From Undibacterium paludis (GTDB lineage Bacteria > Pseudomonadota > Gammaproteobacteria > Burkholderiales > Burkholderiaceae_D), in NCBI RefSeq assembly GCF_022568815.1, contig NZ_JAKZHX010000001.1, forward strand, positions 868,001 to 932,000: 64,000 bases of DNA. The letters are read 5' to 3'. Below the pieces are notes generated by a model. The model saw nothing but the letters and a program-made list of their open reading frames with translations, was not told where the DNA came from and did not search any database. The translations under genes and the position numbers were made by a program. This document shows positions 1 through 64,000 of this stretch, one piece after another (within the stretch, counting starts at the first letter, position 1; each line of letters starts with the position of its first letter).

Positions 1-318
1 AGGGCAGGCTGCCTGCATTCTTGCCAGATTATCCTTGTCCATGGCCAGCAGCAAATCAAATTCTGTAAAATCTTCGACACATAGCTTGCGCGCCCTTTGC
101 TGCGACAGATCTATGCCGCGCCTGGCGGCAAATTCCTGCGAGCGGGGATCAGGAGCTTCGCCGATATGATAGGCATGGGTACCGGCAGAGTCTATATGCA
201 GGCTGGCCGCCAGACCCGCCGCCTCTGCCTGGGAACGAAATACCCCCTCTGCAGTCGGTGAACGGCAAATATTGCCCATGCAGACAAAAAGAATGGCTGT
301 TTTGGCCTTTTTTTTCAT
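1..318 (-). CDS. Low-molecular-weight protein-tyrosine phosphatase (C-terminus cut by window edge)
   Basis: Cytoplasmic phosphatase of the LMW-PTP/arsenate reductase fold that hydrolyses phosphotyrosine through a phosphocysteine intermediate. Only the first 106 residues are in the window. Residues 13-19 form the CX5R P-loop (CMGNICR, followed by SPTAEG), and the typical segment DSAGTHAYHIGEAPDPRS follows at about residue 45. The general-acid Asp and the tyrosine pair of the family would lie near the C-terminus, outside the window. The ATG at 318 is preceded by an A/T-rich stretch and faces the acetyltransferase gene divergently. No capsule or BY-kinase gene is visible beside it, so a role in exopolysaccharide control cannot be argued from context. 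Confidence 0.9.
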   Translation of the reverse strand, partial: MKKKAKTAILFVCMGNICRSPTAEGVFRSQAEAAGLAASLHIDSAGTHAYHIGEAPDPRSQEFAARRGIDLSQQRARKLCVEDFTEFDLLLAMDKDNLARMQAACP

Positions 319-497
319 GGTAAAACTTAAAACTTAATTAAAAGAAAACATCTATGGCCCGCAATGGACATTGAAGCAAAATGCTAACATGTGATGTGGT
401 GCCACAGCCAGAGCCGCAAAGCCCTGCTTCAGGACAGCATGCTATTATTTCTGCCAGAATTCAGTCCCCCCTCATCGCTGCCGCATCAATAAAAATT

Positions 498-1052
498 ATG
501 TCAGAGACCAAACAATATCAAAACACCCATATTCAATTTCGCCTGGCTGTCGACGCCGATGCCGAAACCATCGCCGCACTGGTCAACAGCGCCTACCGTG
601 GCGACAGCAGCCGCCAGGGCTGGACCACAGAAGATGACCTGCTTCAGGGCCCGCGCATCCATGCACAGGAAGTCAGTGATATGCTTGCGGCCAAAGATTC
701 TGTCATCCTGCTCTGCCTGCAAGACCAGGACATCATCGGTTGTGTCCACCTGGAAAAAACTGAACGTGCCGCTTACCTGGGTATGTTCGTCGTGCGCCCC
801 GTATTGCAGGGAAATGGCATAGGCAAGTACTTCATGCAAACAGCAGAGCAGCATGCGCAAAAAATGTGGGGAATATCCAAAATCTGGATGACGGTCATCA
901 CAGTCAGGCATGAACTGATTGCTTACTACGAACGTCGTGGTTATGTACGCACTGGACGCTTCAAACCTTTTCCCGCCGACAATGGCAAAGAAAAGGTCCT
1001 GGTAGAAAATCTGCAGTATGAAGAAATGGAAAAGACCTTACCCCCTGCCTGA
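498..1052 (+). CDS. GNAT family N-acetyltransferase
   Basis: Predicted acetyl-CoA-dependent N-acetyltransferase of 184 residues; the substrate is not predictable. The fold starts at IQFRLAVDADAETIAALVN and contains the acetyl-CoA pyrophosphate loop QGNGIGKYFM followed by the C-terminal YYERRGYVRTGRF segment seen in many GNAT proteins. The frame is open upstream to an ATG at 381, but those extra 39 residues have no similarity to the family, so the ATG at 498 (MSETKQYQ) is preferred. No strong Shine-Dalgarno site precedes it. The gene is convergent with the small membrane protein downstream, with only 15 bases between them. Confidence 0.85.
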   Translation: MSETKQYQNTHIQFRLAVDADAETIAALVNSAYRGDSSRQGWTTEDDLLQGPRIHAQEVSDMLAAKDSVILLCLQDQDIIGCVHLEKTERAAYLGMFVVRPVLQGNGIGKYFMQTAEQHAQKMWGISKIWMTVITVRHELIAYYERRGYVRTGRFKPFPADNGKEKVLVENLQYEEMEKTLPPA

Positions 1053-1067
1053 GCAGATCGCTGCCTG

Positions 1068-1364
1068 TCAACCCTGGTTGCGTGGAAGACGCATGCTCAC
1101 CACTGTGGCAATGCATAGTGCAATACCTGCCCCATACAGCAGCCAGGTGTCAGTCCCTATCAGGTAAGGATAAAACATCAGGGCAATACCCAGCCATTTG
1201 ACGCGTGGCTGTTTCTTTTTCCTGCCATAATAAAACGCCAGCATGCCGAATATGCCGAAAATTATGGTGCCTATGATATAGGCTGGGGATGGCAGCAAGC
1301 TCAACAATAGCTGCATCAGTTCCCTCTCATCCATGACGAGTATGCTTTGTAAAATGTCTTGCAC
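1068..1364 (-). CDS. Small hypothetical membrane protein
   Basis: A 98-residue protein I do not recognise. It has about three hydrophobic segments (roughly residues 25-45, 55-70 and 73-92) separated by a basic loop GRKKKQPRVK, which suggests a small inner-membrane protein. The chosen start is a GTG at 1364, preceded by an AAGGTG Shine-Dalgarno sequence eight bases upstream. An internal ATG at 1334 has no such site. It faces the TPR-methyltransferase gene divergently over about 50 bases. Confidence 0.6.
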   Translation of the reverse strand: MQDILQSILVMDERELMQLLLSLLPSPAYIIGTIIFGIFGMLAFYYGRKKKQPRVKWLGIALMFYPYLIGTDTWLLYGAGIALCIATVVSMRLPRNQG

Positions 1365-1416
1365 CTTTGCCGCACCTTATTGAGTCTTGTTTCGCCACGT
1401 TTGATACTACAGCAAA

Positions 1417-2937
1417 ATGTCCATCACAAAAATAAACACCATGCTGGAACAGGCTCTGGCCCTGCACAAGCAAGGGCAATATGCAACAGCAGAAGATTTG
1501 TATCAGCGTGTATTGCTGTTGCAGCCACAACATTTTGACGCTCTGCACCTGCTCGGTGTCGCCGCCCGGCAAAGAGGAGATGCTGACATGGCCATCACCT
1601 GGTTGCGTCAGGCTATTGCTGTCGACCCGCTGCAAGCCATCGCCCACAGCAATCTTGGTGCGGCCTTGCAGGACAAGGGATTGTCGCAGCAAGCACTCGA
1701 CAGCTATGACCGCGCGCTACAGTTGCGGCCGACCTATGCCATGGCCTGGAACAACCGCGGCAATGCCCTGCGCAGCCTCGGCAGGATGACCGCCGCCCTG
1801 CACAGTTATGACCAGGCCCTGCAAATCCAGCCCGACTATACCGAAGCCATGCTCAATCGCGGCATCGCCCTGCAAGACACAGGTGAACATGAACAGGCGC
1901 TTGACGACTTTGCTGATGCGCTAAGCCTCCGGAGTAATGATGCCGCCATTCATTTTGCCCGTGCCGTCAGCCTGCAATTCCTGCAGCGATTTGAAGCTGC
2001 AATAGCTGCCTATGAACTGAGCTTGCGACTGCCAGGACAAAGGTCACAGCAAGCAGATGCCTGGCTCAATCTCGGCATCTGCCTGCAAAAAAACGGGCAA
2101 CCAGAAGCCGCACTGGACAGCTTTACCCAGGCCATCAGCTGCAGGGGGGATTTTGTCCGCGCCCACCAGCAGTGTGGTCATGTCTTGCACTTGCTAGGGC
2201 GTCATCAGGAAGCCATACATGCTTACCAGCAGGCCGCAAAACATAGCCGTAGCCAGCAAGAGCAAGACCATATTGCCTATGCCCTGGCCTCCCTGGGTGC
2301 TGCAGCAATGCCGGCAGCGTCACCGGCCGCCTATGTGGAAGACCTGTTTGACCAGTATGCCAGTCGTTTTGACCAGCATCTGCTGGAAGTGCTGGGCTAT
2401 CAGGTGCCACGACTGATTGCCGAAGCCATCAACCGACACCGGCAAAAAGAATCTGCCATTACCCTCGACCTGGGTTGCGGCACAGGTTTGTGCGCCCCCT
2501 TGCTGCGCCCCTACTCTGCCCAGCTGACAGGGATCGACCTGTCAGAAAAAATGCTGGACAAAGCCCGCCTGACCGGTCTGTACGATGCATTACATCATCA
2601 GGAATTGAGCACTTACCTGAGACAGCAGCCAGCAGGCGTCGACCTGGTCGTCGCGGCGGATGTATTTGTCTACATCGGTGATCTGAATGAAATCTTCGCC
2701 GAAGTGAGCCGTATCCTCAACCGCAACGGTCTGTTTGTATTTTCAGTCGAAGCCGGTCACGATGGGCAAGCCAGCTACACACTGGCGCCATCACAACGCT
2801 ATACCCACAGCCTGCCATATTTGCAAAAACTTGCGCAACAACATGGCTTTGACATAGCCGAGACCAGTCAGCAAGCTGCACGCCAGGACAAAGGCGAAGA
2901 TATCCTTATCCATATTCTGGTGCTGATACGAGGCTGA
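1417..2937 (+). CDS. TPR-repeat protein fused to a class I SAM methyltransferase
   Basis: A 506-residue two-part protein. Residues about 8-290 are consecutive tetratricopeptide repeats with the usual signatures (for example LGVAARQRGD, NNRGNALRSLGRM, LNLGICLQKNGQ). The C-terminal 190 residues are an S-adenosylmethionine-dependent methyltransferase with motif I LDLGCGTGLCAPLL, the acidic end of strand two in TGIDLSEKMLDKA, and motif IV VDLVVAADVFVYIGD. Such fusions are annotated as methyltransferases with an N-terminal protein-binding scaffold; the substrate is presumably a protein recruited by the TPR part, but this is inference. No signal peptide is visible, so it should be cytoplasmic. The start at 1417 follows a short leader without a clear Shine-Dalgarno site. 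Confidence 0.88.
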   Translation: MSITKINTMLEQALALHKQGQYATAEDLYQRVLLLQPQHFDALHLLGVAARQRGDADMAITWLRQAIAVDPLQAIAHSNLGAALQDKGLSQQALDSYDRALQLRPTYAMAWNNRGNALRSLGRMTAALHSYDQALQIQPDYTEAMLNRGIALQDTGEHEQALDDFADALSLRSNDAAIHFARAVSLQFLQRFEAAIAAYELSLRLPGQRSQQADAWLNLGICLQKNGQPEAALDSFTQAISCRGDFVRAHQQCGHVLHLLGRHQEAIHAYQQAAKHSRSQQEQDHIAYALASLGAAAMPAASPAAYVEDLFDQYASRFDQHLLEVLGYQVPRLIAEAINRHRQKESAITLDLGCGTGLCAPLLRPYSAQLTGIDLSEKMLDKARLTGLYDALHHQELSTYLRQQPAGVDLVVAADVFVYIGDLNEIFAEVSRILNRNGLFVFSVEAGHDGQASYTLAPSQRYTHSLPYLQKLAQQHGFDIAETSQQAARQDKGEDILIHILVLIRG

Positions 2938-2959
2938 CAGCAAGCGCGGCAGGGTAACA

Positions 2960-3352
2960 TCAACCCAGCATGAAAATGGCGATGGAAGTAGCCAAACCAC
3001 AGGCCCAGACCAGCGTACGCAAGGTCCCCTGCCCCATCACATAGGTAATGATGTAGATAATACGAAAAGCAATAAACAACAGGGCCAGTTGATCGATACG
3101 TGCCTGGTCTGCATGCGCCTGTTGCGCCAGCAATACTGCTGCGATAAACAGTGGCAGAGCCTCAAACCCGTTTTGCTGTGCCGCGTGCGCCCGCTGCCGC
3201 CACCCTGACAGGGCCTGGGCCCATTCCCTGGGGTTCTCATTGTCATATCGCCCGGCGTCACGCTTCAACCGGGCTGAGCCCCCCTTGGCCAGACCAACAG
3301 TAACAATGGGCAGCAGACATGCTGCCAGGACGCACCAGTTTGCTATACTCAT
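2960..3352 (-). CDS. MAPEG family membrane protein
   Basis: A 130-residue integral membrane protein of the MAPEG superfamily (membrane-associated eicosanoid/glutathione metabolism proteins). Four hydrophobic helices are visible, with the family-like stretches NGFEALPLFIAAVLLAQQ and FRIIYIITYVMGQGTLRTL. Bacterial members are mostly uncharacterised, and glutathione-dependent activity cannot be assumed. The ATG at 3352 is preceded six bases upstream by AAGGAG; a TTG directly before it (3355) is too close to that site to be the start. It is convergent with the TPR-methyltransferase gene. Confidence 0.85.
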   Translation of the reverse strand: MSIANWCVLAACLLPIVTVGLAKGGSARLKRDAGRYDNENPREWAQALSGWRQRAHAAQQNGFEALPLFIAAVLLAQQAHADQARIDQLALLFIAFRIIYIITYVMGQGTLRTLVWACGLATSIAIFMLG

Positions 3353-3474
3353 CAAACGCTCCTTGAATTGTTAACAGTTCAGAATCACATCCAATGGAAC
3401 GATAACAGCAAAATGCACCGGGATCATGAAATTTTCACTCCATCTGCATGAGCAGCAAGCTGAATCAGACTGAA

Positions 3475-5652
3475 TTAAGCTGAAACCAGCTCCCATCCAG
3501 CCGTGTTCAAAGGCAGCCTCCTGACCACCTTTCCACTGGCCGCCAGCAAGGCATTCGCCAGCGCTGGCGCTATCGATGGCGGCCCTTCTTCACCGACGCC
3601 TTCCGGCTCGTCCGCGCTGCTCATGACCATCACGTCAACCGGTGGTGTCTGGGCCAGTTTAAGTAATGGATAAGTATCAAAATTACCCTGCTCAACCTGG
3701 CCATCCTTGAAACTGATCTCTCCAAACAAGGCTGCCGTCAAACCAAACAAGGTGCCACCCATCATCTGCGCTTCGACAGTCCTGGGATTGGCTACTGCAC
3801 CAGGATTGATACCTGCGGTAATTTTAACCAGACGGAACTGACCCGGCCTGGGCACTGCAATCTCAACGATGTGGGCGCTGAACAGCTTGTCCCTGCTGCC
3901 ATTCATGGCAAAACCGCGATAATGGTCTTTTGCCAGAGGGGTATTCCAGCCGGCGCGTTCAGCCAAGGCATCGACAAAGGCCAGGGCTTTGGGATTTTTT
4001 GCCAGCAGGCGTCGCCGATACGCCAGGCTGTCCATGCCGGCCGCTCGCGCCGCCTGCTCCAGGGTATGTTCAAGAAAAAAACAATTTTGTGAATTACCGA
4101 CTGAACGCCAATAACCACAGGGAACGCCAAAATCCACCCTGGTCCAGCGCGTGTCAAATTTCGGCAAGTTGTAGCTGCTGCTCAGCCAGCCCATGGTGAA
4201 GCTCCAGTCAAAGCCATCAATGGCCGGGCTATTGGTGACCATGGAATAGTCAAGCAGTGAGGGGCCTGCTGTGTCATGTCGTAAGGCCATGGGTAAAAAA
4301 TTCTGATCCAGCGCCAGTTGCACCCGCGATGCAGTGACAGGCCGGTAATAGCCGGCGCGCATATCATTTTCGCGTGACCAGATCGTTTTCACCGGCACAC
4401 CGGCCGCTTTGGCGATCAGGGCTGCTTCCAGGACAAAGTCATGTTCAAGCCTGCGGCCAAAGCCACCACCGACATGTTGCGTATGTATCTGCACCTGCTC
4501 GGGCAGCAAGCCCAGTGCCTTGGCTACACCTTTCTGGGTATCGCTCTGGCTTTGTGTGGACAGCCAGACTTGCACGCCCTGTCCATGCACCTCTACTGTG
4601 GCATTCAATGGCTCCATCGCTGCGTGGGCCAGAAACGGTACATCAAACGTCGTATCAATGACGAGGTGGGCTGTGTCCAGCGCCTGTTGTGTTGCCACCG
4701 CGTCCTGCACACGTGGACGGGGAAACGACATGCCCTGGCCAGCCGTCACTGCGTCGAGCAGGGTCTTGCGCATGTCATCGCTGTTTATTGCTGCATGTAC
4801 ACCGTCACGCCATTGAGCTTGCAATAACTTCAGCGCCTTTTGTGCTATCCAGTAACGATCTGCCACGACGGCAACGGCATTGGCCAGCCTGACCACCTGA
4901 CGCACCCCCTTGACGGCCCTGGCTGCACTATCATCAACGGCCTGCAAGCTGCTGCCAAACCTCGGTGCATGCATGACTGCAGCCACCAGCATGCCGGGGA
5001 TTTGCACATCGATGCCAAACACGGTACTGCCGTCGACCCGCGCCGGGATATCGGCGCGCGGTACGGATTGCCCCAGTATCTTCCAGTCCTTTGGCGATTT
5101 GATGGCAGGTTTTTCCGGTGGCGTCAGGAAAGCAGCCATCTCCAGCAAGTCGACATAAGCCAGGCTGCGGCGACTGGCTGTATGCACTACGCTGGCATGC
5201 TCCGTTTTGCAGCTTGTCACATCAACCTGCCATGCTGTTGCCGCAGCACGCAGCAGCATATCCCTGGCGGCGGCACAGGCTGGTGCAATGCTCGCTTGTG
5301 CAGAAGCGAAACCGGCACTGGCAAACGTGGTGATGCCGGGTGGCCATTCACGAAAGAATTGTTTTACCACCGGAGCGTGTTCTATGCTTATCCTGTCCAG
5401 CGGCATATCCAGTTCTTCCGCCACAATCTGCGCTATCGCCATATGCGTGCCCTGACCGAGATTGGTCACCGTGGTATACGCCGTCAACTTGCCATCACTG
5501 CCTATACGCAGCCAGAAATCAAACGGTGACGGTAATTTGACATCCGCCGCCAAACTGACGGGCGGCGACATGGAACTACCTAATACCCAGGCGCCAGCCA
5601 GCAGTGTTGATTTTAAAAATATCCTGCGCGCAGGGGCATGTGCGGCCTTCAT
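3475..5652 (-). CDS. Molybdenum hydroxylase large subunit (xanthine oxidase family, isoquinoline 1-oxidoreductase beta type), Tat-exported
   Basis: Catalytic molybdopterin subunit of an aldehyde/N-heterocycle oxidoreductase, 725 residues. A twin-arginine signal is clear: RRIFLK at residues 9-14 followed by a hydrophobic stretch and Ala-rich cleavage region, so the enzyme should act in the periplasm. Cofactor-binding family motifs include [13 protein letters not shown] and, near the C-terminus, [16 protein letters not shown], whose Glu is expected to be the active-site base. Two tandem catalytic-domain halves are typical of the IorB/AdhB-like class. It overlaps the 2Fe-2S subunit gene by four bases (ATGA), so the two are translationally coupled. 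No cytochrome subunit or XdhC-type chaperone gene adjoins. The substrate (aldehyde, isoquinoline or other heterocycle) is not predictable. Confidence 0.92.
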
Positions 5653-6137
5653 GCCTTGCCTGCTTTCTTGCCTGCCTTATTATTTTTAAGCATATTTGCC
5701 GCAGCATGGATGGCCGTCCTGACACGCGGATAGGTGCCGCAGCGGCACAGATTGGTGATGGCAGCGTCAATTTGCTGGTCGCTCGGTTGTGGTGTGGTCT
5801 TCAGCAATGCCGCAGCAGCCATCAGCATGCCGGACTGGCAATAGCCACATTGCGGTACCTGGTGCGCTATCCAGGCTTGTTGCAAGACGTGGCTGCGATC
5901 AGCAGACAGCCCTTCTATGGTCGTGATGCTGCGCCCCGTCAAAGCTTCGACCGGCATGACGCAACTGCGCAGGGCCTGGCCATCCAGGTGAACGGTACAG
6001 GCGCCGCACAATCCCGCGCCGCAGCCAAACTTGGTACCGGTCAGGCCCAGGTCTTCACGCAAGACCCACAATAAGGGGGTATCTGCATCGGTCTTGATAT
6101 GGCGTACCTGGCCATTCACTTTTAGATTGACGTCCAT
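5649..6137 (-). CDS. (2Fe-2S)-binding subunit of the molybdenum hydroxylase
   Basis: Small electron-transfer subunit (162 residues) partnering the downstream molybdopterin subunit. Residues around 38-60 hold the plant-ferredoxin-type cluster ligands CGAGLCGAC followed by a fourth Cys in ALRSC. The C-terminal helical domain carries the second cluster ligands in QCGYCQSGM and LCRCGTYPR. No signal peptide is seen; proteins of this class are carried through the Tat pathway bound to the large subunit. The ATG at 6137 has an AAGGAGA Shine-Dalgarno site. A lysine-rich tail ([12 protein letters not shown]) ends the protein. Its last four bases overlap the start of the catalytic subunit. Confidence 0.93.
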
Positions 6138-6292
6138 GCAATATCTCCTTATCCATTGACAACTCCATTAACAACTCCATTATTCCGCCTGAGTTTTCCC
6201 TCCACACCCGGTTTGTGATGAAACCCCGAAATGCCGTTACCGCAAAGACTGGCTGCCGGTTATACGCTGACGCAGGCTGATATACTGACCGC

Positions 6293-7480
6293 ATGGAAAT
6301 AACACCCGCCACCGCTGCACCCTTAGCACATTCCCCGCCCAGTCGAGCGAGAGAATTAGGCAGGATATTGCTGATCAATATGGTGGTCTGGACCAGCCTG
6401 TGCGGCGTAGGGTCACTGGGCAATTATGGCGACATGCTGCAACAGGGAACGACGCGCAGTTATCAGGACGTTTTCTGGGCCTGGTTGAGTAGTCACGGAT
6501 TGATGATGGTGTACAGCAGCCTGCTATACCTGGCTTTCAAACAATGGGGGCACCTGCTCAGCAAGGCACTGGGCATCGCTCGGTCTTATCTGCTGATGCT
6601 GGTTTTATTCCTGCCACTGGAACTGCTGTACGTTAACCTGCTCAACCTGAGCAAGAAAAATATCTCCATTGATCCATCGTCAATCTGGCAGGGCATGCGC
6701 CATCTTGGTGGTTTCACTGTCTTCCTGGAATTTGCCTGGTCCACCGGCACCTTCATCGCTGTCATTGCCATCTGTGCCTGGCAACAGGCGCGCCAGCGCG
6801 AACAAGCCTTGCAGCAATCGATGAATGATGTACTGCGCTTGAAGCTTGACCTGGAAGAGCAAAGACTTGATGCCCTGCGCGGCCAACTGGAACCACATTT
6901 CATCTTCAATTGTCTTAACGCCATCAGTGCACTGGTGCGCGCTGACGACAAGCGTGTTGCCCTCACCGGCCTTAACCGTCTGAGTGATCTATTGCGTTAT
7001 GCCCTGACTGCCAGCAGCCGTGACTGGGTAAGCTTTGCGGATGAAATCAGCTTCATCCGCGACTACCTGGAGCTGCAAAGACTGCGTTACGGCAGCAGGC
7101 TGAAAGTCAGTATCAGCGGTGTTGACGACAAAATACTGACTGGTGATTGCCCACCCCTGCTCTTGCAGCCGTTGCTGGAAAATGCCCTGCGTCATGATCT
7201 GGACTGCCATGAAGGCAGCAGCGATATACGCATGGATTTCAAACTTGCAGACGAAGTTGTTACCGTTATTGTCAGCAATCCTGTTGTCGATGGCGTCGCC
7301 AGCAATCCTGGCCTGGGCCTGGGCTTGCCGCAAACCCGGGCCAGGCTGGAACTGGTTTATGGCGAGGCTGCCAGCATGCGTAGCGGCCCTGTCGCAACAG
7401 ATGAGACATCAAGATCAGTACAGCGCTTTGAAGTTGAGATACGCATGCCCCTGCACATGCCGGAAAGTGCCTCTACATGA
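6293..7480 (+). CDS. LytS-type sensor histidine kinase (His_kinase/PF06580 class)
   Basis: Membrane sensor kinase of 395 residues. About four hydrophobic segments occupy residues 25-180, followed by a short coiled-coil linker and the conserved phosphoacceptor region LEPHFIFNCLNAIS, with His202. The ATPase domain has LLLQPLLENALRH (N-box) and a glycine-rich GLGLGLPQTRARL (G-box). This family pairs with LytTR response regulators, and the next gene is exactly that, overlapping by four bases (ATGA). No extracellular sensory domain of known type is seen, so the signal is unknown. It is divergent from the molybdenum hydroxylase operon, with 155 bases between them. Confidence 0.92.
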   Translation: MEITPATAAPLAHSPPSRARELGRILLINMVVWTSLCGVGSLGNYGDMLQQGTTRSYQDVFWAWLSSHGLMMVYSSLLYLAFKQWGHLLSKALGIARSYLLMLVLFLPLELLYVNLLNLSKKNISIDPSSIWQGMRHLGGFTVFLEFAWSTGTFIAVIAICAWQQARQREQALQQSMNDVLRLKLDLEEQRLDALRGQLEPHFIFNCLNAISALVRADDKRVALTGLNRLSDLLRYALTASSRDWVSFADEISFIRDYLELQRLRYGSRLKVSISGVDDKILTGDCPPLLLQPLLENALRHDLDCHEGSSDIRMDFKLADEVVTVIVSNPVVDGVASNPGLGLGLPQTRARLELVYGEAASMRSGPVATDETSRSVQRFEVEIRMPLHMPESAST

Positions 7481-8253
7481 ACAACAAGATACACGCCCTG
7501 ATCGTCGATGATGAAGAACCAGGTCGGGCTAATCTGCGTTATGCCCTGCAAGACCACGCAGACTGGACTGTCGTCGCTGAATGCGCGAGCGTGGCTGCTG
7601 CACGTGCCGCAATGGGGCAATCAGTCATCGATGTCATTTTTCTTGATATACAGATGCCAAGAGAAACCGGACTGACAATGGCCCGCGACCTCAGCACACT
7701 GGCCGAGCCACCTTTGGTGATTTTTGTCACGGCTTACAATGCTCATGCGATAGAAGCTTTTGAGCTCCATGCGCTTGATTACTTATTGAAGCCTTTTGAC
7801 GATCAACGTCTGGCTGCGGCGCTGGAACGGGCAGCAGCCATGTTGAAGCAGCGTCAGCAAGCCGCCTACGCGTTGGCACTGCGTCAGTATGCCAAGGCAG
7901 ATTCCGATGACACTCCCGCCTATTGGCAGCAGGTCAGCGTGCGCTCGGTGGGTCGCCTGGAATGCATACAGCTCGACGATGTTTTGTGGATAGAAGCAGC
8001 GGGCAACTACATGCAATTGCACCTGGCAAGCCGCACCGTCATGCACAGGGTGTCGTTGAGCCAGCTGGAAAAACACCTGGACCCGACGCGCTTCATTCGT
8101 GTACACCGCAGCGCCATCGTGCGCCAGGATCAGTTGCAGCAACTGGAAGTGATAGGTGACGGCGTGTACCAGCTGTTGATCAACCAAAAAGACAAGGTGG
8201 CCGTCAGTGAACGCTATGTGGCAGAAATCAGGCGGCGCATGCGCGATGGCTAG
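7477..8253 (+). CDS. LytTR-family response regulator
   Basis: Response regulator of 258 residues, translationally coupled to the kinase gene upstream. The receiver domain (about residues 6-120) has the acidic pair in IVDDEE, phosphoacceptor Asp57 in FLDIQMP, and the conserved Lys in YLLKPF. The C-terminal LytTR DNA-binding domain (about residues 150-255) includes VLWIEAAGNYMQLHL and RFIRVHRSAIV. Such proteins activate a small number of promoters through paired direct repeats; the target genes cannot be read from context. It ends 27 bases from the convergent M13 peptidase gene. Confidence 0.93.
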   Translation: MNNKIHALIVDDEEPGRANLRYALQDHADWTVVAECASVAAARAAMGQSVIDVIFLDIQMPRETGLTMARDLSTLAEPPLVIFVTAYNAHAIEAFELHALDYLLKPFDDQRLAAALERAAAMLKQRQQAAYALALRQYAKADSDDTPAYWQQVSVRSVGRLECIQLDDVLWIEAAGNYMQLHLASRTVMHRVSLSQLEKHLDPTRFIRVHRSAIVRQDQLQQLEVIGDGVYQLLINQKDKVAVSERYVAEIRRRMRDG

Positions 8254-8280
8254 CGCACCTGATTTCTCTTTAAAGCCAGA

Positions 8281-10362
8281 TTACCAGACCTTTACCCTGT
8301 CCTTGGGCGCCAGGTAGAGCTTCTGACCAGCCCGCACATCAAATGCGTCATACCAGGCATCCAGGTTACGCACAGTCAGGACACGGTATTGTCCGGGCGC
8401 ATGTTCATTAGTGACGATCACCGAGCGCAAATACTCGTCACGCATCTTGCCACGCCAGCTGTTGGCATAGGCGAGAAAGAATTCCTGATCCGTTTCCTTG
8501 CTCACCGGCTGGCCTTTCTGTTTCATGGAGCTGCGATAGGCATCAAACGCTGCCATCAGACCGGCCAGGTCGGCGATGTTTTCACCAAGTGTTTGCGCGC
8601 CATTGACGGCCAGATCAGGGAAAGGCTTGTAAGTATTGAACTGGGCGATCAGGGCCTTGGATGAAGCCTTGAAATGTGCCAGGTCGGACTTCGTCCACCA
8701 GTTGCGCAACTCGCCTTTTGCATCAAACATGGCGCCGGAGTTATCGAAACTATGACTGATCTCATGGCCTATGGTTGCACCCAATGCGCCATAATTGGTC
8801 GCGTCGCTGGCATTCAAATCAAAATTCGGTGCCTGCAAATATGCTGCCGGGAAGTTGATGGCGTTTTGCAGCGGCATGTTGACCGCATTGACCAGTTGCG
8901 CATTCATGCACCATTCTGTTACATCCACCGGCTGACCAAATTTTGCCAGGGCGCGGCTATAGTCAAAATCTTCCGAGCGCTGACGATTGCCGTAAGCATC
9001 ATTGACATCAATCGTCAAGCCGGAATAATCACGCCATTTGTCAGGATAGCCGACACCGACATAAGTTGATTTGATCTTGGCCAGAGCCTCCTGCTTGGTA
9101 GCAGGTGACATCCATTTCAAGGCCTGGACACGTTCGCCAAAAGCAGCCAGGATATTGCTGACCATCCCATTGATGCGTGCCTTGGCTTCTGGTGAGAAAT
9201 TTTCTGCCACATAGAGTTTGCCGATTTCTTCACCGATGGCATTATTGGTTGCACCAACGGCATATTTCCAGCGTGGTTCCGGTGTTTTAGCGCCGCTCAT
9301 CAGGCTGTTAAGCTTGAATTTCTGCTCAAAGAAAGCTTGCGGCAATACCAGGACACGCTGGTTCACGGTATGGAAACGCAGATAGTCTTGCCAGGTCGCC
9401 AGCGGAGTCGCCGCGACCAGTGCAGATGAGGCCTTCAAGGCAGTCGGATGCCAGATGATGAAACTGGCTTGCCCATCCAGTTGAGCTGCACTGAAATAGG
9501 CATCCCAGTCCATGCCTTTGGCTTTTTTATTGAAATCAGTCTTGCTCCAGGTATTGTCCGCCTTCATGACATCTGAAGTGGCTTCACGATTGGCGTGGCC
9601 CTTGGCGATCTTCAATTCCAGGTCAAAGATGCGCTTTGCAGCCTGTTCAGCATCTGCAACATTGGCCAGCTTCAGCATGGCTGCGATATGTTCAAGATAG
9701 TTTTTGCGGATTTCAGCCATCTTGGGATTGCTGGACAAATAGTATTCACGGTCAGGCAGGCCCAGGCCACCTTGCAACAGGTAAGGCATGTATTTGCTAT
9801 GGTCATGCAAGCCTTGCGATACCCATAAGCCGAACAGGTTTTCTGTGAAGACATTGGTGGCGTTGATAGGGTCAACATCAGCCCGCAGGTGCTTGCCCAG
9901 ATATGCTGACAAGGCAGATTTGTCTTTGAGTGCCGCGATGCTCTCGAATTCGGCTTGCAAAGGCGCCAGTCCGCGCTGGTTGATTTGTTCAATATTCAGG
10001 TAGGACTGGTAAAAATCACCGACCTTGCGCGCTGCGCTGCCAGCTTCAGCCTTCGTCGATTGTTCTATGATCTTGAGGACTTTGGCGTCAGATTCTTCCG
10101 TCAGGACATCAAATATGCCGACGGCGATCTTGCTGTCGGGAATAACCGCCGTTTTTTCCCAACCACCGTTGGCATAACGGTTGAAGTCGTCACCTGGCGC
10201 GACGCTCTTGTCCATGCCATTGCCAGCCACTGCCGTGCTTGTCGCCGCCGGGGCATCGGCAGCTTGCGCACTGCCATGTATGCCGTATATCGCAGGGACA
10301 CTCAGCATGACTTGCAGGCACACGCGCACCAGGGGTTTCAAACGGAATGATGTTGTACGCAT
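8281..10362 (-). CDS. M13 family metallopeptidase (PepO/neprilysin type), secreted
   Basis: Zinc endopeptidase of 693 residues that cleaves oligopeptides, predicted to be exported by an N-terminal Sec signal peptide ending around GSAQAADAP. The M13 catalytic signature is complete: HEISH with zinc ligands His533 and His537 and catalytic Glu534, the third zinc ligand Glu594 in GENIAD, and Asp598 that orients the histidine. The N-terminal half is the M13_N helical domain. The length is normal for the family. The protein ends in a KVW-type tail (DRVKVW) close to the CxxW end of neprilysins but without the Cys. It lies in the same direction as an M28 peptidase gene, 107 bases downstream of it. Confidence 0.95.
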   Translation of the reverse strand: MRTTSFRLKPLVRVCLQVMLSVPAIYGIHGSAQAADAPAATSTAVAGNGMDKSVAPGDDFNRYANGGWEKTAVIPDSKIAVGIFDVLTEESDAKVLKIIEQSTKAEAGSAARKVGDFYQSYLNIEQINQRGLAPLQAEFESIAALKDKSALSAYLGKHLRADVDPINATNVFTENLFGLWVSQGLHDHSKYMPYLLQGGLGLPDREYYLSSNPKMAEIRKNYLEHIAAMLKLANVADAEQAAKRIFDLELKIAKGHANREATSDVMKADNTWSKTDFNKKAKGMDWDAYFSAAQLDGQASFIIWHPTALKASSALVAATPLATWQDYLRFHTVNQRVLVLPQAFFEQKFKLNSLMSGAKTPEPRWKYAVGATNNAIGEEIGKLYVAENFSPEAKARINGMVSNILAAFGERVQALKWMSPATKQEALAKIKSTYVGVGYPDKWRDYSGLTIDVNDAYGNRQRSEDFDYSRALAKFGQPVDVTEWCMNAQLVNAVNMPLQNAINFPAAYLQAPNFDLNASDATNYGALGATIGHEISHSFDNSGAMFDAKGELRNWWTKSDLAHFKASSKALIAQFNTYKPFPDLAVNGAQTLGENIADLAGLMAAFDAYRSSMKQKGQPVSKETDQEFFLAYANSWRGKMRDEYLRSVIVTNEHAPGQYRVLTVRNLDAWYDAFDVRAGQKLYLAPKDRVKVW

Positions 10363-10469
10363 TTTTCTCTCTTGTGATGTTGATTTTTATAAAACAATTG
10401 GTCCCGGATAATTTTTCTGTCATGGCCATCCGGTTTCGTCAATTTTTTGCACTGATGATGCTGGCTGAT

Positions 10470-12092
10470 CTAGCGCTTCACTTTGCCAAATGGATCATTT
10501 TCCTTCCATCTTGGCATGTGCGATGCATTGGCAACTTCGCGACCAAGATTCAGGGTGAACTGGGCCTGTTCTGCCATGCCGGACAAATCCCAGGCGGGAT
10601 CATATTCATCTGTCACCTGGTGATAACGTTTGCCATAGCCCCGTGCTTTCTCTTGCGACACCTCCGGGTCCTTGATGTAATCACGTCCGCTGCCTATGGA
10701 AAACGCCGGTACGCCAGCCTTGGCAAAGCTGAAATGGTCGCTGCGGAAGTAGCCGCCAGCGACATCTATGCGCGGTGGCGCCACCACCATATTCATGTCC
10801 CTGGCCACCTTGCCGGCAGCCAGGATAAGGTCACTGCGTTCTGCGCCAAAGGCACTGATGTCTTTGGTGCGGCCAACAAAATTCAGGGTATCGAGGTTCA
10901 AGGCTGCGGCTGTCCTGTTCAGTGGCCATAAAGGGTGGCTGGCATACCAGGCGCTGCCCAGCAGGCCCTGCTCTTCTGCCGCCACCCACAAAAACAACTG
11001 GCTTCGTCTGGCTGGCTGTACTACTGCCACCTTTGCCATGGCCAGCAGGGCAGCCGTACCCGAGCCATTGTCAATTGCACCGTTGTAAATAAGGTCACCG
11101 GCGCTGCCTTCATGCTTGCCCAGATGGTCCCAGTGGGCACTGTATATCACCAGTTCATTCTTCAGATCAGGGTCGGTGCCAGGCACCAGGCCGGCAATAT
11201 TATATTGTTCAAGCTGACGCACGGCAGACCTTGCTTCGCCCTTGATTTTTGCCGCCAGTGCTACCGGTTTGAAATCCTGTTTTTCTGCTGCTGCACGCAA
11301 GGTATCCAGGTCCAGCCCGGCATTCTTGAACAGGGCCTGTGCTGCAGCATCACTGATCCATGCCTGCATGGGCAGGCCCTTGCTGTCGCCGGCCAGCTGG
11401 AATTGTTCACCGGCGCCATTCTTGAGCACTTCCCAACTGATATTGGCCGAAACATCGGTATGAATCAGCAGAACGCCTGCAGCTCCGCGACGCAAGGCCT
11501 CTTCTGCCTTGTACGAGCGACGGCCATAATAAGTCAGGGCCTTGCCACCAAAACGTTCCGGCTGTTCTGCCGTCGGTTGCGGATCATTGACCATGACAAC
11601 CAGGATTTTGCCCTTGCAGTCCACACCCTTGAAGTCGTCCCATTGTTCTTCAGGAGCCTTGATACCATAGCCGACAAACAGCAATTCATGATCAAAATGC
11701 TGACTGACAGACGCGTCACCACTGCCCCATATCCAGTCATTGCCAAAGTTCCAGTCCAGTTTTTTGCCACCCGCCTCAACATGCACAGTACTGGCATCGG
11801 GCAGGGATTTCACGCCGCGTATGCTGACAGCCTGGCGAAAACTTTTACCATTGGCTGGCTGCAAACCCAGCACCTGTGCCTGCGTCTCCAGATAGGCTAC
11901 TGTCAGGTCACCGCCACGCTGCCCTGTGCCACGACCTTCAAACAGGTCAGATGAGATCAGTGCCAGATGAGCGCGCAAGGCATTCTCGTCTACCTTGGCA
12001 GTTTGTGCACAGGCATGACCGGCAACCGCCAGGCACAGGCCCGCACAGATTGCCAGACGGGCAGCAAGGGGCTTGACTATCATTTTTATCAT
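10470..12092 (-). CDS. M28 family metallopeptidase with PA domain, secreted
   Basis: Predicted zinc aminopeptidase of 540 residues with a Sec signal peptide (hydrophobic stretch followed by GHACAQTA). A protease-associated (PA) domain occupies roughly residues 120-290, with GAAGVLLIHTD. The M28 catalytic domain has dinuclear zinc ligands in YSAHWDHLG, AIDNGSGTAAL and AAEEQGLLGSAW, and RSDHFSFAKAGVPAF near the C-terminus. It probably removes N-terminal residues from peptides produced by the neighbouring M13 enzyme, but that link is inferred from proximity. Two ATG codons (12092 and 12083) are possible; the first is used here. Neither has a strong Shine-Dalgarno site. Confidence 0.93.
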   Translation of the reverse strand: MIKMIVKPLAARLAICAGLCLAVAGHACAQTAKVDENALRAHLALISSDLFEGRGTGQRGGDLTVAYLETQAQVLGLQPANGKSFRQAVSIRGVKSLPDASTVHVEAGGKKLDWNFGNDWIWGSGDASVSQHFDHELLFVGYGIKAPEEQWDDFKGVDCKGKILVVMVNDPQPTAEQPERFGGKALTYYGRRSYKAEEALRRGAAGVLLIHTDVSANISWEVLKNGAGEQFQLAGDSKGLPMQAWISDAAAQALFKNAGLDLDTLRAAAEKQDFKPVALAAKIKGEARSAVRQLEQYNIAGLVPGTDPDLKNELVIYSAHWDHLGKHEGSAGDLIYNGAIDNGSGTAALLAMAKVAVVQPARRSQLFLWVAAEEQGLLGSAWYASHPLWPLNRTAAALNLDTLNFVGRTKDISAFGAERSDLILAAGKVARDMNMVVAPPRIDVAGGYFRSDHFSFAKAGVPAFSIGSGRDYIKDPEVSQEKARGYGKRYHQVTDEYDPAWDLSGMAEQAQFTLNLGREVANASHMPRWKENDPFGKVKR

Positions 12093-12248
12093 GGTGAGGA
12101 GTCAGGATTAATGAGTGAATTTAAGGTGATTAGAGTACAGATACAGGAATATGTTCAAAAAATATCTAAAAAATCGGTCAAAATCTAAGAATGGCGACTG
12201 ATTTGCCAATGACATCAGATATAGTTGAGCCCGGTAGAAAGTATAACC

Positions 12249-12788
12249 ATGACATCAACAAACCCCATGCTCCTCAAGACATCTTTATCGGCCCTGCTAT
12301 CCTTCCTGTTTTTAAGTCCGGTATATGCAGGCAATTGCATACTGGAAAATCTTCCGATCAAACCACTGGTACAGGGTAAATATGACGCCTTCCAGGGCAA
12401 GACTGCTCATCTTGACCTGCGTTTTTCCAACGATGCGAATACCGGTGACGTTGACGCTTTTCCCGAACCGCCGCTGCAGGTTTTCCATACCGACACCAAG
12501 ACGCAATGCGATATCAATGGCGGCATCTGGGTCAGAAAGGACATCTTTGTCAGCCAGGGTGAGCAAATGCTGGTGACCCACGAATACAGTGGTTCAAATG
12601 ACTACCTGGTGTTCTACAGGACCGCTGATTGCAGCAAGGTGCAGGAGATAGATGTCTCTTACGCACACTGGAAAATCCACAAGCAGGCCCTGCACGTGCA
12701 GCCGGTAAAAAGCAATGGCAAGAAAAAGGCGATGCAAAACTATACACTTGACGCCTTCTGCAAGGCAGTGCCTGCTGGTAAAGAATAA
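12249..12788 (+). CDS. Hypothetical secreted protein
   Basis: A 179-residue protein that I do not recognise. Residues 1-27 form a Sec signal peptide (hydrophobic stretch ending LSPVYAGN). The mature part has Cys residues in GNCILEN, TQCDING, ADCSKVQ and DAFCKAV, an even number that could form disulfides in the periplasm. The ATG at 12249 follows a purine-rich stretch; a TTG at 12225 and an ATG at 12267 are alternatives. Its stop codon overlaps the ATG of the SMI1/KNR4 gene by one base, so the two are probably translated together. Confidence 0.7.
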   Translation: MTSTNPMLLKTSLSALLSFLFLSPVYAGNCILENLPIKPLVQGKYDAFQGKTAHLDLRFSNDANTGDVDAFPEPPLQVFHTDTKTQCDINGGIWVRKDIFVSQGEQMLVTHEYSGSNDYLVFYRTADCSKVQEIDVSYAHWKIHKQALHVQPVKSNGKKKAMQNYTLDAFCKAVPAGKE

Positions 12789-13348
12789 TGCAATTCAAAG
12801 ACTACCTGGCGCAACTCACAGCCTTGTATGTGCAAGCTGAGGTGAATCTGCAATTGCAGGCGCCTGCCAGTCCTGAAGAAATTGCGGCACTGGAAAGCAG
12901 CTATGGCTACCGCCTGCCCGTAGAATTGAAAAACGCCTGGCTGCACGGCAATGGCGGCGCCACTTATCAAAGCCTGTTTGCCAGACCTGGTTACCTGACC
13001 GGTTTTGATTTTTTATCACTTGATGAGGCATTGAAAGAACGCGCAGGCATGCTAAGGAGCAGTCCGCAATACGCCAACTACCGGTATGAGCAAAGCAGCC
13101 CTCGCGATGCGCGCATCAGCCCCGGCTGGTATGAGCCAGGCTGGCTGCCATTTGCCAATTATGGTGGCGCAACACTATTGCTGATACTCGATTTTTCACC
13201 AACAGCGCAGGGCCAGGCAGGACAGATCATTACGTTCACACATGACCCTGACTGCATTGATTACGTAGCGCCTTCGTTCGATGCATTTCTGAGCGCCTCT
13301 CTCGATATGCTCAGGGAATACAGCGAAGAATTCATCCGAGATGAATAG
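12788..13348 (+). CDS. SMI1/KNR4 family protein
   Basis: Cytoplasmic protein of 186 residues with the SMI1/KNR4 (SUKH) fold: ASPEEIAALESSYGYRLPVELK at the start, the loop NGGATYQSLF, WLPFANYGG and the closing PSFDAFLSASLDML. In bacteria this superfamily includes many immunity proteins against polymorphic toxins, but also housekeeping members. It is coupled (TAATG overlap) to the secreted protein gene upstream. That partner has no recognisable toxin domain, so an immunity role is only a possibility. A hairpin follows immediately, separating it from the convergent glutamate dehydrogenase gene. Confidence 0.82.
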   Translation: MQFKDYLAQLTALYVQAEVNLQLQAPASPEEIAALESSYGYRLPVELKNAWLHGNGGATYQSLFARPGYLTGFDFLSLDEALKERAGMLRSSPQYANYRYEQSSPRDARISPGWYEPGWLPFANYGGATLLLILDFSPTAQGQAGQIITFTHDPDCIDYVAPSFDAFLSASLDMLREYSEEFIRDE

Positions 13349-13382
13349 AAGAGCCCGCCTGCATGAACAGGCGAGCTCTTAT
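13349..13382. terminator. Hairpin between convergent genes
   Basis: Stem AAGAGC-C-CGCCTG (13349-13361) pairs with CAGGCG-A-GCTCTT (13368-13380) around a 6-base loop with one internal mismatch. It sits exactly between the convergent SMI1 and glutamate dehydrogenase genes. The U-tract is poor on both strands, so terminator function is inferred mainly from position. Confidence 0.6.
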
Positions 13383-13415
13383 CGGATTGCGCTTGCAACA
13401 GCGGCTTCAAAAACC

Positions 13416-16400
13416 TCAGGCCAGATGCCTTAACTCGCGCAAAGCTACCGACACTGGCGCCAGGTCCGGCCCCTGCGCGCTGATCGTGCTGAGCAAGCTG
13501 GTCAACCTGTCTATGGCTGCGCCATGCTGGGCGCGCCAGTTGCCGATTTCTTCCTGGCGTGACAGGAGGCCACGGGTGATCTGGCTGGCGATGGAATACA
13601 CGTCATCACGTGCACTGCCACGCGCCTGGGTCTGCCACAGGGTATCTGTCGGCAGGCGATTGATCTGGTTGCGCCAGCCGGTCAGACCGAGCTCGTCATC
13701 AATGCCAAAGTAAGCGCGGGCCACCTGTTCCAGCGCACTATTGGTGCTTTGCGCCAGATCCACCAGATCAAGCGCCGGGAAGATGTATTCCAGTGCCGTC
13801 AGGTTTTGTGCCAGGGTCGCCTCTACGCCGGCCTGTGACAATGCCTCTGCTTCTTTTTGCCAGCTGGCACGGGCGTTGGCTGGCAACCAGTCATCGAGTT
13901 GCCAGCGCAGCTCGCGAGCAGCCGGTTGATAGCGTTGTATCAGTGTAGGCAAGTCAGTGCTTTGCGAGCGTATGCGCAACATCCAGCGTGACGCCCGTTG
14001 GGCAATCGCGATCAGCTTGGACAGGAGATCGAGCTGTAATTTGGAATCGACCACATAATCAAGCGCATCGATCTGATCCCACAAGGCTTCCAGGTCAAAA
14101 ATCTCGCGCGCCAGGGTGAAGGCACGTATGACGTCAGCCGCCGTGGCGCCCGCTTCGGATGCAATGAAATTGACGAAGGTTGCACCGGCACGATTGACCA
14201 CCGTATTGGTGATGAAGGTGGCGATAATTTCACGCTTAAGAGGGTGATGGGCAATTGCTTCAGCAAAACGCTCGGACAGTACCTGCGGGAAATACGCCTT
14301 GAGTGCACGGCTGAAGAAAGGATCATCAGGCAGATTGCTGGCAACCAGTTCATCGAACACCGACATCTTGGCATAAGCCAGCACCACCGCACCTTCTGGT
14401 GCAGTCAGACCCTGCTTCAAGGCTTTGCGGTGGAAAATTTCATCATCGCTGGGCAGATATTCAATGGCGCGGTTCAACCGGCCCTGCTTTTCCAGTGACT
14501 GCATCAGGCGCTGCTGGCCATCAAGTACGTACAAGGGTCTGTGGGCGGCAATATCTAGCGCCTGACTCTGGTAGTAATTATCGGTTAGCACCAGGTGACC
14601 AACCTCATCGGTCATCGACGCCAGCAGGTCATTGCGCTGTTTAAGTGTCAGGTCACCAGCTTCAACGATGCCGCCAAGCAGGATTTTGATATTGACTTCA
14701 TGGTCAGAACAATCAACACCGGCAGAATTATCAATCGCGTCGGTATAGATGCGGCCGCCTTTTTGCGCAAACTCTATGCGGCCATTCTGGGTACAGCCAA
14801 GATTACCGCCTTCAGCCAGCACCTTGCAACGCAATTCATTGCCATTGACGCGGAAGGCGTCACCAGCCTTGTCACCGACCTGGGCATGGGTTTCAAAGGT
14901 AGCCTTGACGTAGGTGCCTATGCCACCGTTATAGAGCAGATCAACCGGTGCCTGCAATACGGCGCGCAATAATTCCACCGGTGTCAGTTCGGCGGTTTCT
15001 ATGCCGAGTACAGCGCGTGCTTCAGGGCTCAGGCTGATGGATTTTGCACTGCGCGGGTAGACACCGCCGCCGGCAGAAATCAGGCTCTTGTCATAATCAT
15101 CCCAGCTTGAGCGCGGCAGATTGAACAGGCGCTGGCGTTCGGCAAATGAAGTGGCGACATCGGGGGACGGATCAATGAAGATATGCCTGTGGTCAAATGC
15201 GGCGACCAGTTTGATATGCTGCGACAGCAGCATGCCATTGCCAAATACGTCACCCGACATGTCGCCAATGCCGGCTACCGTGAATGCGGTATTTTGCGTA
15301 TTCACTCCCAGCGAACGGAAGTTACGTTTGACAGACTCCCACGCACCACGGGCAGTAATGCCCATTTTCTTGTGGTCGTAACCGACCGAGCCGCCAGAAG
15401 CAAAGGCATCACCAAGCCAGAAGCCATAGTCTGCAGAAACGCCATTGGCAATATCAGAAAAAGTCGCAGTGCCCTTGTCCGCTGCCACCACCAGATAAGG
15501 ATCGTCGGCATCATGACGTATCACTTTTTGCGGTGGCACCACAACACCTTTGACGATGTTATCGGTGATATCAAGCAAGCCGGACAGGAATATCTTGTAG
15601 CAGGCCACACCTTCGGCCTGATAGGCTTCGCGTTCGGTGGCTGGCGGTGCATTTTTCAACACAAAACCACCTTTGGAGCCGACCGGTACGATGACGGTAT
15701 TCTTGACCTGCTGGGCTTTCACCAGGCCAAGGATTTCCGTACGGAAGTCTTCGCGCCTGTCTGACCAGCGCAAGCCGCCACGGGCCACCTTGCCACCGCG
15801 CAGATGCACGCCCTCTACCCTCGGTGAATACACCCAGATTTCGAACAAAGGCTTGGGTTCTGGCACGCCCGGTACTTCACGCGGATTGAGCTTGAAGCTC
15901 ATGTAAGGCTTGAACGCACCACTGGCCGTGGTTTGCCACAGATTCGTGCGCAGCGTTGCGACGATGGTGGCGATGAACTGGCGCAGGATGCGGTCTTCAT
16001 CCAGGCTGGCCACCTGACTCATCTGCGTTTCCAGCTGTTCGCGTATATGCTTTTGGGCAGCATCGCGATCACCGACATAGTCGGGCTTGAAGCGGGCGCC
16101 GAACAGTTCCGCAATCAGCTGGGTGATGGCAGCATTCTTGTTCAGGGCCGCTTCTATGTAGTTCTGGCTATAGGCAAACCCAAGTTGCTTGAAGTAACGC
16201 GAACAGGCACGCAACACGGCAATGGAACGTGCATCGAGGGTTGTACTCAGGACCAGGCGATTCAGGTCATCGCTTTCGACTTCACCACCCCAGGCTTGCG
16301 AGAACAGTGCTTCAAAGCGCAATTTGACGGCAGACAGATCGGTCGCGACCGGCAATTGCAAACCAAGATCATGTATCCACAAGGTGTCTGCACCACTGAC

Positions 16401-18176
16401 GATCTGGTAAGGATGCTCGTCCAGCACCCTGGCACCCATGTGTTCCAGGACCGGCAAGGAGTCTGACAGTGCCACCTTGGCAGTATTGTAAATCTTGAAG
16501 CGCAACATGCCGGGGCCGGCATCAAGCGGACGATACAGCTTGACCATCATCGGCGCTGCCGCATTGAGACCCGACAGCATCTCGGCATCTTCAGCGCCAA
16601 CCAGGGCAGAAAAATCTTCGCGATATGCAGTTGGGAAGGCAGAGGCAAAACGGTTGGCCAGGCTCAGGCCAATACCTTCGCCGTGAGAGCGCAGCAATTC
16701 TGTGGTGCAGTCATCTTCCCAGCGTTGCGACAGCTTGGCGATACGCGCTTCCAGCAAAGTCAGGTTAACATTTTGTGGCGTCAGGTCTTTTGCCCTGACC
16801 AGGTAGTGAATGCGCGCCAGCGGACTGTCAGTCAGCATGGGCGTAAATTCTATCGACTGCCCATTCAGGGCTATCATCAATTCATTGCCGATCTTGATGC
16901 GCAACTCGGTGTTGTAGCGGTCACGCGGTACGAATATCTGCGCCGAAGTAAAGCGGCCAAAAGGATCGCGACGCAGGAACACACGGGTGCGCTGACGCTC
17001 CTGCAGACGCAGGATGCCGATGGCATGATCCATCAGGGTGGCGGTATCAATCTGGAATAATTCGTCACGCGGGTAATCATCAAGGATGGCTTGCAGGGAC
17101 TTGGCTGCATGACTCTCTGGCACCACGCCGGAATTGTTCATGACATCCGCGACACGCTGGCGCACCTGCGGGATATTGCCGACAGGCTCGGAATAGGCTG
17201 TCGAAGTGTAGAGACCCAAAAAGCGCGATTCACCGATCACATTGCCAGCATCATCAAAACGCTTGACAGCGATATAGTCGAGCCAGGCCGGTCTGTGCAC
17301 GGTAGCACGCGTCATGGCCTTGGTGACCATCACCATCTCGGTCGAGTCCATCAGGGCAACGACTTCCGGTGGCAGATGGGTCTCTGCAGTCTTGACCGGG
17401 CCGCGCAAGATCCCCAGACCTGACTCGGGCAGGGCAACCAGGCTGACATTGTCGCCATCACGCTTGAGGTCATAGTCACGCGCACCAAGGAAGGTGAAAT
17501 GCCGGTCTTCCAGCCATTGCAGAAAAGCACCGGCTTCGTCACGTTTTTCCGGTGCCCGTGCATATTTTTCACAGGCGTTGCGTACTTCCCTGACCCTGGT
17601 CAGCATGGGTTGCCAGTCAACGACTGCACCACGCACATCGGACAAGACACTCTTTAAATCTTCAACCAGTGCCTGCTGCGCCGCCTGGTCAACGATGCGG
17701 TCACATTCCACCAGGATTAATGACTCGACCGGGTCGCCGCGACCAGCAGCCTTCGCAGCGGCGACCGTACTGACCGAGGTGACACCGCCGTCGGCGTCAC
17801 GCGCCACGCTCATCAGCGGATGGACTATCCAGTGTGCGGTACGGCCACTGCGGTTGATCGCCATCGTTACCGAATCCACCAGGAAAGGCATATTGTCATT
17901 GACGATCTGCACGACGGTATGGTCGCTCACGAAGCCGTCTTCTGACAGGGTAGGGTTGAAAACCCTGATCTTGGGTGTATTCGCAGCGCGTGGAGCATCC
18001 AGCAAACGCCAGTGCGCATTAGCCTGGGCGAACAGGGTTGCCGGACCACGGGCGCTGATTTCGTCCGGGTCAGTATTTTCAAAATAGGCAGTGATGAATG
18101 AACCCTGGCGCTCGCTTGCCGGGCCGGTATGCGCTTGCGCGTAAGCAATCAGCTCAGCGAAGTGGGAAATGGTCAT
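13416..18176 (-). CDS. NAD-specific glutamate dehydrogenase, large (about 180 kDa) class
   Basis: Catabolic NAD-dependent glutamate dehydrogenase of 1586 residues, converting glutamate to 2-oxoglutarate and ammonium. The length and arrangement match the GDH-180 class: an ACT-like regulatory N-terminus, a central catalytic domain with KGGFVLKNAPP, the nucleotide-binding VAGIGDMSGDVFGNGML and ITARGAWESVKR, and a helical C-terminal region ending LRELRHLA. The open frame extends 28 codons further upstream, but the ATG at 18176 (MTISHFAELIAYAQ) is preceded by AGAAGGAGAACGT, a strong Shine-Dalgarno site, so that start is used. In P. aeruginosa the homologue is arginine-inducible; no such site is shown here. 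It fits the peptidase-rich surroundings as the entry of glutamate into the TCA cycle. Confidence 0.96.
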   Translation of the reverse strand: MTISHFAELIAYAQAHTGPASERQGSFITAYFENTDPDEISARGPATLFAQANAHWRLLDAPRAANTPKIRVFNPTLSEDGFVSDHTVVQIVNDNMPFLVDSVTMAINRSGRTAHWIVHPLMSVARDADGGVTSVSTVAAAKAAGRGDPVESLILVECDRIVDQAAQQALVEDLKSVLSDVRGAVVDWQPMLTRVREVRNACEKYARAPEKRDEAGAFLQWLEDRHFTFLGARDYDLKRDGDNVSLVALPESGLGILRGPVKTAETHLPPEVVALMDSTEMVMVTKAMTRATVHRPAWLDYIAVKRFDDAGNVIGESRFLGLYTSTAYSEPVGNIPQVRQRVADVMNNSGVVPESHAAKSLQAILDDYPRDELFQIDTATLMDHAIGILRLQERQRTRVFLRRDPFGRFTSAQIFVPRDRYNTELRIKIGNELMIALNGQSIEFTPMLTDSPLARIHYLVRAKDLTPQNVNLTLLEARIAKLSQRWEDDCTTELLRSHGEGIGLSLANRFASAFPTAYREDFSALVGAEDAEMLSGLNAAAPMMVKLYRPLDAGPGMLRFKIYNTAKVALSDSLPVLEHMGARVLDEHPYQIVSGADTLWIHDLGLQLPVATDLSAVKLRFEALFSQAWGGEVESDDLNRLVLSTTLDARSIAVLRACSRYFKQLGFAYSQNYIEAALNKNAAITQLIAELFGARFKPDYVGDRDAAQKHIREQLETQMSQVASLDEDRILRQFIATIVATLRTNLWQTTASGAFKPYMSFKLNPREVPGVPEPKPLFEIWVYSPRVEGVHLRGGKVARGGLRWSDRREDFRTEILGLVKAQQVKNTVIVPVGSKGGFVLKNAPPATEREAYQAEGVACYKIFLSGLLDITDNIVKGVVVPPQKVIRHDADDPYLVVAADKGTATFSDIANGVSADYGFWLGDAFASGGSVGYDHKKMGITARGAWESVKRNFRSLGVNTQNTAFTVAGIGDMSGDVFGNGMLLSQHIKLVAAFDHRHIFIDPSPDVATSFAERQRLFNLPRSSWDDYDKSLISAGGGVYPRSAKSISLSPEARAVLGIETAELTPVELLRAVLQAPVDLLYNGGIGTYVKATFETHAQVGDKAGDAFRVNGNELRCKVLAEGGNLGCTQNGRIEFAQKGGRIYTDAIDNSAGVDCSDHEVNIKILLGGIVEAGDLTLKQRNDLLASMTDEVGHLVLTDNYYQSQALDIAAHRPLYVLDGQQRLMQSLEKQGRLNRAIEYLPSDDEIFHRKALKQGLTAPEGAVVLAYAKMSVFDELVASNLPDDPFFSRALKAYFPQVLSERFAEAIAHHPLKREIIATFITNTVVNRAGATFVNFIASEAGATAADVIRAFTLAREIFDLEALWDQIDALDYVVDSKLQLDLLSKLIAIAQRASRWMLRIRSQSTDLPTLIQRYQPAARELRWQLDDWLPANARASWQKEAEALSQAGVEATLAQNLTALEYIFPALDLVDLAQSTNSALEQVARAYFGIDDELGLTGWRNQINRLPTDTLWQTQARGSARDDVYSIASQITRGLLSRQEEIGNWRAQHGAAIDRLTSLLSTISAQGPDLAPVSVALRELRHLA

Positions 18177-18506
18177 ACGTTCTCCTTCTGATGTGAAGAT
18201 AACGAGAGATAAAGGTGCAGTAGAAACGCACTGATTTAGTAAGTATCCTCTATTATGCAAGAGGAAACAAATGGCTTTTCTGTGACAAAGGAAGAGAATA
18301 TTTGCTGGCGATCATGCCGGATATGGCAAACAGCTGCCGGGCAACCCCAAGTAAGGCGTATTTGCACAAACTTGCGCAAACATGCTGGCAAAATGCAGGA
18401 ATCATTGCGTCCCCCCTCAATAACGGTTTTTTGCTTTTCCACAAACAAAACCACACAACTCATAGGAACAGGCAGCAACAGTTTTTTATCGCTGCGCCGC
18501 AACAAT
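18177..18506. other. Gene-free stretch upstream of glutamate dehydrogenase
   Basis: About 330 bases that must contain the dehydrogenase promoter on the minus strand. On that strand there is a CATAATAG sequence near 18255 that could act as a -10 element, but I find no good -35 partner, no terminator and no RNA gene. Short open frames here have no coding character. Confidence 0.4.
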
Positions 18507-19253
18507 CTATCGGTGCATGCGATCAAAACGCACCGGCTGCATGAACCAGGCGACTATTGATGCCAGCAACAGGAGCGCCGCCAGCCAGGCCAGGTTGCGC
18601 CACAAATGGCTGGTTTTTTTTATAATCTCAAAGCTGTCAATGAACACGGTTTCGCAAGCGCCGTTACCGGTATCGGTACGTGTTATGCTGGTGCCCCGCT
18701 TGAAGGCAAAACCGTGATTATGTGAATATTCGGACAAGCGACCACGGAAATGAATCTGGTCACCGATTTCCACCTTTTTCATGATTTTTGCCAGCTCTGC
18801 CTTGTCTGTCAGCAAATGGTTGTTCGACAGCGCCGTCGGGTCAAATGCCGCATAGGCTTGGGCCGAATTTGCCTGCACATAGCAGGTAAACTGACCGCTG
18901 GAATAAGTCAGGTCGAGATAAGCGGAATTGCGCACATTGCTCCCCCAGACCACACAAAGATCGACAACGTTGAGGTGGTCATTAGCTTCACGATGCAGGT
19001 AATCAAGCCAGCTATCGGCATTGTGTTTGCTGACGACCAGTCCCACCAGGTCATAGTCATACAAGGGCTGGACTTTGTAATTGACGCCACCAACAATGGT
19101 TGCAAATGCTGACTGGCTGATCTGGGTCTGTACAGGTTCATTCAATAGTTCGCTGGCAAGTTCACCGGGCTGTGGTAAGGCATCACGCCGCCAGAATGCC
19201 AGCAACAACAGGCAAAGACTGGACAGCATGAGCAGTTTGATGAAAGTGCGCAT
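18507..19253 (-). CDS. Hypothetical membrane-anchored protein
   Basis: A 248-residue protein I cannot assign. It has an N-terminal hydrophobic segment (residues about 4-22, LLMLSSLCLLLLAFW) and a C-terminal one (about 219-240, LAWLAALLLLASIVAWF), with the region between predicted to face the periplasm. The central part contains GDQIHFRGRLSEYSH and RTDTGNGACETVFIDSFEI, which looks like a small beta-barrel, but that is impression only. The ATG at 19253 overlaps the stop codon of the upstream gene (TGATG), so the two genes form a coupled pair. Confidence 0.6.
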   Translation of the reverse strand: MRTFIKLLMLSSLCLLLLAFWRRDALPQPGELASELLNEPVQTQISQSAFATIVGGVNYKVQPLYDYDLVGLVVSKHNADSWLDYLHREANDHLNVVDLCVVWGSNVRNSAYLDLTYSSGQFTCYVQANSAQAYAAFDPTALSNNHLLTDKAELAKIMKKVEIGDQIHFRGRLSEYSHNHGFAFKRGTSITRTDTGNGACETVFIDSFEIIKKTSHLWRNLAWLAALLLLASIVAWFMQPVRFDRMHR

Positions 19254-19774
19254 CAATCCAGCTTGAGCAGACTGGCGTCATGCAGGGAACAGGCTTGCAC
19301 TTTGGCGCCAAAGAAGTCGGCCTGCAATTGAAAGGCACGCAAGATTCTTTGTCGGCCAACTTCATCTTCAGGCAGGGAAAACACCACTTTAAGCAAGGGT
19401 GTTGCGGTTTTGCCATGTGAGACCGGTATTGTCACTATGTCGTCCGGCAGTGGTGTTGCCACGTCCGCCGGGATCTGCCTGCGCATTTCAGCCAGGATAT
19501 CGGCTTCGCGAATGATGACGGTATCGTGGGCGCCCTGGAACTTTCTGGCGCTACCGGACGAAGTTTGTACGGCGATGCCACCGGTGATTTCAAACTCCGT
19601 GGCCGAGATTCTTTCATAGTGGAAGGCTTGCCAGCCATCCTGGCCAAATTGGCGTTGTGCCACCGTGGCCATGGCAGCCGCAGCCAGGCCACCGGCAGAA
19701 ATCATCCCCACGGGCAACATTTCAGCCAGGCTGTCCGGCAGGTTTTCAGGGCCACTCAGGTTTGCTTCGGTCAT
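19253..19774 (-). CDS. Hypothetical protein coupled to the downstream membrane protein
   Basis: A 173-residue protein of unknown function. A glycine/alanine-rich hydrophobic stretch at residues 21-40 (LPVGMISAGGLAAAAMATVA) could be a membrane-associating helix; no signal peptide is obvious. The rest is mixed and acidic. Its stop codon overlaps the start of the next gene on the minus strand, which is itself a membrane-anchored unknown, so the two products probably act together. The upstream gene in the same direction is an M28 peptidase, about 100 bases away. Confidence 0.55.
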   Translation of the reverse strand: MTEANLSGPENLPDSLAEMLPVGMISAGGLAAAAMATVAQRQFGQDGWQAFHYERISATEFEITGGIAVQTSSGSARKFQGAHDTVIIREADILAEMRRQIPADVATPLPDDIVTIPVSHGKTATPLLKVVFSLPEDEVGRQRILRAFQLQADFFGAKVQACSLHDASLLKLD

Positions 19775-19876
19775 ACACCATCTCTAGGTAAAAGGGCCAG
19801 TCCTGCATTGTATTCCTGTTCGGGAATATTCTGCAAAACCGGCCCCACCAGGCAAAAGACATTCCGCCCGCTTGCT

Positions 19877-21541
19877 TTACTTGGCTGTCGCTTCAGCCTC
19901 TTTCTTCTCTTCTTCCTTCTTCTCTTCCGGGGTCGGGTCTTTGGGCAAAGGTTTGCGTGGCAGCATGTCGTTGCGATTGGCTGTATGGGCAACAAAGCTG
20001 GCCAGAATCATAGACGCCTGCATCAAGTCGTTTTTTTGTACTTTGTCATACACGTCCATACTGGAATGGTGCGTGCGGGTAAAGTAGTCCATGTCATCCT
20101 GAATGAACTGGAAACCGGGCACACCGACACGGTCAAAGCTGACATGGTCGGTACTGTCCGTCTTGCGCAAGGTGGTCGTAGTCGCACCTACATCCTGGAA
20201 AGGCGCCAGCCAGGCGTCAAAAATCGGTTTCACGGTGGCATTGTTCTCTGCATAGACGCCACGGATTTTGCCGCCGCCATTGTCAAGATTGAAGTAGGCA
20301 GAGATTTTGCCGTGCATGGGCTTGATGCTCATAGGACCGGTCTGTTTGCGGGCAAAGACCGGCAATTCCAGTTCCTTGGGGTCAGTCGGTTCGGGCCGCG
20401 ACGCTATCCATTTGTTGACATAGGCTCGGGAGCCGAGCAGCCCCTGCTCTTCCCCACCCCACAGGGCAATACGTATGGTGCGGCGCGGCTTGAAGCCGGT
20501 TACCTTCAGCAGGCGTACCGCTTCCATCACCATGGCGACACCGGCTGCATTGTCGGTTGCACCTGTGCCGCCATGCCATGAATCGAGATGGGCGCCGAGC
20601 ATGACGATTTCGTCTTTCTTGTCCGTGCCGGGGATTTCTGCCAGGACGTTGACGGCCGCTTCCGGGTCTTCGTCATTGAAGCGGGCTTTCACATCAATTT
20701 CCAGTTCCACCGGTTTTTTCTTTTCCACCAGACGGTACAGGCGGTTATAGGTTTCGCTGGCAACGACCAGATTGGGCGGCCCTGTCACTTCATCTTTCTT
20801 GTAAGACCCACCTTCCTGCACGAAAATCGTGCCGTCTTCGCCACGCGTCACATTGAGGGCTGCCAGCACTTTTTCTTCCGCCAGAAAAGCACGCAGCTTC
20901 TTGCCGAAAGCCAGTTTTTTCAGGTAAGTCTGCAAGTCGCCGCGACGATTCGGTGCTGCTTCAAAATCGATCTTGCTCAATTCATCAAGTTCTTCATGCG
21001 AGTAACGATGCGCGTCGGCTTTCATGTGCGGCTTGATGGGCAATGGTTCATCAAGCAGGACGATTGTACCGGCCAGCTTGCCCTTCCATTTGACCAGGTC
21101 TTCATCTGCCGTCATCCTGGCAATCACCAGTTTGCCGCGTTGCAGCCCGTCCGTGCCCGGTGTCCAGGCTTTGGGGATCGCGTACAGGTCAACCTGGGCA
21201 GGTGTAATCATGCGCAAAGTCGTTTTTTCCAGCGTCCAGCCACGGCCAAACGGGGCAAAGCTTTCGCTGTGGATATTTTGCATGCCCCACTCACTAAATT
21301 TGCTTCGACTCCACTCGCCGGCTTTGCGTAGTGCAGGCGAGCCGGTCAGGCGCGGACCAATTTCATCGGTCAGAACAGCAAAAATTTCCTGCGCCTTGGA
21401 ACGGTTCATGGCTTCATCACGGAGTTTGGTGATGATGTCGAGGTCGACTTTTTCTTCGCCCGTCGTTGCTGAGTAAGCAAGGGGGCCGGTAAAGCTGCCT
21501 GTGATAAAGGCAGTACCCAGTAAAACGTGAAGCAAACGCAT
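19877..21541 (-). CDS. M28 family metallopeptidase (carboxypeptidase Q/aminopeptidase type), secreted
   Basis: Exported zinc exopeptidase of 554 residues with a Sec signal peptide ending near GPLAYSATT. Family motifs are intact: LGAHLDSWHGGTGATDNAAG supplies His and the bridging Asp, WGGEEQGLLGSRAY supplies catalytic and zinc-binding Glu residues, and THHSSMDVYDKV supplies the C-terminal His. A PA-like insertion lies between about residues 130 and 280. The C-terminus is a charged low-complexity tail of Glu, Lys and Ala (PEEKKEEEKKEAEATAK). The ATG at 21541 is preceded by AGGAGACACCTA. This is the second M28 enzyme in the window, and it resembles plasma glutamate carboxypeptidase more than the PA-domain aminopeptidase at 10470. 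Confidence 0.93.
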   Translation of the reverse strand: MRLLHVLLGTAFITGSFTGPLAYSATTGEEKVDLDIITKLRDEAMNRSKAQEIFAVLTDEIGPRLTGSPALRKAGEWSRSKFSEWGMQNIHSESFAPFGRGWTLEKTTLRMITPAQVDLYAIPKAWTPGTDGLQRGKLVIARMTADEDLVKWKGKLAGTIVLLDEPLPIKPHMKADAHRYSHEELDELSKIDFEAAPNRRGDLQTYLKKLAFGKKLRAFLAEEKVLAALNVTRGEDGTIFVQEGGSYKKDEVTGPPNLVVASETYNRLYRLVEKKKPVELEIDVKARFNDEDPEAAVNVLAEIPGTDKKDEIVMLGAHLDSWHGGTGATDNAAGVAMVMEAVRLLKVTGFKPRRTIRIALWGGEEQGLLGSRAYVNKWIASRPEPTDPKELELPVFARKQTGPMSIKPMHGKISAYFNLDNGGGKIRGVYAENNATVKPIFDAWLAPFQDVGATTTTLRKTDSTDHVSFDRVGVPGFQFIQDDMDYFTRTHHSSMDVYDKVQKNDLMQASMILASFVAHTANRNDMLPRKPLPKDPTPEEKKEEEKKEAEATAK

Positions 21542-21777
21542 TAGGTGTCTCCTGTGGGGTCGTCAACGATGGTGGATACGGTTTTTATTGCTGTTTTTGC
21601 CAGTTTGGCAGCATTGCTTTGAGTTAAGCATTTATATTTTGTTCCACAGCTTTGCCCCAAGTTACAAATTTTTCCTGAAAGTAAAAGGAAATACATCGAA
21701 AAAAATGCAGTAATTACATTTGACTTCAACAAGCATCTGTCTTATTTTACCCATTGGTTAAATAAAAAAGAGCGCAT

Positions 21778-22122
21778 ATGTCTCAAGACCCCCTCAGCAT
21801 GACTTTTGCAGCACTGGCCGACCCTACCCGTCGCGCCATACTGGCCAGACTGGCAACGGGTGAAAGCTCAGTCTTGGAACTGGCTGCGCCATTTGATATC
21901 AGTCTGCCAGCCGTCACCAAGCATCTGAAAGTGTTGGAAAAAGCCGGCCTGATCAGCCGCAGCCGCAATGCCCAGTGGCGCCCCTGCCAGTTGCAGGCAA
22001 GCCCGCTGAAAGAAGCATCGAACTGGGTAGAGCAGTATCGCCAATTCTGGGAACAAAGCCTGGACAGGCTGGAAATTTACCTTCAAGACTTACAACAGGA
22101 GAACAAACATGAGTCCAAATAA
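21778..22122 (+). CDS. ArsR-family transcriptional regulator
   Basis: Winged-helix repressor of 114 residues with the ArsR signature LADPTRRAILARLATGESSV and recognition helix LPAVTKHLKVLEKAGLI. It has no CxC metal-binding motif in the alpha-3 helix, so a metal-sensing role is unlikely. It belongs to the group that is regularly encoded next to AHSA1/SRPBCC proteins. It overlaps the start of the downstream double-SRPBCC gene by 14 bases, which shows co-expression. The 236-base region upstream, shared with the divergent M28 peptidase gene, is AT-rich and probably holds its operator. Confidence 0.92.
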   Translation: MSQDPLSMTFAALADPTRRAILARLATGESSVLELAAPFDISLPAVTKHLKVLEKAGLISRSRNAQWRPCQLQASPLKEASNWVEQYRQFWEQSLDRLEIYLQDLQQENKHESK

Positions 22123-23089
22123 TCATGCTGACCGTGAAATACTGATCAGCCGTTTGCTCAATGCCCCGCGCGAACTGGTATGGAATACGTTCACCAATCC
22201 TGAACACATCGGTCAATGGTGGGGGCCGGATGGTTTCACCACAACCACTGAGGTCATGGATGTACGCCCTGGCGGTATCTGGAAACATGTCATGCACGGG
22301 CCAGATGGCACGGATTACCCGAATTACAGTGTGTTTACCGAAGTCACCCGTCCCGAGCGCATCGTCTTCCGGCATGGCGATCATGCCGACAATGTCGACC
22401 AGTTCACGGCTACCTGGACCTTTACCGAAGAAAACGGGCAAACCCGCGTGACCATACGCATGCTTTTCCCTACGGCAGATGCCAGAAACATGGTGGTCAG
22501 GCAGTATGGGGCAATACAGGGGGGGCACCAGACCCTGGCGCGCCTGGGCGCCCATCTGGCAGACTCAAATACACCAATGGAAGCGACAGGCAGCAAGGAT
22601 TTTGTCATTTCACGCGTACTGAAAGCACCGCGCAGCCTGGTCTATGCCGCCTTTACCGAGCAGGAGCACATGGCCAGGTGGTGGGGTCCGGCGGGCTGCC
22701 AGCTGTTTGGCACCAGCATGGAATTGCGCCCGGGCGGCAGCTACCACTTTGGCATGCGCATGCCTGGCGGTTTCACCATGTGGGGTAAATTCGCTTACCA
22801 GCATATCGTTCCCGCAGAGAAACTGATTTTCCTGCACAGCTTTGCCGATGAAGCAGGTAACCTGGCTCGCAATCCCATGGACCCGGACTGGCCACTGGAA
22901 CTTTCATCGACTTTCAGCTTCGAAGACCATGCCGAAGGTTGTTTGCTGACCATACGCTGGGCTTTGCTGGACAATGCGACAGAAAAAGAAATTGCCACCT
23001 TCAATGCAGCACATGCTGACATGAATCAGGGCTGGGCTGGCACCATTGATAAACTGGACATTTATCTGTCAGAAATGCAGGCAGGCTGA
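22109..23089 (+). CDS. Double SRPBCC (AHSA1-like) domain protein
   Basis: Cytoplasmic protein of 326 residues made of two successive AHSA1-type SRPBCC (START-like) domains. Each half shows the family pattern: ISRLLNAPRELVWNTFTNPE and WWGPDGF with VRPGGIWKH in the first (about 10-150), and ISRVLKAPRSLVYAAFTEQE, WWGPAGC and LRPGGSYHF in the second (about 165-326). Single-domain members are about 150 residues, so this is an internal duplication or fusion. They bind hydrophobic ligands in a deep cavity; no specific ligand is suggested. The start codon overlaps the ArsR gene and is preceded by AGGAGAAC. Confidence 0.92.
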   Translation: MSPNNHADREILISRLLNAPRELVWNTFTNPEHIGQWWGPDGFTTTTEVMDVRPGGIWKHVMHGPDGTDYPNYSVFTEVTRPERIVFRHGDHADNVDQFTATWTFTEENGQTRVTIRMLFPTADARNMVVRQYGAIQGGHQTLARLGAHLADSNTPMEATGSKDFVISRVLKAPRSLVYAAFTEQEHMARWWGPAGCQLFGTSMELRPGGSYHFGMRMPGGFTMWGKFAYQHIVPAEKLIFLHSFADEAGNLARNPMDPDWPLELSSTFSFEDHAEGCLLTIRWALLDNATEKEIATFNAAHADMNQGWAGTIDKLDIYLSEMQAG

Positions 23090-23314
23090 CTCACCAAAAA
23101 GAGTCCAGCCACGCGTTGCAACAGGTGTCGGGACAGATTTTTGTCAGCAATATACCCATCAAGCTGTAGGGAAATTGGTAAGTAAAAGTGAATAACTAGC
23201 TAAGCAGGTGGATTCGCGAGTAGAATTCAGCGTCATTTTTTAAATCCTTGTATGCTCTGCATGCACTTTTAATGGTACTTGCTGCACAGTCAGCTCAATA
23301 TTGAAGGAACTTGT

Positions 23315-24289
23315 ATGTCAATGAAATCCCGTGCAGTTTTGGGTAGTGCGCTTGCCCTGTTGGTACTTAGCGCCTGTAATGATAAAAATGCTGACAAAGC
23401 TGCTTCGGCAAGCGCATCCGCATCTGCTTCCGCCACGGCCAGCAGCAGCGAAGTCGCAGCAACCGTGAATGGTACGGCAATCAGCAAGAAGCAACTGGAC
23501 CAGATCATGCAGCAGCAGGCCGGCCAGGGCATGCCTGACACGCCAGAAACACGCAAGATGGTGATCGACAATCTGGCCATGCAAATCATGGTTGCCAAAG
23601 AAGCCGAAACCAAGGGTCTGGATAAAAAACCAGACGTAGTAGACCAGTTGGAAATGTCGCGTCAATCCATATTGGCCAATGCTTACGTCAAGGATTACAT
23701 CAAGACAGCAACCGTCACTGACGAGGCACTGAAGGCAGAATACGAAGACTTCAAGTCCAAAAACGGCGGCACAGAATACAAGGCACGCCATATCCTGGTG
23801 GAAAAAGAAAGCGACGCCAAGGACATCATCGCCAAGATCAAGAAAGATATCAAATCCTTTGAAGGCCTGGCTAAAGCCAAATCCATGGACCCAGGCTCCA
23901 AAGCCAATGGCGGCGACCTGGGCTGGTTCAATCCCAAAGGCATGGTGGCAGAATTTGGTGACGCCGTTGCCAAGCTGGAAAAAGGCAAGTTCACTGAAGA
24001 ACCGGTGAAATCCAACTACGGTTATCATGTCATCCTGCTCGAAGATTCCCGCCCTATGGTCATCCCGCCACTGGAAGAAATCAAGGCCGGCCTGACTCAG
24101 CAACTGCAACAGAAAAACCTGAAGAAGATGCTCGATGACATGAAAGCCAAAGCCAAGATAGAAATCAAGGCTGCACCTGCCCCGGCATCTGCCCCTGCAG
24201 CCAACGGCACGCCATTGACTCTCACGCCTATTAATCCTGCATCTGCTTCCGCATCTGCATCTGCTTCTGCTGACGCTGCCAAGAAGTAA
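23315..24289 (+). CDS. Parvulin-type peptidyl-prolyl isomerase, lipoprotein
   Basis: Envelope foldase of 324 residues that isomerises prolyl bonds of exported proteins. The N-terminus is a lipoprotein signal with lipobox LSAC, so the mature protein is lipid-anchored. A Ser/Ala repeat linker follows, then a SurA-like N-terminal helical region (VAATVNGTAISKKQLDQIM) and one PpiC rotamase domain starting YKARHILVEKES and running through GGDLGWFNPKGM to NYGYHVILLEDSRP. The C-terminus is a second Ser/Ala tract ending in DAAKK. The true start is the ATG at 23315 with GAAGGAAC upstream; the frame is open further but begins with TTG. The product resembles the EpsD/PrsA-like group, but no exopolysaccharide genes adjoin. 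Confidence 0.93.
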   Translation: MSMKSRAVLGSALALLVLSACNDKNADKAASASASASASATASSSEVAATVNGTAISKKQLDQIMQQQAGQGMPDTPETRKMVIDNLAMQIMVAKEAETKGLDKKPDVVDQLEMSRQSILANAYVKDYIKTATVTDEALKAEYEDFKSKNGGTEYKARHILVEKESDAKDIIAKIKKDIKSFEGLAKAKSMDPGSKANGGDLGWFNPKGMVAEFGDAVAKLEKGKFTEEPVKSNYGYHVILLEDSRPMVIPPLEEIKAGLTQQLQQKNLKKMLDDMKAKAKIEIKAAPAPASAPAANGTPLTLTPINPASASASASASADAAKK

Positions 24290-24301
24290 TCACTCCCCCT
24301 C

Positions 24302-24358
24302 AGATAGTCATGCCTGACCTGACTATCTTCCCTGGTCCATGCCATCTGGCATGGACCA
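24302..24358 (+). terminator. Two hairpins downstream of the isomerase gene
   Basis: The first hairpin is AGATAGTCA (24302-24310) with TGACTATCT (24320-24328). The second is a 12-base stem TGGTCCATGCCA (24333-24344) with TGGCATGGACCA (24347-24358) and a 2-base loop. No U-tract follows, so termination is likely from stem stability and position but unproven. Confidence 0.5.
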
Positions 24359-24502
24359 TACCTGACCTCTCCTGCCACAAATATCCCCGAAAATCATTGC
24401 CAAATGATACATTTTCTGGGACACTACTATTGCAAATAAGTTAACCAAAGACCACCGACATTCAGGCGATTCTGCCAGGAAATTTTTTTACTGGAGGCAA
24501 GC

Positions 24503-26707
24503 ATGCCCACTCAGACCTTTCCCTTCAATGGCAGTGAACTGGCGCTCGATGCCAGGCCGGACCGGCTTGATATTCGCGATCGCCCATACAACCCCAGGGT
24601 GTGCAATATCTTGCCCAGTTTCCCCGATGCCGCATTCATCGACAAATATTTCAGCAAATATTTCAAGGCTGGCATGGTCCTGAATCAAGGTTCGGACGGT
24701 GCCTGTACCGGGTTTGGCCTGGCAGCACTGATCAATTACCTGTTCTGGTTGCGTGATGGCAGCGACAAGGAAAGCAGTCCACGCATGATTTACCACCTGG
24801 CGCAAATTTATGATGAGTGGCCGGGTGAAGACTATCTGGGTTCCAGTTGTCGCGGCGCCCTGAAAGGCTGGCACAAACACGGCGTGTGCAGCCGCGCGTT
24901 ATGGCCCTATACCGTCGATAAAAATGACCAGGCCCTGCCATTTGAGGCGCCCAAGCCAGGTTGGCAAACCGACGCGCTGAGCCGTATTCTCGGCACTTAC
25001 TACCGCATAGACAAAGACTCGGTCACCGACATGCAGGCTGCCATACTGGAAATTGGCGGCATCTATGTATCTTGCAAGATACATCAGGGCTGGGCGCTCA
25101 GTGTCAATGATAAAACGAAAAAAACTGCAAACCTGAGCAATCTCGAACAATTGCCTGTAATCCCCTGGACGACCGATATCACCGGCGGACATGCCTTTGC
25201 CCTGGTCGGCTATACGGACCAGGGCTTTATCGTGCAAAACTCCTGGGGCAAGGAGTGGGGACTGCAAGGCTTTGCCGTGCTGACCTACGACGACTGGCTG
25301 ATCAACGGCAGTGATGCCTGGACCGTGTCACTGGGTGCACCAGTTCGTTATGACGATGCACTCAGGCATACGCGCAACCAGAACCAGCTAGCCCCCCAGG
25401 CAGACATACCCGGAGCAGGCGCAGTCAAGGTCAGTGGCTCCGCCTTGACACCAGACGCTACCCAGACCCGGGTGAAGACAGGACAACCCAGCCTGAACAT
25501 GAATCAGGCGTATGGCCTGACGGTCGTCATGGGCAATGACGGCGGCCTGATACAGAGACTGGTGGAGGTTGCCGATGCCGAAGCAACAGTGGAAAAAGTC
25601 TTGCTGCAGGCGCCACAAGCCTGGCTGAAGCAGCATGACAAAAACGGCGTGCTGAAACTGGCCCTGTACGCGCATGGTGGCTTGAACAGCGAAGATGCCT
25701 CACTCAAGCGTATTGCCGCTTTAGCGCCATATTTCCTGGCAAATGGCATTTACCCTGTATTTATCACCTGGAAGACCGGCCTTGCTGAAACTCTGGGCGA
25801 TATCCTGAAAGACAAGCTCAGCACCTACCTGCCTGGCGCCGGCTTGTCTGGCGACTGGCTGGACAAGCTCAAGAACCAGACGATGGACGCACTGGACCGC
25901 ACGGTAGAGAATCTAGCTGAAGCCTTAGGCGGCAAGGCGCAGTGGGTGCAGATGAAGCAGAACGCCGCCATGGCGACAGAAGAGGGGGATCCTGCGCGTG
26001 GCTTGTTGACAATAGCAGACCGCCTGCAGGATTTGCAGCAGGCACTTGGCAACAGACTGGAAATTCACCTGATAGGGCATTCTGCCGGTTCCATCGTACA
26101 TGGGCATTTGCTGAACCTCCTGCGCGAACGAAGCCTGGCCGTCGCCAGTTGCAGCCTGTATGCCCCGGCCTGCACCATTGAGTTTGCTGAAAGCAGTTAC
26201 CGCCCGGCCATGGAGCAAAACATACTGAAACGAGAAAACTTCCACATCCACCTGATGTCGGATGCGCGCGAACGTGATGACAATGTCGCCGGCATTTATC
26301 ACAAGTCCCTGCTCTATCTGGTTGCCCGTGCCTTTGAGACTCGCCACAAAACTCCTTTGCTGGGCATGGCAAAAAGCCTTGATGCAGCCAGCTTTAGTGC
26401 AGAAGGCAGCCAGGACGATGCCTGGAATCAGGCCTGCATCGCCCGCCTGCAAAGCTGGAACAAGTTTTACTGGGGCAGCAAACAGCCCAGGGATTTTGCT
26501 GCAACAGGCGAAGGGCTGAGCGATCAGCAAAAGACCACGCTGCACATCATCAACGACAGCCATGTCAGCACCGGCCCGCGCATGATACCGACAGCCCATG
26601 GTTCCTTTGACAATGACGTCAAGGTGGTGTCAGACACACTGGCAAGAATACTAGGGCATGCCAATGCAGATGCACTACAGGTCAAGATAGAAAATCTCGA
26701 CTATTGA
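24503..26707 (+). CDS. Papain-like cysteine peptidase fused to an alpha/beta-hydrolase
   Basis: A 734-residue protein joining two hydrolase domains. Residues about 15-285 are a C1A papain-like domain: Gln62 (oxyanion) six residues before Cys68 in QGSDGACTGFGLA, His230 in GGHAFALVGY, and Asn246 in VQNSWGKEWGLQGF, the same order and Gln-Cys spacing as papain. Residues about 375-700 look like an alpha/beta-hydrolase, with YAHGGLNSED and the nucleophile elbow GHSAG (Ser527), followed by LYAPACTIEFA. No signal peptide or propeptide is seen, so it may be cytoplasmic or exported by another route. ATG 24503 has CTGGAGG upstream. Substrates are unknown; transacylation or polymer cleavage are equally possible. 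Confidence 0.82.
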   Translation: MPTQTFPFNGSELALDARPDRLDIRDRPYNPRVCNILPSFPDAAFIDKYFSKYFKAGMVLNQGSDGACTGFGLAALINYLFWLRDGSDKESSPRMIYHLAQIYDEWPGEDYLGSSCRGALKGWHKHGVCSRALWPYTVDKNDQALPFEAPKPGWQTDALSRILGTYYRIDKDSVTDMQAAILEIGGIYVSCKIHQGWALSVNDKTKKTANLSNLEQLPVIPWTTDITGGHAFALVGYTDQGFIVQNSWGKEWGLQGFAVLTYDDWLINGSDAWTVSLGAPVRYDDALRHTRNQNQLAPQADIPGAGAVKVSGSALTPDATQTRVKTGQPSLNMNQAYGLTVVMGNDGGLIQRLVEVADAEATVEKVLLQAPQAWLKQHDKNGVLKLALYAHGGLNSEDASLKRIAALAPYFLANGIYPVFITWKTGLAETLGDILKDKLSTYLPGAGLSGDWLDKLKNQTMDALDRTVENLAEALGGKAQWVQMKQNAAMATEEGDPARGLLTIADRLQDLQQALGNRLEIHLIGHSAGSIVHGHLLNLLRERSLAVASCSLYAPACTIEFAESSYRPAMEQNILKRENFHIHLMSDARERDDNVAGIYHKSLLYLVARAFETRHKTPLLGMAKSLDAASFSAEGSQDDAWNQACIARLQSWNKFYWGSKQPRDFAATGEGLSDQQKTTLHIINDSHVSTGPRMIPTAHGSFDNDVKVVSDTLARILGHANADALQVKIENLDY

Positions 26708-26736
26708 AGCACTCAGGCAAGCAACTGGTACGCATG

Positions 26737-26763
26737 AAGCGCCAGTGACATGGCGCTTTTTTT
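26737..26763 (+). terminator. Rho-independent terminator of the peptidase-hydrolase fusion gene
   Basis: Stem AAGCGCCA (26737-26744) pairs with TGGCGCTT (26751-26758) around a 6-base loop, and seven T residues run from the end of the stem. It lies 30 bases after the stop codon on the plus strand. Confidence 0.85.
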
Positions 26764-26913
26764 GCAAGACTTGTGAAAAAATTCCAGCTCGGCTATTTGA
26801 ATAATAATTTGTATTCCCAAGGTCGCAATGCGATTTGCTGAGCAGCCTTGATGGTCTTCTTGTCGCCGGTAAGCAATGTAGTTTACAGGCATTTCTTTAC
26901 TCTCCTGGACAAC

Positions 26914-26946
26914 AAAAAGCCCCGTTTCCAGTACGGGGCTTTTTGT
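26914..26946 (-). terminator. Rho-independent terminator downstream of the DEAD-box gene
   Basis: Stem AAAAAGCCCCGT (26915-26926) pairs with ACGGGGCTTTTT (26933-26944), loop of six bases. The A-tract on the left becomes the U-tract on the minus strand, and the right side also has five T residues, so it may act in both directions. Confidence 0.85.
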
Positions 26947-26988
26947 TGTTTCTTCTGATCAGCTATTCACTGATGACTGACAAGATTG

Positions 26989-29283
26989 TCAAGCCCTGGG
27001 GCCTTTACGATGCGGCTTGGCCTTGTCGTCCTTGCCGGGGCGTTTGCCTGCGGCCTTTTCCTGCACACGCCTGTCGCCACCGGCTTTTTTGGGGCCGAAA
27101 GGCGGGGGCGTGGCTGGTGCCGGTTTGCGTACATGGCCCTCTTCCACCGGACTGATCTGTATCTGCCTGTTGGCGACCCAGACATTCTTCAATTGCTTGA
27201 GCAACTCCTTGGGCATGCCATCGGGCAGGTCCAGGGTACTGTAGCTGTCGAAGATATCAATACGGCCTATATATCTGGCTTCCAGACCGGCTTCATTGGC
27301 AATCGCACCGACAATCTGGCTGGGCGTAACTGCATGTTCCTTGCCAACCTCTATGCGGTAAGTCTGCATGGGGATGCTGACCTTGCCCTTGCCGTCTGCC
27401 TTGTCTTTTTTGGGTTTAGCCGGACGTTCATCTTCCAGCGGGGCACGTGCAGCGCGGTCAACCACCTGGTTCAGCTTGCTGGCCGGGGCAACATCCGCAA
27501 TCCGTGGCGCGCGCTCGCGCGGCGTTTCTTCACGTACCGCACGAGCAGCCGGTTTGGCTAGGGCGACGCTACCACCCTGGCCTTTTTCTGCAGTGATGCG
27601 CAATGCCTGGCCAGCCACCCTGACAGACTTCAGGTGATCGAGCATATCACCCGGCAAATCGTCAGGCAGGTCAAGTATGGTGTAGTCATCATAGATGTCG
27701 ATACGGCCTATGTATTTCGATTCTATGTTGGCTTCATTGGCTATCGCGCCGACGATATTGCCAGGCTTGACACCATGGTCGTGACCAACGGCAATACGGA
27801 AGGTCTGCATGCCAGGTTCAGCTGTACGCGGACTATGCTCACGACGCGGACCGCGCTCTGACCTCTCACCGCGGTCACCGCGCTCAAAGCGCTCACCACG
27901 ATCAGCGCGCGCAGGCCGTTCATCGCGCCAGCTGTCATCGGTACGGCTTTCCTTGCGGTTCTTGTCGAGCAGCAAGGGCTCATCACCGCGCGCCATCTTG
28001 GCCAGTGCGGCAGCAATCTCGACGGCGGGGATATTTTGCTCGCGTTCAAAATCTTCGATGAGAGAGGTAAATTCTTCCAGGCCGCCTTGCGCCAGCGTCG
28101 CTGATATCTGGTCCTTGAAGCGGGCAATACGGACATTGTTGACTGTCTGTATGCTGGGCAATTCCAGCGGTGACACCGGCTGACGTGTGGCTCTTTCTAT
28201 CGCCTTGAGCAAATTCTTTTCGCGTGGCGTGATGAACAGGATCGCTTCACCGCTGCGGCCAGCACGGCCGGTACGGCCTATGCGATGAGTATAACTCTCC
28301 GGATCATAAGGCACGTCGTAATTGATGACGTGGCTGATGCGCTCCACGTCCAGGCCACGGGCAGCCACATCGGTCGCGACCAGGATATCGATCTTGCCAT
28401 CCTTTAATTGCTGGATAGTGCGCTCACGCTGCTGCTGGTTGATGTCGCCATTGATGGCGGCCACCGAAAAGCCTCTGGCGTCAAGCTTGGCAGCCAGCTC
28501 TTCGGTACCGAGCTTGGTGCGGGCAAAGATGATCATGCCGTCAAACGCTTCCGCCTCCAGTATGCGGGTCAGAGCGTCAAGCTTGTGCATGCCGCTGACC
28601 AGCCAGTAACGCTGGCGGATATTGTCAGCAGTACCGGTCTTGGCGGCAATCGTGACTTCAGCCGGTTTGTTCAGGTAAGTCTGGGCGATGCGCTTGATGG
28701 CCGATGGCATGGTGGCCGAGAACAGGGCCGTCTGGCGACTCTCTGGTGTCTCCTGCAATATCCGTTCTACGTCGTCGATAAAACCCATGCGCAGCATTTC
28801 ATCGGCCTCATCAAGCACCAGGGTCTTGAGTTCGGACAAGTCGAGTGAACCCTTGTCCAGGTGATCAATGACACGGCCAGGCGTGCCTACAACCACATGC
28901 ACTCCCCGGCGCAAGGCCGAGAGCTGTGGCCCGTAGCTTTGGCCACCATAAATAGGTAGCACATGAAAACCAGGAATATGCCGGGCATAAGTCTGGAAAG
29001 CTTCAGCGACCTGTATCGCCAGTTCACGCGTTGGCGCCAGCACCAGGGCTTGCGGCGTGGTCTGGCGTATGTCCAGGCGCGACAGTATCGGCAAGGCAAA
29101 GGAGGCTGTCTTGCCGGTACCGGTCTGGGCCTGGCCCAGCACGTCACGGCCAGACTGCAAAATAGGGATGGTTGCCGCCTGTATCGGTGACGGGGTTTCA
29201 TAGCCGACATCCTGCAAGGCACGCATGATAGGTGCACTCAATTGCAGGTCTTCAAAGGAAATCGGGGGTTTGTTTTCTGACAT
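26989..29283 (-). CDS. deaD: DEAD-box RNA helicase with two C-terminal DbpA-type RNA-binding domains
   Basis: ATP-dependent RNA helicase of 764 residues, of the DeaD/CsdA group that acts in ribosome assembly and mRNA decay. The RecA-like core carries the Q motif region, AQTGTGKTASFALP, PTRELAIQ, DEADEML, SATMP and HRIGRTGRAGR. After an Arg/Glu/Asp-rich linker with RGER-like repeats, two similar DbpA RNA-binding domains begin at Met492 (MQTFRIAVGHDHGV) and Met639 (MQTYRIEVGKEHAV), each ending about 73 residues later. E. coli DeaD has one such domain, so the duplication is notable. The C-terminus is basic (KAKPHRKGPRA). It is followed by a strong terminator. The gene symbol is by similarity only. 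Confidence 0.93.
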   Translation of the reverse strand: MSENKPPISFEDLQLSAPIMRALQDVGYETPSPIQAATIPILQSGRDVLGQAQTGTGKTASFALPILSRLDIRQTTPQALVLAPTRELAIQVAEAFQTYARHIPGFHVLPIYGGQSYGPQLSALRRGVHVVVGTPGRVIDHLDKGSLDLSELKTLVLDEADEMLRMGFIDDVERILQETPESRQTALFSATMPSAIKRIAQTYLNKPAEVTIAAKTGTADNIRQRYWLVSGMHKLDALTRILEAEAFDGMIIFARTKLGTEELAAKLDARGFSVAAINGDINQQQRERTIQQLKDGKIDILVATDVAARGLDVERISHVINYDVPYDPESYTHRIGRTGRAGRSGEAILFITPREKNLLKAIERATRQPVSPLELPSIQTVNNVRIARFKDQISATLAQGGLEEFTSLIEDFEREQNIPAVEIAAALAKMARGDEPLLLDKNRKESRTDDSWRDERPARADRGERFERGDRGERSERGPRREHSPRTAEPGMQTFRIAVGHDHGVKPGNIVGAIANEANIESKYIGRIDIYDDYTILDLPDDLPGDMLDHLKSVRVAGQALRITAEKGQGGSVALAKPAARAVREETPRERAPRIADVAPASKLNQVVDRAARAPLEDERPAKPKKDKADGKGKVSIPMQTYRIEVGKEHAVTPSQIVGAIANEAGLEARYIGRIDIFDSYSTLDLPDGMPKELLKQLKNVWVANRQIQISPVEEGHVRKPAPATPPPFGPKKAGGDRRVQEKAAGKRPGKDDKAKPHRKGPRA

Positions 29284-29410
29284 GGCGATGCTCGCTCGTT
29301 CGCTCGTATCGCAGGATGCGACAGGATGGTTATCCCTCTAGTTTACTCTTCTGAGGGTAAGTCAGGGGAAATTCCTGCCATCAGGCATCATATTGCCCGT
29401 ATAAACCCGT

Positions 29411-29450
29411 CAACTATTGCGTTGTATTGCGTTGTTTTGCGTTGTTTTGC
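29411..29450. repeat. 10-base tandem repeat upstream of the helicase gene
   Basis: Three near-identical 10-base units (GTTGTATTGC, GTTGTTTTGC, GTTGTTTTGC) at 29421-29450, preceded by a degenerate unit CAACTATTGC. They lie about 130-170 bases upstream of the helicase start, in the region between it and the LysR gene. Confidence 0.75.
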
Positions 29451-29522
29451 TTTGCCGTTGTCAGTATATTTATAAATAATTTCCATTAATGCAAGCAGCC
29501 ACCGTAACAATAAAACAGGCTC

Positions 29523-30401
29523 TTATTTTAAAAAATCAATCAGGGCCCGCAAGGCAGCCGACTGATGTCGCCTGCTGGAGTAATACAGGTAAGAGCGTTC
29601 TGGTGCAGGCCACCAGTCATCCAGCACATATTGCAGACGCCCCTGTCGCACCAGCTCTTCGGCATAACCACAGTAGGTATAACAGATACCGGCACCATCA
29701 GCTGCAGCCCTGGTGGCGACATAAAAATCATCAAAAACCAGTGTGCCCGTCGTGGCAACCTGCAATTTTTCCTGACCACGTTGATATTCCCAGCGATACC
29801 TGAGACCACTGGGGAAACGGAACTGTATGCATTGATGCTGCAATAAATCATGCGGCGTCTGCGGCAGGCCATGCGCAGCCAGGTAAGCGGGGCTGGCGCA
29901 GGTCACGAAACGCACTTCCGGTCCCACCGGCACGGCAACCATATCCTGTTGCAGGCTTTCGCCAAAACGCAGGCCGGCATCAAAACCTTGCTCGACGATA
30001 TCGATCAAGGCATCGCTGCTGACAATTTCAAGTTCCACCTCCGGGTAGGTAGCCTGCCAGGCTGCCATCATCGGGGCCAGCAGCAGTTGTGCTGCCGGAC
30101 GCGGCACATTCAGACGCAGGCGTCCAACGGGTTTATCCCTGAGTTCGTTCAGGCTTTCCAGCGCAGACTCGATTTCATGCAGGGCCGGTTGCAGGCTTTG
30201 CAGCAATTTTTCTCCGGCAGGGCTGGGACTGACGCTGCGTGTCGTACGTTGCAGCAGGCGCATGCCCAGAGCCTGCTCCATCTTGCTGATCGTATGGCTG
30301 AGCGCAGATGCAGTTACCTGCAATTCCTGCGCAGCACGGCGAAAACTGCGGTAATGGGCAACCTTGGAAAAAGCCAGCAAGTCATTGAGGTCTGTAGCCA
30401 T
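29523..30401 (-). CDS. LysR-family transcriptional regulator
   Basis: LysR regulator of 292 residues with an N-terminal winged helix (MATDLNDLLAFSKVAHYRSF, then TASALSHTISKMEQALGMRLL) and a periplasmic-binding-like effector domain (about 90-290). The sequence PVGRLRLNVPRPAAQLLLAP is typical of the DsdC/AaeR-like group that controls small exporters or oxidoreductases. Its divergent neighbour is the M48 peptidase-AIM24 operon, over a 306-base gap that contains an inverted repeat TTGCC-N3-GGCAA, a plausible operator. Control of that operon is an inference from gene order only. Confidence 0.92.
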   Translation of the reverse strand: MATDLNDLLAFSKVAHYRSFRRAAQELQVTASALSHTISKMEQALGMRLLQRTTRSVSPSPAGEKLLQSLQPALHEIESALESLNELRDKPVGRLRLNVPRPAAQLLLAPMMAAWQATYPEVELEIVSSDALIDIVEQGFDAGLRFGESLQQDMVAVPVGPEVRFVTCASPAYLAAHGLPQTPHDLLQHQCIQFRFPSGLRYRWEYQRGQEKLQVATTGTLVFDDFYVATRAAADGAGICYTYCGYAEELVRQGRLQYVLDDWWPAPERSYLYYSSRRHQSAALRALIDFLK

Positions 30402-30707
30402 TAATGAAAAATTCTCAATAAATCAGAAACACTATATTGCCACATACCTGTATCGAGTCAATCAGCAGAAACTTGCCACAGGCAAACATGCCCGGTAAAC
30501 ATGATCAGAAAGTCCTGAACCATGATTTATAATCCTGTCGCCGCCAGTACGCATTCCATGTTTCTGCACACTAAAAAATTATCGCAAAATCAAGGTGCCT
30601 AGCTGATCATGGCAATGCCAGCTTGTTTTCGAGCGACTTCGCGGTATGCCGGAACTGGCAATTATTATTTCAGTACCAATTTCAGTGCCAATATCAACAA
30701 GGAAGCG
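30402..30707. other. Gene-free stretch between LysR and the M48-AIM24 operon
   Basis: 306 bases holding the divergent control region. It contains the dyad at 30473-30485 and a perfect TATAAT at 30528-30533 on the plus strand. I see no good -35 element at the usual distance, so the promoter may need an activator. If it is used, the M48 transcript has a leader of about 170 bases. An ATG at 30609 is in frame with the peptidase but less likely to be the start. Confidence 0.45.
30473..30485. promoter_or_regulatory. Inverted repeat in the LysR/M48 intergenic region
   Basis: TTGCC-ACA-GGCAA, a perfect 5-base dyad with a 3-base centre, between divergent genes. LysR proteins commonly bind dyads in such places, but the classical T-N11-A box is not exact here. 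Confidence 0.4.
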
Positions 30708-31949
30708 ATGGACTCCAGCGCGTTTGCAACAAGCAATTATTCATGTCATGCCTTCCATGCGTCCTTGCCGGGCGGCAGGGACGCCGGTGAACTGAGCCTG
30801 GCACAATCCGGTCTCAGCTATCGCGTTGGCCCCCTTGTCGGCACCCTGCCATTTGCCCGCCTGGAACTGAGTCTTGGTGGCGCGGCAAACAAACTGGTCT
30901 TCATCCGGCATCCGCATCATCCTGATCTGGCCTTGTATACCAGCGACCTGAGCATACTGAAAAACCCGGTCTTGCGGGCTCACCCGGAATGTGCGCAACA
31001 AATTTCCAAAGCGCATGGCAAGCGCAGGATGGGGTGGGCAGTACTGACAGGCATGACATTGTTGCTGGTCGCCCTGCCTCTGGGAATGATCTGGAACATG
31101 GATCATCTGTCCGTCTATGCAGCGCGCCAGGTGCCGGTATCATGGGAAACCAAACTCGGCGCCAGCGTGGCGGCACAACAGGACCTGACTGACAAAAAAA
31201 TGCCCCAGGCTGAAGCAGAAGCCTTGCTCAAGCCTCTGACCACCCCACTGCTGCAGGCGATCCCCGATTCACCTTATCGCTACACCATCAGCATCGTCAA
31301 TGACAGCACGACGAATGCCTTTGCCCTGCCGGGCGGCTATGTCACCATCAATTCCGGCCTCATCCTGAAGGCGGGCAGCGCCGAAGAATTGCTCGGTGTA
31401 CTCGCGCATGAATGCAGCCATGTGGAACAAAGACATGGTGTGCGCAGCATCATCAGCAACACCGGTATTTACCTGGTGGCCAGCGCGGTATTCGGTGACG
31501 TCAGCGGCTTGCTGGCAACGATAGGCAGCGCCGGCCCCATGCTCCTGAGCCAGCAATATTCAAGACATTTCGAAAGCGACGCCGATGAAAAGGCGGTGGT
31601 GCTGCTACAGCGTGCAAAAATCAATCCTGAAGGCTTGCCACATTTCTTTGAGCGCATGATTGCCGAAGAAAAAGCCGTGCTGGAAAAGATAGAGAACAAA
31701 CAGGCACGAGAAGCCTACAAGAACGCCATGGGCTTGCTCAGTACGCATCCGGCCAGTGAAAAACGCATGGCGAATTTACGCCATCTGATAGCCAGATCCC
31801 AGGGACCATACATCGATCAGGACGCGGCTTTCAAGACTTTGCAGGAAGCCGTGAAGAAATTTGTCGCCACTGTGCCAAAATCGTCCCCAAAATCTGAAAC
31901 CTCATCTGAAGTACCACCTGCATCAGCAGTCACATCGTCGCAACAATAA
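30708..31949 (+). CDS. M48 family membrane metallopeptidase
   Basis: Predicted zinc endopeptidase of the HtpX/Oma1-like M48 family, 413 residues. The first 85 residues are a small domain without signal peptide, then one membrane helix (about residues 108-127, GWAVLTGMTLLLVALPLGMI) and the catalytic part. The zinc site is HECSH, with His234 and His238 as ligands and Glu235 as catalyst; the downstream Glu ligand is in RHFESDADEKA. The C-terminus is Ser/Pro-rich. The ATG at 30708 has AAGGAAGCG upstream; an in-frame ATG at 30609 adds 33 residues unlike the family. It is followed after 14 bases by three AIM24 genes, which strongly implies a joint membrane function. Confidence 0.9.
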   Translation: MDSSAFATSNYSCHAFHASLPGGRDAGELSLAQSGLSYRVGPLVGTLPFARLELSLGGAANKLVFIRHPHHPDLALYTSDLSILKNPVLRAHPECAQQISKAHGKRRMGWAVLTGMTLLLVALPLGMIWNMDHLSVYAARQVPVSWETKLGASVAAQQDLTDKKMPQAEAEALLKPLTTPLLQAIPDSPYRYTISIVNDSTTNAFALPGGYVTINSGLILKAGSAEELLGVLAHECSHVEQRHGVRSIISNTGIYLVASAVFGDVSGLLATIGSAGPMLLSQQYSRHFESDADEKAVVLLQRAKINPEGLPHFFERMIAEEKAVLEKIENKQAREAYKNAMGLLSTHPASEKRMANLRHLIARSQGPYIDQDAAFKTLQEAVKKFVATVPKSSPKSETSSEVPPASAVTSSQQ

Positions 31950-31963
31950 AAAGGAGAATCGTA

Positions 31964-32623
31964 GTGAAAGCAAACATTAAAGGTGGACATGCTTTTTCCT
32001 ATGTCGAGCTTGAGCTCGAACCGGGCGAAAGCTTATTGACCGAACCTGACGCCATGTCCAGCATGGACGCCAACCTGGATTTGACAGCCCACTTCAATGG
32101 CGGCCTGATCAGCGGTCTCTTGCGCAAATATCTCGGTGGCGAATCGCTGTTCATCAGCCGCTTCAAGAACGCCACATCGGCACCACGCCGCATCACCATC
32201 GTGCAACCTACGCCAGGTGAAATCCTCTGCAAGGAATTGCGTGATGAAGTCTATTACATGCAGCCCGGCGCCTTCCTGGCCTGTGAAGAAGGCGTCAAGA
32301 TCGGCCTGGGCTTTGCCGGTTTTGCCTCATGGATAGCGCGGGAAGGCCTGTTCCGCATCAAGGTCAGCGGTAACGGCAAGGTCTGGTTTGGTGCCTACGG
32401 CGCCTTGCTGGAAAAAGAAGTGAATGGTGAATACATCGTCGACACCAGCCACCTGGTTGCTTATGATCCTTCCCTGCGTCTGAACCTGCAACTGGCCGGC
32501 GGCCTGTTTTCCAGCTTTTTTGGTGGTGAGGGACTGGTGACGCGCATCAGTGGCAAGGGCAAGATCGTCATACAGACGCGCAGCATCTCCAGCCTGGCCG
32601 ACTGGCTCAATCCCAAACTGTAA
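31964..32623 (+). CDS. AIM24/TIGR00266 family protein 1
   Basis: A 219-residue member of the AIM24 (TIGR00266) family, a beta-rich fold whose eukaryotic founder is a mitochondrial inner-membrane-associated protein; the bacterial role is unknown. Family motifs are LGGESLFISRF, the central GAFLACEEGVKIGLG and GEYIVDTSHLVAYDPSL, ending in a hydrophobic LAGGLFSSFFGGEG. The start is GTG, with AAGGAG seven bases upstream. It is the first of three adjacent paralogues in one operon with the M48 peptidase, each separated by about a dozen bases. Confidence 0.9.
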   Translation: MKANIKGGHAFSYVELELEPGESLLTEPDAMSSMDANLDLTAHFNGGLISGLLRKYLGGESLFISRFKNATSAPRRITIVQPTPGEILCKELRDEVYYMQPGAFLACEEGVKIGLGFAGFASWIAREGLFRIKVSGNGKVWFGAYGALLEKEVNGEYIVDTSHLVAYDPSLRLNLQLAGGLFSSFFGGEGLVTRISGKGKIVIQTRSISSLADWLNPKL

Positions 32624-32635
32624 CAGGACGCAATC

Positions 32636-33319
32636 ATGCACGTAGAATTAGTCAATCAGCCCGGCAATACCGCTGCCAAGGTCAGCCTGCGTCCCGGCGA
32701 AGTATGCACAGCCGAATCCGGCGCCATGCTGGCCATGAGCAGCAATATGCAAATCACGACCACCACCCATAAAAAACAGAGCGGCTCCCTGTTCAAGGCT
32801 GCCAAACGCCTGCTCGGTGGTGAGTCCCTGTTCCTTAATCACTTTGAGCCGCAGGATACACCCGGTGAAGTCTGGCTCGGTACCGACCTGGCCGGTGACA
32901 TGGTGGTGCTGCCACTCAACAACGATAACCTGATCGTCCAGGGCGGTTCTTTCCTGGCTTGCGACGAAGGTATAGAAGTCGATCTGGGCTGGCAGGGTTT
33001 CAAATCCATCCTATCCGGCGAAAGCATATTCTGGCTCAAACTCAAAGGCCGGGGTACGGCTGTGCTGTCCTCTTTTGGCGCCATATATCCCATAGAGATT
33101 GATGGCGACTACATCGTCGATACCGGCCATATCGTCGCCTTCAGCGAAACCCTGAACTTCTCGATTACCAAGGCAGGCAAGAGCTGGTTGCAATCGATAC
33201 TGGGCGGCGAAGGCCTGGTGTGCAAATTCTCTGGCAAGGGAACTGTCTGGTGCCAGTCGCACAATGAAAGCAGTTTCGGCAGCCTGCTGGGGCCGAATCT
33301 CAAGGCCGGCAGCAAATAA
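32636..33319 (+). CDS. AIM24/TIGR00266 family protein 2
   Basis: A 227-residue AIM24 protein, second of the tandem set. It shares LLGGESLFLNHFEP, GSFLACDEGIEVDLGWQGF, LSGESIFWLKLKG and GDYIVDTGHIVAFSETLN with its neighbours, but the copies are clearly divergent from each other rather than recent duplicates. It starts 12 bases after the previous stop codon. No signal peptide or certain membrane helix is seen; the glycine/hydrophobic segment near SWLQSILGGEGLV may touch the membrane. Confidence 0.9.
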   Translation: MHVELVNQPGNTAAKVSLRPGEVCTAESGAMLAMSSNMQITTTTHKKQSGSLFKAAKRLLGGESLFLNHFEPQDTPGEVWLGTDLAGDMVVLPLNNDNLIVQGGSFLACDEGIEVDLGWQGFKSILSGESIFWLKLKGRGTAVLSSFGAIYPIEIDGDYIVDTGHIVAFSETLNFSITKAGKSWLQSILGGEGLVCKFSGKGTVWCQSHNESSFGSLLGPNLKAGSK

Positions 33320-33330
33320 TAAGGACAGAC

Positions 33331-34407
33331 ATGAATAATCCTACAATAGACGTCGTTCTCACTGGCGAGCTCAGCGACAGCATCAATTTCGAACAGGCCT
33401 GTGCAGCGATAGAAAAAATGTTCAAGCTGTCGAATGAACAGGCACAGCAATTGCTGAACACGGCACCGCGTATCATCAAGCGCGGCCTGGACGCAGCAAC
33501 TGCAGAGAAATACCAGCAAACCATAGAAAAAGCCGGCCTGAAAGTGCAGTTGAAAAACAACGAAGCCGCCGCCCAGCCACTTGAAAATACGGTCGCGCCG
33601 CCACCGGTGCCGGCAACTGCAGCCCCTGCTGTTGCAACCGCGCCAGTCACTGTCAAAGCGACAACCCCGGTCGTAGCAGATACCGATATGCCCAAGACAT
33701 CAAGCAGTAAAATCCTGGCTGTCACGACTGCACCGGACAAGTTTGACGGCCTGGAATTCAAGGTCGACGGCCGCCCGGACTTTGCCTTTCTGACCGTCAA
33801 ACTGCCAGCCGGACAAATGCTGAAAGTGGAAGCCAGCGCCATGGCAACCATGGATACCAACCTGGTCATGAAAACCAAGATGAAGGGCGGCATCTCGCGC
33901 ATGCTGTCAGGTGAAAACCTCTTCCTCAACGAATTTACGGCAGAAGGCGGCCCAGGCGAAATCGGCATCGCCCCGGCCACACCTGGCGACCTGATCCATC
34001 GTCACCTGCGTGGCGAAGTCCTGTACCTGCAAAGCGGTGCTTTTGTGGCCAGCACACCTGACATCACCATAGAAACCAAATGGCAAGGCTTTACCAAGGG
34101 TTTCTTCTCAGGTGAAAGCCTGTTCCTGATCCGTGCATCCGGCGAAGGCGACCTGTGGCTCAACAGTTACGGCGCCATCATAGAAATTGACGTCAAGGAT
34201 GGTTATGTCGTCGATACCGGCAATATCGTTGCCTTTACCGAAGGGTTGGAATACAGCATCAGCAAGGTAGGCGGCTACAAATCATTATTCTTCTCCGGCG
34301 AAGGTTTTGTCTGCCGCTTCAAGGGCGAAGGCAAGCTGTGGATACAAACCCGCAGCGTTGGCGCATTTGCTGGTTGGGCAAGACAATATCGTCCGGCCAA
34401 GGAATAG
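33331..34407 (+). CDS. AIM24/TIGR00266 family protein 3 with extra N-terminal domain
   Basis: A 358-residue protein with an AIM24 domain at about residues 135-355 (SGENLFLNEF, SGAFVASTPDITIETKWQGF, DGYVVDTGNIVAFTEGLEYS). Ahead of it is a separate 75-residue domain (IDVVLTGELSDSINFEQA through RIIKRGLDAATAEKYQQTI) and a Pro/Ala/Thr-rich linker. The small domain resembles a short regulatory module found at the start of various proteobacterial membrane-system proteins, but I cannot name it with certainty. It is the last gene of the M48-AIM24 operon, starting 11 bases after the previous stop. Confidence 0.88.
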   Translation: MNNPTIDVVLTGELSDSINFEQACAAIEKMFKLSNEQAQQLLNTAPRIIKRGLDAATAEKYQQTIEKAGLKVQLKNNEAAAQPLENTVAPPPVPATAAPAVATAPVTVKATTPVVADTDMPKTSSSKILAVTTAPDKFDGLEFKVDGRPDFAFLTVKLPAGQMLKVEASAMATMDTNLVMKTKMKGGISRMLSGENLFLNEFTAEGGPGEIGIAPATPGDLIHRHLRGEVLYLQSGAFVASTPDITIETKWQGFTKGFFSGESLFLIRASGEGDLWLNSYGAIIEIDVKDGYVVDTGNIVAFTEGLEYSISKVGGYKSLFFSGEGFVCRFKGEGKLWIQTRSVGAFAGWARQYRPAKE

Positions 34408-34421
34408 CGACACCTGCGCAG

Positions 34422-34452
34422 CCGCCACCGGCGTATGGAAGCCAGGTGGCGG
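34422..34452 (+). terminator. Possible hairpin after the AIM24 operon
   Basis: CCGCCACC (34422-34429) can pair with GGTGGCGG (34445-34452) across a 15-base loop, shortly after the last AIM24 stop codon. A second hairpin CGGATTG/CAATCCG lies at 34500-34519, just before the SDR gene. Neither has a strong U-tract. Confidence 0.45.
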
Positions 34453-34561
34453 TCTCGCCTCATTACTGAAATCTATTCAGCAATATCATGAGCATTAACC
34501 GGATTGTTGCAGCAATCCGATTTCGCCATACTGACCTTTCCAACACTACCAAGGAAAGACC

Positions 34562-35329
34562 ATGTCAGTACCTGCACATCAATTCAATGACCAGATCATC
34601 CTGATTACCGGCGGATCATCCGGCATAGGCCTGGCCAGCGCCCGTGCCTTTATTGCCGCCGGTGCAAAGCGCGTCTACATCACCGGACGCTCTGCGGCCA
34701 AACTCGATCAGGCACGCGAAGAACTCGGCAATAAAGCTGTCGCCATCGTCGCCGACGTGGCAAACCAGGCAGACCTGAACAGACTGCACAATGACATACA
34801 GGTCCGTGGCGACAAGCTCGATGTCCTGTTCGCCAATGCCGGTATTGCCATTCGCAACCAGTTTGGCCACACCGCCGACAATGAATATGGCAATATTTTC
34901 GACACCAATGTCAAAGGCCTGTTCTTCACTGTGCAAACCCTGCTGCCCCTGTTGAACGATGGTGCAAGCGTGGTGCTGAATGCCTCCATCGCTGCCAGCC
35001 TGGGGATGGCCAATCTCAGTCTGTACAATGCTTCCAAGGCAGCAGTGCGCTCTTTTGCACGTAGCTGGGCAACCGATTTGAAAGACCGCAAGATCCGCGT
35101 GAATGCCGTCAGTCCCGGCGTCACCCGTACCCCCATCATGGAAAACGGTCTGGGCATGAGCGAGCAGGATATCGCCAATTTTTCAGCCTACCTGGCAGGT
35201 GCTGCACCTATTGGCCGCATGGCGCATCCCGATGAAATTGCCGCACCGGTGCTCTTTCTCGCGTCAAAAGCAGCCAGCTACATCAATGGCGTTGAACTCA
35301 GTGTCGATGGTGGCCTGACCCAGGTGTAA
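34562..35329 (+). CDS. Short-chain dehydrogenase/reductase (SDR)
   Basis: Classical NAD(P)-dependent SDR of 255 residues. The Rossmann nucleotide site ITGGSSGIGLASARAF is at residues about 16-31, NAG motif in LFANAGIAI, and the active-site YNASKAAVRSF with Tyr and Lys; the preceding Ser is in LNASIAAS. The C-terminal SVDGGLTQV is typical. An ADV motif (IVADVANQ) binds the adenine ring. The substrate is unknown. ATG 34562 follows AAGGAAAGACC. It is followed by the NIPSNAP gene after a hairpin. Confidence 0.93.
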   Translation: MSVPAHQFNDQIILITGGSSGIGLASARAFIAAGAKRVYITGRSAAKLDQAREELGNKAVAIVADVANQADLNRLHNDIQVRGDKLDVLFANAGIAIRNQFGHTADNEYGNIFDTNVKGLFFTVQTLLPLLNDGASVVLNASIAASLGMANLSLYNASKAAVRSFARSWATDLKDRKIRVNAVSPGVTRTPIMENGLGMSEQDIANFSAYLAGAAPIGRMAHPDEIAAPVLFLASKAASYINGVELSVDGGLTQV

Positions 35330-35357
35330 TCCCAATCCTGCAGGTAGTTCACCGGGC

Positions 35358-35389
35358 GTGTAAGATGAGCACTCCTGATCATCTTACAC
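35358..35389 (+). terminator. Hairpin between the SDR and NIPSNAP genes
   Basis: An 11-base perfect stem GTGTAAGATGA (35358-35368) with TCATCTTACAC (35379-35389) and a 10-base loop. No U-tract follows; it may terminate or process the transcript. It lies 20 bases ahead of the NIPSNAP start. Confidence 0.5.
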
Positions 35390-35408
35390 TCTGAGGCATA
35401 GAAACAAT

Positions 35409-35714
35409 ATGGTTACCTGCTACCTGCGCTACATCATCGACGCCAGCAAGCTCAAAGAGTTTGAGCATTACGGCAAACTCTGGATACCCTTGGTCAACAA
35501 ATTCGGTGGTCAGCATCATGGTTATTTTCTGCCATCGGAAGGCGCCAACAATGTAGCGCTGGCCATGTTCAGCTTCCCCAGCCTGGCAGCGTATGAGCAA
35601 TACCGTATCCAGATGATGGACGATGCCGATTGCCAGGCGGCCTTCAAGTTTGCCGAAGACACCAAATGCATCATCAGTTATGAACGAAGTTTTTTCAGGC
35701 CGGTATTCAGTTGA
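35409..35714 (+). CDS. NIPSNAP family protein
   Basis: Small ferredoxin-like alpha/beta-barrel protein of 101 residues. It shows the usual NIPSNAP pattern: CYLRYIIDASKLKEFEHYGK, the turn KFGGQHHGYFLPSEG, and the closing EDTKCIISYERSFFRPV. Function of bacterial members is unknown; some are linked to small-molecule metabolism. It lies downstream of the SDR gene in the same direction and may be co-transcribed, although a hairpin separates them. Confidence 0.87.
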   Translation: MVTCYLRYIIDASKLKEFEHYGKLWIPLVNKFGGQHHGYFLPSEGANNVALAMFSFPSLAAYEQYRIQMMDDADCQAAFKFAEDTKCIISYERSFFRPVFS

Positions 35715-35726
35715 AATCCGTTGAAG

Positions 35727-35756
35727 TCAGTTGAAATGCAGCCCTGTTTCAACTGA
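35727..35756. terminator. Hairpin between convergent NIPSNAP and solute-binding protein genes
   Basis: TCAGTTGAAA (35727-35736) pairs with TTTCAACTGA (35747-35756) around a 10-base loop. It is part of a run of GTTGAA repeats spaced ten bases apart from 35710. Its place between convergent genes suggests transcription termination. Confidence 0.55.
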
Positions 35757-35798
35757 CAGTCTGACACCGGCATGCGCAACGCACACCGGTGCCAGCAC

Positions 35799-37592
35799 TT
35801 ACTTGCCCTTTTCCACATCAAGAAAACGCCAGTCGCCGCGCATGATGGGATGGGTCTTGTAACCCTTGACCCAGGGCTGTATCAGCCAATTGCGTATGCG
35901 CCACAGTTCCAGGCTGTGAACGGTATCGGCTTCCATGATTCTTTCCATGGTATTGAACAGCTTTTGCCTTTCAGGTCCGTTTTCCATCAGGCGCGCCTTG
36001 TCAAAGGCAGCGTCGAAGGCGGCTGATTTATAGCAACCATTATTGCCCCGATAAGCATTGCTGCTGTAATAGGCTTCCAGAAAATCCATGCCATCCGGGA
36101 TATCTGCCGTATAGCCCATGCCAAACATCATGAGCTTGCACTGGTAAGCTGATTTCAGGTTATCCGCAAAACCAGCCACCGGAAATTCTGCACGTACACC
36201 TATCTTGTCGAGCGAACGCTTCCAGATTTCCATGCGTGCATAATCGCGTGACTTCGGCGCCGAATGGATGCGCAGTTTCAGCGGCGAGCCATCAGGCATG
36301 CTGCGAAAACCATCTGCGCCACGCTTGTAGCCGAATTTGTCGAGCAGCTTGTTTGCCAGTACCGGGTCATAGGCATTGCTGTTACGGTAGGCGGCATCAT
36401 GCCCGATCACATCGGGTGGCACCATGCCTTGCGCCTTGATAGCCTGGCCAAACCAGACCTGGTCAATTTCTTCCTGATGGTTGAAGGACAGGGCGATGGC
36501 GCGCCGCAAGGCGATTTTTTCCTTGCCGTAGCCGCCCACGGTCGGGTCTTCAAAATTAAAATAAGTGCGGGTCACGCCAGGGTCGACAAAGCGGTAAAGA
36601 CGCAAACCCTTGTTGGCGAATTCAGGTTTCAACTTGCCTTTCTCCAGCAGTTTCACCGAAGCGGCAGGTACCAGCATTTCAAAATCAAGCTGACCAGAAT
36701 CAAAGGCCAGCCAGCGTGACTGCTCTTCTTCTATGATGGCAATTTCCACCCTGCCGATTTGCGGCATCTGCTTGCCCTGCATGTCCTTGACGATCTGCTT
36801 GTCCCAGTCGCTGCCCGTGCCCTTGAAGTCCCAGACGAAACCACGGTACTCAGGATTGGCCTCCAGGATGATCTTGCTGCGCGGTACATATTGCCTGAGC
36901 ATATAGGCGCCGGTGCCCACAGGATGCTGGTTGACGGCTTCGCCATAGTGCTCAACCACTTCACGCGCGACTGCACCGCCCAGGGGTTTGGCCAGGTAGT
37001 AAATCAGGCTGGGATCGACCACCTTCATGCGCAGTATCAGGGTATAGGGATCGGGGGTCTCCAGCCCGGCTATTGGTTTATCATAATCAAACTTGCCGGA
37101 CTTTTTTGCCTCGGCTACCAGTTCATCCAGACCGATGACCTTGCCCTCCAGAACACGCGACTGCACCGAGCGGTTATTCGGGTCCAGCAAACGCTTGAAC
37201 GTATAGGCATAGTCGCTGGCCAGCAATTCCCTGCGCTGTCCCTTGAAGGCGGGGTCTGGTGCAAAATAAATCCCTTTCTTCAAACGGAATGTCATGGTCT
37301 TGCCGCCATCGCTGATTTCCGGCATGGCGACGATGGTGTTTGGTACCAGCCTTGCCGGGCGGGCCAGGTAGTCATACGTGACCAGTCCTTCAAAAATGGC
37401 GTCTGTCACCCAGTTTGAATAAGTGCTGTTGGTACGCATGGCGTCAAAACCATCGTCGGCAGCCTCAAAGGACAAGTGCAGGACTTTATTGGGGTCTGCT
37501 TTCGCCGCTGCTATTACGGGCAGGGGCAGGCTCGAGCCACAGGCCAGCATCACCAGCACGACAGCCAATGTAGACTTCATCCTGAAAATCAT
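35799..37592 (-). CDS. ABC transporter substrate-binding protein, family 5 (peptide/nickel type)
   Basis: Periplasmic binding protein of 597 residues with a Sec signal peptide (VVLVMLACGSSLPLPVIAAA). The SBP_bac_5 fold is seen in ATNSTYSNWVTDAIFEGLV-like N-terminal sequence, KTMTFRLKKGIYFAPDP, and LLASDYAYTFKRLLDP, all typical of oligopeptide-binding DppA/OppA relatives. No permease or ATPase genes adjoin, so it is an orphan binding protein. The frame is open to 37763, but the extra 57 residues have no coding character; ATG 37592 (MIFRMKST) is chosen, with ATG 37580 as alternative. Neither has a usual Shine-Dalgarno site. The upstream gene is another orphan binding protein. Confidence 0.9.
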   Translation of the reverse strand: MIFRMKSTLAVVLVMLACGSSLPLPVIAAAKADPNKVLHLSFEAADDGFDAMRTNSTYSNWVTDAIFEGLVTYDYLARPARLVPNTIVAMPEISDGGKTMTFRLKKGIYFAPDPAFKGQRRELLASDYAYTFKRLLDPNNRSVQSRVLEGKVIGLDELVAEAKKSGKFDYDKPIAGLETPDPYTLILRMKVVDPSLIYYLAKPLGGAVAREVVEHYGEAVNQHPVGTGAYMLRQYVPRSKIILEANPEYRGFVWDFKGTGSDWDKQIVKDMQGKQMPQIGRVEIAIIEEEQSRWLAFDSGQLDFEMLVPAASVKLLEKGKLKPEFANKGLRLYRFVDPGVTRTYFNFEDPTVGGYGKEKIALRRAIALSFNHQEEIDQVWFGQAIKAQGMVPPDVIGHDAAYRNSNAYDPVLANKLLDKFGYKRGADGFRSMPDGSPLKLRIHSAPKSRDYARMEIWKRSLDKIGVRAEFPVAGFADNLKSAYQCKLMMFGMGYTADIPDGMDFLEAYYSSNAYRGNNGCYKSAAFDAAFDKARLMENGPERQKLFNTMERIMEADTVHSLELWRIRNWLIQPWVKGYKTHPIMRGDWRFLDVEKGK

Positions 37593-37642
37593 GTTTGCGG
37601 AGGAGGAATAAATAAAGCCTCGATGGTAGCGCCAAATACTGC

Positions 37643-38428
37643 CTAACGCATGGATAAACCATACTTGCGCATCATTTTCTCTATCTCGCCACTGTCTTGC
37701 AAAGACTGTATGGCTGCATTGATCTGGTCCAGTTTCCAAACGGATTTCTGTGACAGGGCACATTGGGTCTGCACCACTGAGAATGCAATTTTTGACACTT
37801 TGTACAACGAGCGCTTTTCAGGGAAATTCTTGAAATAGCCTTCAATCTCGCTTTCTGAACTGACCATGGCATCGGCACCGCCCAAGGCAAGCAGACGGAA
37901 CATGCTGGGCACATCCGTGAGGTCTATGCGCCTGATCTTGCCTTCATTTAATTGATTGGCAATTTGCGGGTAATGGTAACCAAGCTGCAATACCAGTCTC
38001 TTGCCTTCAAGCTGGGTCGTAAAATTTTCAACACCAGGCTTGTCGTTCATGACGACCACCCTTTCCACCTGGGGAAAGGTGGGGATGGTCCAATGCAGGT
38101 CTTTGGGCTGATCCGACCAGGCCGGGCTGGAATAGCACAGGATGTCGGCTTCCCCCTGCAGGACGACCAATTCTATGCGGCGGCGTGAATACAGGGCATA
38201 AACGGCAGGGACTGCCAGTTTTTTGGCAATCTGGTCGCCAAAGTCCTTGAGCAAACCACCGGTCAGGACATGGTTCTTATCGAAAATATTGATGGGATAA
38301 TCAAGATTTTCGTAGATGGCGAAACGTAAAAGCGGCTCCGTTGCCGCGGAGGGACCAGTCCACAACAAACAGCAGCACAGCAACAGACCCTGCAGGCTGG
38401 TCCATTTGTTAGCATGTAGATGTCGCAT
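37643..38428 (-). CDS. Periplasmic solute-binding protein, family 3
   Basis: Secreted protein of 261 residues with a Cys-rich signal peptide (LLLCCCLLWTGPSAATE). The fold is that of amino-acid-type family-3 binding proteins: LLRFAIYENLDYPINIFD, LLKDFGDQIAKKL, then LEGKRLVLQLGYHYPQ and the C-terminal IQSLQDSGEIEKMMRKYGLS. No transporter genes adjoin, so it may be part of a distant ABC system or a sensor. The ATG at 38428 is preferred; a GTG three codons upstream (38437) is also possible. It precedes the family-5 binding protein gene in the same direction by 50 bases. Confidence 0.87.
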   Translation of the reverse strand: MRHLHANKWTSLQGLLLCCCLLWTGPSAATEPLLRFAIYENLDYPINIFDKNHVLTGGLLKDFGDQIAKKLAVPAVYALYSRRRIELVVLQGEADILCYSSPAWSDQPKDLHWTIPTFPQVERVVVMNDKPGVENFTTQLEGKRLVLQLGYHYPQIANQLNEGKIRRIDLTDVPSMFRLLALGGADAMVSSESEIEGYFKNFPEKRSLYKVSKIAFSVVQTQCALSQKSVWKLDQINAAIQSLQDSGEIEKMMRKYGLSMR

Positions 38429-38466
38429 TTTGATCACAGATACCCTTGGTCATACCTGGCCGCCAG

Positions 38467-39393
38467 CTATCGCTGCATCTGGGTAAATCCACGTGCACCT
38501 TGCAGACCACCGGTATGCACGGCGACTACCCTGACGTTTTTCGCCAGATAGCCATCATGCCACAACTGGCGCAAGGCAAACAGCATTTTGCCAGTGTAAA
38601 CCGGCTCCAGTGGAATACCCGTCTCAAGCTGAAACTGGCAACAGAAATCAACCAGCTCAGCACTGACCTTGCCATAACCACCATGATGAAAATCTGTTAA
38701 CAACTCATAATTACGATAGTCTGGATAGCCTGCCGCCTGCAACAGCCGCCGGATTTCTTCGCGCAAATAATCACCCTTGCTGATTGCGGCAATTCCCGTC
38801 ACTCTGGCCTGTCCTTGCAGGCCAGCCAGCAAGCCTGCCATTGTTGCACCGGTGCCGCAAGCCACGACCAGCTGATCGGGAACAAATGGCAATTCAGCAA
38901 TCAGCTCTGCCACGCCGCGCAAGGCCAGCGGTGCACTGCCACCTTCCGGCAGCCAGACGCCGTGATCAATACTGCAATGATTGCGCCATGCCAGTTCATC
39001 TGCGCGCAGCTGACGGTAGGCCTCACGGTCAACAAAGCGCACCCCCATGCCCAGGGCCGATACATCGTCAAGCATGGCGCTATGCATGCCTTCGGCCCCG
39101 CGTATCAACGCCGTTGACCGCAAACCCAGCGTATGGGCCGCATGGGCCAGGGCGTGGATATGATTGGACCAGATGCCACCCATTGATACCAGATGCGCTG
39201 CCTTGTCAGGCAAAGCCAGCAGGGGATATTTCAATTTGCGGAACTTGTTGCCCGATACCTGGGGATGCAGCAGGTCATCACGTTTGATCCACATGTCGAG
39301 GCCGGCGAACAGTTTGCTATGGACAGGCTGACAAGGCGAGGCTTGGCTGGTAAGTAACATGCTTGGCAAAAGTGCGGAGGACAATGGTAACAT
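38467..39393 (-). CDS. PLP-dependent enzyme, ACC deaminase/D-cysteine desulfhydrase family
   Basis: Fold-type II pyridoxal-phosphate enzyme of 308 residues. The PLP-binding Lys is in HPQVSGNKFRKLKYPLL, followed by GGIWSNHIHALAHAA, which corresponds to the substrate Ser/Asn-His segment of the family, and the phosphate-binding glycine loop VVACGTGATMAGLLAG. Without the diagnostic residues checked, I cannot tell 1-aminocyclopropane-1-carboxylate deaminase from D-cysteine desulfhydrase; the second is more common in such bacteria. The frame runs to 39456, overlapping the divergent GGDEF gene; ATG 39393 is preferred, with ATG 39360 possible. Confidence 0.88.
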   Translation of the reverse strand: MLPLSSALLPSMLLTSQASPCQPVHSKLFAGLDMWIKRDDLLHPQVSGNKFRKLKYPLLALPDKAAHLVSMGGIWSNHIHALAHAAHTLGLRSTALIRGAEGMHSAMLDDVSALGMGVRFVDREAYRQLRADELAWRNHCSIDHGVWLPEGGSAPLALRGVAELIAELPFVPDQLVVACGTGATMAGLLAGLQGQARVTGIAAISKGDYLREEIRRLLQAAGYPDYRNYELLTDFHHGGYGKVSAELVDFCCQFQLETGIPLEPVYTGKMLFALRQLWHDGYLAKNVRVVAVHTGGLQGARGFTQMQR

Positions 39394-39448
39394 TGTAGTG
39401 CCTGTGGCCTTATCCGCGTCTGACACAGCACCAATTGCCGGAGTATAC

Positions 39449-40111
39449 ATGCCCACAGATTTTAGTCAGCCCCTTTCAAATGCAAGACAACAGCTCGACC
39501 AGCTGATCAAGCAGATCAAAACCGAAGGCCACCAGGAAAACCTGCTGCCAACCCTGGAAACCGTATTGACGCAACTCGACAGCATGGCCAGGCATGATCA
39601 CCTGACCGGCGCGCTCAACCGCCGCTCACTGGTTGCCATGCTGGACGGCGAACTGGCGCGTTCTTTCCGTACCGGCCATACCTTCACCCTGGCGGCAATC
39701 GCGGTTGACGGCCTGGAACAGATACTCGAACAGCACGGCCAGGCTGCCGCCCGCCTGGTCTTGCAAAAGGTGGCGAAAGAAGCCCTGACCATGTTGCGCA
39801 CCCTCGATTCTTTTGGCCGGGTTGCCGCCAATGAATTTGCCATTGTCATGCCGACCACCTGGCTGGAAGCCAGTCGCAAGGCCATTGCCCGTCTCAAGCT
39901 GCGTATGGAAGAAGCCGACTGGAACAGCATTTCCCCCGGCCTGAAGGTGACTTTCTCTACTGGTCTGACCACCAATGCCCACAAGGACAGTGCCGACAGC
40001 ATGCTGAAACGTGCCAGCGCGGCTCTGCAAACCGCTCGCAGTCAGGGGGCAGACAGAATCGCCGAAATCGAGCCGCCCCTGCCCGACTACGACCCCAATG
40101 CAGAAGAATGA
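39449..40111 (+). CDS. Degenerate GGDEF-domain protein
   Basis: A 220-residue protein with an N-terminal helical region (about 1-55) and a GGDEF-type diguanylate-cyclase fold (about 55-215). The family entry motif DHLTGALNRRSLV is intact, but the signature loop reads AANEF at residues 126-130 instead of GGDEF. Two catalytic glycines and the first acidic residue are changed, so cyclase activity is doubtful; it may bind nucleotide or act as a partner protein. No EAL domain is present. The start ATG 39449 has GGAG five bases upstream; a longer frame from 39359 overlaps the divergent gene. No membrane segment is seen. Confidence 0.87.
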   Translation: MPTDFSQPLSNARQQLDQLIKQIKTEGHQENLLPTLETVLTQLDSMARHDHLTGALNRRSLVAMLDGELARSFRTGHTFTLAAIAVDGLEQILEQHGQAAARLVLQKVAKEALTMLRTLDSFGRVAANEFAIVMPTTWLEASRKAIARLKLRMEEADWNSISPGLKVTFSTGLTTNAHKDSADSMLKRASAALQTARSQGADRIAEIEPPLPDYDPNAEE

Positions 40112-40180
40112 GGGAACTTGTCTGGCTTTCTGCACACCAAGCCATTCCAGCTGTCTCATAAAAAATATCAAGAGGGAAAC

Positions 40181-42139
40181 ATGAAAGCACTTCCTGTACG
40201 GAGATTGCTGCCTGTCGTGCTGGCCGCCCTGGCCAGCATCACGGCGGCGCCAGTCCTTGCCAGCAACAATACCGCCACTACCGCCACATCCGGCAACGCA
40301 GTCACTGAAGAAAAAATAGATCAGCAAAAACAGCGTGCTGAATACATCCGAAAGAATTACGCCAAGTTTGAATACCGCATCCCCATGCGTGACGGCAAGC
40401 TGCTGTTCACCTCTGTCTATGTACCCAACGATGCCAGCGCCAGCAAGCGCTACCCCATCCTGCTGGTCCGCACGCCCTACTCCGTAGCTCCCTATGGCAG
40501 CGATCAATATAAAGGCATGCTGGGACCGACCGCCGAGTATGAAAAAGAAGGCTTCATCTTTGCCTTCCAGGACGTACGTGGTACCTATATGTCCGAGGGT
40601 GAATTCGTCAACATGCGTCCGCATATCGACCATAAAAAAAGCACGACAGACATTGATGAAAGCTCGGACACCTATGACAGCATAGAGTGGATGACCAAGC
40701 ATCTGCCGTACAACAATGGCAAAGTCGGGCAATGGGGTAATTCTTACCCTGGCTTTTATACTTCCGCCGGCGCCATAGACAGTCACCCTGCCCTCAAGGC
40801 AGTCTCACCACAGGCACCGATAGCCGACTGGTTCCGTGGTGACGACATGCACAGGAATGGCGCACTGAACCTGCAGATGGCTTTTGGTTTTTTCCACAGC
40901 TTTGGTCAGCCCCGCCCGCAACCGACTACAGGCAATGGCTGGAAGACGTTCAATTTCGGCACACCTGACGGCTACCAGTTCTTCCTCGATCTTGGTTCTG
41001 TGGCAAATGTGAATACCAGGCATTTCAAGAATGGCGTACCGTTCTGGAACGACATCGTGGCACACCCCAATTACGACGAATTCTGGCAAAGCCGCAATAT
41101 CCTGCCCCACCTGAAAAACATCAAGGCAGCCGTGCTGACTGTGGGTGGCTGGTATGACACTGAAGACCTGTATGGCCCGCTCAATACCTATAAGGCCATA
41201 GAAAAACAGAATCCCGGCATACAGAATACGGTGGTGATCGGTCCCTGGACGCATGGTGGCTGGTTCCGTACCGATGGCGACAAGGTAGGCGATGCCAGCT
41301 TCGGCTACAAGACCGTGCAGACCTATCAGCCGGTAGAGTTGGCTTTCTTCAAACATCACCTCAAATCAGGCGAGAAACCTGTGCTGGCTGACGCCTGGAT
41401 GTTTGAAACCGGGGCCAACCGCTGGCGTGGCTTTGATGCCTGGCCCCCAAAAGAAAGCAAAGACCAGGCACTGTACTTCCAGGCCAACGGCAAGCTCAGC
41501 TTCAAACCACCTGCCAACCAGGATGCCCAGTTTGCCGAATACATCAGCGACCCGGCCAAGCCAGTCCCTTACACCACGGAAGTCCTGACACGCTGGAGCA
41601 ATCAATACGTGGCTGCCGACCAGCGCTTTGCCACCAGCCGCCCCGATGTGCTGACCTGGCAGACCGAGGTGCTGGAAAAAGATGTGACCCTGGCCGGCCC
41701 CCTGGCCGCTGACCTGTTCGTCAGCGTCACCGGCACCGATGCCGATTTTGTCGTCAAGCTCATTGATGTCAATCCACCCAACCTGGAAGCAGAAGGCCAA
41801 CCCAACCGTGGCAACCAGCAAACCCTGGTGCGCGGTGAACCCTTCCGCGCCCGTTTCCGCGATGGCTTTGAAACACCGAAGCCGCTGGTGGCCAATGAAG
41901 TCACCAAGGTCAAGTTTGCCATCAATGATGTTTTCCACACCTTCCAGCGTGGTCACCGCATCATGGTGCAGGTGCAGTCAAGCTGGTTCCCTTTCATTGA
42001 CCGCAATCCGCAAAGCTTTGTACCAAATATTTACGAAGCCAAAGAGAGCGACTTCATCAAGGCTACGCACAAGGTGTATTACGGCGCAAGACAGCCCAGT
42101 GCCTTGCATGTGAAAGTTTTACCTTCATTGGATGAATAA
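40181..42139 (+). CDS. CocE/NonD family hydrolase (S15-type), secreted
   Basis: Exported serine hydrolase of 652 residues, related to alpha-amino-acid ester hydrolases, glutaryl-7-ACA acylases and X-Pro dipeptidyl peptidases. The Sec signal peptide ends near APVLASNNT. The nucleophile is Ser188 in QWGNSYPGFYTS, the substrate region RDGKLLFTSVYVPND and the catalytic-His region GPWTHGGWFR are present, and the C-terminal jelly-roll domain (about 440-650) is typical. The start ATG 40181 follows AGAGGGAAAC; a TTG-started extension is less likely. The substrate is either amino-acid esters/amides or peptides. A strong terminator follows. Confidence 0.93.
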   Translation: MKALPVRRLLPVVLAALASITAAPVLASNNTATTATSGNAVTEEKIDQQKQRAEYIRKNYAKFEYRIPMRDGKLLFTSVYVPNDASASKRYPILLVRTPYSVAPYGSDQYKGMLGPTAEYEKEGFIFAFQDVRGTYMSEGEFVNMRPHIDHKKSTTDIDESSDTYDSIEWMTKHLPYNNGKVGQWGNSYPGFYTSAGAIDSHPALKAVSPQAPIADWFRGDDMHRNGALNLQMAFGFFHSFGQPRPQPTTGNGWKTFNFGTPDGYQFFLDLGSVANVNTRHFKNGVPFWNDIVAHPNYDEFWQSRNILPHLKNIKAAVLTVGGWYDTEDLYGPLNTYKAIEKQNPGIQNTVVIGPWTHGGWFRTDGDKVGDASFGYKTVQTYQPVELAFFKHHLKSGEKPVLADAWMFETGANRWRGFDAWPPKESKDQALYFQANGKLSFKPPANQDAQFAEYISDPAKPVPYTTEVLTRWSNQYVAADQRFATSRPDVLTWQTEVLEKDVTLAGPLAADLFVSVTGTDADFVVKLIDVNPPNLEAEGQPNRGNQQTLVRGEPFRARFRDGFETPKPLVANEVTKVKFAINDVFHTFQRGHRIMVQVQSSWFPFIDRNPQSFVPNIYEAKESDFIKATHKVYYGARQPSALHVKVLPSLDE

Positions 42140-42140
42140 A

Positions 42141-42179
42141 AAATGCCGGTCACCCCAATCAGGTGACCGGCATTTTTTT
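42141..42179. terminator. Bidirectional rho-independent terminator
   Basis: A 14-base stem AAATGCCGGTCACC (42141-42154) with GGTGACCGGCATTT (42162-42175), loop of seven bases, followed by T residues on the plus strand and by T residues on the minus strand as well. It serves the convergent hydrolase and DMT transporter genes. Confidence 0.92.
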
Positions 42180-42191
42180 CGTCAGCAATCT

Positions 42192-43064
42192 TCAGGTCGT
42201 TTTGGGCGCTGGCTGGAACACCACCAGCCAGGTCGCCAGCACCACACCTGCGCAGCCTATGGCCGTGTTCACGGTAATATGTTCATGCAGGAACAGATAA
42301 CCCCACAACAGGGCAAACAGGGGGATCAGAAAAGTCACTGTCAGCGCCTTGGTCGGCCCCAGGTCAGCCATCAGGCGGAAGTAAATCAGGTAAGCAACCG
42401 CGCTACAAAGCAAAGCCAGCGCCACGCCTACCATCGCTATGGTTGCCGTAATCTCGCCCTGCACCGGCGCCAGCGGCAGGAAGGGTAACAATACAAATGC
42501 CGCACCCACCTGCGACCCTGTCGCCATTTGCATGGGTGTGATACCTGTCAGTTTTTTCTTGGTATAGATACCGACGATGGCATAACACAGAGTCGCCCCT
42601 ACGCAGGCCAACACTGCCAACACCAGCTTGCTATTGAATTCCACCGGGCCCAGGCGCACCAGGAAGGCGACGCCGAGCACACCTGTCGCCATGCCCGCCA
42701 TCTTGCGCAGGGTCAGGCGCTCACCCAGAAATGCCGCCCCCATCACCGCACCCCACAAGGGGCTGGTGGCATTCACGATCGCCGAATAACCGGCCGGTAT
42801 GCTGAGCGCTGCATACGAATACAGGGCAAACGGCAGAGCTGAATTAATTGTGCCCAGTATCAAAAAAGATTTCCAGTTGTCACGAAAATTCATGGCCCGG
42901 CCTGTGGCATACATCATTGCCAGTAAGGCCACGCCAGCCAGCCCCACCCTGACTTCGGCACTCCACAATACCCCGACCACCGGCGCCAGCACCCGCATGA
43001 ACAGAAAAGAAGCCCCCCAGATGGCGGCCAGGGAAATCAAACGTAACAAATCAGCACTGCGCAT
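42192..43064 (-). CDS. DMT family transporter (EamA)
   Basis: Inner-membrane exporter of 290 residues with two EamA repeats, ten predicted helices. The first repeat starts SLAAIWGASFLFMRVLAPV, and the second contains ACVGATLCYAIVGIYTKKK and LGPTKALTVTFLIPLFALLWG, the typical EamA end. Such proteins export amino acids or metabolites, but the substrate is unknown. ATG 43064 is chosen; a GTG at 43070 is possible. The gene is divergent from a small membrane protein, with 314 bases between them. Confidence 0.92.
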   Translation of the reverse strand: MRSADLLRLISLAAIWGASFLFMRVLAPVVGVLWSAEVRVGLAGVALLAMMYATGRAMNFRDNWKSFLILGTINSALPFALYSYAALSIPAGYSAIVNATSPLWGAVMGAAFLGERLTLRKMAGMATGVLGVAFLVRLGPVEFNSKLVLAVLACVGATLCYAIVGIYTKKKLTGITPMQMATGSQVGAAFVLLPFLPLAPVQGEITATIAMVGVALALLCSAVAYLIYFRLMADLGPTKALTVTFLIPLFALLWGYLFLHEHITVNTAIGCAGVVLATWLVVFQPAPKTT

Positions 43065-43378
43065 AAGCACTCCGTCAAAATCAGGACATCAGCTTAACAA
43101 ACTAAGGGAAAAACTGCTGGCAGCTTTCGGACATGGAAGGGATGGGTAGCGAAAAATGGATAACAGGCTGTGATGCTTCAGGAACAGGATTGATTGACCC
43201 GTCACCTGTAAAGGGGAGCACACTCCAAAAAATCGATGATCATGACAGGAATCGAGGAGCGATTGCAAATGATTTCTCCAGACGTCAATGGCGTGTTCCT
43301 GTTACATTCCGGTACAGGCTTTTTTTTCCACATGATAGACTCTGGCATCTTTTCTACATGCGATACAGGAAGTTCTTC
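43065..43378. other. Gene-free stretch between DMT transporter and DUF1453-like genes
   Basis: 314 bases between divergent genes. It must hold both promoters, but I see no convincing -35/-10 pair, no terminator and no RNA gene. A run of eight or nine T residues at 43319-43327 is the only obvious feature. Confidence 0.4.
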
Positions 43379-43948
43379 ATGGCGACTGCAAACCCTGGTT
43401 CCCTGTTGATTGGCGCTGCCGTTGGTGCATTCGTCGTCTGGCGTATCGTCTCTCGCATACGGCGCATGGTGGGCAGGCAGAAATATTCCGGCGTGCGTGC
43501 CATGATCACTATCTGTATCTTCCCCATATTGATTGCACTGGTAGCATTTGGCGCACTGAACCATGAAGGCAATGTGCTATTCATGCTGGGTGGGTTGATC
43601 ATTGGTTGCGGCCTGGGCGTGTATGGTCTGCGACTGACCAAATTTGAAAGCCATGCCGGGAAATTCTATACGCCCAACGCCCATCTCGGCATTGCCTTGT
43701 CATTGTTGATGATAGGCCGGATAGCCTGGCGCATGGGTACGCTGTATTTCACAACGCAATCCTTTGCCGCCCCGCCTGGGGATTTTTCCAGCAGCCCGCT
43801 TACCCTGTTCCTGTTTGGCATGCTGGCGGCCTATTACATCAGTTATGCAATTGGTCTGCTGCGCTGGTCTCGCAGCTTGCAAAAACCGGCAAAAGTTACG
43901 CCGTCAATTGCAGCAGATGTGATTGAAAATCCAAATCAGGAAGTGTGA
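43379..43948 (+). CDS. Small membrane protein, CcdC/DUF1453-like
   Basis: A 189-residue protein with about five hydrophobic segments. The pattern VWRIVSRIRRMVGRQ, RAMITICIFPILIALVAFGAL and YGLRLTKFESHAGKFYTPN resembles the DUF1453/CcdC-like family, but I place it there with caution. The function is unknown. The ATG at 43379 follows AGGAAGTTCTTC; an in-frame extension to 43133 is spurious. No neighbours suggest a role. It is convergent with the TatD gene. Confidence 0.65.
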   Translation: MATANPGSLLIGAAVGAFVVWRIVSRIRRMVGRQKYSGVRAMITICIFPILIALVAFGALNHEGNVLFMLGGLIIGCGLGVYGLRLTKFESHAGKFYTPNAHLGIALSLLMIGRIAWRMGTLYFTTQSFAAPPGDFSSSPLTLFLFGMLAAYYISYAIGLLRWSRSLQKPAKVTPSIAADVIENPNQEV

Positions 43949-43961
43949 ACAGGATTTCAAA

Positions 43962-44771
43962 TTAGCTTGCTGTGGTCACACCAAAAAACTGCTCTGTATT
44001 TTGCCGTACCTGCTGTGCCAGTGTCACAGGTGATATCCGTAAAATGCTGGCGATTGCCTCCAGCACGACGGGCAGATGCATGGGTTCATTGCGACCATCC
44101 TGCGGACGTACAGGCAGATTGCGCGGCAATAAAAACGGTGCGTCGGTTTCTATCATCAATTTATCTCTGGACAGGTACCTAACTGCCTTGCGCAAATCGT
44201 CACCGCGTCTTTCATCACATATCCAGCCGGTGATGCCGATGTGGCAGTCAAGGTCGAGATAGGCGCGCAATTCTTCCGTATTGCCGGTAAAGCAGTGCAC
44301 CACCGCGCCTTTCAGTTGCGGGCGGTATTGCCTGAGCAAGGCAAAGAAGTCTTCATGTGCATCGCGTTCATGCAGGAACACCGTTTTTTGCAAGCGTACT
44401 GCCAATTGCAATTGTGCTTCAAAACAGGCACGTTGCTGTGCTTCGCTTGAGAACATGCGGTTATAGTCAAGGCCGCATTCACCGACGGCAAGCACGGTAT
44501 CACTGGCCGCCAGCTTTTCTATCGCCCTGGCGCACTGCACATTCCAGTTCTTCGCCTCATGCGGATGTACTCCTGCGGTACAGCTCAGATAGCCCGGATA
44601 GGTTTGTGTCAGTGCATGGGCTTCATGGCTGGCACGCTCAGAGGTGCCGGTAACGATGATATGTTCCACACCCGCCTGTTTTGCACGTGAAATCACGGCA
44701 TCAAGGTCAGTATGAAAACGGTGGTTGGTCAGGTTCGCACCGATATCGATCAGTGCAGGTTTTTTCAACAT
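43962..44771 (-). CDS. tatD: TatD family deoxyribonuclease
   Basis: Metal-dependent nuclease of 269 residues, of the amidohydrolase fold; the E. coli enzyme is a 3'-5' exonuclease. Metal-binding His residues of the family appear in GVHPHEA and LHERDAHEDFFALL, the Glu in VGECGLDYNR, and the terminal Asp in IETDAPFLLPR. The sequence ITGWICDERRGDDL is very close to genuine TatD rather than YcfH or YjjV. It is not near tatABC. The start codon is preceded by AGGAT within an inverted repeat AGATAAT/ATTATCT at 44773-44798, which could influence translation or bind a regulator. Confidence 0.93.
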   Translation of the reverse strand: MLKKPALIDIGANLTNHRFHTDLDAVISRAKQAGVEHIIVTGTSERASHEAHALTQTYPGYLSCTAGVHPHEAKNWNVQCARAIEKLAASDTVLAVGECGLDYNRMFSSEAQQRACFEAQLQLAVRLQKTVFLHERDAHEDFFALLRQYRPQLKGAVVHCFTGNTEELRAYLDLDCHIGITGWICDERRGDDLRKAVRYLSRDKLMIETDAPFLLPRNLPVRPQDGRNEPMHLPVVLEAIASILRISPVTLAQQVRQNTEQFFGVTTAS

Positions 44772-44772
44772 A

Positions 44773-44798
44773 AGATAATCCTGTTATTGTTATTATCT
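44773..44798. promoter_or_regulatory. Inverted repeat over the tatD ribosome-binding region
   Basis: AGATAAT (44773-44779) and ATTATCT (44792-44798) with a 12-base spacer, directly ahead of the tatD ATG on the minus strand. It could be an operator or a weak hairpin sequestering the ribosome site. Confidence 0.35.
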
Positions 44799-44896
44799 GG
44801 ACTTACAGGCGCGCTCAGTTGCAATGGAACTGAGGGTATTCAGAGGCAGGGACTGCGAGAGAAAATCGTCTGGATTAATCCAAATCTTGTTTTAAA

Positions 44897-44944
44897 ATGA
44901 TGACGCTGCTTGCGATATTTTATCTCAGTCGTCCGCGTCATCAT
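44897..44944 (-). terminator. 10-base inverted repeat, possible terminator of the LytTR operon
   Basis: ATGATGACGC (44897-44906) and GCGTCATCAT (44935-44944) are perfect complements with 28 bases between. On the minus strand the structure is followed by TTTTAAAAC. It lies 60 bases downstream of the LytTR regulator gene and upstream of tatD. The loop is long for a terminator, so an operator is an alternative. Confidence 0.45.
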
Positions 44945-45004
44945 AATGCGCTTTATGGAAAAGTATCAAGCCTTTATTCTTATCTGTGTGTTTTACACCA
45001 TGGC

Positions 45005-45760
45005 TCACATGGGTTTAAAACGCCAGGCATAGGCCTGACTGACCTTGAGTTTTTCTGAAGTGCCACGTAATTCCACGGTGTATTTACCCATTTCATCACG
45101 ATGTGCTTTGGCAATTGCATCTGCCCGCACGACGGTGCCACGGTGGACTTGCCAGAACTGCTCAGGGTCGAGTCCATCCATGATTTCTTTCAGGGGCTTG
45201 CGTACGTGGGCCTCGTCATCAGTGCATACTACCCTGGTGTATTTTTCATCTGAACTGAAGAACAGTATTTTCTCTATGGAGAACATCTTGATGGTGTCGC
45301 CGACACTGGCGCTGATCCAGCGTATGCGCTCAGTCGCTGCGCTCTTGAGTCGCTTGTCGAGCTCCTGCATCAACTGGCTGACGTCCGCCACTGGTTGCTT
45401 GCTGCTCAATCTTTCTTTCAGACGCGTCACGGCTTCCTGCAAACGGATTTCCGAAACCGGCTTGAGCAGGTAATCAATGGCGCCGGCAGAAAAAGCATCA
45501 ATCGCATAACTGTCATACGCCGTGGTAAACACTGCATGGCAGCGTCCCTTGACAGCATGAGCGACATCAAGGCCCGTCATGCCTGGCATGCGTATGTCAA
45601 GGAAGGCGATATCAGGTTCTTCCTGGTGTATTGCCTCCAGCGCTTGGGCGCCGTGCTCACATTCGGCCAGTATCTCCAGTTCCGGCCAGATTTTATTGAG
45701 CATGCGGCGCAATTCCTTACGGGGCAAGTCTTCATCATCGGCAATGATCGCTGTCGTCAT
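45005..45760 (-). CDS. LytTR-family response regulator
   Basis: Response regulator of 251 residues. The receiver (about 4-120) has IIADDED, phosphoacceptor Asp55 in FLDIRMP and YLLKPVSE. A helical linker leads to a LytTR DNA-binding domain (about 148-250) with ILFFSSDEKYTRVV and FWQVHRGTVVRADAI. It follows its cognate kinase gene by 21 bases in the same direction and so forms a second LytS/LytTR system in the window, distinct in sequence from the pair at 6293-8253. Confidence 0.93.
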   Translation of the reverse strand: MTTAIIADDEDLPRKELRRMLNKIWPELEILAECEHGAQALEAIHQEEPDIAFLDIRMPGMTGLDVAHAVKGRCHAVFTTAYDSYAIDAFSAGAIDYLLKPVSEIRLQEAVTRLKERLSSKQPVADVSQLMQELDKRLKSAATERIRWISASVGDTIKMFSIEKILFFSSDEKYTRVVCTDDEAHVRKPLKEIMDGLDPEQFWQVHRGTVVRADAIAKAHRDEMGKYTVELRGTSEKLKVSQAYAWRFKPM

Positions 45761-45781
45761 TTTACGTAATCCTTATTTTTA

Positions 45782-47140
45782 TCATGCTTCCAGAGGCAAT
45801 AATATCGTGGCGGCGACACCGCCCTCTGCCCTTGCTTTCAAGACCAGGCTGGCGCGCTTGCCATACATGGAAGCCAGCCTTTCATGGATATTGGACAGAC
45901 CTATACCTGAACCTGAACTGCTGCCGGAAAAACCGACACCATTGTCAGCCACGGTCAATTCCAGCATGACCCCATCTGCCTGCTGTACTTGTTTGGCAAA
46001 CACGGCGATATGTACCGGACCTATCTTGGGTTCAACCCCATGTTTGACGGCATTTTCCACCAGCGAAATCAGCATCAGCGGCGGTAGTGCTGCATCGGCA
46101 ACTTCACTGTCCACGCTATAACTGAGGCGCGGTATGCGTGCCTGCATCAATGCCAGATAGGCTGTTGCAGCGTCGAGCTGCTGCTTCAGCCGGCCCTGCG
46201 CCGTGCTGCCATCGTTACGCATCTGCGGTATGGTGGCGCGCAGGTAATCGACGAGGTGGTCAACGATGGCGGTCGCTCTTTGTGGTTCGGTCAGGATGGC
46301 CGAACGCACACCAGCCAGGGTATTGAACAAAAAATGCGGCTCCACCTGGGCAGCCAATACCGACAGGCGCAATTCGGCTTCACGCCGGGCATCCTGTGCC
46401 AGTTTTAATTCCTGTTGCTGCAAGACTTCCAGCAAGCGTTTCTTCTGACGGAAAAAATACCAGAGATCTATAGCGCCACCGGTATAGGTAATCAATCCGG
46501 ACAAGATCAGAAAAGACAGGGTTTGCATCACCAGTTTCAGGGCGGGATTGGGCTCGGTCCTGTTCTTTTCCGTCTGCGTCTCAACACTGCTGGCCGGACC
46601 GACTGATACGGGTTTCGCATCCTTAGTAGTCGCAGCAATTGCTTTGTCCTTGCTGCTGTCGGTTTTCGTTGCACCAAAAGAACCCGTTACGGCAAATTCC
46701 ACCTTGTCTGTGCCGAACATCAGGTACTTGGTGACATACTTGCTGCCTGTCAGCACGATATAGCTGCACAATGCCCCGAGCAACAATGCAGCAATCAGGG
46801 CAATCGCTTCTTTTCTTTGAGGGTATGCACGGTTCCTGACCCAGACCGCAATTCCCGGGCCCAGCAGGTGCAGGGCCGTACTACCCAGCGTCAGGGGGAC
46901 TAGTACTGAAACCGCATTGCGCATGTCCGCATCCACGACCCAGTTGAACAGCATGATCAACACATCAAGAATGATGAACAGACCTATCCATGCCTGTGCA
47001 CGGTAGCGAAACCAGGTGCGAGAAAACACCGGGTAATTACGGGCGCGGGTCAGCCAGGTTTCGCTTTTTGCCGTTACTTCAGATGGCAACAGTTGTTCAG
47101 AAGTGTGCAAAGGTGTATGCATAGGGGCAGTGGCAGACAT
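45782..47140 (-). CDS. LytS-type sensor histidine kinase
   Basis: Membrane kinase of 452 residues. Two or three helices lie at about 40-140, then a further hydrophobic segment after a periplasmic or loop region rich in Lys/Thr/Ser (about 155-205). The catalytic part has VEPHFLFNTLAGVR with phosphoacceptor His269, ISLVENAVKHGVEP (N-box) and SGIGLSNIHERL (G-box). ATG 47140 has AAGGA at eight bases. It pairs with the LytTR regulator directly downstream. A receiver-only protein is encoded 120 bases upstream in the same direction, which may belong to the same pathway. Confidence 0.92.
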   Translation of the reverse strand: MSATAPMHTPLHTSEQLLPSEVTAKSETWLTRARNYPVFSRTWFRYRAQAWIGLFIILDVLIMLFNWVVDADMRNAVSVLVPLTLGSTALHLLGPGIAVWVRNRAYPQRKEAIALIAALLLGALCSYIVLTGSKYVTKYLMFGTDKVEFAVTGSFGATKTDSSKDKAIAATTKDAKPVSVGPASSVETQTEKNRTEPNPALKLVMQTLSFLILSGLITYTGGAIDLWYFFRQKKRLLEVLQQQELKLAQDARREAELRLSVLAAQVEPHFLFNTLAGVRSAILTEPQRATAIVDHLVDYLRATIPQMRNDGSTAQGRLKQQLDAATAYLALMQARIPRLSYSVDSEVADAALPPLMLISLVENAVKHGVEPKIGPVHIAVFAKQVQQADGVMLELTVADNGVGFSGSSSGSGIGLSNIHERLASMYGKRASLVLKARAEGGVAATILLPLEA

Positions 47141-47260
47141 GGCAATTCCTTGTGAATTTTTACCTAGTCTGGGGCGTAAATCAATGAAATGGGGAAAATG
47201 CGATAAAACTGCCGGGGCAGGGATGAAACAGGAATTTACCGTGACGAACCTGGCATGCGC

Positions 47261-47701
47261 CTATACAGCTTCGGCATCACCTGTACCGACATCGCCATTA
47301 TCTTCGACAGCAGGGCCGGCAGACCTTTGCTGTTTGGCAATACGCAGGATGGTGTTGCGTATGGACATCAGGACCGCAACAGAGTTGAAAGGCTTGACGA
47401 TAAAGCCATGGACACCACGCTGCTGGGCAGCCTGCAAGGTGCTTGCATCTATCTTGGCTGACACCAAAAACAGCAGGGCTTTTGGCAATTCAGTCTTGAT
47501 CTTGTCCAGCAGGGCCAGCCCTTCTTCATTGGTTTCACCGATATCAACACAGACCACCTGGGGCTTGAGCTTGATGACACGGGCCAGGCTGGCAGGGCTC
47601 AGGTTGGCATCCCCCACTACTTGATGGCCGCCGTTCACCAGAACAGAGGTCAGCAAATTGCGGGCAACGGCATTGGCATCCAGGATGACGGCTTTTAGCA
47701 T
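47261..47701 (-). CDS. CheY-like receiver-domain protein
   Basis: Single-domain response regulator of 146 residues. The phosphoacceptor is Asp53 in VVCVDIGE, and the conserved Lys is in GFIVKPFNS. The N-terminal acidic pair is reduced to one Asp (ILDANAV, Asp8), which may weaken metal binding. No output domain follows, only a Gly/Glu/Asp-rich C-terminal tail of about 20 residues. It is upstream of the LytS-type kinase gene in the same direction. It could be a phosphate sink or a protein-interaction switch. Confidence 0.88.
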   Translation of the reverse strand: MLKAVILDANAVARNLLTSVLVNGGHQVVGDANLSPASLARVIKLKPQVVCVDIGETNEEGLALLDKIKTELPKALLFLVSAKIDASTLQAAQQRGVHGFIVKPFNSVAVLMSIRNTILRIAKQQRSAGPAVEDNGDVGTGDAEAV

Positions 47702-47756
47702 GGGATATCATGTAAGAAGTATCACTGCATATTAATGCAAAACGTTAAGTTCATGT

Positions 47757-47792
47757 AAAAAAGGCGGCAGACTGTCGTATCTGCCGCCTTTA
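47757..47792 (-). terminator. Rho-independent terminator of the S9 peptidase gene
   Basis: Stem AAGGCGGCAGA (47761-47771) with TCTGCCGCCTT (47780-47790), eight-base loop, followed on the minus strand by a run of T residues. It ends the transcript of the S9 peptidase. Confidence 0.9.
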
Positions 47793-47847
47793 TATCAACC
47801 GATTTCCAACCGATTTCCAACTGATTTGAACTCCCTTCAGATCACTC

Positions 47848-50319
47848 CTATTCTCTGGAAGGGTCCGGTTTGGCGTTCTTGACATGTGTTTCCAGCCAAC
47901 GGTCCTGCTCCCACAACATGTGCAGGATGGATTCGCGTGCCCGGTAACTATGGCTTTCATTGGGCAGCATGGCCAGGCGGGCCACCCCGCCCAGGCCCTG
48001 TATGGCCTGGTACATACGCTCGCTCTGCATAGGGAAAGTGCCAGGATTGCTGTCCTGCTCACCATGAATGAACAGGATAGGATCCTTGAACTGGTTGGCA
48101 AAATTAAAAGGTGACATGTCCTGATAGACCTTGTTGGCTTTCCAGTAATTCCTGTCCTCGGACTGGAAACCGAAGGGTGTCAGGCTGCGGTTATAGGCCC
48201 CGGACCTGGCAATGCCGGCGCGGAACAGGCGGGTATGGGCCAGCAGATTGGCGGTCATGAAAGCGCCATAGCTGTGTCCGCCTATAGCGATGCGGTTGCG
48301 GTCGGCCACACCCAGGCGCACGACTTCTTCCACCGCTGCCTCGGCATCCATCTTCAACTGCTCGAGATAGGTGTCGTTCGGTTCTTTCTTGCCTTCGCCT
48401 ATGATGGGCATGGTGGGCGCATCGAGTACGGCATAGCCACGGGCCAGCATGGCGTGCGGGCCATTATATGAGATACGGTTGAACTTGTAAGGTGAGCCTA
48501 CGGTCTGGCCGGCCGCTTCTGCCGACTTGAATTCACGCGGATAAGCCCACATCAGCATGGGACGCGGGCCATCGCGCTTGGGATCATAGCCCGGTGGCAG
48601 GTAAAGGGTGGCGGTCAGATCAACACCGTCTTCGCGCTCGTAGCGCAGTTGCTGCTTTTTGACTCCCTTGAATTGCGGCATGGGATGCGGGAACTGCGTC
48701 AGGGCACGCGATGGTGCACTGGCACTGATATCATGCAGGTAAAAATTCGGTCTTTCTTCATTGGATTCGCGACTGGTGACAAAGCAACTGGCCTTGTCGT
48801 TCAGCACCGCTACCACTTCTTCATAATACGGTGCCTGCGAGCGCCACAGGCGGTTTGCCTGTTTGCTGACCAGGTCAAACTTGTCCAGAAAAGGCCTGTC
48901 ACCCTCAGGGCTGGCGCCATTGCCAGTCAGGAAGATGGCCTTGCCATCAGGACTGGTACGCAAGACCAGACGGCCCTGAGCATTGTACATGGTGACAGGC
49001 TGGCCAGGGTTATTGTACTGGTCCTCCGACTTGCGACTGAACAAGAGCTCGGGCTTGCTGTCAGCCACACCGGGCTGTATGCGCCAGGTGCGGGTATCCT
49101 TGGTCTTGACCCAGTTTTCCGTCACCAGCGCCAGGTTGTCGCTGCCCCATTGGACGTTGCCAAAGCGCCAGCCCATTTCCATCAGTTTCTGGGCCGGTGC
49201 GTCAAAAGGCGCAGCCTGCTGGAACAGGGCATCATGGACTTTGCTGTTGACTTCCGGATCGCCCCCTGCCTGTGCTTCGAGCCAGTACAGGGTGGCCGGT
49301 TTGTCCGCACGCCAGCCAAAGTCACGTGGCCCGGCCTGTACGGCATCACTGCCTGTGGGCAGGCGTTCACGCATGGGGCGCTCGGCAACGGTTTTCACTT
49401 TCTTGCCCTGGTTGTCCCAGAGTTCGATCAATTGTGCAAACCGGTCGACCGGCAGTATGGTCGAATACGGACGGCGTATCTGGGTTGTCAATATCAGTTT
49501 GCCGTCAGGTGAAGCCAGTGATCTGGTCAGGGTCATGGGGTGGCCTATGCGACGCACTTCGCCCCTCAGGTTGACAATGCCCAGCTGGGTCTGCAAATGC
49601 CAGTCCAGCACATCACTGTCACGTGCGGTTCTGAGCATGTCGGGATAGGTGCGAACCTGCATGGTTTTGCCGCCCTTGCTTTCCTGCATGTTTGGCCCGG
49701 TCGGGGTCACACTGGCGGGTGGCAATTCTTTTTGACGCAGGGGCACCAGTCGTACCAGCAGTTTTTCTGACCCCTCTATCCAGGAGAAGCCTGGGCCAGT
49801 AATCGCATTGAGTTTGTCTGCCATCAGGCGTCTGGCGCTAGCTTTTTTGACATCCAGCAACCATAGTTCCACACCATTATCCACCCACATGCTGAAGGCC
49901 AGCCATTGTTCATCAGGTGACCAGGCAGTTTCGGCAATCTTTAGCCTGGCAGGCAGGCCGGTAATTTCGCGCGCCTTGCCCGTAGCGATATCCAGCAGGC
50001 TCATACCATTGCCAAAATCAAAATGACTGGTGGCACGCGTGCGCGGATTGATGCGCAAGCCAGCCAGTCTGATTTCTGGCTGGGACACGTCAGCAATACC
50101 AGGCAAGCCAGGCAGTGTCAGCAGCAAGGCTGTTTTGCGCTGCGGCCCCAGGCGAAATATGGGTCCCCTGGGCGCGTCAACCACAGCTTGCAGTTCTGCC
50201 GGTGGAAGTTGATAACCTGATTCAGGAACATTGCCGGCCAGAGCCGTCGCGGAGGTGAATGCCAGCCATACTGTTGTCGCCGTGGTGGCGAGCAAGAACT
50301 TGGGTTTGATACGTATCAT
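47848..50319 (-). CDS. S9 family serine peptidase (prolyl oligopeptidase superfamily), secreted
   Basis: Exported serine peptidase of 823 residues. The N-terminus has a Sec signal (LATTATTVWLAFTSATALAG). A beta-propeller region (about 60-560) precedes the C-terminal alpha/beta-hydrolase domain, whose triad is complete: Ser683 in GGHSYGAFM, Asp756 in HGEQDSNPG and His790 in NESHSYRARE. The arrangement and length resemble the glutamyl-endopeptidase (S9D) branch more than dipeptidyl peptidase IV, but the specificity is not proven. A strong terminator lies downstream. It follows the M16 pair in the same direction after another terminator, so it has its own transcript. Confidence 0.94.
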   Translation of the reverse strand: MIRIKPKFLLATTATTVWLAFTSATALAGNVPESGYQLPPAELQAVVDAPRGPIFRLGPQRKTALLLTLPGLPGIADVSQPEIRLAGLRINPRTRATSHFDFGNGMSLLDIATGKAREITGLPARLKIAETAWSPDEQWLAFSMWVDNGVELWLLDVKKASARRLMADKLNAITGPGFSWIEGSEKLLVRLVPLRQKELPPASVTPTGPNMQESKGGKTMQVRTYPDMLRTARDSDVLDWHLQTQLGIVNLRGEVRRIGHPMTLTRSLASPDGKLILTTQIRRPYSTILPVDRFAQLIELWDNQGKKVKTVAERPMRERLPTGSDAVQAGPRDFGWRADKPATLYWLEAQAGGDPEVNSKVHDALFQQAAPFDAPAQKLMEMGWRFGNVQWGSDNLALVTENWVKTKDTRTWRIQPGVADSKPELLFSRKSEDQYNNPGQPVTMYNAQGRLVLRTSPDGKAIFLTGNGASPEGDRPFLDKFDLVSKQANRLWRSQAPYYEEVVAVLNDKASCFVTSRESNEERPNFYLHDISASAPSRALTQFPHPMPQFKGVKKQQLRYEREDGVDLTATLYLPPGYDPKRDGPRPMLMWAYPREFKSAEAAGQTVGSPYKFNRISYNGPHAMLARGYAVLDAPTMPIIGEGKKEPNDTYLEQLKMDAEAAVEEVVRLGVADRNRIAIGGHSYGAFMTANLLAHTRLFRAGIARSGAYNRSLTPFGFQSEDRNYWKANKVYQDMSPFNFANQFKDPILFIHGEQDSNPGTFPMQSERMYQAIQGLGGVARLAMLPNESHSYRARESILHMLWEQDRWLETHVKNAKPDPSRE

Positions 50320-50385
50320 GTAAAAACATCCAGAGCTTTTATTTGTTTTTCAGGGCTATTTTGATAATTCTTTGCAACCCCCAAA

Positions 50386-50417
50386 AAACTACCGCCCCGG
50401 TAAGGGGGCGGTAGTTT
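50386..50417 (-). terminator. Rho-independent terminator of the M16 peptidase operon
   Basis: Stem AAACTACCGCCCC (50386-50398) with GGGGCGGTAGTTT (50405-50417) and a six-base loop; on the minus strand it is followed by T6. It separates the M16 pair from the S9 peptidase gene. Confidence 0.92.
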
Positions 50418-50489
50418 GTCCTGCCAGGTCATCTGCATTGCCGTGACCCTTATTGCCGGATTTGCCAGCTTGCTTATTTTTCTTCAGGC

Positions 50490-51905
50490 TTATTTTGCCA
50501 CAGGCGCAAAACCATTGGCTGTAATGTCCAGTTCGGTCACCTCACCATACTTGGCAGCGATGCCGCGTATTGCCTCGGCCTTACCGATCAATAACATTTG
50601 TAGTTTATCGCGTGGGAAATGTTTGTCCACTAATTGTTTCGCCTTTTCCGGCGTCAGGCCATCGACATCACGCATGAAATTATCAATTTGTTCACGGCCA
50701 ACTTTAGAGACGAACATATCCCCCAGCAGTCCAGCCAACTGCTGGTTGGTTTCAAAGCGCGGTGGATACTGACCCTTGACATAGGCTTTGGCAGATTCCA
50801 GCGTCGTCGCATCAATCCCCTTGTCCCACAGGCGCTGGTATGTCTTGTTGGCCAGTTCCAGTGCAGCCTCGGTCTTGGGTGCGGCAGTGAAGCTTGAGAC
50901 AGCAAAGCTGCCGGTGTCTGACAAGGTGGCAAAAGTACTGCTGGCGCCATAGGTCAGACCGGAATTGACACGCAACTCATCATTGAGCCACGACGTAAAA
51001 CGCCCGCCCAGGATGGTGTTGATGACTTGCAGCGGCACATAGTCAGGATCATTACGGGCAATGCCGGCACCACCGAACAGGAAGGTGGTTTCCACCGCGT
51101 CCGACTTGTTCACCAGCCAGACCCTGGCCTTGTCAGCCTGTACCTTGCCCTTGGCTGCCGCTGGTGGCAGACTGCCGGTTGCATGCCATTTGCCGAACAG
51201 CGATTCGAGCTGGGCCCGCATGGTGCCGGGCTTGAAATCACCAACAACGACCAGGGCGGCATTGTCAGGCCGGTAGTAGGTATGATGAAAAGCCTGGGCA
51301 TCCTTGCTCTGCAAGGCAGCCACGCTGGCGACAGTACCTTCTACCGGATTGGCATAAGCGCCATGACCAAACAGCATGCTGCGGTAATAAACCTGGGCGA
51401 CATTGCGCGGACTCTCCTTGCTTTGCTTGAGTTCATCAACAGTACGCGCACGCAGCTTGTCGAATTCTCCCGCATTGAAGTTCGGGTGCAGCAATGCATC
51501 AGCGAATATGGGCAGCAGTGTGCCGACATCGGCACTGGCAAAATCGGCATTGAGCGAAGTTGCTTCGGCCGATGTAGCGCTGGCTATACGACCACCACGA
51601 AAATCGAAACTCTGGTCCAGGGTCTTTTTGTCGAATTTGCTGCTGCCCAGCAGCAGGGCGTCTCCAGTCAGATTGGATAAGCCGGAATTACCGCCATCAC
51701 TGACCGCGCCGGCCTTGACAACTGCACGCACCGCAATCAGGGGAACGTCATGTCTTTCCATCAGGTAGACCGTCAGGCCATTGGAGAGTTTGCTGGTTTC
51801 AAAGGCAGGCAGACGGAATTCAGCAGCTTGCACTTGCGTCGTCAGCATGCTTAATCCGGCCAGACCTGCGGCCAATATTTTTTTCCCCTTTGTATAATGC
51901 ATCAT
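50490..51905 (-). CDS. M16 family peptidase homologue lacking the zinc motif, secreted
   Basis: Protein of 471 residues with a Sec signal peptide (ILAAGLAGLSMLTTQVQA). It has both M16 halves, with the second marked by YRPDNAALVVVGDF and the typical LGGRFTSWLNDELR. However, where active M16 enzymes have HXXEH, the sequence reads GNSGLSNLTGDALLLGS, with no zinc ligand. It should therefore be the non-catalytic partner of a heterodimer, like the alpha subunit of mitochondrial processing peptidase. The gene begins four bases after the stop of the active M16 gene, with GGAGG nine bases before ATG 51905 (MMHYTKGKK). Confidence 0.93.
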   Translation of the reverse strand: MMHYTKGKKILAAGLAGLSMLTTQVQAAEFRLPAFETSKLSNGLTVYLMERHDVPLIAVRAVVKAGAVSDGGNSGLSNLTGDALLLGSSKFDKKTLDQSFDFRGGRIASATSAEATSLNADFASADVGTLLPIFADALLHPNFNAGEFDKLRARTVDELKQSKESPRNVAQVYYRSMLFGHGAYANPVEGTVASVAALQSKDAQAFHHTYYRPDNAALVVVGDFKPGTMRAQLESLFGKWHATGSLPPAAAKGKVQADKARVWLVNKSDAVETTFLFGGAGIARNDPDYVPLQVINTILGGRFTSWLNDELRVNSGLTYGASSTFATLSDTGSFAVSSFTAAPKTEAALELANKTYQRLWDKGIDATTLESAKAYVKGQYPPRFETNQQLAGLLGDMFVSKVGREQIDNFMRDVDGLTPEKAKQLVDKHFPRDKLQMLLIGKAEAIRGIAAKYGEVTELDITANGFAPVAK

Positions 51906-51909
51906 CTTT

Positions 51910-53241
51910 TTATTCCTCCGCAGCGGCAAGTACGCCTACAGTTCTCTGTGATTTTCTAAAATATTTGGCGGCAACGGCCTGGATATCTGCGGCCGTCAGT
52001 TTGCGATAGGCGTCTGGCGCATCGAACAGTTTTTTATAGTCACCAAAATAGACTTCATATTCACCCAATTGGGCCGCCTTGCCATTGATGGTTTCCTGTG
52101 TTCGATAAAAGTTCAGCAGTTTTTGATTTTTGACTTTTTGCAGCTCATCTGCTGTCACACCATCCTTGATCAGCTTGTCAATTTCTGCCAGCAGTGCTGC
52201 TTCCAGTTTGGCAGCCGGTACCTTGTTGGCTGCCACGGCAAAGAAATTGAACAGACCCGGGTCAAAAGCCTTGCCATGGTCAGCACCAACCTGGGTAGCC
52301 AGGCGCTGGTCAACCAGGGCCTGGTACAGGCGTGAAGTCTTGCCATCTGTCAGGATGCTGGCAATCACGTTCAACGCATAGTAGTCAGGGTGGCTGGTCG
52401 GTGGCATCTTGTAAGAGACCATAAGATTGACAGCTGTAGCAGATTCCTTGCGTACAAAAACCCGGCGCTCGCCTTTTTGCTCAGGTTCGACCGTGCGCAC
52501 CACCGGTGGCAGGGCGCGTTGCGGGATGGCGGCAAAATACTGTTCTGCCAGACGCTTGACTTCATCGGCCTTGACGTCACCGACGATCACTGCGACCGCA
52601 TTATTGGGTGAATAGTAGATATTGAAGTAGCGCTGCAGATCGTCCTGGGTCCAGGCCTTGATGTCGGATTCATGACCTATGGTAGGGATGGCATAGGTGT
52701 GGGCGCGAAAGGCCGAGGCATAGACTTCACCCCAGAGTGCGCGCAGGTTGGAGTTTTCCAGGCCTGTGCTGCGTTCGGACAGGACGACGCCGCGCTCGCT
52801 TTCTACCATCTTGGGGTCGATGCTGAGATTGGCGATACGGTCGCTTTCAAGATCAAAGATGGTCGGCAAGGCAGTCGCCGGGAACCAGTCCTGGTACACC
52901 GTCAGGTCGTTATTGGTATACGCATTATTGGCGCCGCCTTTGGCTTCCATGGTGCGGTCAAACTGCTTGGGGCCGAATTTTTTCGAACCATTGAACATCA
53001 TGTGTTCAAAAAAATGCGAAAGCCCGGTAATTCCCGATACTTCATTACGCGAGCCAACTTTCCAGTAGGTGTACATGTTGGCATTGGGGATAGTACTGTT
53101 TTCCAGCACCAGGAACTTCATGCCATTGGGCAAGGTGAAGGTTTTCACCTGCTCGGCGGTGACAGCATGGGCTGTCCCGCTCAAGCCACCTGTCAGACCG
53201 CACAACAGACCGCAAGCAGCGGCCAGGGTTTTCCACTTCAT
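51910..53241 (-). CDS. M16 family zinc peptidase, secreted (active partner)
   Basis: Periplasmic zinc peptidase of 443 residues with a Sec signal peptide (LAAACGLLCGLTGGLSGTAHA). The inverted zinc motif HFFEH (His76, Glu79, His80) is intact in LSHFFEHMMFNG, and the distal Glu ligand is in VESERGVVLSE about 75 residues later. The C-terminal M16 half includes YYSPNNAVAVIVGD and LTDGKTSRLYQALV. It is the first gene of the two-gene operon and is paired with the inactive homologue that follows. Such heterodimers degrade short peptides in the periplasm. ATG 53241 has GGGAGA upstream. Confidence 0.95.
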   Translation of the reverse strand: MKWKTLAAACGLLCGLTGGLSGTAHAVTAEQVKTFTLPNGMKFLVLENSTIPNANMYTYWKVGSRNEVSGITGLSHFFEHMMFNGSKKFGPKQFDRTMEAKGGANNAYTNNDLTVYQDWFPATALPTIFDLESDRIANLSIDPKMVESERGVVLSERSTGLENSNLRALWGEVYASAFRAHTYAIPTIGHESDIKAWTQDDLQRYFNIYYSPNNAVAVIVGDVKADEVKRLAEQYFAAIPQRALPPVVRTVEPEQKGERRVFVRKESATAVNLMVSYKMPPTSHPDYYALNVIASILTDGKTSRLYQALVDQRLATQVGADHGKAFDPGLFNFFAVAANKVPAAKLEAALLAEIDKLIKDGVTADELQKVKNQKLLNFYRTQETINGKAAQLGEYEVYFGDYKKLFDAPDAYRKLTAADIQAVAAKYFRKSQRTVGVLAAAEE

Positions 53242-53469
53242 CGACGATTTCTCCCTGATAAATTTATTTTTTGTAGTTCATATTAAGAATCAACTGCCTG
53301 GCTTCGACTCGTAAAATGCTTTTAAGTTCTTGGCAAGCCTATTCAAGACCCGGCCCCGCATTTCAAATACGGCACTTCACAATGCGCACTGTCATTGAAA
53401 AAGTTACAAAATGTCAAGCGAGTGTCGCGAAAAACAGGTGCGACCTTAAAGAAAGCGGGAATTCATCAT

Positions 53470-55500
53470 ATGATGTCCATCAGTGCAGAAGTTTCTGCCC
53501 AGAAAATACGCAAGACTCATATCGATATGACACACACCACTATTGCCCGCTCTATTACCAGTTCGCGCTTCGGTTTACGCGCAAAGATCCTGTTTGCCGT
53601 GATCGTCATGGTACTGACCGGGTTTACCGTCACGATCAGTCTGTTGACCCGGCAAGCCAGCAGCATGCAACAGGAGTCAGCCCAGCAATACGCCAGGCAG
53701 TTGGCGGTAAACAATGCCGGCAAGGTGGCCGAACGCATCAACCTGGCCCTGCATGCGGCACGCAGCCTGGCGTTTGAGCTGACAGCCATGCAGACCGGTG
53801 GCAAGGCCGATCGCGCCAATGCCGACCTGCTGCTGAAAAGTGTGCTGGAAGGCCATCCCGAATTTACCGGTGTCGGCACTATATGGGAAGCCAATGCCTT
53901 TGACGGCAAGGATAGCGAATATGCCGGCAAGGAAGGGCATGACGCCACCGGCCGTTACCTGCCTTACTGGAATCGCGGCAGTGGCAAGACCCAGGTCGAA
54001 GCCCTGACCGACTATGAAAAAGAAGGCGCCGGCGACTACTATCTGCTGGCCAGGAAGAGCGGCAGCGAAGTCTTGCTGGAACCGTATATGTACAAGATTG
54101 CCGGCAAGGACGTCTTCATGACGACCGTGACTGTTCCCATCAAACTGGCCGGAAAATTTGCCGGCGCCGTCACCGTCGATCTGCCGGTATCAAGCTTCCA
54201 GGACGACGTCAGCAAGATTCATCCCTATGACACCGGTTATGCCAGCCTGATATCGAATAACGGCATCTACATCGGTGATGCCGATGCCCGAAATGTTGGC
54301 CAGGGCATAGGTGATACCGACGCCGCCAGGGCAGCCAAAGCGGCCATCAAGGCAGGCCAGACATATAGTGACAGCTTTGAGCATGCCGGCATGCAGACCA
54401 CGGTGAAACGTATCTTCGTCCCCATACAGATAGGCGCAACAACGACGCCATGGTCGTTTGCCATTGGCGTGCCGGAAGACAAAATACTGGCCGACGTGCA
54501 CCAGTTGCGCAATATTGCCATCCTGGTTGGCATACTCAGCGTGCTGGTCGTGTCAGCCATACTCAGCCTGGTTATCAACCGGCTGGTGATCATCCCACTG
54601 GGCGGCGAGCCTGATGTCGCCGTCCATATCGCCAGAAGCGTAGCCGAAGGCAACCTGACCACCAGCGTGACACTCAAACCTGGTGACCGCAGCAGCATGC
54701 TGTTTGCCCTGCATGGCATGCAGGAGCAGCTGACCAGCATGGTCAGTCATATTCGTGACAGCAGTGAATTCGTCTCGCATGCTTCGGGCGAAATCGCCAT
54801 GGGCAACATCGACCTGTCGCAAAGGACAGAGGACCAGGCCGCTTCGCTGGCGCAAACCGCCAATAGCGTAGAAACACTGAACCAGACCGTCAGGCAAAAT
54901 GCCGGCAATGCAGAGCAGGCGCGGCAACTGGCCATGTCAGCCGCCCAGACCGCCCAGCGTGGCAGTACCCAGGTGGACAAGGTGGTGCACACCATGGCCG
55001 AGATTTCGACAGAGTCCAACAAGATGTTTGACATCATTGCAGCGATAGAGGGTATCGCCTTCCAGACCAATATCCTGGCCCTGAACGCTGCCGTCGAAGC
55101 AGCGCGCGCCGGTGAGCAGGGCCGTGGTTTTGCCGTAGTAGCTTCAGAAGTACGCAACCTGGCGCAACGCAGTGCTGTGGCATCGAAAGAAATCAAGGCG
55201 CTGATAGAAACCTCAATTGCCAAGGTCGGCACAGGGTCGGAAGTGGTCGGTCATGCCGGCAAGACCATGACGGAAGTGCTGGCGGCGGTAGAAGGCCTGT
55301 CGACCATACTCAATGAGATATCGGGCGCATCCGCAGCGCAGAGCCAGGACATCGCCCAGATCACGACTGAAATCGGCCTGATGGACCAGACCACCCAGCA
55401 AAATGCCGCCCTGGTCGAAGAATCTGCCGCTGCTGCCGCCTCGTTGAAAGAAGAAGCAGAAAAGCTCTGGCAAGCCTTGCTGGTATTCAAGGTCAAATAA
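53470..55500 (+). CDS. Methyl-accepting chemotaxis protein with dCache-like sensor domain
   Basis: Chemoreceptor of 676 residues. A transmembrane helix near residues 42-60 ([19 protein letters not shown]) is followed by a periplasmic domain of about 270 residues with [15 protein letters not shown] and [18 protein letters not shown], typical of dCache sensors for amino acids or organic acids. A second helix ([19 protein letters not shown]), HAMP segment, and the MCP signalling domain follow, with the highly conserved hairpin tip [20 protein letters not shown]. No NWETF-type C-terminal pentapeptide is seen. Start is uncertain: ATG 53470 (MMSISAEV) or ATG 53527 (MTHTTIAR); the frame from TTG 53395 is less likely. 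Confidence 0.92.
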
Positions 55501-55533
55501 AAAAGACCAGCGAACAGCCCAGACAAAACGGAC

Positions 55534-55561
55534 GTCCCGGTGGCAAAGCCAGACCCGGGAC
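55534..55561. terminator. Hairpin between convergent chemoreceptor and glutaredoxin genes
   Basis: GTCCCGG (55534-55540) pairs with CCGGGAC (55555-55561) around a 14-base loop. Its position between two convergent stop codons supports termination, but the stem is short and no strong U-tract follows. Confidence 0.5.
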
Positions 55562-55562
55562 C

Positions 55563-55955
55563 TTATTTCAGTTTAGCCGTGGCCAGGGCCAGCAGGGCTT
55601 TTTCAAATGCCTCAGGCTGGTAACCGCGTATCATGCGGTTGCCGATGATGATGACCGGCACGGCTTCACTGCCAAGCGCCGCATGCATGGCGGCGGCAGG
55701 TGCAGAGTGCTGCACGTCAAGGTCAGCAAAATCTATCTTCTTGTCAGCCAGCCAGGCGCGGGTTTTCTGGCAATAGCTGCAACTGGCCGTGCCATACAGC
55801 ACCACTCTGGTTTTGCTGTCCTGGAAGTGTGCTGAATAATCGCCTTCCTGGTAAGCCGGTTTCAGTAGCATGGGCAGACGTGGCAGAACATAGCCTATCA
55901 ACAAGCCTGCTGCAATGATGAGGATGTAGCTCACAACGGTTTTTGAAACTTTCAT
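55563..55955 (-). CDS. Membrane-anchored glutaredoxin-domain protein
   Basis: A 130-residue protein with one N-terminal membrane helix (about 7-27, VVSYILIIAAGLLIGYVLP) and a glutaredoxin fold. The redox motif is CSYC in VVLYGTASCSYCQKTRAWL, the cis-Pro is in AVPVIIIGNRMIRGY. It is predicted to face the periplasm if the helix is an uncleaved signal anchor. Such proteins may reduce or repair disulfides, but no partner gene is adjacent. The gene immediately upstream on this strand encodes the tiny Cys-rich secreted protein; the two may be related through redox chemistry, which is speculation. Confidence 0.87.
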   Translation of the reverse strand: MKVSKTVVSYILIIAAGLLIGYVLPRLPMLLKPAYQEGDYSAHFQDSKTRVVLYGTASCSYCQKTRAWLADKKIDFADLDVQHSAPAAAMHAALGSEAVPVIIIGNRMIRGYQPEAFEKALLALATAKLK

Positions 55956-56042
55956 ACTGCCTCATGAACGGGATGAATGAGATGCCGGAGTTGACAGGCC
56001 AGAGCGAACTTTGAACGAACAATTCGTCTGGCTTCGTGCAAA

Positions 56043-56070
56043 TGACCGTCAACAGCAATGCTGACGGTCA
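56043..56070 (-). terminator. Hairpin downstream of the small Cys-rich protein gene
   Basis: TGACCGTCA (56043-56051) pairs with TGACGGTCA (56062-56070) around a ten-base loop. It lies 45 bases after the stop codon of the small secreted protein gene; the U-tract is weak. Confidence 0.55.
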
Positions 56071-56115
56071 CGGTATGCAGCAGGCAACCTGCCTCAGTTG
56101 CCGCCGGACGCCAAC

Positions 56116-56295
56116 TTACTCTGGATACCCGTCCAGGCAGTCAGCCATGCATTCCTGCCAGGCTGCAGAACCACGCGGAGCCACTTTTATGCATTCTTTG
56201 TTGCAAAAATAAAACGGTGGCGGATAGGCAAAAGCCGCGCTGCAGGTGATGGCCAGTATCAATGCAGCGATCTTTTTGCTTGTCGATGTCAACAT
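56116..56295 (-). CDS. Tiny secreted protein with twin CX3C motifs
   Basis: A 59-residue preprotein. The first 23 residues form a Sec signal peptide (KKIAALILAITCSAAFAYP). The mature part, about 37 residues, has two CX3C motifs (CNKEC and CMADC) separated by 13 residues, a pattern like the helix-turn-helix CHCH fold that forms two disulfides. The ATG at 56295 is preceded by TGGAG at eight bases; a longer frame to 56424 has no support. I do not recognise a family. It lies upstream of the glutaredoxin-domain gene in the same direction, with a hairpin between. Confidence 0.65.
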   Translation of the reverse strand: MLTSTSKKIAALILAITCSAAFAYPPPFYFCNKECIKVAPRGSAAWQECMADCLDGYPE

Positions 56296-56599
56296 AGTGA
56301 GTCTCCAGATTGTTATGAGAGTGGACATGAAAAAACCGCACATTTGCCACTCTTTCAAATGCACGGTATCCCTGATCCTGACCAGACCGCCACACCTCCA
56401 GCGTGGCCTGACCTGGTAATTCACCTATGCGTTCAGTATAAGAAGAATATATTTAGGGTCGCAAAAATGCCAATAAGTATAGATAATTTATTACTCATTT
56501 TAAACAATAATAAAGAAATAATATTTTCATTTTTTACATTCATTTTGTAAGCAAATGTAAGCGATTTTCAAACTACCTAATTTCCATTAGCTGCCAGAT

Positions 56600-56630
56600 T
56601 TGCCCAAAAACTGGGCAACAAAATTTGTTG
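56600..56630. promoter_or_regulatory. Two overlapping, mutually exclusive inverted repeats
   Basis: TTGCCCA (56600-56606) pairs with TGGGCAA (56612-56618), and CAACAAA (56616-56622) pairs with TTTGTTG (56624-56630). They share bases 56616-56618, so only one can form fully in a nucleic acid strand. They lie upstream of the predicted transporter promoter, so as DNA they could be protein-binding sites. Confidence 0.45.
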
Positions 56631-56686
56631 CGATGCAGCATATGTCTTTCAATATGATTTTTTTGTCGTGGTAAGCTACGCGCCGA

Positions 56687-56707
56687 AATGACTCAATTTG
56701 AGTCATT
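56687..56707. promoter_or_regulatory. 21-base perfect palindrome, likely operator of the peptide transporter gene
   Basis: AATGACTCAA-T-TTGAGTCATT, a perfect 10-base dyad with a one-base centre. It is centred about 70 bases ahead of the predicted transcription start. The length and symmetry suggest a dimeric regulator site; which regulator is unknown. Confidence 0.6.
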
Positions 56708-56731
56708 CCAGGGTACGCATTGAAAAAAATT

Positions 56732-56759
56732 TTGCGACCACGCTGCGACTTTTTATACA
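56732..56759 (+). promoter_or_regulatory. Predicted sigma-70-type promoter of the peptide transporter gene
   Basis: TTGCGA (56732-56737) and TATACA (56754-56759) with a 16-base spacer. Transcription would start near 56766, only a few bases ahead of the first ATG (56771), which makes the TTG at 56783 with GGAG upstream a serious alternative start. Confidence 0.5.
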
Positions 56760-56770
56760 AAAAATATTGA

Positions 56771-58312
56771 ATGGAGAGCACTTTGAACAAAATTCAAACA
56801 CCAGGTGCACACACTATCCTGGGGCACCCGGATAGCCTGTTTGTCCTGTTCTTTACAGAAATGTGGGAACGGTTTTCTTATTACGGCATGCGTGCCCTGC
56901 TTGTGCTGTTCCTGACCAGCAGCCTGGTCAAGGGCGGCTGGGGTTGGAGTCGCGCTGATGCGACCTCGCTGTATGGCTGGTATACCGGCCTGGTTTACCT
57001 GACCCCTATCCTTGGCGGCTATATCGCTGACAAGATCCTGGGCAGCCGTCGTTCCGTCGTGCTCGGTGGTTTCATCATCGCCGCCGGTCATGCCTGCCTG
57101 CTGTTTGATACCCCGACCATGTTCTACATCGGCCTGGGTCTGGTGGTTGCCGGTACCGGTTTGTTCAAACCAAATATCTCGGCCATCGTTGGTCAGTTGT
57201 ACACCAAGGAAAATGAAGGCGGCCGTGACGGCGGCTATACCCTGTTCTACATGGGTGTCAATTCCGGTGCTTTCTTCGGTATCCTGCTGTGCGGCTATAT
57301 CGGTGAAAAAATCTCCTGGCCCATGGGCTTTGGCCTGGCTGGCGCCTTCATGATCCTGGGTGCAATCCAGTTCTATTTCGGTCAGGGCATTTTTGGGGAC
57401 ATCGGCCTGGCCAAGTCCCAGCAAAACAATGAAGTTGCCGTCGTAGAAGAAGCAGAACCACATATCGTCGCTGACCGCCTCAAGGCAATTTGCGTATTCT
57501 CTTTCTTCACCATCTTCTTCTGGTTCGCATTTGAACAGGCTGGTGGTTCCATGACGATTTTTGCGGCTGACTATACCGACCGTACTCTGGTCGGCACCAG
57601 CGGCATGCTGTTCAAGATCGTCAATAGCCTGATGACTGTCATCCCCACCCTGATCCTGTCCTGGCTGCTGATCAAGTTATTTGCCGGCACAGCCAAGCGC
57701 TATCTGCTATCGAATGCCTTACTGATCACCTGTATAGGCGCGATCTGGCTGCTGGTGATCTGGATGTTGAAACGCGAATTTGCACTCGACCAGTCTGATG
57801 TTCCTGCCACCTGGTTTGGTGTTTTGAACTCTTTCTTCCTGGTTATCCTGGCGCCGATGTTTTCCAAGATGTGGGAAAAATACTGGAATCCAAGCGGCCC
57901 CGTCAAATTTGGTCTTGGCCTGGTCTTGCTGGGTCTGGGTTTTGCCGCCTTGTCGTATGGCTCTGCCAGCATCCCTGCCGGTGCCAAAACTGCCGGTGTC
58001 AGCATGGTCTTTTTGATCGCCGCCTACTTCTTCCATACCATGGGTGAACTGTGCCTGTCACCGGTAGGCCTGTCCTACATCAGCAAACTGGCGCCACCAC
58101 GTTTGCTGGGCCTGATGTTCGGTGTCTGGTTCCTCAACACGGCCATCGCCAATAAGCTGGCTGGTTTCAGCGGCAGCTACATTGATGAGATTTCTAAGGA
58201 ATATTCGCTGTCCATCTTCTTCCTGATCTTTACCGTTATCCCTATCGGTGCAGGTCTGATACTGATGATGTTGAACAAGTGGATGGCCAAGAAAATGCAC
58301 GGCATCCACTAA
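56771..58312 (+). CDS. POT family di/tripeptide transporter
   Basis: Proton-coupled oligopeptide transporter of the MFS superfamily, 513 residues with about 14 predicted helices. The family signature FFTEMWERFSYYGMRALL holds the ExxERF motif for proton coupling, and GGYIADKILGSRR and NSGAFFGILLCGYIG are typical PTR2 sequences. It imports di- and tripeptides, matching the peptidases nearby. The start is either ATG 56771 or TTG 56783; the latter has GGAG six bases upstream, and the predicted promoter leaves almost no leader for the ATG. A palindrome-rich region lies upstream and a rho-independent terminator downstream. Confidence 0.93.
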   Translation: MESTLNKIQTPGAHTILGHPDSLFVLFFTEMWERFSYYGMRALLVLFLTSSLVKGGWGWSRADATSLYGWYTGLVYLTPILGGYIADKILGSRRSVVLGGFIIAAGHACLLFDTPTMFYIGLGLVVAGTGLFKPNISAIVGQLYTKENEGGRDGGYTLFYMGVNSGAFFGILLCGYIGEKISWPMGFGLAGAFMILGAIQFYFGQGIFGDIGLAKSQQNNEVAVVEEAEPHIVADRLKAICVFSFFTIFFWFAFEQAGGSMTIFAADYTDRTLVGTSGMLFKIVNSLMTVIPTLILSWLLIKLFAGTAKRYLLSNALLITCIGAIWLLVIWMLKREFALDQSDVPATWFGVLNSFFLVILAPMFSKMWEKYWNPSGPVKFGLGLVLLGLGFAALSYGSASIPAGAKTAGVSMVFLIAAYFFHTMGELCLSPVGLSYISKLAPPRLLGLMFGVWFLNTAIANKLAGFSGSYIDEISKEYSLSIFFLIFTVIPIGAGLILMMLNKWMAKKMHGIH

Positions 58313-58340
58313 GCTGCCAGGTATTTTTTAAGGCACTATA

Positions 58341-58374
58341 GCCCCCCCAGTTTAATGACTGGCGGGGGTTTTTT
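58341..58374 (+). terminator. Rho-independent terminator of the peptide transporter gene
   Basis: CCCCCCCAGT (58342-58351) pairs with ACTGGCGGGG (58358-58367) with one mismatch and a six-base loop, followed by T6. It lies 30 bases after the stop codon. Confidence 0.88.
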
Positions 58375-58389
58375 ATGGAATTTTTTATT

Positions 58390-59082
58390 TTATACAGCGG
58401 TCAGCAAACGATAGCCTACTGCCGTCTCCGTCAATAAATACACGGGCAAATTTGGCTCGTCTTCGAGTTTTTGCCGCAAGCGCCCCATGAAGATACGCAG
58501 GTAATGGCCGTTTTCTGCATTCGATGGCCCCCACACTTCACGCAACAGTTGCGGATTGCTGACTACGCGGCCCGCATTGGCAGCCAGTACGGCCAGCAGA
58601 CGGTATTCAGTCGGTGTCAGATGCACGATTTGCCCGGCCTTGCTGACCAGCTTGGCTTTCAGGTCTATCTTGATATCGCCAAAATAGATCAAACCATCCC
58701 CCTCGCTGGGACGCTGGCGGCGCAACGCCACCCGCACCCTGGCCATCAGTTCGGCAACGCCAAAAGGTTTGGTCAGGTAATCATCGGCACCAGCATCGAG
58801 TGCCTTGACCTTGATGTTTTCTTCTTCACGGGCAGACAGCACGATAATCGGTACCTGCGACCATTTGCGCACATCGCGAATGAAATCGAGCCCGTCACCG
58901 TCAGGCAAACCCAGGTCAAGCACGATCAGGGTGGGCTTGCGGGTACCTGCATCGATCAGGCCACGCATCATGGTCTCAGCGGTGAAAACCTGCCAGCCCT
59001 CGGCTTCCAGCGACATACGTACGAAACGGCGTATCTGTGGCTCGTCTTCCACCAGCAGGGCAACATTGCAAGGTTCACTCAT
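58390..59082 (-). CDS. kdpE: KdpE-type response regulator
   Basis: OmpR/PhoB-family regulator of 230 residues. The receiver has LLVEDEPQIRRFVR, phosphoacceptor Asp56 in IVLDLGLPDGDGLDF and DDYLTKPFGVAEL, and the winged-helix output has LTPTEYRLLAVLAANAG and RIFMGRLRQKLEDEP, as in KdpE. In E. coli this protein activates kdpFABC under potassium limitation. Here the kdpFABC structural genes are not adjacent. It follows kdpD by 28 bases in the same direction and is convergent with the peptide transporter gene. Confidence 0.92.
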   Translation of the reverse strand: MSEPCNVALLVEDEPQIRRFVRMSLEAEGWQVFTAETMMRGLIDAGTRKPTLIVLDLGLPDGDGLDFIRDVRKWSQVPIIVLSAREEENIKVKALDAGADDYLTKPFGVAELMARVRVALRRQRPSEGDGLIYFGDIKIDLKAKLVSKAGQIVHLTPTEYRLLAVLAANAGRVVSNPQLLREVWGPSNAENGHYLRIFMGRLRQKLEDEPNLPVYLLTETAVGYRLLTAV

Positions 59083-59110
59083 GATGATTCACATCCTGTT
59101 TTTGCAGCTT

Positions 59111-61402
59111 TCATTCCACTTCCATCTCATCCAGCGCGTCCATGTCCTGCGGGCTACCCAATGGTAGCTGGAACTCGAAGCAGGCACCACCTTCACTGGC
59201 CTGGCGGGCTAATATCTTACCACCATGTGCTTCAATGACAGCACGGCAGATAGACAGGCCCAGACCCATGCCGGGCTGGGACGACTCACGCTCGCCGCGG
59301 GCAAATTTTTCAAAAATCGCCTCTTCTTTCCCGACTGGCAAGCCCGGACCATTATCCGATACACTGACCAGCAACAGGGCATCCCTGCTGTCTGCCGTGA
59401 TCGTGATAAGACTACCAGGGGGCGTATATTTACCGGCATTTTCGAGCAGATTGCACAGCACCCGCTCCAGCAGCAGGGCATCATAGCGCACCAGCGGGAT
59501 GGCATCATCAATGCAGACTTCCAGCTGGTGTCTGTTCAAGGAAAACTGACAGGCCCGCACCGCGCTTCCTATCAGTTCAGATATCGCCTGCCACTGAAGA
59601 TTCAGCCTGACCTGGCCGCTTTCTATTCTTGCCATGTCGAGCAGGTTGTTGACCAGCTTGTTCATGCGCATGGCCTCGTCGCGCAAGGCCACGGCCAGTT
59701 CATGCTGTTGCGCACTCAGCGCCGGTCTGGTCAGTGACAGGGTTTCAGACAAGCCGACCAGTGAAGTCAGGGGCGTGCGCAAATCATGTGACAGCGCCGA
59801 CAGCAAAGAGTTACGCAACCGCTCAGACTCCATGCTGACCAGGGCATCCTGTGCCACTTCTACATAATGCACACGTTCCAGTGCAATTGCCACCAGGGTT
59901 GCAAAGGTGTCGAGATACTTGCGCTGTTCAGCAATACGCGTCCAGCTGCTGTCATCCGTCTGCACAATCAACACGCCACGTGTGCGCATGGGGGCAATCA
60001 GGGGTAGATATAAAAGGCTGTTGCCACTGGCAGCATGGCCTTCGCTGATGCCGATATCAGCAGGAGCAGCCTGGTCAAACACGGTCTGCGCCTGTAACAT
60101 GTCAAGCGCACTCATATTGAGGGCATTGTCATAATCCGGCCCGAACATGGCCGGATACTGCAGATGCCCCTGGTCATCAGGCAACAACAGACTGGTCCTG
60201 GCATGAAATGCATCTTCAATGAAATTGCGACAAATTTCAGCGATCTGTTCTGTCTGCAAGGCAGCCGACAGGGCCCGGGCAAATTCATTAATGGCACTCG
60301 CGCGCACGGCCCGGTATTCAGCCACCCTGGTCTGCGTATTGACATCGGCGATCAGTTTTGCGGCCATGGCGCCCACGATCAGGACCAGCAACATGGTCAG
60401 CACATATTGACCATCACTGATCCAGAATGAATAACGTGGTTCCACAAAAAAATAATCAAAGCACAGTGCCATCAGCACGCTCGACAACAGGGCTGGCCCG
60501 CGCCCCAGACGCATAGCCACAGCTATCACAAAGAACAGCAATATCAGCGCCATATTGGCTGGCTCTATATATGCCTGCCATGGCCAGACCACCAGCACCG
60601 CCAGACTGCTGATACCAGCTGCCCGCCAATACGGCTGGCGCGCCATGGCCCGGGCAACCGGCATGAAATATTCCACTTTTTGCCTTGCCGTCTTATCTGT
60701 GTTCCCACGCTTGCGAGCCTGCACTCTGGTGACCTGTCCTTCCCCCTTGATACGATCGGCATTACGACGTATTGCCAGATTGCGCAAGGCCAGCAAATGC
60801 CCCTTGCGGTATAGCGGTTCGGCCATTTCGTCACCACTGCGGCGCAACTGGCCATTCTGGAAACGGGCAATCAGTTCATCGACAGGAATATCAAGCAGGA
60901 TGACTTCATCGGCATTGTCAAAAACACTGTCAGGCAGAGTCTGCGTCACAGCAACACCAGTGATGGCGCTGACGGCGCTATGCAAACCTTCCAGGTCTTG
61001 CAGATTGGCGGTTGTATAAACATCCACCCCTGCCATCAGCATGTCATTGACGTCTTGCCAGCGTGCGCTATTTTCACCCCGGCCACGGATGGCATTCGCA
61101 TGCGCGAGTTCATCAATCAGCAATAATCCGGGCTGCATGCCCAGTGCCGCAGCAAGCTCGAATTCGCCGCTGCTGACATGCAATAAACCTGGCTCTGCAT
61201 TTGATTGCAACTCAGCCAGCAATGCCAGCACGTCAGCCGGTTGCGACGCCGACAGATGGATTAACAGTTTGCGGCCAGTCGCCAATTGCTGGCGTGCTGC
61301 ATTGAGCATGGCGTAGGTTTTTCCGACACCATTCACTGCGGCAAAATAGATACGCAGTTTGCCTTGTGTCTTGCCGTCCGGCGAATTTATGTGTGCATTC
61401 AT
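59111..61402 (-). CDS. kdpD: KdpD-type sensor kinase lacking the Usp region
   Basis: Membrane sensor kinase of 763 residues, shorter than the usual near-900. The N-terminal KdpD domain (about 12-210) has a Walker-A-like GVGKT at 25-29 within AAVNGVGKTYAML and LLIDELAHANAIRGRG. Normal KdpD then has a universal-stress-protein domain; here only about 50 residues, basic and without Usp motifs, separate it from the four-helix DUF4118 membrane domain (about 258-350). A GAF-like region, the HisKA site SHDLRTPLTSL (His539) and the ATPase domain (NLLENAGKYTPPGS, DNGPGLPVG) complete it. ATG 61402 is used; the frame is open to 61489. It is divergent from a three-gene envelope cluster. Confidence 0.9.
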   Translation of the reverse strand: MNAHINSPDGKTQGKLRIYFAAVNGVGKTYAMLNAARQQLATGRKLLIHLSASQPADVLALLAELQSNAEPGLLHVSSGEFELAAALGMQPGLLLIDELAHANAIRGRGENSARWQDVNDMLMAGVDVYTTANLQDLEGLHSAVSAITGVAVTQTLPDSVFDNADEVILLDIPVDELIARFQNGQLRRSGDEMAEPLYRKGHLLALRNLAIRRNADRIKGEGQVTRVQARKRGNTDKTARQKVEYFMPVARAMARQPYWRAAGISSLAVLVVWPWQAYIEPANMALILLFFVIAVAMRLGRGPALLSSVLMALCFDYFFVEPRYSFWISDGQYVLTMLLVLIVGAMAAKLIADVNTQTRVAEYRAVRASAINEFARALSAALQTEQIAEICRNFIEDAFHARTSLLLPDDQGHLQYPAMFGPDYDNALNMSALDMLQAQTVFDQAAPADIGISEGHAASGNSLLYLPLIAPMRTRGVLIVQTDDSSWTRIAEQRKYLDTFATLVAIALERVHYVEVAQDALVSMESERLRNSLLSALSHDLRTPLTSLVGLSETLSLTRPALSAQQHELAVALRDEAMRMNKLVNNLLDMARIESGQVRLNLQWQAISELIGSAVRACQFSLNRHQLEVCIDDAIPLVRYDALLLERVLCNLLENAGKYTPPGSLITITADSRDALLLVSVSDNGPGLPVGKEEAIFEKFARGERESSQPGMGLGLSICRAVIEAHGGKILARQASEGGACFEFQLPLGSPQDMDALDEMEVE

Positions 61403-61504
61403 CGAAATCAGTATAAACCAAGTTTGCCCGATGTCATGACCTGCTGTCACCAGGTGTGAGAAACACACACTACAACGGTAATTGCACATAGAGATTACCG
61501 CCTC

Positions 61505-61558
61505 ATGTTTACTTTATGTTTACGTCTGTTTACAAACTCGTTACGCAGCATTTACGCC
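61505..61558 (+). promoter_or_regulatory. Five helically phased TTAC repeats, probable operator array
   Basis: The tetramer TTAC occurs at 61509, 61520, 61530, 61541 and 61552, spaced 11, 10, 11 and 11 bases, one DNA turn apart. The first three units extend to TGTTTAC. Direct repeats of 10-11 bases on one helix face are the usual binding layout for OmpR/PhoB-family regulators, and unit CTGTTTACAAA resembles a pho-box half in its CTGT start. The array ends 46 bases before the start codon at 61605, where it could replace a -35 element. A KdpE-type regulator is encoded in the divergent operon. Confidence 0.65.
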
Positions 61559-61604
61559 CAAATTGCTAAGCTGTCTTCATCACAAAAAATCGATGGAGCA
61601 AGCA

Positions 61605-62321
61605 ATGAGCGATAACAAGACCAGCCTGACAGCACGCCTTTTGCATAGTGCAAGAGACCTGGTCTGGCAGGATGAAACACCGGTACGCATGAGCAGGCCT
61701 GAGGCAATGCCAATGCCTGAAAATGTTCCTGCGACACCGGTCAATCCAGAAAGTACCCAGGAGATACCTGAGACAGGCATGGGCAGGGATTTATTCCAGC
61801 TCGTGATGGAAAGACCTACTGCCTATTCTGCCCTGACTGAAGCCATCGATGCCCTGGCAGAACTGCCCATGGATGAAGCCACCCGATATCGATCAGCCTT
61901 TGCCGTGTTGAAAAAAACCCAGCAGCGCACCGTGGAACAGATCGTGCAGGCTATTACTACCCACCTGGATGTGCTGGCGGCAGAACAAAGCCGCTTTGCC
62001 AATCAGTCACGTGCTGCAGAAGACGATGAAATCAATGCGCGCCTGGAGGAAGTCAAGGCGCTGCATAACGCCATCACTCTGGGCAGGCAGCAGATGGACA
62101 GCCTGCGCAGCGAGACCGAGCAACGCATACGCAAGATACAGGAAGACCTGGAACACAAGCGTGCCCGCGCCACAGAGCTGGAACTCGCGGCAGACATGAG
62201 AAAAAAAGCCATAGAGAAAACCATACAGGACTTCAGCAGTGCGGCAAACAGTGTCAAAGCGAGGCTGGATGCTGATCAAGAACGTGTAAAGCGACATCTC
62301 ACAGTGACTGCAACAGCCTGA
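61605..62321 (+). CDS. Hypothetical coiled-coil protein
   Basis: A 238-residue protein that I do not recognise by family. It has a Pro/Glu/Met-rich segment (about residues 24-60), a helical region (about 65-125), and a long coiled coil with charged heptads (about 130-230, for example INARLEEVKALHNAI and EQRIRKIQEDLEHKRARA). No signal peptide or membrane helix is seen. ATG 61605 follows GGAGCAAGCA; an open extension to 61482 runs over the operator array and is rejected. It is the first gene of a cluster with a membrane coiled-coil protein and a periplasmic binding-like protein. Confidence 0.7.
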   Translation: MSDNKTSLTARLLHSARDLVWQDETPVRMSRPEAMPMPENVPATPVNPESTQEIPETGMGRDLFQLVMERPTAYSALTEAIDALAELPMDEATRYRSAFAVLKKTQQRTVEQIVQAITTHLDVLAAEQSRFANQSRAAEDDEINARLEEVKALHNAITLGRQQMDSLRSETEQRIRKIQEDLEHKRARATELELAADMRKKAIEKTIQDFSSAANSVKARLDADQERVKRHLTVTATA

Positions 62322-62368
62322 ACAGACGATGAAACATCGTCTTTGACAAGAACCAATAGAGAAAGATC

Positions 62369-63430
62369 ATGAGCGAACATATCCCTGGCGTTCCCGCCAG
62401 TTTCAAACCCAAATCCTTCTGGGAAAAACCCGAAGGCGTGACCGGTCAGATTGTTGCCGTCAGCGCGATAGGCGGTGCAGGCTACCTGCTGTACCAGGCT
62501 CTGCCAAAAATCATCACCCTGCTGGAAAACACTTTATATGCAGGCGCACTTGGTGTGGCAACCATCGCCTTTGCCTATGTGGCGACGGACCGCCGCTTCT
62601 GGCGTCTTGGCTCTTACCTGTATCAGAATTCCATGCGCGCCATCACCCGTCTGTTTGTCGAGATAGATCCCATAGGCATCATGCAGACCTATGTGTCCGA
62701 ACTGGAAAAGAAACTGGGCAACATGAACAGCCGCATTGCCAGCCTGGGCGGCATGATACGCGCCTGCCAGGAAGAAATACGCAGCAATGAAAATATCCGT
62801 AACAAATCCTTGCTGATGGTGAAAGAAGCCAGCAAGACCGGCAAGACCATCGTGATTGCCGAAGAATCGCGTCAGGCCGGCCGCATGCAGGAAGCCAATA
62901 TCACTTACCAGGACCTGCTGACCAAGATGCAGTTGTTGTATTCCGTGCTGGTGAAATACCAGGAAATTTCATTATTCCTGATCAAGGACATACGTCGTGA
63001 AATTGACGTCAAGCAGCGCCGCAAAAAAATGACGGATGCAGCCTATTCTGCCATCAAATCTGCCCGCAGCATCATCAACGGCGACCCGGATGCCCGTGCC
63101 ATGTTTGACATGGCCAATGAATACCTGGCCAATGATTATGCAATGAAGATCGGCGAGATTGAAGACTTTGTCCGCATGTCCGATACTTTTGTCAGCACCA
63201 TCGATTTGCAGAACGGCATGTATGAAGCCAGCGCCATGAAGATGATAGAAGAATGGGAAAAACGTGGTGACTCCATCCTGCTCGGCGCTGACCAGAAACG
63301 CCTGATCATAGAAGGCAGTTATGCCGGAAAACCGGTTGCAGAGACAGAACAAAAACCTGCCAGACCAGGGACAGGTGCCAGCGAAACCAATGGCAATAAG
63401 CCACCCAGGAACTGGTTTGACCATCAATGA
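62369..63430 (+). CDS. Hypothetical membrane-associated coiled-coil protein
   Basis: A 353-residue protein with two N-terminal hydrophobic segments (about 27-45, IVAVSAIGGAGYLLYQALP, and 52-72) that may form a membrane hairpin. A long helical part follows (about 95-230; YVSELEKKLGNMNSRIASL), then a region with DFVRMSDTFVSTIDL and a flexible C-terminal tail rich in Pro, Gly and Thr. It may be a scaffold linking the cytoplasmic coiled-coil protein to the envelope, but this is inference. It starts 47 bases after the previous gene and ends 66 bases before the next; a shared transcript is likely. Confidence 0.72.
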   Translation: MSEHIPGVPASFKPKSFWEKPEGVTGQIVAVSAIGGAGYLLYQALPKIITLLENTLYAGALGVATIAFAYVATDRRFWRLGSYLYQNSMRAITRLFVEIDPIGIMQTYVSELEKKLGNMNSRIASLGGMIRACQEEIRSNENIRNKSLLMVKEASKTGKTIVIAEESRQAGRMQEANITYQDLLTKMQLLYSVLVKYQEISLFLIKDIRREIDVKQRRKKMTDAAYSAIKSARSIINGDPDARAMFDMANEYLANDYAMKIGEIEDFVRMSDTFVSTIDLQNGMYEASAMKMIEEWEKRGDSILLGADQKRLIIEGSYAGKPVAETEQKPARPGTGASETNGNKPPRNWFDHQ

Positions 63431-63496
63431 TGATGTACGCGTCACTCGCAATGTAGACGCAGTTTCATGAACACAAGCATACACAAGGAGAAAAAC

Positions 63497-64000
63497 ATGC
63501 TTAAACCTTTACCACGCCTGTTGCTGATTGCCACCGTTGTCGGTGCCGGCATCTATGGCCTGAATACCTATGTCAAAAACAATGGCAGCCTGAAATTCTG
63601 GACAGCAAAGACTGCCGTCCCTGCTGCGATAGAAATCCCCACCCAGGCCAGCATGCCGAATGAGACCAGCAGCAGCGCTGCCTTCAACCTGGCGCCGGCC
63701 ACGGGTAATTACCAGGCCCGCATGCTGGTGCTGCCATGGAATGCAGAAACATCCATCCACTATGCCAATGGCGACACGACGACAGCACCTGGCAGCCTGA
63801 TGGACAAGCATGGCGTACACCTGCAACTGGAACGTCAGGATGACTATGCACAAATGATTGCCGAACAAGCGATTTTTGCCGGTGAAGTCGCCAAGGGTGT
63901 CGCTTACCCTGACAAAGGTGCAGCCTTTGTCGTCATCATGGGCGATGGCGGCCCCGGCTATTTTGCTGCTGCCCGGGAAAGCATGAGCAAACTCGGCCAG
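63497..64000 (+). CDS. Periplasmic substrate-binding-like protein (3' end cut by window edge)
   Basis: The first 168 residues of a larger protein. An uncleaved signal anchor or membrane helix lies at about residues 6-24 (PRLLLIATVVGAGIYGLNTY), followed by a flexible region and a domain beginning MLVLPWNAETSIHYANGD and SLMDKHGVHLQLERQDDYA. From memory this resembles proteins annotated as phosphate ABC transporter substrate-binding/OmpA family, in which a PBP-like domain is followed by an OmpA domain; the OmpA part would lie outside the window. ATG 63497 has AAGGAG six bases upstream. It is the third gene of the right-edge cluster. Confidence 0.75.
   Translation, partial: MLKPLPRLLLIATVVGAGIYGLNTYVKNNGSLKFWTAKTAVPAAIEIPTQASMPNETSSSAAFNLAPATGNYQARMLVLPWNAETSIHYANGDTTTAPGSLMDKHGVHLQLERQDDYAQMIAEQAIFAGEVAKGVAYPDKGAAFVVIMGDGGPGYFAAARESMSKLGQ

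Follow-up and report, generated by a model that had tools for sequence, protein, structure and literature searches.

The four-gene locus

The window analyzed here, a stretch of 64,000 nucleotides from Undibacterium paludis, carries a compact block of four genes on the forward strand. The first (30708..31949, +) encodes a protein of 413 aa that belongs to the Peptidase M48 family, as shown by its PF01435 score (103 bits for a cut-off of 20.3) and by the presence of HExxH and a downstream ExxxD. It is followed by three AIM24/TIGR00266 genes, hereafter A1 (31964..32623, +; 219 aa, GTG start), A2 (32636..33319, +; 227 aa), and A3 (33331..34407, +; 358 aa, with an added N-domain). The PF01987 scores of A1, A2, and A3 are 195, 225, and 220 bits (cut-off 25.7), and TIGR00266 is above its cut-off in all three. 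The M48 gene starts with the ATG at 30708, behind AAGGAAGCG; the mechanical open reading frame begins at 30609. The intergenic gaps are exactly 14, 12, and 11 bases. Hence, the first-pass annotation, which had described an M48 gene followed at these distances by three AIM24 genes, is borne out by the reading frames and by the Pfam and TIGR00266 scores.

Stable stem-loops directly downstream of A3 (34408..34560, +; RNA folding z of -4.3 relative to shuffled sequences) may mark the end of the transcript, and no T-run terminator was called within this interval. Our scan of the + strand for sigma-70 sites found nothing promoter-like upstream of the M48 gene and two promoter-like sites within A1 or at its end, which we count against a single module.

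The M48 protein combines a predicted PH-like domain, a membrane helix, and a protease

Structures were predicted from alignments of 32 and 31 rows. The AlphaFold2 model and its structural matches indicate a PH-like domain at residues 9-90 of the M48 protein (30732..30977, +). Residues 11-90 have a pLDDT of about 93-97 and form seven strands followed by short helices. PH domains are among the structural matches, with Z up to 7.6 and weak Foldseek E-values (0.008-0.1). Both the strand order and the matches to solved PH domains agree with a PH-like fold, at weak scores (Z below 8). The VIA-align 2 rows are a re-examination of the Foldseek matches, and absence from them rules nothing out.

The enzyme had been described as a HECSH metallopeptidase with one membrane helix, and both elements were recovered. 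The helix corresponds to a hydrophobic stretch, read by eye from the sequence, at about residues 108-127 (31029..31088, +), which is spanned by a predicted helix (93-129) in the AlphaFold2 model. In a hydropathy and charge scan, the N-terminal side of this helix is on average more positive than the C-terminal side in 38 of 38 orthologues. From this flanking charge we infer that the PH-like domain is probably cytoplasmic and the protease domain periplasmic. The zinc motif HECSH occupies residues 234-238 (31407..31421, +). Residues H234, E235, H238, E289, and D293 are invariant in all 34 alignment rows; we assume the usual ligand roles for the motif residues and take E289 (31572-31574, +) to be the third zinc ligand.

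The fold of the M48 domain is nearest to 3c37 (Z 24.6) and BepA (Z 24.3), i.e., it is shared with the BepA/LoiP/3c37-type peptidases. Yet the protein scores far below the NCBIfam cut-offs for M48_BAM_BepA (78.5 bits, cut-off 570) and M48_lipo_LoiP (54.6 bits, cut-off 365). It also falls short of the HtpX equivalog models, with 14-30 bits for cut-offs of 245-422. The protease domain is thus BepA-like and not HtpX-like: scores and fold rule out HtpX as a model, and HtpX, named at first as an example of such enzymes, gives way to a BepA- and 3c37-like domain that lies behind a PH-like N-domain. To our knowledge, BepA and LoiP have neither a PH-like domain nor an inner-membrane helix, and we know of no PH-like domain in OMA1.

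Three old AIM24 lineages, one with a variable N-terminal domain

The AIM24 domains of A1, A2, and A3 share 34-38% pairwise identity. In a tree that took in 18 of the 40 operon loci, the A1 sequences of the different phyla all fall together on one side of a branch, as do those of A3 (support 98 and 99, respectively). Those of A2 do so too, except for six long-branched rows from other triplets. This agrees with the initial view that the paralogues are old and, as judged from the tree, the three lineages predate the spread of the operon among phyla. The divergent AIM24 triplets of genomes G005, G048, and G009 were considered as orthologues and are not orthologous. Identity of A2 is 61-75% in the scan loci outside the Undibacterium-like ones and 48% in Aureibacter; these values leave aside L059, a distant single AIM24 that was removed from the 37 scan loci.

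The A1-A2 read-through model matches the AIM24 fold (Foldseek E of 2.8e-14 and 1.0e-11 for 1PG6 and 1YOX), with a pLDDT of 75, a pTM of 0.70, and no sign of a defined complex. For A3, the comparison with 1PG6 was by sequence only (E 5.2e-26). The three proteins lack a clear membrane helix, a strongly hydrophobic window being present in 1/40 A1, 0/39 A2, and 2/38 A3 proteins.

The added N-terminal domain that had been noticed in the third AIM24 protein is indeed there, upstream of the PF01987 domain at residues 143-341 (33757..34353, +), and resembles the C-terminal domain of L7/L12 (33343..33558, +; PF00542, E 3.5e-5). Its score for the protein, 24.5 bits, is just below the cut-off of 25.9, and reaches 27.4 bits in the genome search. 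Reciprocally, a profile built from 19 A3 N-domains recovers the L7/L12 of the genome itself (E 3.8e-5), the similarity being weak in another search. Among 38 A3 proteins, the domain is L7/L12-CTD-like in 33, GYF_2 in one, and undetected in four, the latter five all being outside Pseudomonadota. Hence, the core function does not depend on the L12-like domain.

Conservation and distribution of the operon

The complete order M48-A1-A2-A3 was found in 36 of 40 orthologous loci, from Beta- and Gammaproteobacteria, Bacteroidota, and Sumerlaeota. Among the four incomplete loci, three are truncated by contig ends. The fourth, in a Planctomycetota bin (L051), has the trio and no M48 gene within its 13.3 kb region, which counts against a single module. 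The M48 and A1 reading frames overlap in half of the loci having both (19/38, with starts picked by a script). The distance matrices of the four proteins are correlated (Mantel r of 0.74-0.91, with 0 of 2000 permutations as high), although such co-inheritance is by itself no proof of contact. Conservation of the gene order, proposed as a check, is thus found where the unit occurs, with covariation of all four proteins, and the block being kept across phyla excludes chance as the source of the arrangement.

The loss of gene order in close relatives, named at first as a refuting outcome, was not observed, yet the trio is patchy: it is present in 7/43 genomes of the genus, 2/60 of the family, 1/300 of the order, and 1/370 of the class. 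A profile of the operon-type M48 N-domain, scored on at most 11 first-look candidates per genome, matched one of the 370 class genomes and two of the 60 family genomes, which are those with the orthologous trio. We saw no fifth conserved gene among the flanking genes, which were grouped by similarity clustering and not individually named; the biggest flanking family occurs in 11 of 40 loci, at varying positions. Relatives of A2 were found in 51 of 72,556 plasmid records, and the full block is on two plasmids (Flammeovirga and Aureibacter) among the four regions examined of the 15 matches listed. Carriage by phages was rejected: A2 has matches in just 2 of 50,697 phage records, and these share 28-33% identity with it.

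Single AIM24 genes next to M48 genes

We analyzed the neighbors of single AIM24 genes in 66 loci, comprising 60 regions chosen from the match lists before their neighbors were seen and six earlier ones. This sample is a subset of the matches, includes a TerD fusion (L110), and gives equal weight to related genomes. In 19 of the 66 loci, an M48 gene lies directly downstream of AIM24 on the same strand, i.e., in the reverse order relative to the operon. The other 47 lack an adjoining M48 gene, which counts against a single module. The AIM24-M48 link is thus recurrent, and these pairs strengthen the earlier suggestion that AIM24 is tied to membrane proteases.

The M48 proteins of the single pairs have a similar architecture (PH-like domain, membrane helix, M48), and the charge around the helix has the same asymmetry in 19 of 19 of them. 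The single-type and operon-type N-modules align over 132 columns that include the membrane helix (hhalign 96.9%, E 1.7e-10), and the single-type profile matches the M48 protein of the window with an E of 8e-9 in a genome search. In this search, 11-12 first-look candidates were scored per genome with an 18-row profile (A11), and the 13 order genomes that had contributed rows were removed before the test. AIM24 is present in 10 of the 16 carriers of the single-type N-module, for an expectation of 2.1 (p 2e-6, not corrected for kinship). Among these carriers are the genome of the window, three whose matches are partial and weak (E 7e-5 to 7e-4), and a genome whose AIM24 match falls below the cut-off (G143). 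Of the 29 order genomes that carry the single-type N-module, six gave no match to AIM24, which we also count against the association. In an M48 tree with outgroups on long branches, the operon type is on one side of a branch with a support of only 49/41, and the single type needs two changes; the tree does not settle the kinship of the two types.

A proposed membrane proteolysis module and its alternatives

The four-gene unit in distant bacteria suggests that the AIM24 family works together with membrane proteases. Our best explanation, just short of an even call, is a self-contained membrane proteolysis module, where a cytoplasmic AIM24 scaffold would organize a protease that is held in the inner membrane and acts on its periplasmic side. 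We infer that A1, A2, and A3 would come together on the cytoplasmic face as one heterotrimer, its nine TRAP-like repeats closing into a ring, whereas a homotrimer has been proposed for ordinary AIM24. This ring may bind the PH-like domain of the M48 protein or the adjacent lipid, gathering the protease and governing its action on envelope proteins, the putative substrates. The N-domain of A3, whether L12-like, GYF_2, or none, would be an exchangeable docking arm, and the single AIM24-M48 pairs a simpler form of the system.

One published study states that the physiological function of every bacterial AIM24 protein was unknown as of 2019 (PMC6677890, in part), and our literature searches found no account of an AIM24-M48 pairing (PMC7046647 was set aside, as it concerns DUF1240 and not DUF124). 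The recurrent tie described here, always to the same protease architecture although the gene order differs, provides a concrete partner for the family. Single-copy bacterial AIM24/TIGR00266 proteins (PF01987; 1PG6, 1YOX) have the same domain and fold as A1-A3, whereas the operon has, behind a protease gene, three old paralogues whose order is fixed and one of which has gained an N-domain. Plant PAWH1/2 are AIM24 proteins of the Hrd1 degradation complex, modelled as homotrimers. They back a membrane protein degradation machine, as we propose here, but their partner is a ubiquitin ligase complex instead of an M48 peptidase, and PAWH has its own predicted membrane helix (PMC6677890, in part). Like the operon M48, mitochondrial OMA1 is an M48 peptidase of the inner membrane (PMC13226697, in part). 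In yeast, Aim24 resides in the inner membrane, and its protected C-terminus is in the matrix or membrane; we found no OMA1-Aim24 link in the literature, and Oma1 is unmentioned in the available part of that study (PMC3975624). More tentatively, and with clearly less than even confidence, bacterial AIM24 proteins may be the scaffold subunits for a class of M48 proteases that sit in the inner membrane and have a PH-like domain in the cytoplasm. In this operon the scaffold would have become a ring that needs all three parts and bears an exchangeable docking arm, foreshadowing the roles of AIM24 in mitochondria and the plant ER. The recurrent AIM24-M48 tie would also join the yeast (membrane organization) and plant (protein degradation) roles in a common bacterial theme.

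The strongest alternative, unlikely but serious, is that AIM24 rings organize the inner membrane by ordering its lipids or its respiratory complexes, in the way proposed for yeast Aim24, the protease only trimming a component and proteolysis being secondary. PH-like folds often bind lipid, and one is predicted in the M48 protein. In yeast, the action of Aim24 is tied to MICOS, cardiolipin composition, and respiratory complexes (PMC3975624, in part). Against this, the protease is the gene joined to AIM24 in both arrangements, and its motif residues are invariant in the operon type. Passive co-transfer, in which the members act separately and the operon persists through joint transfer and not joint work, seems improbable: patchiness and changing neighbors fit it, but the internal order is fixed, the three lineages are retained as a set, and the AIM24-M48 pair recurs in reverse order in other genomes. 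We find it more doubtful still that the L12-like arm of A3 recruits ribosomes or translation factors to the membrane surface, with the protease clearing faulty nascent envelope proteins. The domain is reciprocally similar to L7/L12 and present in most A3 proteins, but it is undetected or replaced in the five mentioned above, and the L7/L12-CTD fold is common to non-ribosomal adaptors such as ClpS. Least probable is a Ter-type chemical stress system with AIM24 partnering TerD-like proteins: AIM24 genes do occur in conserved ter clusters (PMC5822837, in part) and L110 is a TerD-AIM24 fusion, but TerD is absent from the genome of the window and from 14 of the 15 operon carriers searched (out of 40 loci, two of the 15 being plasmid records only), on which basis we reject this context for the carriers searched. 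The exception, G001, has its ter genes next to a separate single AIM24 gene, around 2.3 Mb from the operon.

Organization and conservation of the M48-AIM24 operon

The operon comprises a gene for a membrane-anchored metallopeptidase (M48, 30708-31949) and, behind it, three AIM24/TIGR00266 genes, A1 (31964-32623), A2 (32636-33319) and A3 (33331-34407), all on the + strand. M48 exceeds the curated Pfam score, and the AIM24 genes exceed both the curated Pfam and TIGR00266 scores. The ORF coordinates agree with the gaps of 14, 12 and 11 bases reported in the first-pass annotation, and this tight spacing makes it likely that the four genes share a single transcript. A promoter scan of the + strand gave sites within A1 and at its end, and none upstream of M48. 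Stable stem-loops were predicted by RNA folding 3' of A3 (z -4.3), a stretch where a scan for T-run terminators made no call. The flanking genes encode, by Pfam, a LysR regulator, an SDR enzyme, a NIPSNAP protein and a solute-binding protein. The genome has 12 M48 matches and four AIM24 matches, i.e., the A1-A2-A3 trio plus a lone copy on contig C6.

With A2 as the query, a search of 84,980 species genomes found 37 loci. Of these, 36 are orthologous, a number that is a lower bound because the scan used exact peptide patterns. The closest named carriers are Undibacterium hunanense, Undibacterium umbellatum and Undibacterium pigrum. Together with the window, a genome of another genus of the family (G001) and two Bacteroidota plasmid records, the 36 loci gave a set of 40. 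Thirty-six of these 40 loci have the complete M48-A1-A2-A3 block with its gene order unchanged. Contigs end inside A3 (L037) or A2 (L057) or start inside A1 (L053), and a Planctomycetota bin (L051) has the trio with no M48 within the 13.3 kb examined. The whole block was found in Pseudomonadota, Bacteroidota and Sumerlaeota, and the trio in Planctomycetota and a Spirochaetia bin, several carriers being metagenome bins with phylum labels as assigned to the bins. In our samples the orthologous trio is present in 7/43 genomes of the genus, 2/60 of the family, and only the window's own genome among 300 of the order and 370 of the class. M48-A1-A2-A3 is a real, conserved and patchily distributed module.

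In the genus sample, the seven carriers have genomes of 5.9-6.7 Mb and the others 3.2-5.2 Mb, except one non-carrier of 6.4 Mb. Five related gammaproteobacterial loci (L030, L032, L034, L036, L039) have a DUF4136 gene, lipoprotein-like by reading and assigned by a Pfam run on L030 only, that ends between 3 bases inside M48 and 25 bases upstream of it.

Age and joint inheritance of the four genes

The AIM24 domains of A1, A2 and A3 are 34-38% identical in pairwise comparisons. We built a tree of 68 AIM24 proteins covering 18 of the 40 operon loci, by a quick method with SH-aLRT support only. A1 forms one side of a branch (support 98), as does A3 (support 99); the 18 A2 rows form one side of a branch (support 100) together with six long-branched rows of other triplets, which interrupt A2. 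This pattern places the three-way split before the spread of the operon, and the paralogues are thus old, as had been proposed from their divergence. The distances of the four proteins are correlated across 36 loci (r 0.74-0.91) and across 25 non-redundant proteobacterial loci (r 0.74-0.82), with 0/2000 permutations as high. When the operon-type M48 N-domain was used as a search profile, with at most 11 candidates per genome scored in one of the runs, it matched 1/370 class and 2/60 family genomes, which are those with the orthologous trio.

A probable PH-like domain in M48 and its relatives beside single AIM24 genes

In the structure model of M48 (pLDDT 87.3, pTM 0.74), residues 9-90 fold into seven strands and short helices; a long helix follows at 93-129, and the protease comes last. 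The protease domain matches 3c37 (Z 24.6) and BepA (Z 24.3), and its catalytic motif residues are invariant in 34/34 aligned rows. Residues 4-93 match many PH domains (Z up to 7.6, Foldseek E from 0.008); the N-domain is likely, but not proven, to be PH-like. In 38/38 orthologues the sequence on the N-side of the helix carries more positive charge than that on the C-side. By the positive-inside rule, the PH-like domain would thus be cytoplasmic and the protease periplasmic.

We also analyzed the surroundings of single AIM24 genes at 66 loci. In 19/66, M48 is encoded immediately downstream of AIM24 on the same strand (within 400 bases), and in 22/66 it occurs anywhere in the stretch; about 0.1/66 adjacent cases would be expected by chance (12 M48 per ~5800 genes, gene number assumed), and the binomial p for this ignores relatedness. 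These M48 proteins have the same N-domain, helix and protease plan, with the positive side inward in 19/19. Their N-modules (N-domain plus helix) are related to those of the operon type (hhalign 96.9%, E 1.7e-10, helix included), and a profile of 18 single-type rows recovers the window's M48 in a genome search (E 8e-9). The M48 tree leaves the kinship of the two types ambiguous. AIM24 is present in 23/29 carriers of the single-type N-module; after removing the 13 order genomes that gave profile rows, it is present in 10/16, with 2.1 expected (p 2e-6, relatedness not corrected). No M48 occurs in the 13 kb around the single AIM24 of the window's genome.

A possible heterotrimer

AIM24 consists of three TRAP-like repeats, and models of the plant AIM24 proteins, based on the bacterial structures, show a flat-faced homotrimer (PMC6677890). 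As the three AIM24 lineages stay together, we infer that an A1:A2:A3 heterotrimer may replace the homotrimer. On the cytoplasmic side of the membrane, such a ring could bind the PH-like domain or lipid and cluster or gate the protease in the periplasm. A model of A1 and A2 as a single read-through chain reached pTM 0.70 and pLDDT 75.

An L7/L12-CTD-like domain was found in 33/38 A3 proteins, and its profile finds the L7/L12 of the window's genome (E 3.8e-5). A3 of L051 has GYF_2 in its place, and those of L052, L053, L060 and L061 (223-231 aa) have no added domain by profile. That the domain is swapped while the rest is retained suggests a docking arm. The window's genome also encodes, at L066:1318-1974, a 218-aa protein with a weak L7/L12-like match below the cut-off (23.3 bits).

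Yeast Aim24 is described as an inner-membrane protein linked to MICOS, respiration and cardiolipin, with its C-terminus in the matrix or membrane (PMC3975624), and plant PAWH1/2 as members of the Hrd1 degradation complex (PMC6677890). We found no report of an AIM24-M48 pairing in the open-licence literature searched; the parts are of known kinds and their combination appears undescribed there. The M48 module offers bacterial AIM24 a testable partner.

Other AIM24 arrangements

AIM24 within ter clusters is already known (PMC5822837). In G001, TerD (1.026 Mb) and a single AIM24 (1.025 Mb) are neighbours, and the M48 operon is at 3.355 Mb. AIM24 in this family therefore has at least two settings, beside M48 (the operon; L021) or ter genes (G001). 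Three other genomes of the 60-genome family sample carry a different, very divergent AIM24 triplet (L015:5887-8117, L016:6053-8142, L017:462-2468), with no M48 in the stretches examined. In L015 and L016 the gene immediately upstream, on the same strand, encodes a subtilase (S8); the L017 stretch starts too near the triplet to show the upstream gene. At L110:3953-6083, a 584-aa TerD-AIM24 fusion protein adjoins a second AIM24 gene.
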